Shown here one piece after another: positions 1 through 37,835 of a DNA stretch of 37,835 nucleotides. The notes beneath the pieces were generated by a model, which saw only the letters and a list, made by a program, of their open reading frames with translations, ran no database searches and had not been told where the DNA came from. The first letter of the stretch is position 1. Each line of letters begins with the position of its first letter. The position numbers were made by a program, and so were the translations under genes. Source of the DNA: a virus; the IMG/VR virus record IMGVR_UViG_3300028800_000199, positions 1 through 37,835 of that record. One strand, 5' to 3'.

Positions 1-1515
1 CGGTGCTTCGTCATCACCGCCGGCGCCGGCGGCGGCCGTTTGCTTCGCCGGCTTTTTGCCGTCGCCGCGCTTGCCCTTCCGTTTATTTGTAACGGGAAGG
101 ACGATGACATTATTATTGTCCTCGCCGCTCTCCTGCTCGGGCGGCGGCGGCGCCGCATCCGGCTCGGCCGCGGGCGCCGGCGGAGCCGAAGCCGCGGCCG
201 AAGCCGGATCGGCTTTTTGCTCGCTGCCGGTCCCGCTCTCGCGACCGGAACTTGGCGCCGCGGTCGGATCGGCGAGCGGCGCGGCCGCGCCGATCGCGGC
301 GTCGACCGCGAGCGCGCCGCCCAAACCGCGCAACTGGTCGTTAAAATCCTCGCCGTCCGGCGCCATGGCGACCGACGCGCCGATGCCGGCGGCCTCAAGC
401 CGTTTAGAGCCGCGGTGCAGCGCGCACCGAGTGGTGAAGGGATCGCTATCGCCGTCGCCGAGCAGCACGACGTGTGACGTTCCGTGCGGCACGGCGAAGC
501 CTTTGTCGGCCGGATCAGGCTGCGGCCCCGGCACGCGCAAGGCGCGCTTCGCCTTATCCTTCAGCGTCGGATGCCGGACGCTTTCGGCCGACTTGCCGGC
601 AAGGTTGCCGAGACTGACGGTGGAGCGAAACCAGACGCGCGACAGGTCGCGGCCGGCGCGCGTCATTGCCGACCAGACCGACAGCACCGTCTCGATGCCC
701 TCGCCGGCGTAGCCGGTAAGACCGCCGGCATCGGGCGCCGGCGCCTCCACCAACGGAATGACGTTGCCGCCGACCGACCCGTAACTCTTTTTCGACACCA
801 GCACCTCGCCGGTGGCGGGATCTGTGATGGTGGCCTTGCCGCCGGGCCGCGCCAGGTCGAGCCAGGTGACATGCACGCCGCGGAACGTTCCGCCGGCGTC
901 GACGATCGGCGCCAGTTGCGCCGGGCCGCGATGCACGACGCGCGGGCGGGTAAGGCCTGTTGTTTGGTCGGTTTCCTCGCCGTCGAAATAGGCGACCACC
1001 GGCGCGAAGCGGAGCAGCAACCGCTCGGGCAGCACGGTGATGCCGCGCGCCTCGCGCAAGTATTGCTCCACCGGCGTGCCGCGCCAGGCCGCGCCGGCGT
1101 GCCAGATTTCAAAAGCGCGCCGGCGTTCCTTCTCGCGGTATTCGTTCGACTCCTTTTCGCGCTGCTCCTTGCGCAGCGCGCGCTCCTTTTCCAGTTCGGC
1201 GGCGCGCTCCGGCGACGGCTCGGCGACGCCGCCGAGCAGATCGATGACGGCGAGAAAATCGGCGCGAGGATCGAGGCCGTGGCGGAGCGCGACCAGGCGC
1301 AGCACGTCGCCGCCGTCATGACAGACCGCGCAAACCCAGCCCTCCGCATCGCACTCGAACGATGTCGAGTCCTTGGCGGCGGGATCGGCCGAATGCAGCG
1401 GGCAGGGGCCAATGTATTTTTTGCCGCGCTTGCGCAGCTTCACCCATTGCGCCGCCACGTCGCAACACGGGTGGCGCAATTTCAGGTCGGCGAGCGCGGC
1501 GTCGGAGATTTTCAT
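1..1515 (-). CDS. DNA primase-like protein, CHC2 zinc finger + Toprim (C-terminus cut by window edge)
   Basis: Reads from ATG at 1515 to the window edge without a stop (505 residues visible). Near the N-terminus a zinc-finger set C38-P-L-H41 and C62-A-V-C65 is followed by GGDVLRLV, as in CHC2 primase fingers. A charged coiled stretch (about 103-133) links to a Toprim-like region with GEGIETVLS (about 270-278), LLGDGDSD (about 351-357) and DFND (about 389-392), matching the Toprim_3 type. The rest is Ala/Pro/acidic linker. Expected role is RNA primer synthesis for phage replication; a helicase domain or helicase gene may follow outside the window. The start overlaps the upstream gene as ATGA. 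The family assignment rests on motifs, not on a search. Confidence 0.85.
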   Translation of the reverse strand, partial: MKISDAALADLKLRHPCCDVAAQWVKLRKRGKKYIGPCPLHSADPAAKDSTSFECDAEGWVCAVCHDGGDVLRLVALRHGLDPRADFLAVIDLLGGVAEPSPERAAELEKERALRKEQREKESNEYREKERRRAFEIWHAGAAWRGTPVEQYLREARGITVLPERLLLRFAPVVAYFDGEETDQTTGLTRPRVVHRGPAQLAPIVDAGGTFRGVHVTWLDLARPGGKATITDPATGEVLVSKKSYGSVGGNVIPLVEAPAPDAGGLTGYAGEGIETVLSVWSAMTRAGRDLSRVWFRSTVSLGNLAGKSAESVRHPTLKDKAKRALRVPGPQPDPADKGFAVPHGTSHVVLLGDGDSDPFTTRCALHRGSKRLEAAGIGASVAMAPDGEDFNDQLRGLGGALAVDAAIGAAAPLADPTAAPSSGRESGTGSEQKADPASAAASAPPAPAAEPDAAPPPPEQESGEDNNNVIVLPVTNKRKGKRGDGKKPAKQTAAAGAGGDDEAP

Positions 1516-1745
1516 TTTGTTGTTATTTTCTTGTTCCAAGCGTCGAAAGCGAGCGCGGAGGCAGCATCCGGCGCGAACACATGCCGCTGCTCCCAAAAGC
1601 AAGGCTCCATCAAAGGCGGCGGATCGGGACACGGCCGAACCCACCAAAAGTCCTCTTCGATACGCCAGCCGGCCGCATAGGCGAGGCCGGCCGTTTCCGG
1701 CGCATCATCCTCAAGCGCGCGCTTGTCGATTTGGATGCGGATCAC
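1512..1745 (-). CDS. hypothetical protein, 77 aa
   Basis: Starts at GTG 1745, which overlaps the stop of the preceding gene as GTGA, and ends as ATGA on the primase start, so it is coupled at both ends. The sequence begins VIRIQIDKRALEDDAPE and carries an aromatic, Cys/Pro-rich middle (EDFWWVRPCPDPPP). A longer in-frame reading would enter the upstream gene in another frame and is unlikely. No recognised domain; the position directly before the primase suggests a replication accessory role, which is only inference. Confidence 0.75.
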   Translation of the reverse strand: MIRIQIDKRALEDDAPETAGLAYAAGWRIEEDFWWVRPCPDPPPLMEPCFWEQRHVFAPDAASALAFDAWNKKITTK

Positions 1746-2104
1746 GCCGGCTGCTCCGCCACCATGCCTGGCAGCATGATCTCGCCGGACTTGTTCTTGC
1801 GGTCGCAATCGTCGGCCGCGCGTTTCAGTTCGCCGAACAGATGCAAGATCACTACCGGCGCCAGGCGCCACGCCGCCGGCGCGACCTTAAATCCGTCGAC
1901 CAGCGCGACCAGGCCGCGGGCCTCCGCCGGCGACAGGAACACGCAAGCGGCGCCGGCGCCGAGCCGGTAATAAGGCCGCCAGCCGTGGCCGGCATTGTAG
2001 GAGGCGCCGACCTCGAAGCGCGTGCCGGCCGGCGCAAAGCGCATGGCGCGGTTGAACTTGCGCCACACTTTCCATTCCCGCCGGGCTTTCTTCCGCAAAT
2101 TCAT
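1742..2104 (-). CDS. hypothetical protein, 120 aa
   Basis: ATG at 2104, overlapping the previous stop by ATGA. Basic N-terminus (MNLRKKARREWKVWRKFNRAMR) followed by a mixed domain with GASYNAGHGWRPYYRLG and an acidic/basic C-terminus. Not recognised. Part of the coupled early operon; no membrane segment or known motif. Confidence 0.8.
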   Translation of the reverse strand: MNLRKKARREWKVWRKFNRAMRFAPAGTRFEVGASYNAGHGWRPYYRLGAGAACVFLSPAEARGLVALVDGFKVAPAAWRLAPVVILHLFGELKRAADDCDRKNKSGEIMLPGMVAEQPA

Positions 2105-2385
2105 GCCAACGCCCCCCTGGCGGCCGCGACCGCGTCGGCAAACGCCGCCTGAATGATTTCCAGAAACGCCGGCGCGACCGGGCCGGCGCCGGACGGCACC
2201 TCGAATCCGTTCACGCCCGGACAGGCGAGCGCCTTCAGAGCGGCGCGCTCCGCCATCGGCGTGCGAATACGATCGGCGCCGACAAGCTTGCTATTTGATC
2301 GAACCGACATCGCCGCGGCCGCCAGCGCCCGGCCATAGGCCTGTTGCCGCTCTTTGATGAATTTGCGCTCCGTTTCAGTAGTCAT
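2101..2385 (-). CDS. hypothetical protein, 94 aa
   Basis: ATG at 2385, stop overlapping the next gene start by ATGA (2101-2104). N-terminus MTTETERKFIKERQQAYGRAL is charged and probably helical; the C-terminal 35 residues are Ala-rich helix. No recognised domain. It overlaps the upstream gene by 11 bases. Confidence 0.8.
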   Translation of the reverse strand: MTTETERKFIKERQQAYGRALAAAAMSVRSNSKLVGADRIRTPMAERAALKALACPGVNGFEVPSGAGPVAPAFLEIIQAAFADAVAAARGALA

Positions 2386-2704
2386 GGTGGCCTCCGTCCC
2401 GGTGAAGCAGTTCGCGGAATTTTTCGAGCGCCGTGGCGCAGGCGCGCAATTCTATGGCGCGCGTCAGATACGGCCGATAGCGGAAGGCGCGATCGCCGGC
2501 GGCGACCAGCGCGCGCTGCGAGCCCTCGATGCGCGCGGCTTCGGTCAGCACAGCCTCGACCAGGCGCGTGAACGTAGCCTTGCCGCATGGCGGCCGCGGC
2601 GACGGATCGGCTTCATCCCAGGCGAGCGCGCACGGCACGCACTCGAACACGGTGCCGACCAGGCGCGCGGTGCATTTTTGCTCGGCTGCCGGCGCGTCGC
2701 TCAT
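2375..2704 (-). CDS. hypothetical protein with Cys pairs, 109 aa
   Basis: ATG at 2704, overlapping the upstream stop as ATGA. The N-terminal half contains C11, C23, C26 and a later PPCG, a spacing that could hold a metal (C-x2-C at FECVPC). The C-terminal half is Arg/Ala-rich helix. Function unknown; expression should follow the early operon. Confidence 0.78.
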   Translation of the reverse strand: MSDAPAAEQKCTARLVGTVFECVPCALAWDEADPSPRPPCGKATFTRLVEAVLTEAARIEGSQRALVAAGDRAFRYRPYLTRAIELRACATALEKFRELLHRDGGHHDY

Positions 2705-2988
2705 ACGGCCTCAAGTTCGCTGTCGGTCGGCGCTTCAATGTCGATCGATTGGCCGGGATAGAACACGCCGACGCGAACCAGCCATTGCTCCACGGCGCGC
2801 ACGACGGCGACGCGCGCCTCGTGCATGCTCTTTGCCGGGCGAAAGCCGCGCTGCTCGTCGGGCAGATAGACCGTAAAATGCGCCGCCGGTGCGCGGGAGA
2901 AATTGCCCACCTCGCCGATCATGACGTCGCCGAGCTTGACGATCTCGCTCTCCGCAGTGCGCGGCAGGAAATAAAGAATGGGACTCAT
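2701..2988 (-). CDS. hypothetical protein, 95 aa
   Basis: Start chosen at ATG 2988 (MSPILYFLPRTAESEIV) because the upstream small gene stops there (TGA at 2985-2987). Longer in-frame readings give only an Arg/Gly-rich leader. The protein has a compact beta-like N-terminus and a helix ending VRAVEQWLVRVGVF. No recognised domain. Confidence 0.78.
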   Translation of the reverse strand: MSPILYFLPRTAESEIVKLGDVMIGEVGNFSRAPAAHFTVYLPDEQRGFRPAKSMHEARVAVVRAVEQWLVRVGVFYPGQSIDIEAPTDSELEAV

Positions 2989-3131
2989 GACGCGGCCCCA
3001 TCGTCGAGCCCCGGCGTAACCCGCGGCCGGTCGAGCAGCGGCTCGATGCCGCGCGCCGCCCAATAGGCGAGCGCATAGGCCCCGACGAACTGCAGCGCGT
3101 GACAGAGACAGGCGACCAGCGCATCAGCCAT
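2985..3131 (-). CDS. small hydrophobic protein, 48 aa
   Basis: ATG at 3131 overlaps the upstream stop by 8 bases, and the TGA at 2985-2987 overlaps the next ATG, so it fills exactly the space between two genes. Translation begins MADALVACLCHALQFVGAYA and continues with a short hydrophobic helix (LAYWAARGI), then a polar tail. It could be a single membrane segment or an amphipathic helix. Support comes from the packing and reading frame; function unknown. Confidence 0.65.
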   Translation of the reverse strand: MADALVACLCHALQFVGAYALAYWAARGIEPLLDRPRVTPGLDDGAAS

Positions 3132-3492
3132 GGGCGGCCTCCGCGGCTTGCTGCGGATTGCGCACGTGCAGCCCGCACGCCTTCAAACCGCGAAACAAAA
3201 GGTCGTAAACGCCGCGGCGCATGCGGTGGTGGCCGGTGACCAGGCCGACGACGACGGCGTCGTCTTCGCCGGCGAGCGCGGCATTAAGCGCGCCGTCCTC
3301 GCTGCGCACGCGGCCGCGCTTCCAAGCTTCGCGGAGCGCGCCGGAGAACGGCGGCGACTTTTTCAGCGAGACCGCGTAATCGGCGGTGCCGTCGAGCCGC
3401 GGCGCGCTGATCAGCGCCATTTCCATAAGGCCAATGACGCGCTTGCCGGTTTCGCTGCCGCCGGGCAGCAATTCGATCGTCACCCGGATCAC
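3124..3492 (-). CDS. hypothetical phage protein, 122 aa
   Basis: GTG start at 3492 overlaps the upstream stop as GTGA. Sequence opens VIRVTIELLPGGSETGKRVIG, a beta-strand-rich N-terminus that I associate with small conserved proteins in rhizobial phages; a basic middle (SGALREAWKRGRVR) and a helical C-terminus follow. The large in-frame extension upstream is Arg-rich out-of-frame reading of other genes and was not used. No biochemical function known to me. Confidence 0.8.
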   Translation of the reverse strand: MIRVTIELLPGGSETGKRVIGLMEMALISAPRLDGTADYAVSLKKSPPFSGALREAWKRGRVRSEDGALNAALAGEDDAVVVGLVTGHHRMRRGVYDLLFRGLKACGLHVRNPQQAAEAAHG

Positions 3493-3680
3493 GACACGGC
3501 CTCCAGATGCCGGCGCCAGGCGTCGGGGCGCCGGCGCTTGTCGTCGTCGGTCCAGTTCATGCCGCAGCAACCGGGAAGGCCATACGAATGCGATGGCGCC
3601 GCCGCGGCGCCCGGCGAGCCGGCGGCCGTTGCCGCGGGATCGGGCAATCCGGCGAGCAGCAAAGCGACCAGGCGCATCAT
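3489..3680 (-). CDS. hypothetical protein, 63 aa
   Basis: ATG at 3680 overlaps the upstream stop as ATGA; stop overlaps the next GTG. N-terminus MMRLVALLLAGLPDPAATAA looks like a short hydrophobic leader or small helix, followed by a Cys pair (GCCGMNW) and a charged C-terminus (DDDKRRRPDAWRRHLEA). It lacks a clear signal-peptidase pattern. The Trp-x-x-D-D-x-x-R-R-P-D-A-W-R end resembles short packaging-adjacent phage peptides, but I do not recognise a family. Confidence 0.7.
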   Translation of the reverse strand: MMRLVALLLAGLPDPAATAAGSPGAAAAPSHSYGLPGCCGMNWTDDDKRRRPDAWRRHLEAVS

Positions 3681-4210
3681 GACAGCGCCTCCGCATGATC
3701 GCAGGCGTCGCATCCGGCCGCCGGCGCCGCGACGCCGGACTCTGCACAGATGCAGCGATCGAGACGCGCCGCATCGACCGCCGCCTCGGCCACCAAAAAA
3801 CGGCGCCGGCATTTATCCTTTTCGACGTCATCAATACAGGAACAGCCGCGGAGGCCGGCGCGCTCCAAGGGACAATCAGATAGCGGCGCCGCCGGCGGCG
3901 GCTCTTCGCCGGCGAGCAGATCGAGCAGCGCGCCAATCGGCCCGGACGCACGATCGTCCGGCAACCGCGTGAGCGAGTGCCGCGCCTGCGCCAGCGACAC
4001 GCCGTGCTGAACGAGCAGCGACACCAGGACGGCGGAATCACGCGCGTGCGTTTGCACCGCGGTGCCGGACTTGCCGCAATCCAGGAACATTTCGGCGAGA
4101 CGGCCGTCCGGATAGCGGCCGATGCCGACCGTGTAGATCTGGCTGTCGTGGACGAACTGAAACGATTCGTGATAGCGCCGGTTCGGCAAGCGCACGCGTT
4201 CCGTGGTCAT
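3677..4210 (-). CDS. TSCPD-like domain protein
   Basis: 177 aa, ATG at 4210 overlapping the upstream stop as ATGA. Residues about 10-85 (RRYHESFQFVHDSQIYTVGI ... DGRLAEMFLDCGKSGTAVQT ... LVSLLVQHGVSLAQ) match the pattern of the TSCPD domain found at the C-terminus of B12-dependent ribonucleotide reductases (G-x-x-Y-T-V-x-x-x-x-D-G-R-x-x-E-x-F-x-x-x-G-K-x-G). The C-terminal half is Cys-rich (DCPLERAGLRGCSC, RCICAE, GCDACDH), possibly metal-binding. No catalytic reductase domain is present. A role in nucleotide metabolism is possible but only suggested by the domain. Confidence 0.75.
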   Translation of the reverse strand: MTTERVRLPNRRYHESFQFVHDSQIYTVGIGRYPDGRLAEMFLDCGKSGTAVQTHARDSAVLVSLLVQHGVSLAQARHSLTRLPDDRASGPIGALLDLLAGEEPPPAAPLSDCPLERAGLRGCSCIDDVEKDKCRRRFLVAEAAVDAARLDRCICAESGVAAPAAGCDACDHAEALS

Positions 4211-4395
4211 TGATATCGCTCCTCCTGCAATCGCGGCTCAACGCGGCCCGCATCGTTGCGCGGCTGCTCGCTCATTGGATTTTGTTCGCCGGCGACGTGG
4301 CCGCAGCCGCAACGCCGCAAGCCGCCGACGATGCGCATCGGGCGGCTGCAGCGCGGGCATTGCGCCGGATCGAAGCGAACGGCTTTGCGTTTCAT
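4207..4395 (-). CDS. zinc-ribbon protein, 62 aa
   Basis: ATG at 4395; stop overlaps the next ATG. Two cysteine knuckles, C13-P-R-C16 and C29-G-C31-G-H, separated by a short basic strand, form a probable small zinc ribbon. The rest is polar. Such proteins in phage early operons often bind nucleic acid, but no target can be read from the sequence. Confidence 0.75.
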   Translation of the reverse strand: MKRKAVRFDPAQCPRCSRPMRIVGGLRRCGCGHVAGEQNPMSEQPRNDAGRVEPRLQEERYQ

Positions 4396-4406
4396 GACCG
4401 CCGGCC

Positions 4407-4880
4407 TCAGAACGGGATTTCATCGTCCATGTCGCCGCGCGGCCGCGCGCCGCCGGCGGCGGTCGGCGCCGGGCCAGGCGAGCGGGTCGACGACGTGCCG
4501 TAATCGGCCGGCGCCGGCGCCGGCCGGTCGGAGCGATCGAGCAGCACCAACTCGGCGCGATAGGCGCCGAGCACCACCTCGGTGGTGTAGCGATCGGTGC
4601 CGGCCTGATCCTGCCACTTGCGGGTTTTTTGCTGGCCCTCAACAAAAACCTTGGAGCCCTTTTTCAGATACTGCTCGGCGACCTTGCAAAGGTTCTCGTT
4701 GAAGATGACGACGCGGTGCCAATCGGTAATTTCACGCCGCTCGCCCGACGCCTTGTCGCGCCAGGTTTCGCCGGTAGCGATCGACAGCGTCACCACCGGC
4801 TTGCCGTCTTGCGTGCGCCGGATTTCAGGATCGGCGCCAAGATGGCCGATCAACAAAACCTTGTTTAGGGTTCCGCTCAT
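4407..4880 (-). CDS. ssb: single-stranded DNA-binding protein
   Basis: 157 aa. N-terminal OB fold begins MSGTLNKVLLIGHLGADPEI and contains the family signatures VVTLSIATGETWRDK, TDWHRVVIFNE, YLKKGSKVFVEGQ and the beta strand YTTEVVL. A Pro/Ala/Gly linker leads to the acidic tip DMDDEIPF that recruits replication and repair partners. Length and order match bacterial SSB. Start ATG 4880 overlaps the HNH gene stop as ATGA. It will coat single strands during phage replication, together with the primase downstream. Confidence 0.97.
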   Translation of the reverse strand: MSGTLNKVLLIGHLGADPEIRRTQDGKPVVTLSIATGETWRDKASGERREITDWHRVVIFNENLCKVAEQYLKKGSKVFVEGQQKTRKWQDQAGTDRYTTEVVLGAYRAELVLLDRSDRPAPAPADYGTSSTRSPGPAPTAAGGARPRGDMDDEIPF

Positions 4881-5701
4881 TGTTCGGAGGCCTTTCGCTT
4901 CGATTTTAATGAGAGACGCTGTTCCAGCTTGGCGACAGCCATGATCGTCGGCTTAAGTTCCGCCGGCGCATCGTCGTAGCCGCGGCCGAACCGTCCGTTG
5001 AGGCGCGGCAACAATGCGCGCGGCACCAGTTCCCAATTAGATGGATCTGTATCGAGCACGTCGCCCTTGCATTTCAGCACCATGCCATCGGGAATCGGGC
5101 CGTGCTTTTGTTGCCAGAGCCAACGGTGTTTCAGGACATAGCGACGTTCGAAGCCGGTATGAGGGTTGGTCTCGTTGATGCTGATTTCCACATAGCCGAT
5201 CGAGCCGACACGTTCATGCCCGGCATATTTCACGTTGTGAGGCAGCGCGCCCTTCCGAAATTGCGTCCGCGCCGAGCCGGGATTGTTGCCGAGTTTTTTA
5301 CCCTTGCTCCACGGCGCCGCGCCTTTTTCGAACCGCCCGGTCCGGCCGGTTTTCCACTTCATGCGCTTGCGCAAGCCGAGAAGATTTTCGGCCGTCACGT
5401 CTTTGCGCCTGAAGGCTGCGCAGAATTCACGATGATAGGCGCCGATCTCCATCGAACGGTTTTGGCTCAGCCAAGCAATTTCCTCGGCAGAGTATCGCAG
5501 GTGCCGTCCGGCGAAGCGGCCGCGCGCGCGACCGACCTTCCAGCCCTTGCGCTTGCGCAGCCCGTGCAAATGAATGGCGGCGACGTCGGTTCGGCCAAAC
5601 GCGGCGCAGAAGGCGTAGTGATAATCGCTGATGATCATTGCCTGATTGGCCTCAAGCCACGCCATTTCCGCGACGGAATATGAAATCGCGCGCCTCCTCA
5701 C
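4877..5701 (-). CDS. HNH endonuclease-like protein with duplicated N-terminal module
   Basis: 274 aa. Residues about 5-58 and 67-120 are two copies of one module (for example AFCAAFGRTDV / EFCAAFRRKDV and GLRKRKGWK / GLRKRMKWK), probably helix-turn-helix DNA-binding units. A linker with repeated W-S-K-G-K and F-R-K-G-A-L-P-H-N leads to a C-terminal HNH_3-like region: LKHRWLWQQKHGPIPDGMVL, then KCKGD in place of the usual H-K-D-G-D, and DPSNWELVPRALLPRLN. The changed second histidine position is common, in my recollection, in rhizobial phage members, so activity cannot be assumed. Overlaps both neighbours by ATGA. Confidence 0.85.
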   Translation of the reverse strand: MRRRAISYSVAEMAWLEANQAMIISDYHYAFCAAFGRTDVAAIHLHGLRKRKGWKVGRARGRFAGRHLRYSAEEIAWLSQNRSMEIGAYHREFCAAFRRKDVTAENLLGLRKRMKWKTGRTGRFEKGAAPWSKGKKLGNNPGSARTQFRKGALPHNVKYAGHERVGSIGYVEISINETNPHTGFERRYVLKHRWLWQQKHGPIPDGMVLKCKGDVLDTDPSNWELVPRALLPRLNGRFGRGYDDAPAELKPTIMAVAKLEQRLSLKSKRKASEQ

Positions 5702-5958
5702 GACTTATTGTCCCCGATCAACTTTGGGCTCGCGTGCACACCATCTAAAAACCGAGACGGGTCGAGGCCGTGATCCGACATAATTTTCGCGGCCTGGATT
5801 TTGAGGCTGGCATTTCGAATGATCTGATCAGCGACCGCGACGATTGCTTCTCCGCGAGACACCTCTAGCTCGAGCTGACCGCCGCTCAGGCTTTCGTCGG
5901 ATAACCGCTCGATCTGCGCAAATAGATGGTCGTTGAGGTCCGAGAGTCTGTTTTTCAT
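5698..5958 (-). CDS. hypothetical protein, 86 aa
   Basis: ATG at 5958 overlaps the stop of the ParB-methyltransferase gene; its own stop overlaps the HNH start. Mostly helical and acidic at the N-terminus (MKNRLSDLNDHLFAQIERLS), with GEAIVAVADQIIRNASLKIQ typical of small phage proteins of the same operon position. Function unknown. Confidence 0.8.
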   Translation of the reverse strand: MKNRLSDLNDHLFAQIERLSDESLSGGQLELEVSRGEAIVAVADQIIRNASLKIQAAKIMSDHGLDPSRFLDGVHASPKLIGDNKS

Positions 5959-7304
5959 GCCGCGGCCCCGACGCGATGCGCCGCCGGCGCCTTATCGCCG
6001 TGGCCGTCCCATTTCGGGCCGCGGTCGGCCGTCTCGAACAGCGAAAAGTAACGCGACGCGGCGACCAGGAGCTCGAAATCGTCGTAGAACTTTTGCGGCT
6101 TGCGCGAGTGGTGCTTGCGGTCGACCGGCGCCGACAGTTCGGTGGTGAGGTTGCCGACCGTAATGACCGGCTTGCCGCACGTGGCGATGATGGCGGACTC
6201 GGTCTTGCCGCGCAGCACTTGCCCCTGGCCCATGACGTTTTTGGTCCAGGTGCGCAGCGTGACGCCTCTGAGCCCGAGCGCCTCCAGCACGGCGACGTGA
6301 TAGCCGCGCACCAGATGAAAATTCGGAATCCACATGGCGACGACGCAGTCGTCGGCAAGAATGGGCCGCACCTTGTCGCGCGCGTATTCGACGATCTGCG
6401 CCTGCGACATGGTCGGATAGGGGTAATAGCCCCGCGCCAGGCGGGAGGCATCGTCGCTCTCAGGTTCCGCGGCCCACGGCCAATCGATGACGCCGGCGCG
6501 ATACGGGGCGCCCTGGCCGGGCGGCGGCGGCGGCTCTTTCCTGATTTGCTCCGCGGCCTTCATTGTTTGAAGGCGCTTGTACGGACCGTCGACACGGCCG
6601 GTGCGGTCCATGTCCTCAACGAGCTTGCCGTATTTTGCCGGCTCGGCCTTGCCGGCGGCCACAACCACCGCGGCCTTGTCGAGCGAGCGGCGCGACTTGC
6701 CGGTAAACGCCGCTGCAGCTTCGGCGGCGCGGACCGGCTCGCCTGCCGCTTTGGTTTTGGTCTTGCCGCCTGCCGCCTGGCGCGCGAGCGCCGCCGGCCG
6801 AACCTTGGCCTCGATGGCCTCGCGGATCGCGACGGCCTCCGTGTATTTGAAGTCCTTTCGCAGCGCCGGATCGTTTTCCGCCCATTCGCCGGCAACGATG
6901 GTCTGCAGCGGCACGACATGCACCGGGATGTGCTCGGTGCGGAACATGGACAACTGCCAGGCGCGCAACCGGCGCTCGCCGGCGATCAGGTTGCCGTCAC
7001 GATCGATGACGATCGGCTGCAGCAAGCCCTCTTTATTGATCGAGCGCGCCAGCGCCGCGACATCGCCCATGTCCTTACGAAAGCGCTTGCCGACTTTGAT
7101 TTGCACCACCGGGCGCCGTTCGCCGCGATACGCATGCTCGTTGCGCGCCGGCGGCAACCAACCCTCGGCGCGCGGCACGGCCTCAAAGCGCGGAACATCG
7201 CCGGGCTTGCCGCCTTTCTTGACCGCGGCCACGACCTGGCGGCGAACGCTGCGCACCCTGCGCGCCTGGGCCCGCTTTGTTGCTTTGGTTGGGCGCTTCG
7301 CCAT
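5955..7304 (-). CDS. ParB-like nuclease domain fused to MT-A70-type DNA methyltransferase
   Basis: 449 aa. Basic N-terminus (about 1-30), then a ParB/Srx-like domain: ARSINKEGLLQPIVIDRDGN (about 86-105) followed by IAGERRLRA with the GERR box at 109-112. The C-terminal half is an MT-A70-like adenine methyltransferase: DWPW at 274-277 replaces the usual DPPW, followed by YPTMS, WIPNFHL, the TWTKN motif, and FYDDFELLVAASRY...KWDGHGD. Likely modifies phage or host DNA. Start ATG 7304 is preceded by GGAGGAGG inside the end of the upstream gene. Confidence 0.88.
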   Translation of the reverse strand: MAKRPTKATKRAQARRVRSVRRQVVAAVKKGGKPGDVPRFEAVPRAEGWLPPARNEHAYRGERRPVVQIKVGKRFRKDMGDVAALARSINKEGLLQPIVIDRDGNLIAGERRLRAWQLSMFRTEHIPVHVVPLQTIVAGEWAENDPALRKDFKYTEAVAIREAIEAKVRPAALARQAAGGKTKTKAAGEPVRAAEAAAAFTGKSRRSLDKAAVVVAAGKAEPAKYGKLVEDMDRTGRVDGPYKRLQTMKAAEQIRKEPPPPPGQGAPYRAGVIDWPWAAEPESDDASRLARGYYPYPTMSQAQIVEYARDKVRPILADDCVVAMWIPNFHLVRGYHVAVLEALGLRGVTLRTWTKNVMGQGQVLRGKTESAIIATCGKPVITVGNLTTELSAPVDRKHHSRKPQKFYDDFELLVAASRYFSLFETADRGPKWDGHGDKAPAAHRVGAAA

Positions 7305-7305
7305 T

Positions 7306-7647
7306 TTAAGCCTCCTCCGCCTTTGCCAAGAGCGCGTCCGCGTCTTCGCGCACGCACGGCACCAAATGACCGATCAGCGAGTCCCAGCGCGGCGCGCAGC
7401 GATCGCGGCAGCGGTGCGCGGCGACGGACGCGCGCATGGCGGTGAGCAGCACCGGCGCGAAATTGCCGACGAAAGAACGGTGGGCGCTTTCAACCACCGC
7501 CGCGTGCAGCTTTTGATCGAACGCCTCGATGGCCTCGGCCCAATCGCCGGGCGGCAGCGCCAACGGCTTCGCCAGCATGCGGCCGGCGAAGGCGGTGATG
7601 TCGCCGAGCAGCGCGACATCGTCGAACAGCGTGCGCGGCGCGTTCAT
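7306..7647 (-). CDS. hypothetical protein, 113 aa
   Basis: ATG at 7647 overlaps the upstream stop as ATGA. Helical protein opening MNAPRTLFDDVALLGDITAF, with C-R-D-R-C in the C-terminal half (RCRDRCAPRWDSLIGHLVPC). No recognised domain. Its last codons supply the strong ribosome-binding site of the methyltransferase gene. Confidence 0.8.
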   Translation of the reverse strand: MNAPRTLFDDVALLGDITAFAGRMLAKPLALPPGDWAEAIEAFDQKLHAAVVESAHRSFVGNFAPVLLTAMRASVAAHRCRDRCAPRWDSLIGHLVPCVREDADALLAKAEEA

Positions 7648-7778
7648 GGCCGCGCTCTCCAGCCGACGATGACACCGAGCGACAGCGACAGCGACAGCGA
7701 CAGCACGACCGCCGAGGACTCGACGCAGTGCTCAACAAAAAGAAGCTGCGCGGCATTGAGCGCGAGCAACATCATCAT
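7644..7778 (-). CDS. small hydrophobic protein, 44 aa
   Basis: ATG at 7778 overlaps the upstream stop (ATGA), and its stop overlaps the next ATG. Begins MMMLLALNAAQLLFVEHC and contains SLSLSLSLGVIVGW, encoded by a tandem AGCGAC repeat on the plus strand (about 7678-7704). Probably one or two short membrane segments. The repeat could change length by slippage in steps of two codons. Function unknown. Confidence 0.65.
   Translation of the reverse strand: MMMLLALNAAQLLFVEHCVESSAVVLSLSLSLSLGVIVGWRARP
7678..7704. repeat. AGCGAC tandem hexanucleotide repeat
   Basis: About 4.5 copies of AGCGAC on the plus strand lie inside the 44-aa gene and encode alternating Ser-Leu on the minus strand. The repeat keeps the frame. 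Confidence 0.8.
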
Positions 7779-8005
7779 TGGCCGCCTCCTTGTTCGATCG
7801 GCGGCCGTCCATGGCGGGCGATATAGACGCCGCGATATTCGACGTCCGTGATCAGGCCGAACGCGCGCGCGGGTTCGAGCGCAACGAAACAACCGCGGCC
7901 GACCTTCACCATGGTGGCGCTATCGGTTGAGCGGACGTAGAAGCGCGGATGCGCCGCGGGCCGTATGACCGCCGCGACCAGCGCCGCGCGTTTATTGATC
8001 GTCAT
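7775..8005 (-). CDS. hypothetical protein, 76 aa
   Basis: ATG at 8005 with a GGGGGA ribosome-binding site. Begins MTINKRAALVAAVIRP and contains FYVRSTDSATMVKVGRGCFV, beta-strand-like, ending in EYRGVYIARHGRPP. Not recognised. Upstream, 8006-8148 holds no gene that I can support. Confidence 0.75.
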   Translation of the reverse strand: MTINKRAALVAAVIRPAAHPRFYVRSTDSATMVKVGRGCFVALEPARAFGLITDVEYRGVYIARHGRPPIEQGGGQ

Positions 8006-8148
8006 CGCAATCCCCCAGCCATGCCCGCGGACAAGCCGCGGCCGTTCGCCGCCAAGACGATCTCGGCGGCGTTGACTTTCCCGATACGCGGAACTGAAAA
8101 AGACGCGCGGTCCGAAGCGGCTAGGGCGTCAGAGCCGCGCGCAAGACG

Positions 8149-8778
8149 TTACAAACACTCGCCGATGATTTCGCGCTTGAGCGCGCCGATCTTGTCGTCC
8201 ACGCGCGCCGTTTCACCGATCATGGCGACGATCCACCAGCGGTCGCCCTTCCATTTTGGTGGAACGAAGGTGGCGTGCAGCGTGCCGCGATGGCAGACAT
8301 TCAGCGGGCCGGGCGCGGTGTGAACGACGCCAGGCGCGGCCGGCTCGATCTGACCGCCGTTATTCGCCGGCTGGCCGTCGTTGTTTGATCGCCAAAAGGC
8401 GATCGTTGCCCCCTCGCGGCGCAGCGCAGCGAGCCGCGAGCGGAGAGTTTCTGGCCACTTCGATGCGAAAGCATCGATAGTGGACAGCCAATATTCTTCA
8501 GAGCCGTAGCCGTAGCCGTCGCCGTAGCCGTAGCCGTCGCCGGAGCCGGAGCCGTAGCCGTAGCCGGAGCCGTAGCCGTAGCCGTAGCCGTCGCCGTAGC
8601 CGTCGCCGTAGCCGTCGCCGTAGCCGTCGCCGTAGCCGGAGCCGTAGCCGTCGCCGTAGCCGTAGCCGGAGCCGTAGCCGTAGCCGTCGCCGTAGCCGTA
8701 GCCGTAGCCGGAGCGATCAAATAAAATGGCGTCCGGGACTGCGCCCCGGACGACGCTTGCCGACGGCACTATTTCCAC
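8149..8778 (-). CDS. Gly-Tyr/Asp/Ser dipeptide-repeat protein
   Basis: 209 aa from GTG 8778, chosen because GGGAGG lies 8 bases upstream and the upstream gene stops at 8769. After VEIVPSASVVRGAVPDAILFD (shown in part) comes about 70 residues of (G-Y/G-D/G-S)n. The folded C-terminus contains WRSNNDGQPANNGG, GVVHTAPGPLNVCHRGTLHA and PPKWKGDRWWIVAMIGE, ending ALKREIIGE. I recall this C-terminal pattern beside GYG tracts in other phages, but the function is not known to me. The repeat is encoded by hexamers that can slip in frame. Confidence 0.8.
   Translation of the reverse strand: MEIVPSASVVRGAVPDAILFDRSGYGYGYGDGYGYGSGYGYGDGYGSGYGDGYGDGYGDGYGDGYGYGYGSGYGYGSGSGDGYGYGDGYGYGSEEYWLSTIDAFASKWPETLRSRLAALRREGATIAFWRSNNDGQPANNGGQIEPAAPGVVHTAPGPLNVCHRGTLHATFVPPKWKGDRWWIVAMIGETARVDDKIGALKREIIGECL
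8503..8713. repeat. degenerate hexamer tract GCCGTA/GCCGTC/GCCGGA
   Basis: About 35 consecutive plus-strand hexamers of the form GCCGNN (NN = TA, TC or GA) encode the Gly-Tyr, Gly-Asp and Gly-Ser dipeptides of the overlapping minus-strand gene. Every length change of one unit is in frame. Confidence 0.95.
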
Positions 8779-9071
8779 GGCGCGGCCTCCCAGGCCTTCG
8801 CCGCCTCGTCGGTGACGAGCGAGACGCTGGTGATGTCGCGAAGCTGAATGTCGACCGCAGGACCGATGCGGCAGCTTTTGCTTGGTCCGGTTGCGGCGAG
8901 GCCGGCAAAGCCCTTCACGTCCGCGGACCAATAGAGGCAGTTGCGGCCGGCGCGAAGATTAACGACGGCGCCATCGATATCGGTGGCGTAGCCGAAGAAG
9001 ACGCCGCGATGGCTGGTCGTGACGAGGACGGCCCGCTCCTTTTGTTTGGAACGGTTCGGATGGTTGATCAT
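8769..9071 (-). CDS. DUF6948-like protein
   Basis: 100 aa. The core VTTSHRGVFFGYATDIDG, RNCLYWSADVKGFAGLAATG and GPAVDIQLRDITSV fits a small phage family that I recall as DUF6948, often next to GYG-repeat genes. ATG at 9071 overlaps the upstream stop (ATGA). No enzyme motif. Family name is from memory and should be treated as tentative; the gene itself is secure. Confidence 0.8.
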   Translation of the reverse strand: MINHPNRSKQKERAVLVTTSHRGVFFGYATDIDGAVVNLRAGRNCLYWSADVKGFAGLAATGPSKSCRIGPAVDIQLRDITSVSLVTDEAAKAWEAAPWK

Positions 9072-9343
9072 AGATGTTGCTCCGCCCCTGAGGACCGCCG
9101 AGGCGCACGGTCGAACAGTGATTGTGCGAGACGCCGACCGGCCTGGGTCAGCGAGTAATAAGGACCTTCAGCGCCGCGTTCAGGCGACGTGCGGTGCCAG
9201 ACATGGATCAGTTCGCGTCGCCAAAGCGGCACCACGTAGCCGCGCAATCGTCGCCCCAGCGAAACCGGAACGCCGCCGCTACGCATGAACAGCGAGCGCA
9301 TGACGACGATCTGCGGACGGGAAAGGCGCGAGCGCTCGGTCAT
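9068..9343 (-). CDS. small winged-helix-like protein, 91 aa
   Basis: ATG at 9343 with a GGGG-type ribosome-binding site. Basic protein with LSRPQIVVMRSLFM, RLRGYVVPLWRREL and the terminal YYSLTQAGRRLAQSL, the last resembling the strand-turn end of a winged helix. A DNA-binding role is suggested but not shown. It is the third gene of the leftward early operon. Confidence 0.75.
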   Translation of the reverse strand: MTERSRLSRPQIVVMRSLFMRSGGVPVSLGRRLRGYVVPLWRRELIHVWHRTSPERGAEGPYYSLTQAGRRLAQSLFDRAPRRSSGAEQHL

Positions 9344-9373
9344 GCCGCGCCCCGCCGGTCCGGTGCGCGGGAA

Positions 9374-9670
9374 TTAATCGAGCCCAAGTTCGAGCTGCTC
9401 GAAGATACGGCCGCGCGCCACGTATTCGGCGCGCAGCGCCAGCACGACGGCGACAATGGCGCCGCCCGGCGGCTCGGATTTGCCGGCAAGCCAACGATAC
9501 GAGGTGCGGACGCTGCAGCCGGTAATCCGCGCCAGATGCTTGGCGGTGTTGCGCGGCCAGTAGAGCTTGGCCTCGCGAAAAATCCGCTGCCATGAAATGG
9601 CGAAAACACTGCCACTTTTGTCAGTGCCGAGAATCGACGGCGCAATCGCCGCCGGCGAGTGTGCACGCAT
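9374..9670 (-). CDS. helix-turn-helix regulator (CII-like position), 98 aa
   Basis: Start chosen at ATG 9670 (MRAHSPAAIAPS); a GTG one codon earlier is possible. The central part FREAKLYWPRNTAKHLARIT followed by GCSVRTSYRWLAGKSEPP is a helix-turn-helix with a recognition helix at SVRTSYRWL. It is the second gene after the Cro-like gene, the position of cII in lambda. A regulatory role in the lysis-lysogeny choice is inferred from position. Confidence 0.78.
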   Translation of the reverse strand: MRAHSPAAIAPSILGTDKSGSVFAISWQRIFREAKLYWPRNTAKHLARITGCSVRTSYRWLAGKSEPPGGAIVAVVLALRAEYVARGRIFEQLELGLD

Positions 9671-9707
9671 GACAGAGCCCCGCACAAAAGGCCGGCCGGC
9701 GCGCCCA

Positions 9708-9902
9708 TCATCGCGGCCTCCGGCTACGCTTAAGATCAGCAAGTTCGCGTTCGACCGCCCGGCGCACCAGGCCGCGCTTAGGAAGGCGTCCGGCTTCCCA
9801 GCGCGAGATCGTGCCCTGGTCAACGCCGAACCGCCGGCCAAACCGAGCCTGGCTTTCCCCGCAACGCTCCCGCGCCACCCTGATCGCAGTCGAATCAAGC
9901 AT
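9708..9902 (-). CDS. Cro-like HTH repressor
   Basis: 64 aa from ATG 9902 (MLDSTAIRVARERCGESQAR); a TTG five codons upstream is less likely. The segment SQARFGRRFGVDQGTISRWE is an XRE/Cro-type helix-turn-helix, followed by a basic tail. It is transcribed away from the CI-like gene. The -10 box of its promoter (9914-9909) puts the transcript start at about 9902-9903, so the mRNA would be leaderless, starting at or next to the ATG. First gene of the leftward operon. Confidence 0.85.
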   Translation of the reverse strand: MLDSTAIRVARERCGESQARFGRRFGVDQGTISRWEAGRLPKRGLVRRAVERELADLKRSRRPR

Positions 9903-9908
9903 GGGGCA

Positions 9909-9927
9909 ACTATGCAATATGCATAGT
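9909..9927. promoter_or_regulatory. operator 1, perfect palindrome
   Basis: ACTATGCA-ATA-TGCATAGT is a perfect 8-bp inverted repeat with a 3-base centre, holding the core ATGC-N5-GCAT at 9912-9924. It overlaps the leftward promoter. Probable binding site of the CI-like and/or Cro-like protein. Confidence 0.8.
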
Positions 9928-9936
9928 GTGTGTCAA
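9909..9936 (-). promoter_or_regulatory. leftward early promoter
   Basis: Minus strand: TTGACA at 9936-9931, 16-base spacer, CATAGT at 9914-9909. It drives the Cro-like gene and the whole early operon. Operator 1 fills the spacer and the -10 box, so bound repressor would block it. It aligns closely with the plus-strand promoter at 11148-11175. Confidence 0.75.
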
Positions 9937-9957
9937 CGCCCCCTGCATACTACCCCT

Positions 9958-9970
9958 ATGCATTCTGCAT
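9958..9970. promoter_or_regulatory. operator 2
   Basis: ATGC-ATTCT-GCAT, the same ATGC-N5-GCAT core as operator 1, four bases before the repressor ATG. A further half site TGCATAC lies at 9944-9950. Binding here would block repressor expression, hence autoregulation (inference). Confidence 0.65.
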
Positions 9971-9974
9971 CGTC

Positions 9975-10592
9975 ATGGAAGCCCACCACCGCCTCAAAGA
10001 GGCCCGAGAGAAGCTTTTTCCGACCGCGACCGCCGCCGCGCGGGCCATGGGGATAAATACACAAACCTACGCCGGCCACGAAAATGGCAGCCGCGGGTTC
10101 AAGGACAGTGCCGAGCTTTACGCCAGAAAATTCAACGTCGCGCTCGAATGGCTGCTAACCGAACGCGGGCCACGTGAACGCCGGGTCGCGCCATTGCCGG
10201 CGACGGCAACGGGACAACGCCGCGTACCCTTGGTGGGTTACGTCAGCGCCGGCGCCGAAGCGCATTTCATGCCTCCGGGCGGCCCGATCGGTGAAGCGCC
10301 GGCACCGGAATGGGCCAGCGAAGCGACAGTGGCAGTTGAAATTCGCGGCGAAAGTCTCGGCTCCCTATTCGACAAATGGCTGGTTTTTTACGACGACGTG
10401 CGCCGGCCGGTCACAACGGATTTAATGGGCAGGCTATGCGTCGTTGGGCTGGAGGACGGCCGCATCCTGATTAAAAAACTACAGCGCAGCCGCGCACGCG
10501 GCCTGTTCCACCTGATATCGCAAACCGAACCGCCGATCCTTGACGTCGCTGTCGAATGGGCGGCGCGAGTCAAGAGCATGATGCCGCAATAG
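9975..10592 (+). CDS. CI-like repressor (HTH + S24/LexA-like peptidase)
   Basis: 205 aa from ATG 9975 (MEAHHRLKEAREKLFPTATA); the longer reading from 9930 would place the start inside the operator region. N-terminal XRE-type HTH (TAAARAMGINTQTYAGHENG), then an S24-like C-terminal domain: VPLVGYVSAGAEA as the likely cleavage region, IRGESLGSLFDKW with the catalytic Ser, LCVVGLEDGRILIKKL with the catalytic Lys. This points to RecA-stimulated self-cleavage and SOS induction. Expected to bind operators 1 and 2 and the third site at 11160. No good Shine-Dalgarno precedes the start. Confidence 0.92.
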   Translation: MEAHHRLKEAREKLFPTATAAARAMGINTQTYAGHENGSRGFKDSAELYARKFNVALEWLLTERGPRERRVAPLPATATGQRRVPLVGYVSAGAEAHFMPPGGPIGEAPAPEWASEATVAVEIRGESLGSLFDKWLVFYDDVRRPVTTDLMGRLCVVGLEDGRILIKKLQRSRARGLFHLISQTEPPILDVAVEWAARVKSMMPQ

Positions 10593-10603
10593 GAGGGAAG
10601 CCC

Positions 10604-11116
10604 GTGAAAGAGCTCGCCGCCGCAGTCGTCGCCCTTGCTGCAGCCAGCCAGCAGTGCATGGCGGACAGTGACACGCTCAAGCCGTTGTCATTTGCCACGT
10701 TCCCGGCGGCGATGCGCCATCAACTTGACGTCCTCAACGTTCGCGACCCAATTAAGCGCTTCGGATGCCTGCCGGGGGATAAAAATAAACGGACGGTCTG
10801 CACTTTCCGCATCGGCGATATCATGCAGATCATGGCATCTTCGGCAAAAGGCGGCGCCGACATGACCGAGCTGACGATTATTTGCACCGCAGGAAACCCG
10901 ATGGACAGCAGTAAGTGCCTGCGCGCCTATGCAGCGGCTATCAGCGTCACAACCCCTGAAGTCAGCGACAAAGATCGCGGTAAGATTATTTCGCTCCTTA
11001 TTGAGGCGTTGCCGGTCGGCAATTTGATGTCGATTGAAACAGAGGAGCGCAAGTTCACGCTGCAAAAATCGATGGGACTCTGGTTCACGGTGGAGGCGGC
11101 CGACGAGGCTGAGTAA
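10604..11116 (+). CDS. putative exported protein, 170 aa
   Basis: GTG start at 10604 with AGGAGGG at 10591-10597, right after the repressor stop, so likely cotranscribed with it and expressed in the lysogen. The N-terminus VKELAAAVVALAAASQQCMA looks like a signal peptide, although it carries a Glu at position 3; cleavage near CMA-DSD is possible. The mature part has four cysteines (FGC, RTVC, IIC, SSKC). No family recognised. A repressor-linked exported protein suggests lysogenic conversion or superinfection exclusion, which is inference only. Confidence 0.8.
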   Translation: MKELAAAVVALAAASQQCMADSDTLKPLSFATFPAAMRHQLDVLNVRDPIKRFGCLPGDKNKRTVCTFRIGDIMQIMASSAKGGADMTELTIICTAGNPMDSSKCLRAYAAAISVTTPEVSDKDRGKIISLLIEALPVGNLMSIETEERKFTLQKSMGLWFTVEAADEAE

Positions 11117-11147
11117 AAACCCGTTCCTTTCGACTATGCGTAACGAA

Positions 11148-11175
11148 TTGACACTGACAATGCGTTTTGCATAAT
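11148..11175 (+). promoter_or_regulatory. promoter of the xis-int block
   Basis: TTGACA at 11148-11153, 16-base spacer, CATAAT at 11170-11175. Over 28 bases it closely resembles the leftward early promoter. Drives 11202 and probably the excisionase-like and integrase genes. Confidence 0.75.
11160..11172. promoter_or_regulatory. operator 3
   Basis: ATGC-GTTTT-GCAT overlapping spacer and -10 box of the integration promoter; same core as operators 1 and 2. A half-site-like ACTATGCG lies at 11133-11140. Confidence 0.65.
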
Positions 11176-11201
11176 GGCCGCCTTCCCGAAAGGAGGCCAA
11201 A

Positions 11202-11462
11202 ATGCCAAGATGTTCCAACGCCACGCGCCAAATCGTCGTCGATAAGCGAGCGTTCAGCCCTGCCTACAGCCCATTCCTCGATCGCAGCACGCTTTGCGAC
11301 CAGCGCGCGGTGATGCAAATGGCGGACGATTTCCGCATCTTTGCCGCCGCGGCCGGCGCGATGTCGCAAGACGACATGGAAATCCTCGGCTGGACGCCGG
11401 CGCAGATCGCCGCCTATGCCGCGCGGGCGCGCCGGCACGCCAACCGCCGCGCGCAAGGATAA
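11202..11462 (+). CDS. hypothetical protein, 86 aa
   Basis: ATG at 11202 with AGGAGG at 11191-11196, the first gene after the operator-controlled promoter. Contains RSTLCDQRAVMQMADDFRIF and AMSQDDMEILGWTPAQIAAY, helical and typical of small rhizobial phage proteins before xis/int. No known function. Conserved position suggests a part in integration or its control (inference). Confidence 0.85.
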   Translation: MPRCSNATRQIVVDKRAFSPAYSPFLDRSTLCDQRAVMQMADDFRIFAAAAGAMSQDDMEILGWTPAQIAAYAARARRHANRRAQG

Positions 11463-11485
11463 AGCGGACCGCCGGAGCGCACGCC

Positions 11486-11926
11486 GTGAAAGCGCAAATT
11501 CCACCGCGCGACCAGATAACGCCCGACACGCCGCTGCGGCTTGAAGTGGCCGCGGCGTTCGCCTTCCCGGACGGCACCATGACGGCGCATGGACTTCGCC
11601 TCGAAGGCAAACGCGGGCGGCTGGACATTGAACGGATCGCGGGCAAGGATTACACGACCTTGGCGGCGATCGGCCGCATGAGAAAGCTATGCCGCGCCGC
11701 GCAAAAGGCCCTTACCTCTGGCTCCGCCCCGGACGGCATGACGGCCGCGGCCAGCACGACGCCGTCTGGATTATCAAAGATCGCGGCGTGCAAACCGGCA
11801 CTGGATGCCTTGCGCGTGACCTTGCGGGCGCAGAGCGAGCGCTCCAAACCTATCTCGCGCAAAAGCACGGCGGCGCCGCCAAGCGCCTGCGTGATCCCGA
11901 TCAAATTCCGATCGCCGACGTCCTAA
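11486..11926 (+). CDS. excisionase-like protein
   Basis: 146 aa from GTG 11486. The segment LEVAAAFAFPDGTMTAHGLR, EGKRGRLDIERIAGKDYTTL and AAIGRMRKLCR has the plan of a winged-helix excisionase/MerR-like module (helix, T-x-x-G-L-R, R-G-R-L, strand, D-Y-T-T). The C-terminal 80 residues are Ser/Ala/Pro-rich and overlap the integrase gene out of frame for 238 bases. I recall the same arrangement in other rhizobial prophages. It would steer integrase toward excision. Confidence 0.75.
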   Translation: MKAQIPPRDQITPDTPLRLEVAAAFAFPDGTMTAHGLRLEGKRGRLDIERIAGKDYTTLAAIGRMRKLCRAAQKALTSGSAPDGMTAAASTTPSGLSKIAACKPALDALRVTLRAQSERSKPISRKSTAAPPSACVIPIKFRSPTS

Positions 11927-12897
11927 ATCTTTATCTCGAACAAAAGGTCGAAAGCCTGGCGCGGCCGGACGACGCGCGCGCCCACATTGCGCGGCTGGCG
12001 TCCTATTTCGGCGAAGCCACGATGCTGGGCGACATCAACGGCGAACTATGCCGCGCCTTCGTCAAGGCCCGCGGCACGGCCACCGGCGCCGCCGGCGACT
12101 TGAGCCTGTTGCGCGCGGCGATAAACCTGCACCGCCGCGAAGGCTACCACGATCGCGTCATCAGCGTTTGGCTGCCGGAGAAAAACGAACCGCGCGATCG
12201 GTGGCTGACGCGGCCGGAAGCGGCGAAGCTTATTCGCAGCGCCTGGCGCTATCGCGAAATCCAGAAAGGCAAGCCGACCGACCGGGCGAGCCGCAAGCAC
12301 GTCGCCAGATTCATCCTGATCGGACTCTACACCGGCACCCGCGCCGGCGCGATCTGCGCGGCATCATTCAAGCCAAAAGCCGGCCACGGCTATATCGACG
12401 TCGACCGCGGCGTGTTTTACCGCCGCGCGCCAGGCGAGCGTCAAACAAAAAAACGCAAACCGCCGATCCCGCTGCCGCCGGGCCTGTTGGCGCATTTGCG
12501 GCGCTGGAAACGCAAGGGACAACAACACCCGGTCGAATGGAACGGCGACGCGGTGCACGATTGCGACCGCGCCTTTCGCAGCGTGGCGCGCGACTGCGGC
12601 CTTGACGACGTCACGCCGCACACGCTGCGCCATACCAGCGCGACCTGGCAGATGCAGGCCGGCACGGATCTGTGGCAGGCGGCGGGCTTCATCGGCATGA
12701 GCCCGCAGACGCTGCATCAGACCTACGGCCACCACCATCCCGACCACCTCGATGGCGCCCGTCTGGCGTTCCGCCGCATGGTGAGAACAGCGCCGGCGCG
12801 GAACCGTGAACAAAGCGATCCCGCCACCGCTCCGCCACCGAAACGACGGAACAAAACACGAAAAGAACGGCGCGGGACCGCGCGGAAATGGCCGTAA
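11689..12897 (+). CDS. int: tyrosine integrase
   Basis: 402 aa from ATG 11689. N-terminal arm-binding region, SAM-like core-binding domain (about 72-150), catalytic domain with R218 (TGTRAG), Lys in TKKRKPP (about 254-258), H311-T-L-R314-H, and Y346 (HQTYGHHHPDHL). The usual His/Trp of the L-G-H box is Met337 (FIGMSPQ), which I recall as normal in rhizobial integrases. The C-terminal tail is basic and its DNA contains a direct repeat that may be an integrase arm site. It ends 28 bases before the tRNA-derived att core, as expected for phage integrated by this enzyme. Confidence 0.96.
   Translation: MPRRAKGPYLWLRPGRHDGRGQHDAVWIIKDRGVQTGTGCLARDLAGAERALQTYLAQKHGGAAKRLRDPDQIPIADVLNLYLEQKVESLARPDDARAHIARLASYFGEATMLGDINGELCRAFVKARGTATGAAGDLSLLRAAINLHRREGYHDRVISVWLPEKNEPRDRWLTRPEAAKLIRSAWRYREIQKGKPTDRASRKHVARFILIGLYTGTRAGAICAASFKPKAGHGYIDVDRGVFYRRAPGERQTKKRKPPIPLPPGLLAHLRRWKRKGQQHPVEWNGDAVHDCDRAFRSVARDCGLDDVTPHTLRHTSATWQMQAGTDLWQAAGFIGMSPQTLHQTYGHHHPDHLDGARLAFRRMVRTAPARNREQSDPATAPPPKRRNKTRKERRGTARKWP
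12821..12849. repeat. left att arm repeat (two CCGCCACCG units)
   Basis: CCGCCACCG at 12821-12829 and 12832-12840 followed by AAACGACGG. The same double unit occurs at 12997-13026 on the other side of the att core. Lies within the 3' end of int. Candidate integrase arm-type site. Confidence 0.6.
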
Positions 12898-12925
12898 ATG
12901 CGTGTTCTCGACGGTGCGGCAAAAA

Positions 12926-12970
12926 TTCGGGACGAGGGGGTCGCAGGTTCAAATCCTGCCACTCCGACCA
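12926..12970 (+). other. attP: attP core: 3' half of tRNA-Pro(CGG)
   Basis: 45 bases that fold as the 3' half of a tRNA: anticodon loop TTCGGGA with anticodon CGG (12928-12930), 3' anticodon stem CGAGG, variable GGGTC, T stem GCAGG, T loop TTCAAAT, CCTGC, acceptor strand CACTCCG, discriminator A, CCA. No 5' half precedes it. Integration would therefore rebuild an intact host tRNA-Pro gene. Genes of the phage continue on both sides, which marks it as attP and not as attL or attR. Confidence 0.85.
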
Positions 12971-12996
12971 ACACTTAGCTGAATTGACCAGGCCTT

Positions 12997-13026
12997 CCGC
13001 CACCGATACCGCCACCGAAACGACCG
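12997..13026. repeat. right att arm repeat (two CCGCCACCG units)
   Basis: CCGCCACCG at 12997-13005 and 13009-13017 followed by AAACGACCG, in the same orientation as the left arm repeat. Starts 26 bases after the tRNA-like core. The rest of 12971-13047 shows no gene. Confidence 0.6.
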
Positions 13027-13047
13027 ACTCTCTGAAAGTCAGCGCCG

Positions 13048-13308
13048 TCACCCTACGAAGCGCTCCTCCAGCGTCTTGACCAGGCCAGCGAGATCAGCGG
13101 CGCGGGTTTGACACAGCACGATCAGATCGAAGCGCACGCCGGCGGCGATCGCCGTGGTGCCGTCCGCCCAACGGCGGACGGTCCGTTCGGATACGTTAAG
13201 ATCGCCGGCGAGCGCCGCGCGCCAGGACGGGCCGTGCAGCGCCTGGCCGACCTTGGCGAGAAACGCCGGCGTGAGCCGCGCCGGCGTTTTTGGTTTAGAC
13301 CGCTTCAT
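13048..13308 (-). CDS. HTH-type regulator, 86 aa
   Basis: ATG at 13308 (MKRSKPKTPARLTPAFLAKV), overlapping the upstream stop as ATGA. Central HTH: RAALAGDLNVSERTVRRWAD, followed by a helical end. Last gene of the minus-strand block, next to attP and convergent with int. It may regulate host or phage genes; target unknown. Confidence 0.78.
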   Translation of the reverse strand: MKRSKPKTPARLTPAFLAKVGQALHGPSWRAALAGDLNVSERTVRRWADGTTAIAAGVRFDLIVLCQTRAADLAGLVKTLEERFVG

Positions 13309-13535
13309 TCCATTGCCCTCTCCGCCGCGCCAGTTGCTTCCTCGCACGCGTCGACGGCCTCTTGCAATGCATCGGCCGCGGCTTGCGCCCGATCGCCTTT
13401 TTCCCCGCCGGCGGGACCGGCCGGCATGTTGTCGAAATAGTCTTGCTCGTCAGATTGCGCCGTTTCGAGAATTTCCCTGGCTTGCGCCAGGTGCTCGATC
13501 GCGGCGCTTATTTGCTTACGCCGTTTCGCGTTCAT
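13305..13535 (-). CDS. small acidic helical protein, 76 aa
   Basis: ATG at 13535 directly after the upstream stop. Strongly helical and acidic: AKRRKQISAAIEHLAQAREI then SDEQDYFDNMP and a long Ala/Glu helix. The D-E-Q-D-Y-F-D-N-M-P box is a pattern I recall from many phage proteins of unknown function. No catalytic motif. Confidence 0.8.
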   Translation of the reverse strand: MNAKRRKQISAAIEHLAQAREILETAQSDEQDYFDNMPAGPAGGEKGDRAQAAADALQEAVDACEEATGAAERAME

Positions 13536-13796
13536 CTAAACGCCATCCCCTTTCGCAAGAGCAGCCCGAACGGCTCTTTTGGCGGCTTTGATACCGACAG
13601 GCAGAGCGATGGCGGGATACTGCTTCAGTGAAGGATGGTGGGTGCGCAAACCGTAACGCATTTGCCGCCTGTTTGGGCCAGATGCGACCAAATCGGCGAC
13701 GTGAACGCCATCTAAAAACACCTCGATCCTATCGCGCCAACCTTGCCAACCGCAGTGGTAAGGACTTGTTGTGCCGAAGGTAAGCTTGGAAGCCAT
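13536..13796 (-). CDS. hypothetical protein, 86 aa
   Basis: ATG at 13796. Begins MASKLTFGTTSPYHCGWQGW and has a basic C-terminus (GIKAAKRAVRAALAKG). The N-terminal strand pattern RIEVFLDGVHVADLV is beta-like. Not recognised. One base before the next gene's start. Confidence 0.78.
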   Translation of the reverse strand: MASKLTFGTTSPYHCGWQGWRDRIEVFLDGVHVADLVASGPNRRQMRYGLRTHHPSLKQYPAIALPVGIKAAKRAVRAALAKGDGV

Positions 13797-13805
13797 TGTG
13801 CCCTC

Positions 13806-14099
13806 CTAGCCTTCAAAGCCATGGATGGCGACGCGAAGCGCGCCGAGCAGTTCGGCCGCCGGCGGCGCGCCAGGCTCGCCGGCGAGCGCCGCGCGGCAAC
13901 CTTTGAGCGTCTCATGCACGAAGCTTAGATCACCAGCTTGCGGCTCGGCCGCGACCGCGAGCGCCTCGCGGAAACGATGGCAGGCATCCTTAAGCGCCTG
14001 CCGGGTTTCGAGCGGGCCGCGCAACTTGTTCGGATTGTGCGGCAGGAAGGCGCGGGCGATCAACGCCGCGTCGTCTTCATTGAGGCGAACAACCTTCAT
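13806..14099 (-). CDS. hypothetical protein, 97 aa
   Basis: ATG at 14099 overlaps the stop of the secreted protein gene as ATGA. Helical, with one basic cluster (ETRQALKDACHRFREALAVA). No known domain. Cotranscribed with the secreted-protein gene. Confidence 0.78.
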   Translation of the reverse strand: MKVVRLNEDDAALIARAFLPHNPNKLRGPLETRQALKDACHRFREALAVAAEPQAGDLSFVHETLKGCRAALAGEPGAPPAAELLGALRVAIHGFEG

Positions 14100-14572
14100 T
14101 GCGCGCCTCCGTTATCGGCCGGGGCAGAGCATTGCGCGCGCACCGCCGCGACATCGGCGGCGCGCATATCTTGTTTCAGATCGAGTTGCACGATGTGCCG
14201 GCCGTTATAGAAAGCGTCGCCGGTATCGAGGTTGTAGCAGATCGAACCGCCGCAATTCAGATGCGCGATGACCGCGGTGCGGTCGGCGTTGGTGATTTCG
14301 CCGATCAGCGTGCCGTCGTCGCGATAGCCGCTCAAGCATTGCTTGACGTCGTTCCAGCACGTCGCGACGCGGCGCGCGTGACTATTCGGGCAGGACAGCG
14401 CCGCCATGTAGTATGCCCAACGGTTTGGAAAGCGCAGCACCGGCGCCGTGGTGACGTTCGGCGACGGAACGGCCGGCGCCGGCGACGTCGATGACGGCGC
14501 CGCGTGCGCGCCGGCAACGCCGGCGACCAGAATTATGAGGGCAAGAGTGGCCCTGGCTGCGGGATTTACCAT
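14096..14572 (-). CDS. secreted cysteine-rich protein
   Basis: 158 aa, ATG at 14572 with AGGAGG upstream. Signal peptide MVNPAARATLALIILVAGVA ends at AHA-APS. A Ser/Pro/Ala linker follows, then a domain with six cysteines (SCPN, TCWN, QCLS, NCGG, ICYN, QCSA), enough for three disulfides, which fits the periplasm or outside. The gene stands behind a terminator and a pair of 19-base repeats, so it may be independently expressed as a moron. No family recognised; not an obvious lysis protein. Confidence 0.82.
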   Translation of the reverse strand: MVNPAARATLALIILVAGVAGAHAAPSSTSPAPAVPSPNVTTAPVLRFPNRWAYYMAALSCPNSHARRVATCWNDVKQCLSGYRDDGTLIGEITNADRTAVIAHLNCGGSICYNLDTGDAFYNGRHIVQLDLKQDMRAADVAAVRAQCSAPADNGGAQ

Positions 14573-14635
14573 GTGTGCGGCCCTCCTAAAGCCGACTCGC
14601 CAGGCCCATCGCCCGGCTTAGGGTCCCGTTCGCTC

Positions 14636-14680
14636 TGTCCGGTTTTCCGGTCAAGTCCTTTTGTCCGGTTTCCCGGTCAA
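14636..14680. repeat. two 19-bp direct repeats (candidate operators)
   Basis: TGTCCGGTTTTCCGGTCAA at 14636-14654 and TGTCCGGTTTCCCGGTCAA at 14662-14680, one mismatch, 26 bases apart. Each holds a CCGG-N4-CCGG dyad and reads TTGACCGG on the minus strand. They lie upstream of the secreted-protein gene. No clear -10 box was found, so they look more like regulator sites than promoters. Confidence 0.65.
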
Positions 14681-14699
14681 TTCGCCGCGCGCTAGACGC

Positions 14700-14744
14700 A
14701 AAAAGGCCGCCCGGCCGGCGTTACGACGACCGGGCCGGGCGGCT
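14700..14744 (-). terminator. intrinsic terminator
   Basis: Stem GCCGCCCGGCC (14706-14716) with GGCCGGGCGGC (14733-14743), followed on the minus strand by TTTTT. Ends the lysis block transcript after the gene at 14856. The rest of 14745-14855 shows no gene. Confidence 0.85.
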
Positions 14745-14855
14745 TTAAGTTCAAACAGGGAGGATTATTGAAGGGTACGCGACGCAACCCGACACAACCG
14801 ACGCAACGCCACGCCACATAACGCCACAAAAATGGATTCACCCGGCCGACGCGCC

Positions 14856-15374
14856 CTATGGGACCGCGCGCGCCGGCGGCGCGGCGGCGCGGGCGCGAAC
14901 CTCGCGCAACTCGGCCGCCAGGCGCGCAATGGTGTCGCGCTGTTCCTGGTAGCGCTCGCGCCGGATTTCTTCGACCGCGCCGGCGGTGTCGCCAAGCCGG
15001 TGATCGATATCGACCGCGCGCCGGTCATATTCCTCACGCGGCACGATCTCGCGCTGCAAGGCGGCCACGTTCGCCTGCACCGGCGACAGCGCCAGATAGC
15101 CGACCGTGGTCATTGCCGACGCGAGCACGCCCGCCGCGGAAATCAGCACCATGAAATTCGGCTGCGAGCGCGCCACGACCCGATCGGCGAGCACCGAAAG
15201 CGCGGTGCGCAATTCCGTGCCCAACTGGCCGATCGACGTCTCGAACTTTTGCTCCAGGCCGGAAAAATCCTTTTTAAGGTCCCGCAGCCCTTCCTCGACA
15301 GTGCGGACGCGAACGCCCAGCGCATCCTGCCCCTTAGCTTGCTGCTGCAATGCTCCCCTCCTGCTTTGCGACAT
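14856..15374 (-). CDS. coiled-coil membrane protein (possible spanin or holin-associated)
   Basis: 172 aa. Cytoplasmic-looking helix with TVEEGLRDLKKDFSGLEQKF, one membrane segment (NFMVLISAAGVLASAMTTVG, about 73-95), then a long charged coiled coil (REEYDRRAVDIDHRLGDTAG onward). Resembles phage lysis-block proteins with a central membrane span in rhizobial phages. Start ATG 15374 gives a 41-base overlap with the lipase; a later TTG is possible. Exact function unknown. Confidence 0.75.
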   Translation of the reverse strand: MSQSRRGALQQQAKGQDALGVRVRTVEEGLRDLKKDFSGLEQKFETSIGQLGTELRTALSVLADRVVARSQPNFMVLISAAGVLASAMTTVGYLALSPVQANVAALQREIVPREEYDRRAVDIDHRLGDTAGAVEEIRRERYQEQRDTIARLAAELREVRARAAAPPARAVP

Positions 15375-15978
15375 ACGCGGTCAACGCGGCCTGGTACGCG
15401 GCCATCGGATGACATTCGATGTCGATCGCGCGCGGAACGCCGATGCCGATCGGCGCGCGCGTATCAACAAAAGCAAAGTCGGGCGGAACGTCGAACGGCA
15501 GATCAGGAACCGGATCGTTGCCGTTGCGGTATTGACGGACGGTGACGGCCTTAAGCACGTCGACGAAAGGCTGCATGCCGAAACGCGGCGCGCCGCACGT
15601 CACGATGGCCGCAACAGGCCGGTTGGCGCACGCGTACAGCGCACCAAAGCCGACCGCGAGCGCGCCGCCAAGGCTATGTCCGGTGACATAGAGATTATGG
15701 GCGCCGATCGCGCCGGCGATGACGCCATAGACGCTCTCGACGGCATTCGAAAAACCCTCATGGCAAAGGCCAAGCTGCGGATGTTCGCGCACGTGAACCG
15801 GCGCGCAGCAAAAATCGCGGAACCAATCCTGCGGCGTCTTCGAGCCGCGGAACGCCACGATGATGTCGGCACCGCTCACGACGACGCGCACGCAGGTGCC
15901 GGTCGACGGGATCGGCAGCGACGGCGGCAAGCTGTATGCATCGAGACAGGCCTGCGCCAACTTAAGATCGGTAATCAT
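15334..15978 (-). CDS. class 3 lipase-like hydrolase
   Basis: 214 aa alpha/beta hydrolase. Early strand VVVSGADIIVAFRGSKTPQD with the F-R-G-S oxyanion region, nucleophile elbow VTGHSLGGALA (Ser about 121), acidic NDPVPDLP, and a late His in IDIECHPMAAY give a full Ser-Asp-His triad in Lipase_3 order. No signal peptide. Placed in the lysis block, so it may act on host membrane lipids at release, or on lipids at entry; both are inference. Start ATG 15978. Confidence 0.88.
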   Translation of the reverse strand: MITDLKLAQACLDAYSLPPSLPIPSTGTCVRVVVSGADIIVAFRGSKTPQDWFRDFCCAPVHVREHPQLGLCHEGFSNAVESVYGVIAGAIGAHNLYVTGHSLGGALAVGFGALYACANRPVAAIVTCGAPRFGMQPFVDVLKAVTVRQYRNGNDPVPDLPFDVPPDFAFVDTRAPIGIGVPRAIDIECHPMAAYQAALTAYVAKQEGSIAAAS

Positions 15979-16000
15979 CGGTCCCGCCCCCGGACATCAA

Positions 16001-16041
16001 ATAAAATCCCGGCCCCAAGGACGCCGCCCTGGGGCCGGGAT
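16001..16041 (-). terminator. intrinsic terminator
   Basis: Stem ATCCCGGCCCC (16006-16016) with GGGGCCGGGAT (16031-16041), followed on the minus strand by TTTTATTT. Lies after the stop of the gene at 16061 and before the lipase start. Confidence 0.85.
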
Positions 16042-16060
16042 ACGCGAAGCAACCGGAGTG

Positions 16061-16606
16061 TCAGTCTTCCGGCGGCGACGCCGGCGACACCGCCTGCGTT
16101 GCGTTCGGCGAGTCGACCGAAGCCTGGCCAAGCATGGCCGACGCCTGCGAGGCGAGCGCCGCCAGCGAATTGACCGCGGTCACGGTCGCGACCGCCGTCG
16201 TCACCACGGTGTTGTCGCCGGCAGCGGAGCCGGACGACAGCGCCGTCGAAACCTCGGCGGCATCGTTGACGCCTTGCTCCACGTCCGAAATCAACTTTTG
16301 CAGCGCCGTGTTATTTGGCGCCGCGGTGGCGGCTTCGGCCTTCACCGCACCGATCGAGGCGTTGATCACCGGCAACTTGGTGTTGATCGATTGCAGCAGC
16401 GTCTCGAACTCCGAAATAATGATAGGCAGGCCGGAGCCGGCCTTGGCGAGAATGGAAGCCTCGGCCTGGGCAAGCTGTTTGAGAAAGGCGACCGCCTTCT
16501 GCGCGTCGGCCGAAAGCTTCGCCTCAAGATCGGCGAAGAACGTTTGCAGGCTCGTCGGAGCCGGCGCCGCGGCCGGAACGGACGCGGTCGTGGTCGTATC
16601 AGTCAT
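16061..16606 (-). CDS. Ala/Thr-rich helical protein, 181 aa
   Basis: ATG 16606 with GGGAG eight bases upstream. After a Thr/Ala/Pro-rich N-terminus (MTDTTTTASVPAAAPAPTS) come amphipathic helices (QTFFADLEAKLSADAQKAVA, QLAQAEASILAKAGSGLPII). No signal peptide or membrane span. Its own terminator and good ribosome-binding site suggest strong expression. Looks like a structural or phasin-like helical protein, but no family is recognised. Confidence 0.78.
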   Translation of the reverse strand: MTDTTTTASVPAAAPAPTSLQTFFADLEAKLSADAQKAVAFLKQLAQAEASILAKAGSGLPIIISEFETLLQSINTKLPVINASIGAVKAEAATAAPNNTALQKLISDVEQGVNDAAEVSTALSSGSAAGDNTVVTTAVATVTAVNSLAALASQASAMLGQASVDSPNATQAVSPASPPED

Positions 16607-16643
16607 GCAATTCTCCCGTTTGTTTGAACGCACCTACAAAAGA

Positions 16644-16943
16644 TCAGTGCGGCCCCATGCCGGGCCGCAACCGCATCGCCGCGTCGGCGTTGGCGGAAAG
16701 CCAGCGTTGCGCGGAATTGTTCAGCAATTCGTCGGCCATGCCCTTAAGCAACGCCTCAACGAACGCGGCCGGCGACTGCTCGTGCAAGCCGAGCTTGCCG
16801 GCCAATTCGGGCTCGACCGCCGCGGCGAGCGAAGCCCCAAACGTCAACCACTCGTCCAGAGACAGGCCGGTGACATAAGTGGCCGCGCCGGCGGCGCCGC
16901 CCTTGATGGCGGCGGCGACCAGCGCAAGGAGAAAGGTCTCCAT
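16644..16943 (-). CDS. hypothetical protein with N-terminal membrane segment, 99 aa
   Basis: ATG 16943 (METFLLALVAAAIKGGAAGA) gives a short Ala-rich hydrophobic segment, then an amphipathic C-terminus (DEWLTFGASLAAAVEPELAG, EALLKGMADELLNNS). Could be a holin partner or a small peripheral membrane protein. Lies next to the three-span candidate holin. Confidence 0.72.
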   Translation of the reverse strand: METFLLALVAAAIKGGAAGAATYVTGLSLDEWLTFGASLAAAVEPELAGKLGLHEQSPAAFVEALLKGMADELLNNSAQRWLSANADAAMRLRPGMGPH

Positions 16944-16957
16944 GGCGGCGCGCGGTC

Positions 16958-17299
16958 TTACTGATTGTCGGGGACTTTCACCCCGAGAACCGTGGTGATG
17001 ACCAGCAGCACCTTGAGCACGCGGCTCGTGGTGCTGTTTGGAATAAGCCTGGCGACGCGCTCGCACAGGATGACCAGCGCGATCAGGACGCCGCATGCCG
17101 GCCCGTAAAGCGCGACGATGGTGTCGAGCAAATCCGGCGGCTCGGACGCCGGCGCGCGCATCACGGCCGCAAGCACGAAGCCGGTGAGCGCGACCAGAAT
17201 CATAAGCGAGAGCACCGGCAAGAAGATTATCGGCGCCGGCGCCGAGCGCCTGGGGTATGGCGAGCCAAAGCGGCTCGCCACGAGGGCAAGCTTTTTCAT
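16958..17299 (-). CDS. membrane protein, holin candidate, 113 aa
   Basis: ATG 17299 (MKKLALVASRFGSPYPRR). Two to three hydrophobic segments: IIFLPVLSLMILVALTGFVL, DTIVALYGPACGVLIALVIL, and a weaker VLKVLLVITTVLGV. Small size, charged ends and place between muralytic genes fit a phage holin. Other membrane proteins in the block compete for this role. Confidence 0.7.
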   Translation of the reverse strand: MKKLALVASRFGSPYPRRSAPAPIIFLPVLSLMILVALTGFVLAAVMRAPASEPPDLLDTIVALYGPACGVLIALVILCERVARLIPNSTTSRVLKVLLVITTVLGVKVPDNQ

Positions 17300-17365
17300 T
17301 GCGAGCAACTCCGTTTTATTTGGAAGATTTACCGGCTCCCGGCCGGCGCGGTTAACGGCGGGCCG

Positions 17366-17461
17366 TCAGTGGGAAAAGTCGGTCGTACACGCCCAATAGA
17401 TGCCGAGCGCCACAACGGCCAGGCCGAAACAAACAAACAGGATTAGGGGCCAGTGCGCCAT
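17366..17461 (-). CDS. single-span peptide, 31 aa
   Basis: ATG 17461 (MAHWPLILFVCFGLAVVALG...), one clean membrane helix and a short polar tail, starting 11 bases after the stop of the DUF1906 gene. Fills the otherwise empty stretch 17300-17472. Short, so the call is modest; the hydrophobicity is unusual for a chance frame here. Confidence 0.5.
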   Translation of the reverse strand: MAHWPLILFVCFGLAVVALGIYWACTTDFSH

Positions 17462-17472
17462 GACCGGGCCTA

Positions 17473-18216
17473 TCAGGACCCGATGCCGCGCAGCTTTTTC
17501 ATAAAGCCGCCAAGCCAACCGGACGGCGCGGCCGCGGGCGCCGGATTTGCCGTCGCGACGGTGATCGCCGGCGGAATGACCAGCGGACCGAACGCGGTGC
17601 GGATGGCACGAAAATAGGGCAGCACCAGCCCCGCGATCTGCGCCAGCGTAAAATCCTGGTCGCAGGCGAAATAGATGCACGGCGGTTTCGCCGGCGCCGC
17701 GCCGAATGGCGTGAACGCGCCTACGTCGGCGCCAGCCTGGTCGGAGTCAGCGTCGACGCCGGCGATGCGGCCCTCCGGGCCTTGCGCGATATCGGCGCGC
17801 GCGCGCCATGCCGCATAGCCGGCCCAGCCGTGCGACTGCGCCTCCCAGGACAGATCTGCCAGGCCATGGCCGATGACGGCCGCACAGACCGCGCCAGAGC
17901 CATAGACGCCGACCCGATAGGGCGGCTTGCCGGCGCCGAGATAAAGCGCGCGGTCGCGACAAAATTCGCCGTCGCGCTTGCCATCGGCCGCCGAAATGCC
18001 GCGGCCGCCGACGCCACCGCACCCCTCGTGCACCAAGAGCATTTGCAGCGACGCGCCGGCGATCGCGCGCGCTCGCGTCGGCGTGATGCATTTGCCGCCG
18101 TTGGGAGAAATCGACGACATATAGCCGCCGACGATTTGATAGCCGCCGCGCTTGATGGCCGGCAGTTGCGCAGTGACGTCCTCGGCGACGTCGAGCATCA
18201 TGATGGTGTTGTTCAT
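17473..18216 (-). CDS. DUF1906 glycoside-hydrolase-like lysin, segment order altered
   Basis: 247 aa from ATG 18216 (MNNTIMMLDVAEDVTAQLPA). Family features: QIVGGYMSSISPNGGKCITP, MLLVHEGCGG, SAADGKRDGEFCRDRALYLG, YRVGVYGSGAVC, LADLSWEAQSHGW and GRIAGVDADSDQA. The segment PPCIYFACDQDFTLAQIAGL plus VLPYFRAIRTAFG, which in the family order I know stands between LYLG and YRVGVYG, here lies at residues 178-210 near the C-terminus, followed by a Pro/Ala linker and WLGGFMKKLRGIG. Probably a cell-wall hydrolase (endolysin candidate), but the move may affect the barrel fold. Confidence 0.8.
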   Translation of the reverse strand: MNNTIMMLDVAEDVTAQLPAIKRGGYQIVGGYMSSISPNGGKCITPTRARAIAGASLQMLLVHEGCGGVGGRGISAADGKRDGEFCRDRALYLGAGKPPYRVGVYGSGAVCAAVIGHGLADLSWEAQSHGWAGYAAWRARADIAQGPEGRIAGVDADSDQAGADVGAFTPFGAAPAKPPCIYFACDQDFTLAQIAGLVLPYFRAIRTAFGPLVIPPAITVATANPAPAAAPSGWLGGFMKKLRGIGS

Positions 18217-18464
18217 TGTTCGCTCTCGCTTTTGAGTTTGGACAACCCGTAACGCCACGGTCTGAGCCGCGCCGGGTCGGCGGCCCACTCGTTCATCGCC
18301 CGCGCGAACCGCTCGGCGGTATCCTGCTCGCGCACGCCGTCTTTGAGCGTGCGCAGCAACACCTCGCCGGTCGCCGAGACGACGACCAGGCGCTTGGAAT
18401 TGCGGGCGCAGCGCCGCACCTCAACGGGCAGCGCGAACAAGACACCACCGGGCGGCGGACTCAC
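18213..18464 (-). CDS. hypothetical protein, 83 aa
   Basis: ATG 18464; stop overlaps the DUF1906 start as ATGA. Basic protein with RRCARNSKRLVVVSATGEVL and a helical AERFARAMNEWAADPARLRP. No known domain. Coupled to the lysin. Confidence 0.75.
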   Translation of the reverse strand: MSPPPGGVLFALPVEVRRCARNSKRLVVVSATGEVLLRTLKDGVREQDTAERFARAMNEWAADPARLRPWRYGLSKLKSESEQ

Positions 18465-18814
18465 GACACCACGATCTCCGAAAGATCGTTGTCGTCGCCG
18501 GCGTTGGCGCGCAGCATCACGCCGGTATTAATGGCGCCGAAATATTCCTTGGCGTCATCGGGGCGGCGACCGAAGATGCTCTCCGCCGAAACGTTGCAAT
18601 AATCCTCGGTCGCTGAAACCTCTTTGATCCGCATCGGGATCAGCACCACGTCACCCGCTTTCAGTTCGCGGCCTTTACGATCGTGCATTTTCGTTCCTCG
18701 TGCTTCAGATTGCCGGAAGCCGTCCGGCGCGGGTCGACTGGCGACTACCGCAAACACGGAAAGCCAGGCGGCGGCGACGATCAGTGCCGCGAGCCAAGCC
18801 AATGTCAGCCGCAT
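18461..18814 (-). CDS. hypothetical protein with optional membrane leader
   Basis: 117 aa from ATG 18814 (MRLTLAWLAALIVAAAWLSV..., one clear membrane segment). A second in-frame start at ATG 18688 (MHDRKGRELKAGDVVLIPMR) has a very good ribosome-binding site, GAGGAA six bases upstream, and gives a 75-aa soluble form. The common part contains VSATEDYCNVSAESIFG and NTGVMLRANAGDDNDLSE, a small beta domain that I recall in phages. Either start, or both, may be used. Stop overlaps the next ATG. Confidence 0.7.
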   Translation of the reverse strand: MRLTLAWLAALIVAAAWLSVFAVVASRPAPDGFRQSEARGTKMHDRKGRELKAGDVVLIPMRIKEVSATEDYCNVSAESIFGRRPDDAKEYFGAINTGVMLRANAGDDNDLSEIVVS

Positions 18815-18840
18815 GACCAAAAAATCCCCGGTTCACGCCG

Positions 18841-18882
18841 GCGGCCGCGCTCTTAAGCTGGACCGGGAAAGAGCGCGGCCGC
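18841..18882. terminator. strong hairpin, possible terminator
   Basis: Perfect 14-bp stem GCGGCCGCGCTCTT (18841-18854) with AAGAGCGCGGCCGC (18869-18882). On the minus strand a run of six T lies 17 bases further (18824-18819), too far for a textbook terminator. It stands between RlpA and the next gene. Confidence 0.5.
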
Positions 18883-18926
18883 GCGACGATCAGCGCCCCA
18901 AACGCGGCGCGACAAACGCGGAGTTT

Positions 18927-19331
18927 TCAGCGGCGCCGGCGGCGCCGGCGATGCCGAACACGATGAGACGGCGCTGCCCCCTGGCCTTGCTCCACGACCC
19001 GCAGCGCGATGCGCGCCAGGCCGTTGCTGCCGATCGCCCGGCAGGCACCGAGCGACAGATCGATGACGCGGCCGCGCGCGACCAGGCGGTGTGCCGGGCC
19101 GCGATCATTGACGCGCACGTCGACGGCGCGGCCGTTGTCCAGATTGAGAACGCGAATGAGCGAGCCGAGCGGAGCGAACCAATAAGCCGCCGTCAACCGC
19201 GACGGATTATAATTTTCGCCGGTTGCGGTGCGCGTCTGGCCGTGTTCGCGGCCATAGCACGACGCAGTATCGGCGCCGGCGCCGGCGCACAACAAACATA
19301 GCAATGCCGTGGCGAGAATCGCGGCCCGCAT
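18927..19331 (-). CDS. RlpA-like secreted lytic transglycosylase
   Basis: 134 aa, ATG 19331 with GAGG upstream. Signal peptide MRAAILATALLCLLCAGAGA, then a double-psi beta-barrel: ASCYGREHGQTRTATGENYN, LTAAYWFAPLGSLIRVLNL, VDVRVNDRGPAHRLVARGRV, IDLSLGACRAIGSNGLARIA. The catalytic Asp of N-D-R-G-P and the Glu of T-A-T-G-E are kept. Function: cutting peptidoglycan from the periplasm. The C-terminus ends in an Arg-rich tail of about ten residues, not usual for the family and possibly the result of a late frameshift. Confidence 0.88.
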   Translation of the reverse strand: MRAAILATALLCLLCAGAGADTASCYGREHGQTRTATGENYNPSRLTAAYWFAPLGSLIRVLNLDNGRAVDVRVNDRGPAHRLVARGRVIDLSLGACRAIGSNGLARIALRVVEQGQGAAPSHRVRHRRRRRRR

Positions 19332-19384
19332 TTTTAGAACCTCTGTTGTCGTAAACGGCGGCGCGCTTTCACCGCGCCGGAAAA

Positions 19385-19723
19385 TCAAAGCGGCTGTTTT
19401 ACGTCGATGAAGCCGACCCATTGCGTGGACAGAACGCCGGTCGACGTCGTCACCCGAAGCTGGTCGCGATAACGGCCGGGCGACAGCTTTGCGGAATCGC
19501 CCTCCGACACCGTGATCAGAATGAGGCCGTTTGCCGCGTCGGTGACCGCGATGCCGCCGCCGATCGAATAATCGAGCACCACGGACCGATCGAGCGTGGC
19601 GAGCTTCCACTCGATGGCGGCGCCGGTAAGCCCGATCGGCGTGCCGTCCTGGTCAAACAGACTGCCGGCGATCTGAAACTCGTCGCCGGCATAGAAACTG
19701 ACAAGCGGATGCAGTGCGGCCAT
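19385..19723 (-). CDS. tail-associated beta-sandwich-like protein, 112 aa
   Basis: ATG 19723 (MAALHPLVSFYAGDEFQIAG). Contains SLFDQDGTPIGLTGAAIEWK and GLILITVSEGDSAKLSPGRY, a pattern of phage tail accessory proteins with an Ig-like fold. Last gene of the tail-fibre group. No enzyme motif. Assignment by pattern and place. Confidence 0.72.
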   Translation of the reverse strand: MAALHPLVSFYAGDEFQIAGSLFDQDGTPIGLTGAAIEWKLATLDRSVVLDYSIGGGIAVTDAANGLILITVSEGDSAKLSPGRYRDQLRVTTSTGVLSTQWVGFIDVKQPL

Positions 19724-19791
19724 TTCGCGACACTTTCCTTTTTTGGTTATGAGGCGCCGGTTAGAACCGTGCCGCCCAAGAGCTTTGCCGC

Positions 19792-21477
19792 CTAGAACTT
19801 GCCGCGACCGCCATCATGCCCGCCGAACGCGGCGCCGGACGATTGACCCGATAACGGCTCGCCGCGATCGCTGCCGCGGAACGCGGCGCCCGCGGCGCGG
19901 CCGGCGAGCATGACGCGCATGGTGCGGCCGGCGACACGGACCGCGAATAGCGGCGCGCCCGGATCGATGAACAGCGCGGCCGCCTCATCGGCTGCCAGGC
20001 GACCGACGATTTCGAGCGCGACGCCGGCGCCGGCGGCGAGCGCGCGCACCACAAGCCGCGCGGCAAGCGCAGACCCGTCGTCATCGGCAACCGACAGCAA
20101 CGCCTCGATCGGGCCGCCGCCGGCGGCGACAAGCGCGCCCGCCAGGCCCTCGGCCAACGCTGGCGCAGTAAACGCCACGCCGGCAATCCATTCGGCCGGG
20201 ATGCCGGACGACAGCGCGAGCGCAGCGCCGATCTCCAGCACCGCGCCGGCGTCGCCGTGAACAAGGACCAGGCCGCCGTGTTCGATAGGAACGCCGCTGT
20301 CGCGCGCCAGGCCGCCCTGCGCCTCGAACCCGGCCGGCGCCGCCAGACGCACGTCCAGGCCGCTGTCGGCCGCCGCGCCGGCATCGGTGCCCGATTGCGC
20401 GCCGTGCTCAACGCCGGCCCCGACCACACCCCCGGCGGCCGCCATTGCCTCGAACGGCACGCCGGCGCCGCCATCGACACGATCGAGCCCTAGCGCCTCG
20501 TCGCGCGCACCGGCATCGCCGCGAGCGGCCGCCAACGCCTCGAATGGCACGCCGGCGGCGCCGTCGACCAGGTCGAGGCCAAGCGCCTCCACGCCGGCGC
20601 CGGCGTCGCGCCGCGCGGCCGCCTGGGTCTCAACGCCGAACGCGCGATCGCGGCGCACATACCGCACCGTATCGGCCGCGGGACCGGCAGCGCCGATCGC
20701 CGCGAGCAGCGCCTCGGCCGTGACGCCGGCAGCAATGACCTCGGCGAGCAGCGCCTCGGCCGAAGCGCCAGCGGCGATGACCTGAGTGAGCAGCGCCTCG
20801 GCTGGAGCGCCGGCGGCGATGACCTCGCCGAGCAACGCCTCGGCCGCCGGTGCGCCAGGCGCGAGCAACAAAAGCAAATTTTCACCCGCGGCCGCAGCGC
20901 CGCCGGCGACGGCGACAACGCTCTCGGTCGACGTTTCGGTAACGACAAGATGCACGCTTAATGTGCCGATCGGCGCCGTGCCGTCCGCGGCGAGCATAAG
21001 CCTAAACTCCGGCGCCGACCCAGCATCACCGGCAACCGAGCGCGCGAACTCAACCGGCACGACGTCGTCACGCGCCTTAACGATCGCCGAACTCTCGCCG
21101 GGAACACCGGCGCGGCCGCTGAACAACGCGATGGCCGCGGGAGCAGCCACCGCATCGCCGGCAACAGTCAGCAAGATTTCAGCGATCGCCACATGGTCGA
21201 AAGAGTGCGCCAGGGCCGTCTCGCCAACGAGCCGGCTATCGGTCAGGAACTTCGCAAAAGCCTCCGCCGCCGCGGAAACGTCGCTGCGCGCCAACGCAAT
21301 AAATTCCGGGGGCGCAGCATCTGTACGCGCGAGCGAGCGCGCGACCTCTCCCGGCATGGCCGCATCGAGACGCGCCGACAACGTCGCCTCGCCGCGAACC
21401 GCGCCCGCATCCACGATGACAAAAACGTCGCCATCCGCGCCAAGCGGCCGGGCGCCAGGCGCACCAAATCCGAGCAT
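19792..21477 (-). CDS. Ala/Gly-rich repeat protein, likely tail fibre component
   Basis: 561 aa. Long, low-complexity and repetitive: four copies of a 14-residue unit (A-E-A-L-L-x-x-V-I-A-A-G-x-x, about 211-266), two copies of a 30-residue unit (DAGAGVEALGLDLVDGAAGV..., about 291-350), and many looser P-x-E boxes (VPFEA, VPIEH, IPAEW, PIEAL). The C-terminus has a conserved-looking DPGAPLFAVRVAGRTMRVML and a Gly-rich end. An extended rod between baseplate and tip is likely. Place among fibre genes supports this. Confidence 0.75.
   Translation of the reverse strand: MLGFGAPGARPLGADGDVFVIVDAGAVRGEATLSARLDAAMPGEVARSLARTDAAPPEFIALARSDVSAAAEAFAKFLTDSRLVGETALAHSFDHVAIAEILLTVAGDAVAAPAAIALFSGRAGVPGESSAIVKARDDVVPVEFARSVAGDAGSAPEFRLMLAADGTAPIGTLSVHLVVTETSTESVVAVAGGAAAAGENLLLLLAPGAPAAEALLGEVIAAGAPAEALLTQVIAAGASAEALLAEVIAAGVTAEALLAAIGAAGPAADTVRYVRRDRAFGVETQAAARRDAGAGVEALGLDLVDGAAGVPFEALAAARGDAGARDEALGLDRVDGGAGVPFEAMAAAGGVVGAGVEHGAQSGTDAGAAADSGLDVRLAAPAGFEAQGGLARDSGVPIEHGGLVLVHGDAGAVLEIGAALALSSGIPAEWIAGVAFTAPALAEGLAGALVAAGGGPIEALLSVADDDGSALAARLVVRALAAGAGVALEIVGRLAADEAAALFIDPGAPLFAVRVAGRTMRVMLAGRAAGAAFRGSDRGEPLSGQSSGAAFGGHDGGRGKF
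20428..20607. repeat. two 90-bp tandem repeats
   Basis: Encode two copies of the 30-residue unit in the Ala/Gly-rich protein, differing at a few residues. In-frame duplication by unequal recombination is the likely origin. Confidence 0.7.
20680..20847. repeat. four 42-bp tandem repeats
   Basis: Encode four copies of the 14-residue unit (A-E-A-L-L-x-x-V-I-A-A-G) in the Ala/Gly-rich protein; the last copy is the most divergent. Confidence 0.7.
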
Positions 21478-21480
21478 CGG

Positions 21481-21894
21481 TCAGGACGCCGGCGGCGCCT
21501 GGTTGGCAAGGATCGCAGTTTCGCGGGCCGCGGCAAGCAAGCCGCCGGCGACCAGCGCATCAAGGCCGGCCTTTGTTTGCGGATCGCCAAGATTGATGAC
21601 CGACGCGCCGGCGGCCTGCAGCAACCAGTCAAGGACGGCGTGATTAGACTGCGCCGCCGTCATGATCGCCTGATTTTCCGCAGCCGTAAACAGCGCGCGA
21701 AATTGCAGATAGGGAACGACCGCCGGCGCTTGTTTGGTTGGATCGTGCGCCGCAAGAACCTGTTGAAAAATCTGCTGCTGCGCCGCCGACAATTGCGCGA
21801 CGTTGACAGTGCCGTCGGGGCACCATGAGCACGGCAAGCCGCCAAGCCCGGCGGCGGCCAGTTCGGCGGCGAAGGTGGGTCCGATCTTGATCAT
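21481..21894 (-). CDS. tail-fibre-associated protein, 137 aa
   Basis: ATG 21894 overlaps the fibre stop as ATGA. Contains PYLQFRALFTAAENQAIMTA and VLDWLLQAAGASVINLGDPQ, a pattern seen in small phage proteins following tail-fibre genes, with a C-terminal GLLAAARETAILA helix. Could be a fibre chaperone or a fibre component. Confidence 0.75.
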   Translation of the reverse strand: MIKIGPTFAAELAAAGLGGLPCSWCPDGTVNVAQLSAAQQQIFQQVLAAHDPTKQAPAVVPYLQFRALFTAAENQAIMTAAQSNHAVLDWLLQAAGASVINLGDPQTKAGLDALVAGGLLAAARETAILANQAPPAS

Positions 21895-22991
21895 ATAAAG
21901 ATCATCCCTCCGGCAGACACGTAGTAGCTACCCGTGCCGCCAGTCACCAAACCAAGCGGGGTAAAATAGTGGGCGCCCTCCGCCAGCGAAACGCCGGCGA
22001 CATTCGGAATGCCCCACCCGGCATTGGCGGCCGGCGGCGTGATCGAACCCTCGGCGCCGAGCGTCGTCGTACCGTCGATGCCGACTGCGGCATAAACCGT
22101 TTGATTGGCGGACGTTGAATTAGAAGCCGAACCGCCAATAAAGGACAACGGGTCAGAGTCGCCCCAACAAACAAAATAAGCCCTGTCATTGAAATTTAAT
22201 TCAGCCCACGACGACGTCGAACTGGTTGTCGCGCCGGAAGTTGCAGTGCCCGCTATTTGACGCGGGCGCCGATTGAACCACGAGGCGACATTCCGCGTAG
22301 CTGGAGTGTCTTCAAACTCCGCAACCGCGTGGATTCCCGTATAGACCATGCCAACGAGGGTTCGGGAGTTGTCGCCGCTTTTAATCTCGACGCCGACATT
22401 GCCCTCGGTCGTATCGGTCGCATGGCCCGTGGAGCAAAAATCGAGCGCCAGCGTCCCGCCGTTATTGAAGACGTAAACATAATACAACGTCTCAAGCACC
22501 AGATTACTGTTGTTGACGCCATTAAGAAAACTATAAGACGCGCTGAAAGTCGTTCCAGGAACACCGGCGGACGGGATGCGGTAAAGCACGCCGGCGATCT
22601 GCACCAGATCGCCACCGAACGGCACAAATAAAACCGTGTTGTTACCGGAGCCGTAAACGAGCCGCCCCTGTTGCGGGCCGCCCGTCACAATATTTTCGGC
22701 CAGCGCGTCGAGCTTCACGGTCGGCGCTTGCGTGAAACTGACGGCGGCGCCGCCACTGGTCGAACCTAAGATTTTGGTCCGCGCCAATTTGGTTGTCGAC
22801 GCGGCGTAGATACCGATCCCCCACTCATACTGTGTCAGGTCCGCCGATTGCGCGTAATAAGTATAACACCCTCCGTCGATCGCTCCGGCCGCGGCGGGAG
22901 TGCGGCAACCAAGTGCAGCCGTGGAGACAACATAGTCTCCGCTGCCGCTTGACGCTGCAACAAAGCCGCACCGATTGAGCAGTCGCGCCAT
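21891..22991 (-). CDS. tail fibre / receptor-binding protein
   Basis: 366 aa. N-terminal block FVAASSGSGDYVVSTAALGC, then ADLTQYEWGIGIYAASTTKL and ARTKILGST resembles the repeating attachment domain of alphaproteobacterial phage fibres. The rest is beta-rich, Gly/Ser/Thr/Asn-rich with few charges, ending SYYVSAGGMIFI. Codon use is less GC-extreme than in neighbours (more AAT, TTT, ATA), fitting a horizontally exchanged host-range gene. Likely recognises the host surface. Confidence 0.82.
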   Translation of the reverse strand: MARLLNRCGFVAASSGSGDYVVSTAALGCRTPAAAGAIDGGCYTYYAQSADLTQYEWGIGIYAASTTKLARTKILGSTSGGAAVSFTQAPTVKLDALAENIVTGGPQQGRLVYGSGNNTVLFVPFGGDLVQIAGVLYRIPSAGVPGTTFSASYSFLNGVNNSNLVLETLYYVYVFNNGGTLALDFCSTGHATDTTEGNVGVEIKSGDNSRTLVGMVYTGIHAVAEFEDTPATRNVASWFNRRPRQIAGTATSGATTSSTSSWAELNFNDRAYFVCWGDSDPLSFIGGSASNSTSANQTVYAAVGIDGTTTLGAEGSITPPAANAGWGIPNVAGVSLAEGAHYFTPLGLVTGGTGSYYVSAGGMIFI

Positions 22992-23006
22992 AGTCGCTCC
23001 GCACCG

Positions 23007-23041
23007 AAAAAATCACGCGGCCAACCCGAGCAGGCCGCGTG
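23007..23041 (-). terminator. intrinsic terminator
   Basis: Stem CACGCGGCC (23014-23022) with GGCCGCGTG (23033-23041), followed on the minus strand by TTTTTT (23012-23007). Lies after the structural gene at 23059 and before the fibre gene. Confidence 0.9.
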
Positions 23042-23058
23042 CAAAATATTTTGTTTTG

Positions 23059-24177
23059 TTAGACGGTCGACCCCGTCGTGCGCAGCACCGCAGAGCCGTC
23101 GTAGGTCGCCGTGCCGGCATTCAGCGTAAGCCGCAGCCACAAGCCTTCCGCATCGGCCGCGGCATTGCCGGCCGGCAGGTTGCCCGGCGTCGGCACATTG
23201 ATGGTCGCCGGCTGCACCACGAAAGTCAGCGCCGACGTATCCTGGTTGGTGGGCAGCGTCTGCCGGTTGGCCGCGGTCGCGGTATCGTTGAGCGCCTTGC
23301 ACAGCGCGAGATCGAGCGTGGCGCCGGCGGGGAGCGCGGGCGACTCCGACAGCACCTCGATCGCCGCAGACAGCAGCGACGTCGCGCCGTTGGTGTTAAG
23401 CGCGAACACCTTTTCATAGAACACGCGGGCCGCCCCGCCGGGAATGTCGGCCGCGGCGCCGACAAACATCCGGGTGATCGCCGTAACGGGATTGGGCGCA
23501 ATGTCGAACAAAAAGCCGTAGGCGATATCGTATGTCGACGTCGCGTCGGGCAGCGTGCCCCAATCGCGATTGACGGCGATAATATCAGAGCCGTAGGCCC
23601 CGGCCGCGTACTGCGCGACGATCATGCGCAGTTGCCCAACGCCGGTGCCGCCGGTAATGCGGACGATCAGGCCTAAGCCCGCATTGGTCAACGCGCCGAT
23701 AGTGGCACCATCGCCGGCCTGCAGCTTGAACAGCGGCGGCGTCACGCCTGACGTGTTCGCCGAACCGGCCTGCGCCGTATGCCCGGCAATCGCCCGCGTG
23801 TGCGCCATGACGGCAACATCGCCGACCGCGGCGGTGCCGCCGGGATTGACCAGGCCGGCGATGGCGCCGCCGGTAATGACGCCGGCGAGCAGCCGCTGGA
23901 ATTGCTGCGCACCGAACGCATTGGCGATGACGGTGGTGCCGGTCAGCGTGATTGCCGCCGGCGTCTGCAACGCGCCGGTGCCGTCGCGGCCCATGACTTG
24001 AATCTTGGTGGCGACATCGGCGGCCGACGACGACACCACGTCGACGGCGCCGGTGACCGGAATATCATAGAACGCAACGCGCTTGGTCAGATCGATTGCG
24101 CCGCCGACCGTCGCGCCGTCGACCTCCGGCATATTGGCCGACCCGTAAATGATGATGTTGTTTGGCGTAACCGACAT
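23059..24177 (-). CDS. phage structural / tail protein
   Basis: 372 aa from ATG 24177 (MSVTPNNIIIYGSANMPEVD). Contains GGAIDLTKRVAFYDIPVTGA, VVSSSAADVATKIQVMGRDG, FKLQAGDGATIGAL, RDWGTLPDATSTYDI and WLRLTLNAGTATYDGSAVLR. I recall this family as a conserved virion protein in prophages, placed among tail-fibre genes. Beta-rich, low charge. It has its own ribosome-binding site at the foot of a hairpin and its own terminator, suggesting high expression. Confidence 0.8.
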   Translation of the reverse strand: MSVTPNNIIIYGSANMPEVDGATVGGAIDLTKRVAFYDIPVTGAVDVVSSSAADVATKIQVMGRDGTGALQTPAAITLTGTTVIANAFGAQQFQRLLAGVITGGAIAGLVNPGGTAAVGDVAVMAHTRAIAGHTAQAGSANTSGVTPPLFKLQAGDGATIGALTNAGLGLIVRITGGTGVGQLRMIVAQYAAGAYGSDIIAVNRDWGTLPDATSTYDIAYGFLFDIAPNPVTAITRMFVGAAADIPGGAARVFYEKVFALNTNGATSLLSAAIEVLSESPALPAGATLDLALCKALNDTATAANRQTLPTNQDTSALTFVVQPATINVPTPGNLPAGNAAADAEGLWLRLTLNAGTATYDGSAVLRTTGSTV

Positions 24178-24185
24178 TTTCTTAC

Positions 24186-24226
24186 CTCGCGCGCAAGCGC
24201 CGCCCGCCAACCCGCTTGCGCGCGAG
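24186..24226. promoter_or_regulatory. 13-bp hairpin at the ribosome-binding site
   Basis: Perfect stem CTCGCGCGCAAGC (24186-24198) with GCTTGCGCGCGAG (24214-24226), 15-base loop. On the minus strand the stem ends in GAG of GAGGTAAG just before ATG 24177, so it partly covers the Shine-Dalgarno. No T run follows. Possibly translation control or RNA processing. Confidence 0.6.
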
Positions 24227-24274
24227 TTGCCAAAGGACGGCTAGGGTGGATTTTGTTGGATCGTGGAAAAAGCT

Positions 24275-24871
24275 TTAGGAGTTTTCGGGCCACGCCGGGA
24301 TCGGCGCCGGCGGCGTATCGACCTGCGCGCGCGTGGTAACGGTCGGCGGATTGGCGGCGATGCCGGCGAGCACGCCGGCGAGCGTTGTAAAGGTCGCCTG
24401 CATAAACGCAGTAACAGCATTGAAGACGGTGGCGATCTGCGCCGACGTGAGCGTCACGGCCGTGCCGTTCTCCTGCACCCAACTAAAGGCCGCCTGGGAA
24501 TTGGCCTGCGCCAACGTATAGGCACCCTGCAACAGAATGAGCGACGTCGGATCGGTCGAGGCCTCGACATTGATCGGGGCGCTTGGCGCCCCGACATTGA
24601 CCGATACGCCGCCGGCGGCGAGCGCCGCCTGTTTTTGCTGCGCATAGGCGCCAAGCGCCGCCGGGATCTGTGCGACCAGGCCGTGGGCGGCGAGCACCGC
24701 GAGCAATTCCTGCTCGCTGCCGATATTAACCGCGTGATAGCCGAGCGCCTGCCAGGCGGCATAATCCGCATCCGAGGCCGCAACATAGATGCCGCGGGCA
24801 GACGAAAACACCTGCGCGGTGCTGCCGGCAACCGCCCAATACCAGTCATTCGGAAATTTACCGTCCGCCAT
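24275..24871 (-). CDS. tail fibre domain protein, 198 aa
   Basis: ATG 24871 with AGAGG upstream. N-terminus MADGKFPNDWYWAVAGSTAQ and VAASDADYAAWQALGYHAVN is the W-Y-W-x-V-G...W-x-A-x-G pattern of phage tail-fibre accessory proteins. The middle is Ala/Gly-rich, the C-terminus helical and Thr/Ala-rich. Likely part of, or helper for, the fibre encoded upstream. Confidence 0.78.
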   Translation of the reverse strand: MADGKFPNDWYWAVAGSTAQVFSSARGIYVAASDADYAAWQALGYHAVNIGSEQELLAVLAAHGLVAQIPAALGAYAQQKQAALAAGGVSVNVGAPSAPINVEASTDPTSLILLQGAYTLAQANSQAAFSWVQENGTAVTLTSAQIATVFNAVTAFMQATFTTLAGVLAGIAANPPTVTTRAQVDTPPAPIPAWPENS

Positions 24872-24915
24872 GTTTGCCTCTTAGGGTTTGTTTGTTTGGT
24901 GGCCCCGGCGCGGAT

Positions 24916-26271
24916 TTATTGACACTCGCCGCCAAGCGACGTCGCGCCGGCGGTGTTGCCGGGGTAATAGCTGGTGCCACCGCCGAGCGTTTGGATGATG
25001 CCGCAGAGCGTAGCGTTGAATTTCGAGGCGGTGACGTTCGCGGCGCCGGTGATGGTGTTGTAAACCAACTGCACCTGACCAAGCTGATTGGCCGTAACCC
25101 AGGTGCCGAGCGACACCGAGCCATTGATTGTGACCTTGGGATAGCCGCTCGGCCCGGGCGGATTAGGTACATTAAGGCCGGCGTTGGCGGCGAGCCAGAT
25201 ATGACCGACAGAGGTGTTAGCGCCGGTTTCGATCGTGATCTGCGCGCCGGCATTGAGCGTAATCTGCGTGCCCGAATTGGACGCCGCGATGTGGGCTAAT
25301 CCGCATGGCCCAAATTGCAGATTGCCGAGCAGCACCGTGCCGCCGCTCGCGCCGAACCCATAATCGCCGGTGGCGCCCGATGCCAGGCGGAAACCCGTAA
25401 CGTAATAATTGCCTCCGGTCTGCGCGAATGCCGAGCCTTGCGCGCCGGTCGACGTCACCTGGCAATTTGCCGGAACGTTGACGTTACCGATGATATTGAC
25501 CGCACCGGCGCCGTTGGTTTGCGGCAAGTTCACCGGCCCGGTGTAGGAGCCGTCCGCCACGAAAATGTTTTGGTCGTAACCATTCATATTGTAGAGCTGC
25601 GTCTGCGCGACGGCTCTTTGAATGGTCTGGAACGGCCCATGACCGCCGCCGACGACGGCGGCGGTGCCGTCGTAAGTGTCATTTCCCGTTGCCCCGTTGA
25701 CATAGAAATTAGCGACCTGTTGCAGGACGCGAACGGCGGGGTTCATCAACTGAACCTGCGTCACGCCTGGCAACAGCATCAAAAGCGCAATTTGGCTTTT
25801 GACGAGCGAAGCGGCGCCGAGCGGCTGGCCGGTGTTGTCGACGATCGGCAGCGGGCCATAATTATGGCCGGCGCCGTCCCGGATCGTGATGGTGGCCGCG
25901 GCGCCGTTGGTGTTGCCGACCACGACCGCCATGTAAAGCGGCACGGCAAGCGCCGAGATCGTCAAGCCGAACGTCACGTCAAGCGCGTTCGGCGTGCCGG
26001 CGTCGACACCCCACCGAATGCCGATTGTTTGGATGGCGCGCCACAGCATATCGTCGCCGTTGTCTTCGACGATGCCGGCATTATCGAATGCCGTGCGGAA
26101 TTGCGCCAGGATATCGTTGAGCCAATCCGCGGTGACTTGCGTGCCGTCTTGCGCGGTCAGGCTGGAGCACGCCTTAAACCAGGTGCGCAGCGCACCATAA
26201 GTCGTCGTTTGCGTGGGACGCGCCGTAACCGAGTTGGACGCGGAGGCGGGGCCGAGAATATCAAGCGACAT
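24916..26271 (-). CDS. tail fibre / tailspike with beta-helix
   Basis: 451 aa from ATG 26271 (MSLDILGPASASNSVTARPT). An N-terminal virion-binding part (WFKACSSLTAQDGTQVTADW, NDILAQFRTAFDNAG) precedes NFYVNGATGNDTYDGTAAV and GPFQTIQRAVAQ...VADGSYTGPVNLPQ, the start of a right-handed beta-helix of the pectate-lyase type seen in tailspikes. The rest has repeated short strands (NAGAQITIETGANTS). May bind or cut host polysaccharide; no catalytic residues can be named. Confidence 0.82.
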   Translation of the reverse strand: MSLDILGPASASNSVTARPTQTTTYGALRTWFKACSSLTAQDGTQVTADWLNDILAQFRTAFDNAGIVEDNGDDMLWRAIQTIGIRWGVDAGTPNALDVTFGLTISALAVPLYMAVVVGNTNGAAATITIRDGAGHNYGPLPIVDNTGQPLGAASLVKSQIALLMLLPGVTQVQLMNPAVRVLQQVANFYVNGATGNDTYDGTAAVVGGGHGPFQTIQRAVAQTQLYNMNGYDQNIFVADGSYTGPVNLPQTNGAGAVNIIGNVNVPANCQVTSTGAQGSAFAQTGGNYYVTGFRLASGATGDYGFGASGGTVLLGNLQFGPCGLAHIAASNSGTQITLNAGAQITIETGANTSVGHIWLAANAGLNVPNPPGPSGYPKVTINGSVSLGTWVTANQLGQVQLVYNTITGAANVTASKFNATLCGIIQTLGGGTSYYPGNTAGATSLGGECQ

Positions 26272-26273
26272 TT

Positions 26274-26993
26274 TCAATTCACCGTTTGATAGCTGACGAC
26301 GACATGGGCGGGAACGATCCGCTCGATCAGGCACTGCAGCGGCCCGATTTCAGGCGGACAGGTGAGCGGCATGCCGGCGAGCGCGCAGCCGGCAAGGAAC
26401 GGCGACTGTTTGAGGCCGTAGGAGGGACTCTCGGCGAGAAAGACCGTGATGACGATGTGACCGCCGACCGGCGGACCGCCAACCATGATGTTTCCGGCAA
26501 AACCAGAACCGGCGAACGCGCCGTTGCCGACGCAATACTCAACCGGGCTGCAGGTGATGGTCCAACCGTTGTCGGCGACGATCTTCTGATAAAGTTCACA
26601 GCGCCGGCCGCCGAGCGCCGCAACCTTGGCGCACAGATCGGGGAACGGATCGCACTCGTCGGGCAGACCGTACTCCAGCATCCACAGATCTGTGGTCAGC
26701 GTTTGCGTCGCGCACCAAAACTCAAGACGCAAAGCGCACAGTTGCGTCTCGATAAAATTTCGCACCGCGCCGAGCGCGGCGACAAATCCGGTCTGCACAA
26801 AGCCGGGCGGATAATCAGCCGGCGCCGGCGTCCCGGTAAGGCCGCCGAGCCACTCCAGAAACCGCGCCACCGCCGACCGATCGCGCGCCGGCCAGGCGCG
26901 GCCGCGCGGCAACAGCGCCGCGGTGGCTTCGATCGATTGCTGCAGCGTCGGGCATTGCAGCGGCGCCGGCGCCGCCGTCGAACACGTCGTCAT
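26274..26993 (-). CDS. baseplate protein, Mu gp48 / YmfQ (DUF2313) family
   Basis: 239 aa. Start MTTCSTAAPAPLQCPTLQQS; LLPRGRAWPARDRSAVARFL near the N-terminus is the family hallmark (L-P-x-G-x-A-W). WMLEYGLPDECDPFPDLCAK in the middle matches W-E-x-x-x-G-L-P-D. Rich in Cys at the C-terminus. It follows the gp47-like gene as in Mu, and joins the baseplate wedge to the fibre. Confidence 0.9.
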   Translation of the reverse strand: MTTCSTAAPAPLQCPTLQQSIEATAALLPRGRAWPARDRSAVARFLEWLGGLTGTPAPADYPPGFVQTGFVAALGAVRNFIETQLCALRLEFWCATQTLTTDLWMLEYGLPDECDPFPDLCAKVAALGGRRCELYQKIVADNGWTITCSPVEYCVGNGAFAGSGFAGNIMVGGPPVGGHIVITVFLAESPSYGLKQSPFLAGCALAGMPLTCPPEIGPLQCLIERIVPAHVVVSYQTVN

Positions 26994-27004
26994 TGCGGCG
27001 CGCC

Positions 27005-28150
27005 CTATTCAAACGAAATGGCGCCGAGCACCGGGAACTGGCCCGGCTCCAGCACAACGTCGGCGGCCGGCGACACCAGCACGGCGCTCTGTTCGCCGAT
27101 CGCGTCATTGAGCGCGCCCCAAAGCCATTGCAGCGCATAGGCCGCCGGATAGGCGAGATAGGGCATCGAAGAAAAATAGGTATCGCCGCCGGCGACCCGC
27201 GACAGCCGGCGAAACGCGGCGGCCTGCTCGGCCTGCACGGCATTGCGCACCGGCGCCGTGTTCGGATTGAGCCCCTGCACGGTCAGATTGACGATGACCG
27301 GCGCCGGCGCCTGCACCGTAACGAGAGCATCGGACGGCTGCACGCTCGCCAGATATTCGGTCACGCGTTCGATGTCGGCGGCGCCGGGAACGCCGCCGGC
27401 GGCGGCGAACAGATCGTCCATGATGGGAAACACGCGAACCGTGCCGGGGCCGTTCCAGTTGCGCTCAACAAACACGCGCGTGACGCCGGTCACGTTGGTG
27501 GCCCACTGCACATAGTCCGCCGGACAACCGCCGAACGGCGGGTTGCGCTTCCTAAACAGGATGCGGCCGCGATAGGTTGACAGGTCGGTGGTGTAGGGCT
27601 CGCCATCCGGCTCGATATCGAGGCCGCCGGTAAGGCCGCTGGAGTCGACGGCGACAAGCGCGGTCGACGCGCCAGGCCCGCTGACACCGGACAGAATGGC
27701 CAACGGCGCGTTGGCGGCCGTCGAGGTATTGAGGCCGCCGCTCGCCGCCTCAACGGCAATCGTCAAGTTGCCGGCGCCATTGAGCGTGCCGGCCTGTTGG
27801 GCGATGAGAACAACACCATCGGTCCGCGCGAGTTGCGCACCGGCGTCGACGGCGATCGCATCCGTCGTGGTAAAGATGACATTGCCGTCCGCCGGCGATG
27901 CCGGGCGCCGCGCCAGGCCGAACTCGGCGCCATGCAAATCGAGATTTTCGCCGTCCGCCGTAATGGCGAACTTTTGTTTTTGAATGTAGTCGGCGAACCC
28001 GAAAATCTCGAATGCCGCGCCGCCGATGACCTTTGCCGAAGCATAAAGATTATTCGGCCACATCCACGCATCGCTGCCCGGAAGATAGGTGCGAAAACCC
28101 GAGCGCGCCCGCTGAACAAGATCGGCGAGCGCCGGAATCGGAAACGGCAT
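27005..28150 (-). CDS. baseplate protein J-like (Mu gp47)
   Basis: 381 aa. N-terminus PFPIPALADLVQRARSGFRT, then LDLHGAEFGLARRPASPADG and NVIFTTTDAIAVDAGAQLAR, GLTGGLDIEPDGEPYTTDLS and YRGRILFRKRNPPFGGCPAD with VQWATNVTGVTRVFVERNWN, all in the usual Baseplate_J order. It forms the main wedge of the contractile-tail baseplate. Order gp46-gp47-gp48 is as in Mu. Confidence 0.95.
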   Translation of the reverse strand: MPFPIPALADLVQRARSGFRTYLPGSDAWMWPNNLYASAKVIGGAAFEIFGFADYIQKQKFAITADGENLDLHGAEFGLARRPASPADGNVIFTTTDAIAVDAGAQLARTDGVVLIAQQAGTLNGAGNLTIAVEAASGGLNTSTAANAPLAILSGVSGPGASTALVAVDSSGLTGGLDIEPDGEPYTTDLSTYRGRILFRKRNPPFGGCPADYVQWATNVTGVTRVFVERNWNGPGTVRVFPIMDDLFAAAGGVPGAADIERVTEYLASVQPSDALVTVQAPAPVIVNLTVQGLNPNTAPVRNAVQAEQAAAFRRLSRVAGGDTYFSSMPYLAYPAAYALQWLWGALNDAIGEQSAVLVSPAADVVLEPGQFPVLGAISFE

Positions 28151-28162
28151 TTTGTGTTTTCC

Positions 28163-28729
28163 CTAAGCCAACTGTCGCCAGGCGAGATCGAAGCGGCCGT
28201 CGTAAACCGCGGCACCGTCGCGGCCATACAATTGCACCGACAACTCGACGCGGCTCATCAGCGTGTTGGCGACGGCGGACACGTCGATCTCGACGACGGC
28301 GCCCTGCGCCTTCAGCGGCGCCAGCGCTTCGACCGCGAACACCTCGGCCCAGTACTCGATCGGCATGCCGGCGGCCTGCAGCGGCGCACGCTCCAGCAAC
28401 CAAAGAAACGAGCCGAGCGGCTGCTCGTTCAAGTCGGCGCGAACGTCGATGCCGTCGCCCCAAAAGCCGGCGGCGATGCCATCGGCCAAATAAGCAAGCG
28501 GATGATCGGGCGGCACGAACGCATCGGTGAACAGCAGCAGAAACACCGCGGTCTGCAGTTCGGCGACGGCCTGCAGGCCGCCGGCGTTCAATGCGTTGTG
28601 CGGCGGAGCCGCCAGCGCCCAATCGCAAACGAAATCGGTGCCGCCTTCAATTCCGATCAGGACGGAGTCCCACAGCAGGAACGGATCGGGCGAACAGCCC
28701 TCCTGCGAGCGGATCAAATATTCTGGCAT
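28163..28729 (-). CDS. baseplate protein, Mu gp46 family
   Basis: 188 aa. Contains GIEGGTDFVCDWALAAPPHN, AVFLLLFTDAFVPPDHPLAY, GIAAGFWGDGIDVRADLNEQ and PLGSFLWLLERA, matching the phage GP46 family (D-W-x...L-x-T-A-x...R-G-W-W-G-D). Sheath initiator / wedge component of the contractile tail. Confidence 0.9.
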   Translation of the reverse strand: MPEYLIRSQEGCSPDPFLLWDSVLIGIEGGTDFVCDWALAAPPHNALNAGGLQAVAELQTAVFLLLFTDAFVPPDHPLAYLADGIAAGFWGDGIDVRADLNEQPLGSFLWLLERAPLQAAGMPIEYWAEVFAVEALAPLKAQGAVVEIDVSAVANTLMSRVELSVQLYGRDGAAVYDGRFDLAWRQLA

Positions 28730-28741
28730 CGGCGAACCGCG

Positions 28742-29269
28742 CTAGATTTTGGCGTACACGTTGAAGGACGGCCCGGCGACGGTCAGGACCTTGGAAAACC
28801 CGTCCTTACTCGGATCGCCGCCCAAATACACATTGGCGCCGTTCGGATTGACGACGATCTGCTGGCCCTGCGTTTGCACAACGACCTGGCCCTTTTTGGC
28901 CGACACGGTGATGCCGGTGCCGCTCTGCATAAAGACGATGTTGCCTTGATCGTCGTACAGAACGGCATTGCCGGGCTTCAAATTCTTCTGGCGATATTGC
29001 TTGTGCTCGCCGCCGATGAACATGCCGCGATCGGAGCGGCCGCCGAGCGATTTAAGAACGCCCTCCGAGTTTTGCGGCGGATTCGACGAAAAGCCGTGCG
29101 GCAGGATGCGAACGATCTTCTGCGGAAAGTCTTTCGCCAGCGCCTGCAGGTTGACGAGTTGCTGGTCGCCGGAGTCGTCGACCGCCGTGATAAGAGCGCG
29201 GCGTAGCGTTCCTAAAACGCCGTCGTTGTTTTCCAGCGAATGACGAAGCCAGGAATAAGACATCTTCAC
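28742..29269 (-). CDS. tail spike / baseplate assembly protein, Mu gp45 family
   Basis: 175 aa, ATG 29269 overlapping the hub stop (ATGA); a second Met lies two codons later. N-terminal OB-like part with ALITAVDDSGDQQLVNLQAL, then MFIGGEHKQYRQKNLKPGNA, VLYDDQGNIVFMQSGTGITV and a repeating-strand C-terminus (GQQIVVNPNGANVYLGGDPS) that builds the trimeric piercing spike. Mu gp45 pierces the outer membrane; same role inferred. Confidence 0.92.
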   Translation of the reverse strand: MKMSYSWLRHSLENNDGVLGTLRRALITAVDDSGDQQLVNLQALAKDFPQKIVRILPHGFSSNPPQNSEGVLKSLGGRSDRGMFIGGEHKQYRQKNLKPGNAVLYDDQGNIVFMQSGTGITVSAKKGQVVVQTQGQQIVVNPNGANVYLGGDPSKDGFSKVLTVAGPSFNVYAKI

Positions 29270-30321
29270 TCGCTCTTGAACTTGGTCGACCAGGCCTTGT
29301 TAGACGTGCCGGCGCCGCCGCCCTTGCCGCCGAGCGCCTGCGGATCGCACAGACTGATATGAGCGATCGAGCCTGGGCCGCGCGCCTGCGAATATTGGAT
29401 GCGCTCGATCGCCATGGTCTGATGAATGTCGAGAAAGTCGCTGTCGACAAACGTCAGATTGCCCGGCGCCCACAATTGACCGCCGTCATCATGAAAGCCT
29501 TGCGTCTGAATATGCGCCTTGAGCGAATGGCCGGCTTCGCGCGCCAGGCGCCAGTTAGCCGCCTGCTGGGCGCGCTGCGTATCGGTATCGTCGTCGAGCA
29601 CCACGACGACAGGCCGGTAACGCGACACGGCGCCGTCCTGGGCCTGCTCCTCGATTTGCAAATTATCGGTGCCGGTACCGATCGGCCGCTGGCCGCGCGC
29701 GATGGCATGCGAGTGCCGGCCGGCCCAATTGTGATCCGCCTCCAGCGCCTTGCAATTGACGCCCTCGATGAGCGGCGAGTTTTGACCGGAGCCGGCGCGC
29801 GTGATGATGACCGAGCCGTCCGGTTGCCCCATCAGAATAACGCCCTGCTGGCGCGCCAGCTTTTCGATAGCGCGGAACACCGTCTCGCCCGGCGTGATGT
29901 GGTAAAACGGAATTTGGTTTAGCTGCTGGTCCGAACTAAAGCCGATGCCGAACAGATCGAGGGTCTGCGCGATCTGCAGCAGCGTTTGATTTTCAAAATG
30001 CCCGGTCGGGTGAATCGCCGACGAGTCGACCGCGTCCTGTGCCTTGCTGCGGCCTGAGACGTGAATGATTGCCTGATTTTTTTCGCTCAATTTCGGCTGA
30101 TAGCGGTCGACGTAGCCGGTGACCAGCAAATCGCCGTTGGCGAAAATCGAAACCTCGGTGCCGCAAGCGAACGTCCAGGCGGCCGCGCTAGGACCATTCT
30201 CGGCGGCGATCGCCAGCGAAAAGCTGCGGGCGGCCTCGTTGGCGCCGGCCGCGACGGCGACCCGCTCGAACGCCGACCACAAGCTGCCGCCGGCAGAGAC
30301 GGTGACTAATTCCGGCCCCAT
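29266..30321 (-). CDS. baseplate hub protein, Mu gp44 / gpP family
   Basis: 351 aa. Contains FERVAVAAGANEAARSFSLA, VSIFANGDLLVTGYVDRYQP, HVSGRSKAQDAVDSSAIHPT, NQTLLQIAQTLDLFGIGFSS and VIITRAGSG, the order of gp27-like hub domains. Connects tube to spike. Good codon and operon fit. Confidence 0.93.
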   Translation of the reverse strand: MGPELVTVSAGGSLWSAFERVAVAAGANEAARSFSLAIAAENGPSAAAWTFACGTEVSIFANGDLLVTGYVDRYQPKLSEKNQAIIHVSGRSKAQDAVDSSAIHPTGHFENQTLLQIAQTLDLFGIGFSSDQQLNQIPFYHITPGETVFRAIEKLARQQGVILMGQPDGSVIITRAGSGQNSPLIEGVNCKALEADHNWAGRHSHAIARGQRPIGTGTDNLQIEEQAQDGAVSRYRPVVVVLDDDTDTQRAQQAANWRLAREAGHSLKAHIQTQGFHDDGGQLWAPGNLTFVDSDFLDIHQTMAIERIQYSQARGPGSIAHISLCDPQALGGKGGGAGTSNKAWSTKFKSE

Positions 30322-30334
30322 GACAACAAAACCC

Positions 30335-31696
30335 TCAGAGCGGCGGCGCCGGCCACGCGGTCAAGATGCCGGGCGCCTTGTAACCAGGCGCGAGCGCGTC
30401 GAACGTTTGCGGCATGAACGACGGATGGCGAACGCCGTTGCGCAGCGCCAGGTCGACGCCGCGCGTCGGGTCCTGATAAAGCGACCAGGCCCACACCAGC
30501 GACGGCAGCGACGTCGCCGCCTCAACCGTCACCACCGGCGCCAGGTTGGCGATCAGTTGCGTCAGATAGGCGACGACGCCGCCCTGCAGCGCTTCAATTG
30601 CGATATAGAGCCCGGCGAACGCGGCGCCGGGGCAGTTGTTCAATTCGATTTCAAACCGCTCGGCGGCCTCGGCGCGCGCCGTCACGCCCTGCGGTCGGTC
30701 GGTGTAGATAACGCCGATCAGCGCATTGGCCCACGCGGTGAGCGCCGCCAGGCGCACCAACTGATGCACGCCAAGCACATTCTGCGCCGCCGTTTGCGCG
30801 TTGGCGGACAGCGCATCGTCGATCGCCGCGGCGGTTTCCGGCGCGTAGAAATCGATCAGGCTCGCCATGGCGCCGCGCGCCGCCGGCGGCGACATGCCGG
30901 CGCCGAGCGTCACGGCCGCCTGCACGATGGCGCCGGCGATCGCCGCGATGCCGGTTTCGGGCGCCACGGTCGCGGCCGGCGTGGCGGGCGCCGGCGTATT
31001 CATGACGGCGGCGAGCGCGGCGACATCTGCCGTCGCCGGGCCGTCCGGATCGAGCAACAACGGCGCCGCCGTCACGATCGCCCGGATTTGCGCCGCCACC
31101 GTTTCAGAGACGGCGACGTCCACCGGATTCGACGTGCGGACCGCATCGATCATTGCGGCGCCGGCCTGCACCTCATCCGCAGCCGCCGCCGCGACAAACT
31201 CCGGCTGACCGGCGATCGCCAGAATGGACGTCGACGCGGCGACGATTGCTGCGGCGAGCGTCGCCGAAGCCGTCGCCGCGGTCTGATTGAGCAGCGGAAC
31301 AGAAATGAGCGCGGTCGACGCGCCCTCCTGCACGAAGCGGACATCAAAGGCGACGCGGCCGAGCCGGTCCTTTTCAGAAACCCGCTTGCAGGTAAGCCCG
31401 CGAACGAGCACCGGCCCTAACAGCGGCACAACCAGGATGCCGGGACCAGGCGCGCTGAACAGCGCCCTGAAAGCGGCGGCCCGCGTATCGACGTCGTCGC
31501 CGGTGATATAAGCCGAGCCGGAGAAATAGACGGCCTTGGCGCCCAAGTCCTCGTTGAACGGCGTGTCGCGGTTCGGAAATTCATGCACGACGACGCCGCG
31601 CCCGATCTCGTCGTCGTCGCGCTCAAAGTAGAACGGAAAGCCTTTGTAAGACGCCGCCCACGATGTCTTTGTATAGTCCCGCGCCGTGGCCATCAT
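30335..31696 (-). CDS. DNA circulation protein, Mu gpN family
   Basis: 453 aa. N-terminal domain SWAASYKGFPFYFERDDDEI, GRGVVVHEFPNRDTPFNEDL and AKAVYFSGSAYITGDDV is the DNA_circ_N pattern (W-x-x-S-F-x-G...F-P-x-x-D-x-P). The rest is long and Ala-rich helical. In Mu, gpN is a tail/baseplate protein; the name comes from a reported role in circularising DNA. Confidence 0.92.
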   Translation of the reverse strand: MMATARDYTKTSWAASYKGFPFYFERDDDEIGRGVVVHEFPNRDTPFNEDLGAKAVYFSGSAYITGDDVDTRAAAFRALFSAPGPGILVVPLLGPVLVRGLTCKRVSEKDRLGRVAFDVRFVQEGASTALISVPLLNQTAATASATLAAAIVAASTSILAIAGQPEFVAAAAADEVQAGAAMIDAVRTSNPVDVAVSETVAAQIRAIVTAAPLLLDPDGPATADVAALAAVMNTPAPATPAATVAPETGIAAIAGAIVQAAVTLGAGMSPPAARGAMASLIDFYAPETAAAIDDALSANAQTAAQNVLGVHQLVRLAALTAWANALIGVIYTDRPQGVTARAEAAERFEIELNNCPGAAFAGLYIAIEALQGGVVAYLTQLIANLAPVVTVEAATSLPSLVWAWSLYQDPTRGVDLALRNGVRHPSFMPQTFDALAPGYKAPGILTAWPAPPL

Positions 31697-31705
31697 CTTC
31701 TCCGC

Positions 31706-32701
31706 TTAACGACCGGCGGCCGGCGCGGCGGGCGCCGACGACGACGCGGCCTGCGCCGCACGTTCGCGCGCCCGGAAAAACGCGGCGCGGCGTTCCAGTT
31801 CGCGCCCCCAGCCAGCTTCGAACGACTGCTGCGTCTGGCGGCCGCGCATGTGGGGATAAGCATTGCCGCGGATGTTGGTCATGATGCCGCGCGTGTAGAA
31901 GCCGAGCCCCTGCTGATGGATCATATAAAGTTCGCGATCGGTCGGGTCGCGGCCGAAGCGCGCGCGAAACGCCGCGCGATGCGCGCGCAACATGCGCGCC
32001 GCCGCCATGGCGTTATCGTGCGCGTTATAGATATCGCCGCGACCGAATGTGGCCCACTCGTTGTGGCCGATCTGATAAAGCCCCTTATATTGCGTGTGCC
32101 GGTTGTTCCGGTTTGATCCGGGATTCATGCCGGACTCGATCGAAGCGATGGCGCGCATCGTATTGACGTCGATGCCACCCTCACGCGCCGCCTCGCGGAT
32201 CGCCCTATCAGTCTCAGCCGAGCCGGTGCGCGGCGCGCTGCCATGCGGCGGCCGCGGCGTATAGGCGCCAGGCACGTGGTGCGCCGGCATTGCCGGCCTT
32301 GGCGTGTGGTTTGCGCGCGCCGGCGACGCCGGGCGCGGCGTGTAGCCGCCGTGCGCATGATGATGCGGCGCGTGAGATACGGGCGCGAGCCCGGCCGGAG
32401 AATGCGCATGCCGCGCCGGCGCACCGGGCGCCGACCCATGCGGATGCGTCGAATGCGCGCGCGGCCACTCTCCGCGCTCGGACCCCCCGTTCAAATCGTG
32501 CAGCTGTGTGCCGCGCATGGCGCGACCGACGCCGTCATCCGGACCAAACGACGCCAGGTCGCCCTGCAGATCGTCGAGGCCGGTGGCCCGATCGTTCGGG
32601 CCAGGATCGCCGAGCGCAATGTCGTTGCGGATTTTGGTCGACGTCGACGCGTTGAAGTGCTCGTCGTCGACCTTCACCTGGACGTTGATGTTAAGCGCCA
32701 C
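31706..32701 (-). CDS. virion lytic transglycosylase (SLT domain)
   Basis: 331 aa from GTG 32701, chosen for GGAGG six bases upstream. N-terminus VALNINVQVKVDDEHFNAST, a His/Pro/Ala-rich linker, then an SLT domain: AREGGIDVNTMRAIASIESG with the catalytic Glu, RHTQYKGLYQIGHNEWATFG, NAHDNAMAAARMLRAH, and YMIHQQGLGFYTRG. Probably carried in the tail to open the wall at entry. The N-terminal NVQV strand also occurs near the tape-measure C-terminus (DLNVNVQVEP). Confidence 0.9.
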   Translation of the reverse strand: MALNINVQVKVDDEHFNASTSTKIRNDIALGDPGPNDRATGLDDLQGDLASFGPDDGVGRAMRGTQLHDLNGGSERGEWPRAHSTHPHGSAPGAPARHAHSPAGLAPVSHAPHHHAHGGYTPRPASPARANHTPRPAMPAHHVPGAYTPRPPHGSAPRTGSAETDRAIREAAREGGIDVNTMRAIASIESGMNPGSNRNNRHTQYKGLYQIGHNEWATFGRGDIYNAHDNAMAAARMLRAHRAAFRARFGRDPTDRELYMIHQQGLGFYTRGIMTNIRGNAYPHMRGRQTQQSFEAGWGRELERRAAFFRARERAAQAASSSAPAAPAAGR

Positions 32702-32817
32702 GCTGCCTCCAAGCCGAGCGGCACGCCGCAGCGAGCGCAATAGAACGTTCGGGATGACGCCTCGGCATCCCAATAGCTTTGCCGCCTATGGCGCCCAAAC
32801 CAACAAAAATACCTCAA
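32674..32817 (-). CDS. small zinc-binding protein, TTG start, 47 aa
   Basis: TTG 32817 lies eight bases after GGAGAGGGAG, downstream of the previous stop. Reads LRYFCWFGRHRRQSYWD, then TFYCARCGVPLGL and a basic end. C-x-F-G-R-H with C-x2-C resembles the DUF1660-like small zinc proteins of prophages. It overlaps the transglycosylase start by 28 bases in another frame. The ATG at 32868 is inside the upstream gene and less likely. Confidence 0.6.
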   Translation of the reverse strand: MRYFCWFGRHRRQSYWDAEASSRTFYCARCGVPLGLEAAWRLTSTSR

Positions 32818-32836
32818 GAAATTTTCTCCCTCTCCG

Positions 32837-33097
32837 CTAGGGCAATTTAAGTCCGCGTAGCGCCTCATCGAAGCGATTGCGCCATTCCTCTTTCGGAAAC
32901 GACCGCGCGTACAAGAACGCCGTTAACTCACCGAGACCGAAGCCGCCGCGGCACCATCCGGTAACTAAAGCCTTCTGCTCACCAAACACATGGCAATAGA
33001 CCTCATAGGCGCGCATGGTGACGACCTTGGGCGCGTGGGCCGCCATGCCATGCCGCCAGTGGACCTGCACTGGATGAGTTTCAACGTCATCGGTCAC
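32837..33097 (-). CDS. hypothetical protein, 86 aa
   Basis: GTG 33097 with GGAGG nine bases upstream, just after the tape measure. Contains MRAYEVYCHVFGEQKALVTG, CRGGFGLGELTAFLYARSFP and KEEWRNRFDEALRGL, a small helical family common in alphaproteobacteria as I recall it. In phages it sits in the tail module; function unknown. Confidence 0.78.
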   Translation of the reverse strand: MTDDVETHPVQVHWRHGMAAHAPKVVTMRAYEVYCHVFGEQKALVTGWCRGGFGLGELTAFLYARSFPKEEWRNRFDEALRGLKLP

Positions 33098-33119
33098 GGT
33101 CCCGGCCTCCTTCCTTTTA

Positions 33120-35027
33120 CTACGGCGCCGGCGCCGCCGGCGGCATGGACAGCCCGGTGGAACCCGCGGTGCCGACGCCGGTGCCGGGCTCGTTGCCAAG
33201 CGCGCCGAAGGCGTTGATGCGATTCTCGATCGCGGTGACGATGCGCGAAATAAAACTGTCGGACGGCTCAACCTGCACGTTGACGTTAAGGTCGGCGCTG
33301 CCTTTCACCTCGGGCTTGGGAATGTTGGGCGACAGGCTCGGGAATGAGGACGGCACGTAACCGACGCCAGGCGCGAACGAGCCGGTCTTTTGTCCGACGT
33401 CGACGTCGCCAAAAATCTGCTGCGCCTTACCGCCCGCCCAAATCGACCCGGCGGCCGCCGCCGGCAATAGCGACAGCGGCAACAGCGCGGAGCTAAGCCA
33501 GCCGGCGCCGGCCGCGCCGGCGTCGGCGAGTTGCGCGGCCTGCATCGCCTTGATGGCGCCCTCGGCCGACAAGTCCTCGACCGCGGTTGCGCCGGCGCCG
33601 CCGGCGGCGGCGCGGCCAAGCTTGAACAAACCGCCAAGCGCCGCGGTCGACAGCTTATAGGCGGTATAGCCGGCGCCGGTGATCGCGGCGAGCAGGCCGC
33701 CGGCGGCCATAACCGGATGCCCTTTGGCGGCGTTTTCGAGCGCGACCAGGCCGGACGCGATATCGTTAAGGCCTTTCGCCGCCGGCTCGGCGAGCGGACC
33801 GCCGGCGATCGCCAAAAGATTTTTGAATTGCTCCGTCACACCCTGCATGGCGATGAACGGGTCTTTTGTTTGGAACGCGTCGGCGGCCTCAAGACCCTTG
33901 GCGCCGTGCACCAGGTTCCAGTCTTTTTGAATCCGCGGCTGCTGGGTAGCGAAGATGCCGGCCATCTGCGCGGCGGTTGCCTGCTGAAAGATCGTACCGA
34001 TGACGGCTTGAACGGCCTGCGGCGAACTGATGCCGTGCGCGTGCAGCGCGGGCAGCAACACGTTATTGACCCACGCATACGGATCTGACGCCGCCAATTC
34101 CCAACCCTTGACGCCGCCGGGCATCAACCCCTTGATCGAGCCGGTCTTGGTGCGCACGACGCGATCGGGAACGATCAGGCCAAGCGTCTCCAGTTCCTTG
34201 ACCGATTGTTGTTTGATGCGGCCGCCGACGATGGCCTGATAGAAACTCGACATCGCCTTACCGGCGCTGGAGCCGCCAAGTTCCTGCGCCAGAGTTGGCG
34301 CGGTTTCGAGCATGAATTTTTGCGACAGGTTTTGCGTCGACTGCCGACCATACTTAAACATTTCATAATAGTCGGTCGGGCGCAGCGTATCGCCGAACAC
34401 GTTGATGGCTTTCGCCATGCCCTGCATGTAGGAGGTAAATTTCGCAGGGTCCATGGTGACGCCCTTGATCTCCATGCCCTTAACAAGCTTGTCGAAATCT
34501 TCCTCCAGTTCGGCCGCCCGTTCGGGATGCGCGCCCATCGCGGCGACGCGCAACTTGAGGATTGGCTCCAAAATCTTGCCGGCTTCCTCATAGGTACCGA
34601 CGATCGCCCGCATGTTGCGGAGCGCGTGCATGATCGTGGTCTGCGACAGCGCCTTATAGCGCTGCGACAAGTCGCCTGACACTTGCTCGGCCTCGTCGAT
34701 TTCCGCGGCCGACATGCCGGAAACGTCCATGCGAACCCGCTCGTGCGCGCGATCGGCGGTCGCCTTGACGGTTTCGTGAATAAGCCCGGACAGACCGCGC
34801 GCGCCCTCGGCCGCCGCAAAGCCGGAGGCAACCGGCGACACCATTCGCATGGTGTGCTGCAGACGGCCGACCGTGCGATCGAGCCGACCGATGCCGGACG
34901 TCGAAATGCCGCCCAGCGATTTGAATGCCGACGTGACGCCGCGCACCTTTTGGGCGATCGCCGCGAATGTCTCGCCGGTGGCGTCGACGGCGGTTATTCG
35001 CGCTTCGGCCTGGATGATGCGCGCCAT
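33120..35027 (-). CDS. tail tape measure protein
   Basis: 635 aa, ATG 35027 twelve bases after the frameshifted chaperone stop. Long helical N-terminal half (SAAEIDEAEQVSGDLSQRYK, GTYEEAGKILEPILKLRVAA), hydrophobic Ala/Gly-rich segments (about 430-540) and a C-terminal DLNVNVQVEPSDSF strand. Length suggests a tail of roughly 95 nm if 0.15 nm per residue holds. Directs tube length and may assist DNA ejection. Confidence 0.93.
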   Translation of the reverse strand: MARIIQAEARITAVDATGETFAAIAQKVRGVTSAFKSLGGISTSGIGRLDRTVGRLQHTMRMVSPVASGFAAAEGARGLSGLIHETVKATADRAHERVRMDVSGMSAAEIDEAEQVSGDLSQRYKALSQTTIMHALRNMRAIVGTYEEAGKILEPILKLRVAAMGAHPERAAELEEDFDKLVKGMEIKGVTMDPAKFTSYMQGMAKAINVFGDTLRPTDYYEMFKYGRQSTQNLSQKFMLETAPTLAQELGGSSAGKAMSSFYQAIVGGRIKQQSVKELETLGLIVPDRVVRTKTGSIKGLMPGGVKGWELAASDPYAWVNNVLLPALHAHGISSPQAVQAVIGTIFQQATAAQMAGIFATQQPRIQKDWNLVHGAKGLEAADAFQTKDPFIAMQGVTEQFKNLLAIAGGPLAEPAAKGLNDIASGLVALENAAKGHPVMAAGGLLAAITGAGYTAYKLSTAALGGLFKLGRAAAGGAGATAVEDLSAEGAIKAMQAAQLADAGAAGAGWLSSALLPLSLLPAAAAGSIWAGGKAQQIFGDVDVGQKTGSFAPGVGYVPSSFPSLSPNIPKPEVKGSADLNVNVQVEPSDSFISRIVTAIENRINAFGALGNEPGTGVGTAGSTGLSMPPAAPAP

Positions 35028-35038
35028 GGGCGGGCCGC

Positions 35039-35544
35039 CTATTTCAGGAGTTTATTAGCAACGCCGCGCGCAATCCAATAATCGATCTCGGTAAATGTGA
35101 GATCGCCGGCGCGCACCGGATCAATGATTTTCAGGTGAAAAACTAGGAGGTCGACGTTTTGCCGGATAATATCAATCCGGCGACCGTAAAAAAACTCGTG
35201 ATCGCCTCCTTGATTTGCAGCGTGTCCTCCAGCGACAGATTTTCGAGCAGGATCGCGTCGAGGCGCGGCTCGGTGCTACCGACCGGCGGATGGCGCAACA
35301 GCGCCTGCGCGTATTGACGAATGACATCCCAATTGTCGGCGACATAGACCACATCGCCGGTGCGCTGATAACCGCGCGACGACGGCTCGCCGAAATTCAT
35401 GACCTCGCGAAACACCGGCGGCCGCAATGCGATTTGCTTGACCAGGCCGTGGTGCCCTTCGACCGGATGCACCAGCGTGATAACCGCATCGGTAATTTCA
35501 AGCTTCGGCGTCGCCTTGGCGGCACCTTTGTCGGTTGCGCTCAT
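35039..35544 (-). CDS. tail assembly chaperone, -1 frameshift fusion
   Basis: Joined product 35544-35188 then 35188-35039: 119 residues in frame 0, then 49 in frame -1 (YGRRIDIIRQNVDLLVFHLK ... TFTEIDYWIARGVANKLLK), 168 aa. The slippery heptamer T TTT TTT is at 35194-35188 in the right phase. The -1 frame has no good start of its own, ends just before the tape measure, and has the composition of a real protein. The pattern equals lambda gpG-gpT and P2 E+E'. Confidence 0.85.
35143..35544 (-). CDS. tail assembly chaperone, frame-0 product (Mu gp41-like)
   Basis: 133 aa, ATG 35544. LEITDAVITLVHPVEGHHGL, VKQIALRPPVFREVMNFGEP and IRQYAQALL with LSLEDTLQIKEAITSFFTVA match the phage tail E / gp41 family. 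Binds the tape measure during tail assembly. Stops at 35143; a minority of ribosomes should shift at T TTT TTT to make the longer form. Confidence 0.9.
   Translation of the reverse strand: MSATDKGAAKATPKLEITDAVITLVHPVEGHHGLVKQIALRPPVFREVMNFGEPSSRGYQRTGDVVYVADNWDVIRQYAQALLRHPPVGSTEPRLDAILLENLSLEDTLQIKEAITSFFTVAGLILSGKTSTS
35188..35194 (-). promoter_or_regulatory. -1 ribosomal frameshift site T TTT TTT
   Basis: Seven T on the minus strand, phase T|TTT|TTT relative to the chaperone ATG at 35544, followed by ACGGTC. After the shift the next codon is TAC. Confidence 0.85.
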
Positions 35545-35587
35545 AATAGAAATCTCCGGCTTTTAATTTCAGATGACGACGGCGGAT

Positions 35588-35665
35588 CAGCTTCGCGGCG
35601 CGGCCCCGCCAACGGCCGCTTTAAGTGTTTACCCATTGAAGGGCGGCCTACACCGCGCGAAGCTG
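35588..35665. other. 10-bp inverted repeat with long loop
   Basis: CAGCTTCGCG (35588-35597) pairs with CGCGAAGCTG (35656-35665) in the untranslated gap between tube and chaperone genes (35545-35672). No gene is seen in this gap. Could be an RNA structure that sets expression between the abundant tube protein and the rare chaperone. Confidence 0.45.
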
Positions 35666-35672
35666 CAGCACG

Positions 35673-36059
35673 TTACGAACTGGCAATGAACTGATATTTT
35701 CCGCCCTCGATCTTAAGACCCTTCACCTCGCCGGTGGACACGTTCACCTCGGGCTTCCCGACAAAGCGGGTGGTGGTGAACAGATGCTGGCGGCCGTTGT
35801 CCAGTTCGGCGATCGTGACATCGCCGATCTGGAACATAAGCGCGCTCCAGTCGACGTCGCCGACATTGCGGAAATCGAACTCAGCCGCAACCAACGACGG
35901 CTTGCCCTCGTAGGCCGCCGAGCCGTCCTGGTTGGCCTTGGCCGAATATTCGACCACCGCCGGCGACAGTTTGACCTCGGCCTCCGCCAGCGTGAAGGAA
36001 TTTTGGCCGAAAGTGAAGGAGACGCGGCCGCCAAACTGGCCCTGAACCTCGTTAGCCAT
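35673..36059 (-). CDS. tail tube protein, Mu gpM family
   Basis: 128 aa. MANEVQGQFGGRVSFTFGQN, AEVKLSPAVVEYSAKANQDG, AAEFDFRNVGDVDWSALMFQ and HLFTTTRFVGKPEVNVSTGE in the order of the phage tail tube (gpM-like) family. Forms the inner tube of the contractile tail. Directly after the sheath gene as in Mu. Confidence 0.93.
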   Translation of the reverse strand: MANEVQGQFGGRVSFTFGQNSFTLAEAEVKLSPAVVEYSAKANQDGSAAYEGKPSLVAAEFDFRNVGDVDWSALMFQIGDVTIAELDNGRQHLFTTTRFVGKPEVNVSTGEVKGLKIEGGKYQFIASS

Positions 36060-36117
36060 CGGACTCTCTTGTTTGTTCGAAAAAAGCCGCGACTACGCGC
36101 GCGGCGCGCGAGCACAC

Positions 36118-36149
36118 AAAAGAGCGGGCGCCAGGCGCGGCGGCCGCTC
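36118..36149 (-). terminator. probable intrinsic terminator or attenuator
   Basis: Minus strand: outer stem GAGCGG/CCGCTC around an inner GCG/CGC stem, followed by TTTT (36121-36118). Lies between sheath and tube. The hairpin has internal mismatches, so read-through is likely. Confidence 0.55.
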
Positions 36150-36165
36150 CTTGATGTTTGTTTGA

Positions 36166-37749
36166 TTAGTTGCCGCCGAAACCCGGCGCGCTCGGCACCA
36201 GCGGAGAGCCGCCGGGCGACGTGTAGCTGCGGAACGCCGTCACATTGGCGGCAAACACGCGCAACTGTCCGACCATGTTCTCCGGGATGTACGCATCGGC
36301 CCGGTCGGGATCGAGCAGGTTGCGCTGCACGACCACATATTTTGAGAACAGTTCGGGATGCTGCGCGACGCCGAGCGCGACCAGATCGTTATAAGCAAAG
36401 CGCAACGTGTTGGCGAGCGCCGCCGGCGTAGCGAGATTGGGCAGGTTGTCGGGATTCTCGTCGGCGAACGCGGCGCGGCCCCATGCGTCGGTGACCGCCG
36501 TTCGCAGATAGCGCATGGTGAACATGCCCTGCGCCATGGTTTCGATATCGAGAAACGTCTGGTCGGGAACGCCGGGCGCGGTTTTTTGATAGGTGGTCAC
36601 CATGCGGTCGATCTGCACGGTTTGATCAACATTCACCTTGCCGCCGGCGATGCCATCCGAATAGAGCGCCTGGCGCTCCGTCGTTGTCCACCACGTCGTC
36701 TGATCGCGCGGCGGCAACACGCCAGGCAGTTGCAGGGTCTGCAACGGCCGCGACAGTTCGGGCGGGTTCGCCAGGTGCAGCACCTCGATGCCGACCAGAG
36801 AGGCCGCGACCTCCCAAGGCGGCGTCGGCGAAGCGCCGGAGCCGAAGCCGCCGAAAATGGTGACGTGCTGATCGTTGCGGCCATTGCCGAACGTCACCAG
36901 CGTCGACAACGTCTGGCCCAGATAGGCAGTGGTGTAGTGGCCATAAAGCTGCTGCGCCGGCGACCACCGACCGCTCTGGTCAGACAAAAAATCCCGCACG
37001 CTGTTGAGCGACGCGGTGTCGACATAAGGCGCGCCAATCCAGTCGTAGGTCTGATCGCCGAGCGCGGCGAGCGGCGCCGACAGATCGGGCACGCCGGTGC
37101 CCCCGACAAGCGCCGTTATGACGGCGTTGGTGCCGGTCAGGACGTTCGCCTGGTCGGTTGCGACGATGACCTCCATGCCGTTGCCGACCGTGCCGATATG
37201 CGCGCACGTCAAATTGCATTTGGCCGGATTGGTGCCGTCGACCGCGGCAACGATCGGCACGTTAGAGCCCGATGGGGCGCCGGTGGCCGACAGTGCGTTG
37301 ATCGCCGCGACAGCATTGCTGCAGACGATCGAGGCCGTATCCGACGCATTGACCTGAAACGCGACCTTGCGGCCGCACACATAAAGCACGGCGGCGCCGG
37401 TCACGTCGGGCGCGGTAAAGACGATGTTGCCGGCCGCGGCGGAGCCGGCGGGATCGGCGATCGGCAGCGCCCAAAACGGCTGCAGCGGCGCCGCTTTCGA
37501 GGCGGCATCATACATGCCGACCAGCATCGACGTCGGGCCGAACTGCACGATCGCATCGGCATGCGACATGATCGGGCCATATGGCACGCCGGCCGGCGCG
37601 GCGCCGGCGGTGGTCTTCTGGCCGACCAGGAGCGGCCGCGGGATATTTTCGAACGGCGAGCCGCCGGAATTGAACTCGCCCCAAAAGAACGGAACGAGGA
37701 TATTCGACGGCACGTTGTTAAACGGAACGGCGGAAAGCGACATGGGCAT
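36166..37749 (-). CDS. tail sheath protein, Mu gpL family
   Basis: 527 aa, ATG 37749 with GGAGA close upstream. N-terminus PFNNVPSNILVPFFWGEFNS, then RPLLVGQKTTAGAAPAGVPY, DQTYDWIGAPYVDTASLNSV, FLSDQSGRWSPAQQLYGHYT, and C-terminal FLDIETMAQGMFTMRYLRTA and YIPENMVGQLRVFAANVTAF fit the gpL-like sheath family over its full length. Contracts to drive the tube through the envelope; shows the phage is a myovirus type. Confidence 0.95.
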   Translation of the reverse strand: MPMSLSAVPFNNVPSNILVPFFWGEFNSGGSPFENIPRPLLVGQKTTAGAAPAGVPYGPIMSHADAIVQFGPTSMLVGMYDAASKAAPLQPFWALPIADPAGSAAAGNIVFTAPDVTGAAVLYVCGRKVAFQVNASDTASIVCSNAVAAINALSATGAPSGSNVPIVAAVDGTNPAKCNLTCAHIGTVGNGMEVIVATDQANVLTGTNAVITALVGGTGVPDLSAPLAALGDQTYDWIGAPYVDTASLNSVRDFLSDQSGRWSPAQQLYGHYTTAYLGQTLSTLVTFGNGRNDQHVTIFGGFGSGASPTPPWEVAASLVGIEVLHLANPPELSRPLQTLQLPGVLPPRDQTTWWTTTERQALYSDGIAGGKVNVDQTVQIDRMVTTYQKTAPGVPDQTFLDIETMAQGMFTMRYLRTAVTDAWGRAAFADENPDNLPNLATPAALANTLRFAYNDLVALGVAQHPELFSKYVVVQRNLLDPDRADAYIPENMVGQLRVFAANVTAFRSYTSPGGSPLVPSAPGFGGN

Positions 37750-37775
37750 GTCTCCAGTGCGCGACGCGCGGAATC

Positions 37776-37801
37776 AAAAAGCGGCGCGCGCGGCGCCGCT
37801 T
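37776..37801 (-). terminator. intrinsic terminator before the sheath gene
   Basis: Perfect stem AAGCGGCGC (37779-37787) with GCGCCGCTT (37793-37801), 5-base loop, followed on the minus strand by TTTTT. Would end a transcript from upstream (head) genes or act as a partial stop. 37802-37835 shows nothing else. Confidence 0.8.
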
Positions 37802-37835
37802 CCGGTGATGGTTTGCTCTAGGGGCCGACGCTACT

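Follow-up and report, generated by a model that had tools for sequence, protein, structure and literature searches.

A predicted phage lysin gene of the Rv2525c/DUF1906 family with a non-circular permutation of its segments

Introduction

To what extent nature can reorder the parts of a protein fold is a long-standing question. Natural circular permutations have been documented well; to our knowledge, non-circular permutations within a single domain seem to be much rarer in print, with few protein cases named. Two such cases lie close to the present one. The capsid protein of phage BPP-1 is described, in passages of PMC3863775, as a non-circular permutation of the HK97 fold, and the relevant portion of PMC2213659 describes a segment swap between glucokinase 1gc5 and 2-dehydro-3-deoxygluconokinase 1j5v. 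For the protein family considered here, peptidoglycan hydrolase activity was suggested for Rv2525c from its structure, going by the title of Bellinzoni 2014 as listed among the references of PMC12419801. A literature search limited to open-access papers returned no permuted endolysin.

Here we describe a predicted lysin gene of the Rv2525c-like family in a stretch of viral DNA of 37,835 nucleotides (the whole stretch analysed, hereafter the window). PHROGs matches to tail sheath, baseplate proteins, integrase and repressor place the window in a contractile-tailed phage that has temperate genes.

Results

Order of the segments

The original prediction described a DUF1906 lysin at 17473-18216 in which an internal segment had moved in frame toward the C-terminus, and the profile order agrees with this description. 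The coordinates are correct, and the strand, which had been left unstated, is minus. The gene divides as follows.

17473 to 18216, minus strand: the complete gene for the permuted Rv2525c/DUF1906-like lysin, 247 amino acids plus stop (ATG at 18216, stop at 17473-17475)
17920 to 18216, minus strand: segment A (residues 1-99), which aligns with beta1 to alpha3 of the barrel in the nearest relative, L005
17680 to 17919, minus strand: segment C (residues 100-179), directly after A; it aligns with beta5 to beta8 and includes the linker GAAPAKPP
17587 to 17679, minus strand: segment B (residues 180-210), the beta4-alpha4 unit that has moved, bearing the conserved motif YFACDQD
17476 to 17586, minus strand: segment D (residues 211-247), a linker rich in Pro and Ala and a tail that ends in GWLGGFMKKLRGIGS

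In the translation, LYLGAGKPP (residues 91-99) abuts YRVGVYGSG (100-108), and CIYFACDQDFT...YFRAIRTAFG (180-210) starts 80 residues later behind AKPP, both as first noticed. Alignment to PF08924 and to relatives, which had been proposed as a check, gave out-of-order profile stretches in the lysin and the usual order in the relatives. Along the protein, hmmscan against Pfam-A reports profile positions 2-71, 119-179 and 87-117 in that succession (17965-18159, 17773-17925 and 17587-17679 on the DNA), with a score of 52.6-53.4 bits, which is above the curated threshold of 27.2. PF08924 is the sole Pfam-A family matched at E up to 1, and at that level the lysin has no match to the GH25 profile. These three stretches do not run collinearly with the profile and, judged by its profile matches, the lysin is a permuted homologue of PF08924 rather than a regular member.

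Segments A, C and B measure 297, 240 and 93 nt, the reading frame is kept across all three joins, and the order is A-C-B-D instead of the usual A-B-C-D. As A-C-B is no rotation of A-B-C, the arrangement is not circular; the change is a non-circular permutation with its cuts in loops and in frame, and it lies far beyond chance. Segment B sits within the Pro/Ala-rich linker of the tail region. The closest relatives (L005, L008 and L013/L037) end shortly past C, and tail D with GWLGGFMKKLRGIGS is missing in all three. Among viral contigs, the pattern of this basic C-terminal tail (17476-17520, minus strand) was found only in a 56-kb contig of the same phage.

Relatives and the ancestral order

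The nearest relative, L005 (contig 3300032805_000029), reads ...LGAHKGA-CVYFACDQDF...AFA-DGF-YRVGVYGSG... and has the usual order, as do L008 (3300005529_000009) and, by eye, L012, which lay outside the search of 13 virus records with the PF08924 profile. Seven of these 13 records matched, six with one collinear stretch each; the seventh is the 56-kb contig, with the window's three out-of-order stretches. The usual order was also found in both of two further phage matches. In a tblastn search with the lysin of Gordonia phage Jumbo (L010), a usual-order member, 105 phage records gave a match, and in 104 of these a single place accounted for 80% or more of the query. The 24 listed, among them Jumbo itself, each align as one piece that runs through B into the first part of C in the usual order. 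With the L005 protein as query, 179 plasmid records matched, and the 20 listed (12 from Streptomyces clavuligerus) likewise each align as one piece through B into the first part of C. Since every other member with a visible order has the usual one, that order is likely to be ancestral and the lysin's order derived, as far as examined, in keeping with the initial expectation.

Relatives were sought with the whole protein, usual-order homologues, segment A and DNA patterns. Searches with the whole protein, the relatives, segment A and the tail revealed no further permuted copies, and distant carriers may escape exact peptide and DNA patterns. At E up to 1e-3 neither the phage nor the plasmid collection gave a match to the permuted protein, PDB sequences gave none, and the pattern K-P-P-[YF]-R-V-G-V-Y-G yielded only the 56-kb contig among viral contigs. 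One candidate, L016, was matched by the YRVGVYGSG pattern and proved not to be a relative. Two scans of genome contigs found no relative. A neighbouring tail gene matches seven records; among these, PF08924 is found in the 56-kb contig only, and several of the others are short fragments. The permuted order has been seen in one viral population: relatives sharing it had been named as evidence that would speak against a relocation, and it turned up solely in the 56-kb contig that contains the whole window.

This contig, IMGVR_UViG_3300028666_000040, differs from the window by two mismatches (16582 and 20167), neither of them in the lysin gene, which is identical in both records and has the same joins. 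It is a second record, though perhaps not an independent sample, and its sharing of the same order makes an assembly error less likely.

Sequence at the joins

The relocation had been attributed to short repeats at the junctions. The repeat GCCGGCGCC is present at 17690 and 17929 as claimed, but its supposed role is not supported: with 31 occurrences of the word on the plus strand and 29 of its reverse complement, it stands at 60 places in the window, and the two copies lie in different reading frames (GGC GCC GGC versus G GCG CCG GC, read from the sequence). Inside the gene, 15 different 9-mers are repeated, compared with 5.9 on average in a simulation (order-2 Markov, 1000 draws of 744 nt) in which 97.5% of draws held at least one. 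Because repeated 9-mers are this frequent in the gene, mostly arise in simulation and here differ in frame, the 9-base repeat does not go beyond chance, and we dropped it as evidence for the cause of the relocation. A similarity comparison identified a longer resemblance between two places.

17921 to 17938, minus strand: CGGCGCCGGC-AAGCCGCC, just upstream of junction A/C
17681 to 17699, minus strand: CGGCGCCGGCGAAACCGCC, just upstream of junction C/B, resembling CGGCGCCGGC-AAGCCGCC

They lie upstream of the two K-P-P sites, and over 19 columns they show 17 matches, one mismatch and one gap. This is mildly unusual, as 48 of 25,878 in-frame 30-mer pairs in the gene score as high. The similarity would fit a copying of B together with its upstream flank, followed by loss of the old copy. 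Other routes are possible: duplication of B-C and then two deletions, or excision of a circle that re-enters at another point, could each have led to the A-C-B order.

Conservation

The lysin keeps 18 of the 19 residues that are invariant in six relatives, including all five within B (F, A, D and D in YFACDQD, plus Tyr 201). GH25 lysozymes bear a catalytic acidic pair at the end of beta4. Because its conserved residues are kept, B is unlikely to be a spare part. Identity to L005 is 22/31 in B, 56/97 in A and 45/72 in C, so that B shows no decay; overall, 123 of 200 aligned residues are identical (about 60%). L008 is closer to L005 than the lysin is in both A (64/94) and C (55/73), and the greater divergence of the lysin's A and C could reflect weaker constraint or no more than a longer branch. 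Where the three closest relatives have the Trp of HEGWGG, the lysin has Cys. The reading frame is open, with no stop and no frameshift.

Structure models

The model of L005, built on an alignment of six sequences, reaches pLDDT 85.6 and pTM 0.87 and superimposes on Rv2525c (4pmr) with Z 23.6 over 194 residues at 2.5 A. The next match is 1sfs (Z 17.6), followed by lysins and lysozymes including family-25 entries at Z 12.4 to 14.5; the predicted fold thus resembles lysins such as 3hmc (Z 14.5). On this model alpha3 spans residues 74-90, beta4 98-102, alpha4 111-126 and beta5 133-138, and the cut points fall between alpha3 and beta4 and between alpha4 and beta5. Just three L005 loop residues (DGF) have no counterpart in the lysin.

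Structure prediction for the permuted protein, also among the proposed checks, gave a divided answer: A and C together align to 4pmr, but residues 127-175, like 215-247, have pLDDT below 50. The AlphaFold model has a mean pLDDT of 66 and pTM 0.64 (the other four models 50-56), from an input alignment composed of fragments. In blocks of ten residues, pLDDT, which is a local measure, is 62-89 in A, 82-87 at the start of C (101-120) and 80-88 in B. A sequential alignment of residues 3-172 to 4pmr covers 150 residues at 3.3 A with Z 11.3, low-confidence residues included, and such an alignment across A and C together is as expected if the beta4 gap stays open in the predicted chain. Foldseek returned 1sfs and Rv2525c first for the permuted model (E 0.001 to 0.006, TM-scores 0.31-0.42), and in BFVD the best match, spanning 110 columns, was the lysin of a Gordonia phage; no permuted order was seen among the Foldseek and BFVD matches, which proves nothing. 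In an idealised barrel with assumed dimensions, the new crossing would need about 23 A, where 8 residues can reach 26 A, and the connection from alpha3 to beta5 would need 15 A, where 12 residues can reach 40 A.

Genomic setting

The following ORFs may bear on lysis.

17366 to 17461, minus strand: 31-amino-acid ORF directly downstream of the lysin, with one hydrophobic stretch by eye, a possible lysis partner
16958 to 17308, minus strand: small ORF that by eye has hydrophobic stretches and may encode a holin, with no match in Pfam or PHROGs
18927 to 19610, minus strand: DPBB-domain ORF (lytic transglycolase PF03330, E 1.7e-13), separated from the lysin downstream of it by two small ORFs, a candidate second cell-wall enzyme of the phage
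31706 to 32773: SLT-domain ORF, a candidate cell-wall enzyme

Further downstream of the lysin, the ORF at 15334-15978 (minus strand) matches Class 3 lipase PF01764 and phrog_21992, esterase/lipase. Elsewhere on the minus strand, the N-terminal half of the ORF at 5955-7304 matches ParB-like profiles and the C-terminal half DNA methyltransferase profiles, the ORF at 8149-8931 holds a long Gly-Tyr-Gly-Asp repeat, with DNA at about 8501-8714 that matches in shifted registers, and a long Ala-rich ORF at 19792-21477 contains degenerate repeats such as EALLAEVIAAG.

Discussion

We lean, by a modest degree, towards a real and probably recent non-circular permutation of a DUF1906 phage endolysin gene, in which B refills its slot in the barrel and the enzyme works. 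The beta4-alpha4 unit would have been removed from between alpha3 and beta5 and placed behind beta8 in the Pro/Ala-rich linker, giving a chain that runs from A (beta1 to alpha3) through C (beta5 to beta8) and the linker to B (beta4-alpha4) and the tail. Function and barrel closure are inferred: B may turn back beneath the barrel and enter its usual slot, flanked by beta3 and beta5, where D186 and D188 would come together with the remaining conserved residues, and the enzyme would then cleave peptidoglycan at lysis.

The main rival accepts the rearrangement as real and holds that it broke the enzyme, leaving a young pseudogene while other cell-wall enzymes of the phage bring about lysis. The phage also carries the DPBB lytic transglycosylase-like ORF and the SLT-domain ORF, the permuted order was found in one population only, and the low model confidence at residues 127-175, the W to C change in HEGWGG and the somewhat greater divergence of A and C than in L008 point the same way. 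An undamaged frame, the retention of 18 of 19 invariant residues and a B at least as well conserved as A and C argue against a pseudogene, although a very recent event would look alike. We consider a broken gene unlikely, if still a serious contender; conservation together with the loop-exact cuts appears to favour a working barrel over a broken one.

That the order is an artefact of assembly is less probable again, since it would take three false joins in the contig, an improbable outcome when all are in frame and loop-exact. The joins are identical in two records, yet both may rest on the same or related samples, the window lying wholly inside the other contig with its two mismatches. Within 60 nt, A/C and C/B have no exact word longer than 10 nt in common and A/C and B/D none longer than 9 nt, and flush identity between any two joins is at most 1 nt; assemblers as a rule use longer words, and words so short seldom mislead one. 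We give least credence, and very little, to a barrel completed between molecules, with B filling the gap of another chain in a domain-swapped dimer, or to seven units working without B. The linker before B (GAAPAKPP) is flexible by composition, which suits such arrangements, but in the idealised barrel it is long enough within one chain, and B keeps its conserved residues.

Should B indeed refill its own slot, a strand-helix unit carrying conserved acidic residues would reach its place in the barrel from the C-terminus. We put at about even the chance that the lysin is a working beta/alpha barrel enzyme with a natural non-circular permutation, seen shortly after the rearrangement took place, with a usual-order homologue about 60% identical to it. 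A single barrel unit has moved and the sequence is still easily aligned, which would allow folding, linker needs and activity to be compared between the old and the new order in natural proteins.

Compared with the Rv2525c-like family (PF08924/DUF1906, structures 4pmn-4pmr), the lysin has the segments A, B and C in common, keeps 18 of the 19 invariant residues and scores above the cut-off; its beta4-alpha4 unit comes after beta8, whereas that of the family comes after alpha3. With the phage endolysins of the family (phrog_13480, lysin A of Gordonia phages) it has in common the family, the phage origin and a likely role in lysis, and the 24 listed members differ from it in aligning in one piece in the usual order. 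The BPP-1 capsid protein, as portrayed in passages of PMC3863775, is likewise a natural non-circular permutation in a phage protein with an HK97-like fold; it is a solved capsid structure, whereas the lysin is an enzyme barrel known by prediction, with a relative about 60% identical in the old order. In the kinases 1gc5 and 1j5v, according to the relevant portion of PMC2213659, internal segments are likewise exchanged within one fold and the binding site is formed from non-sequential parts, but the fold is another one and the swap was found by comparing solved structures.
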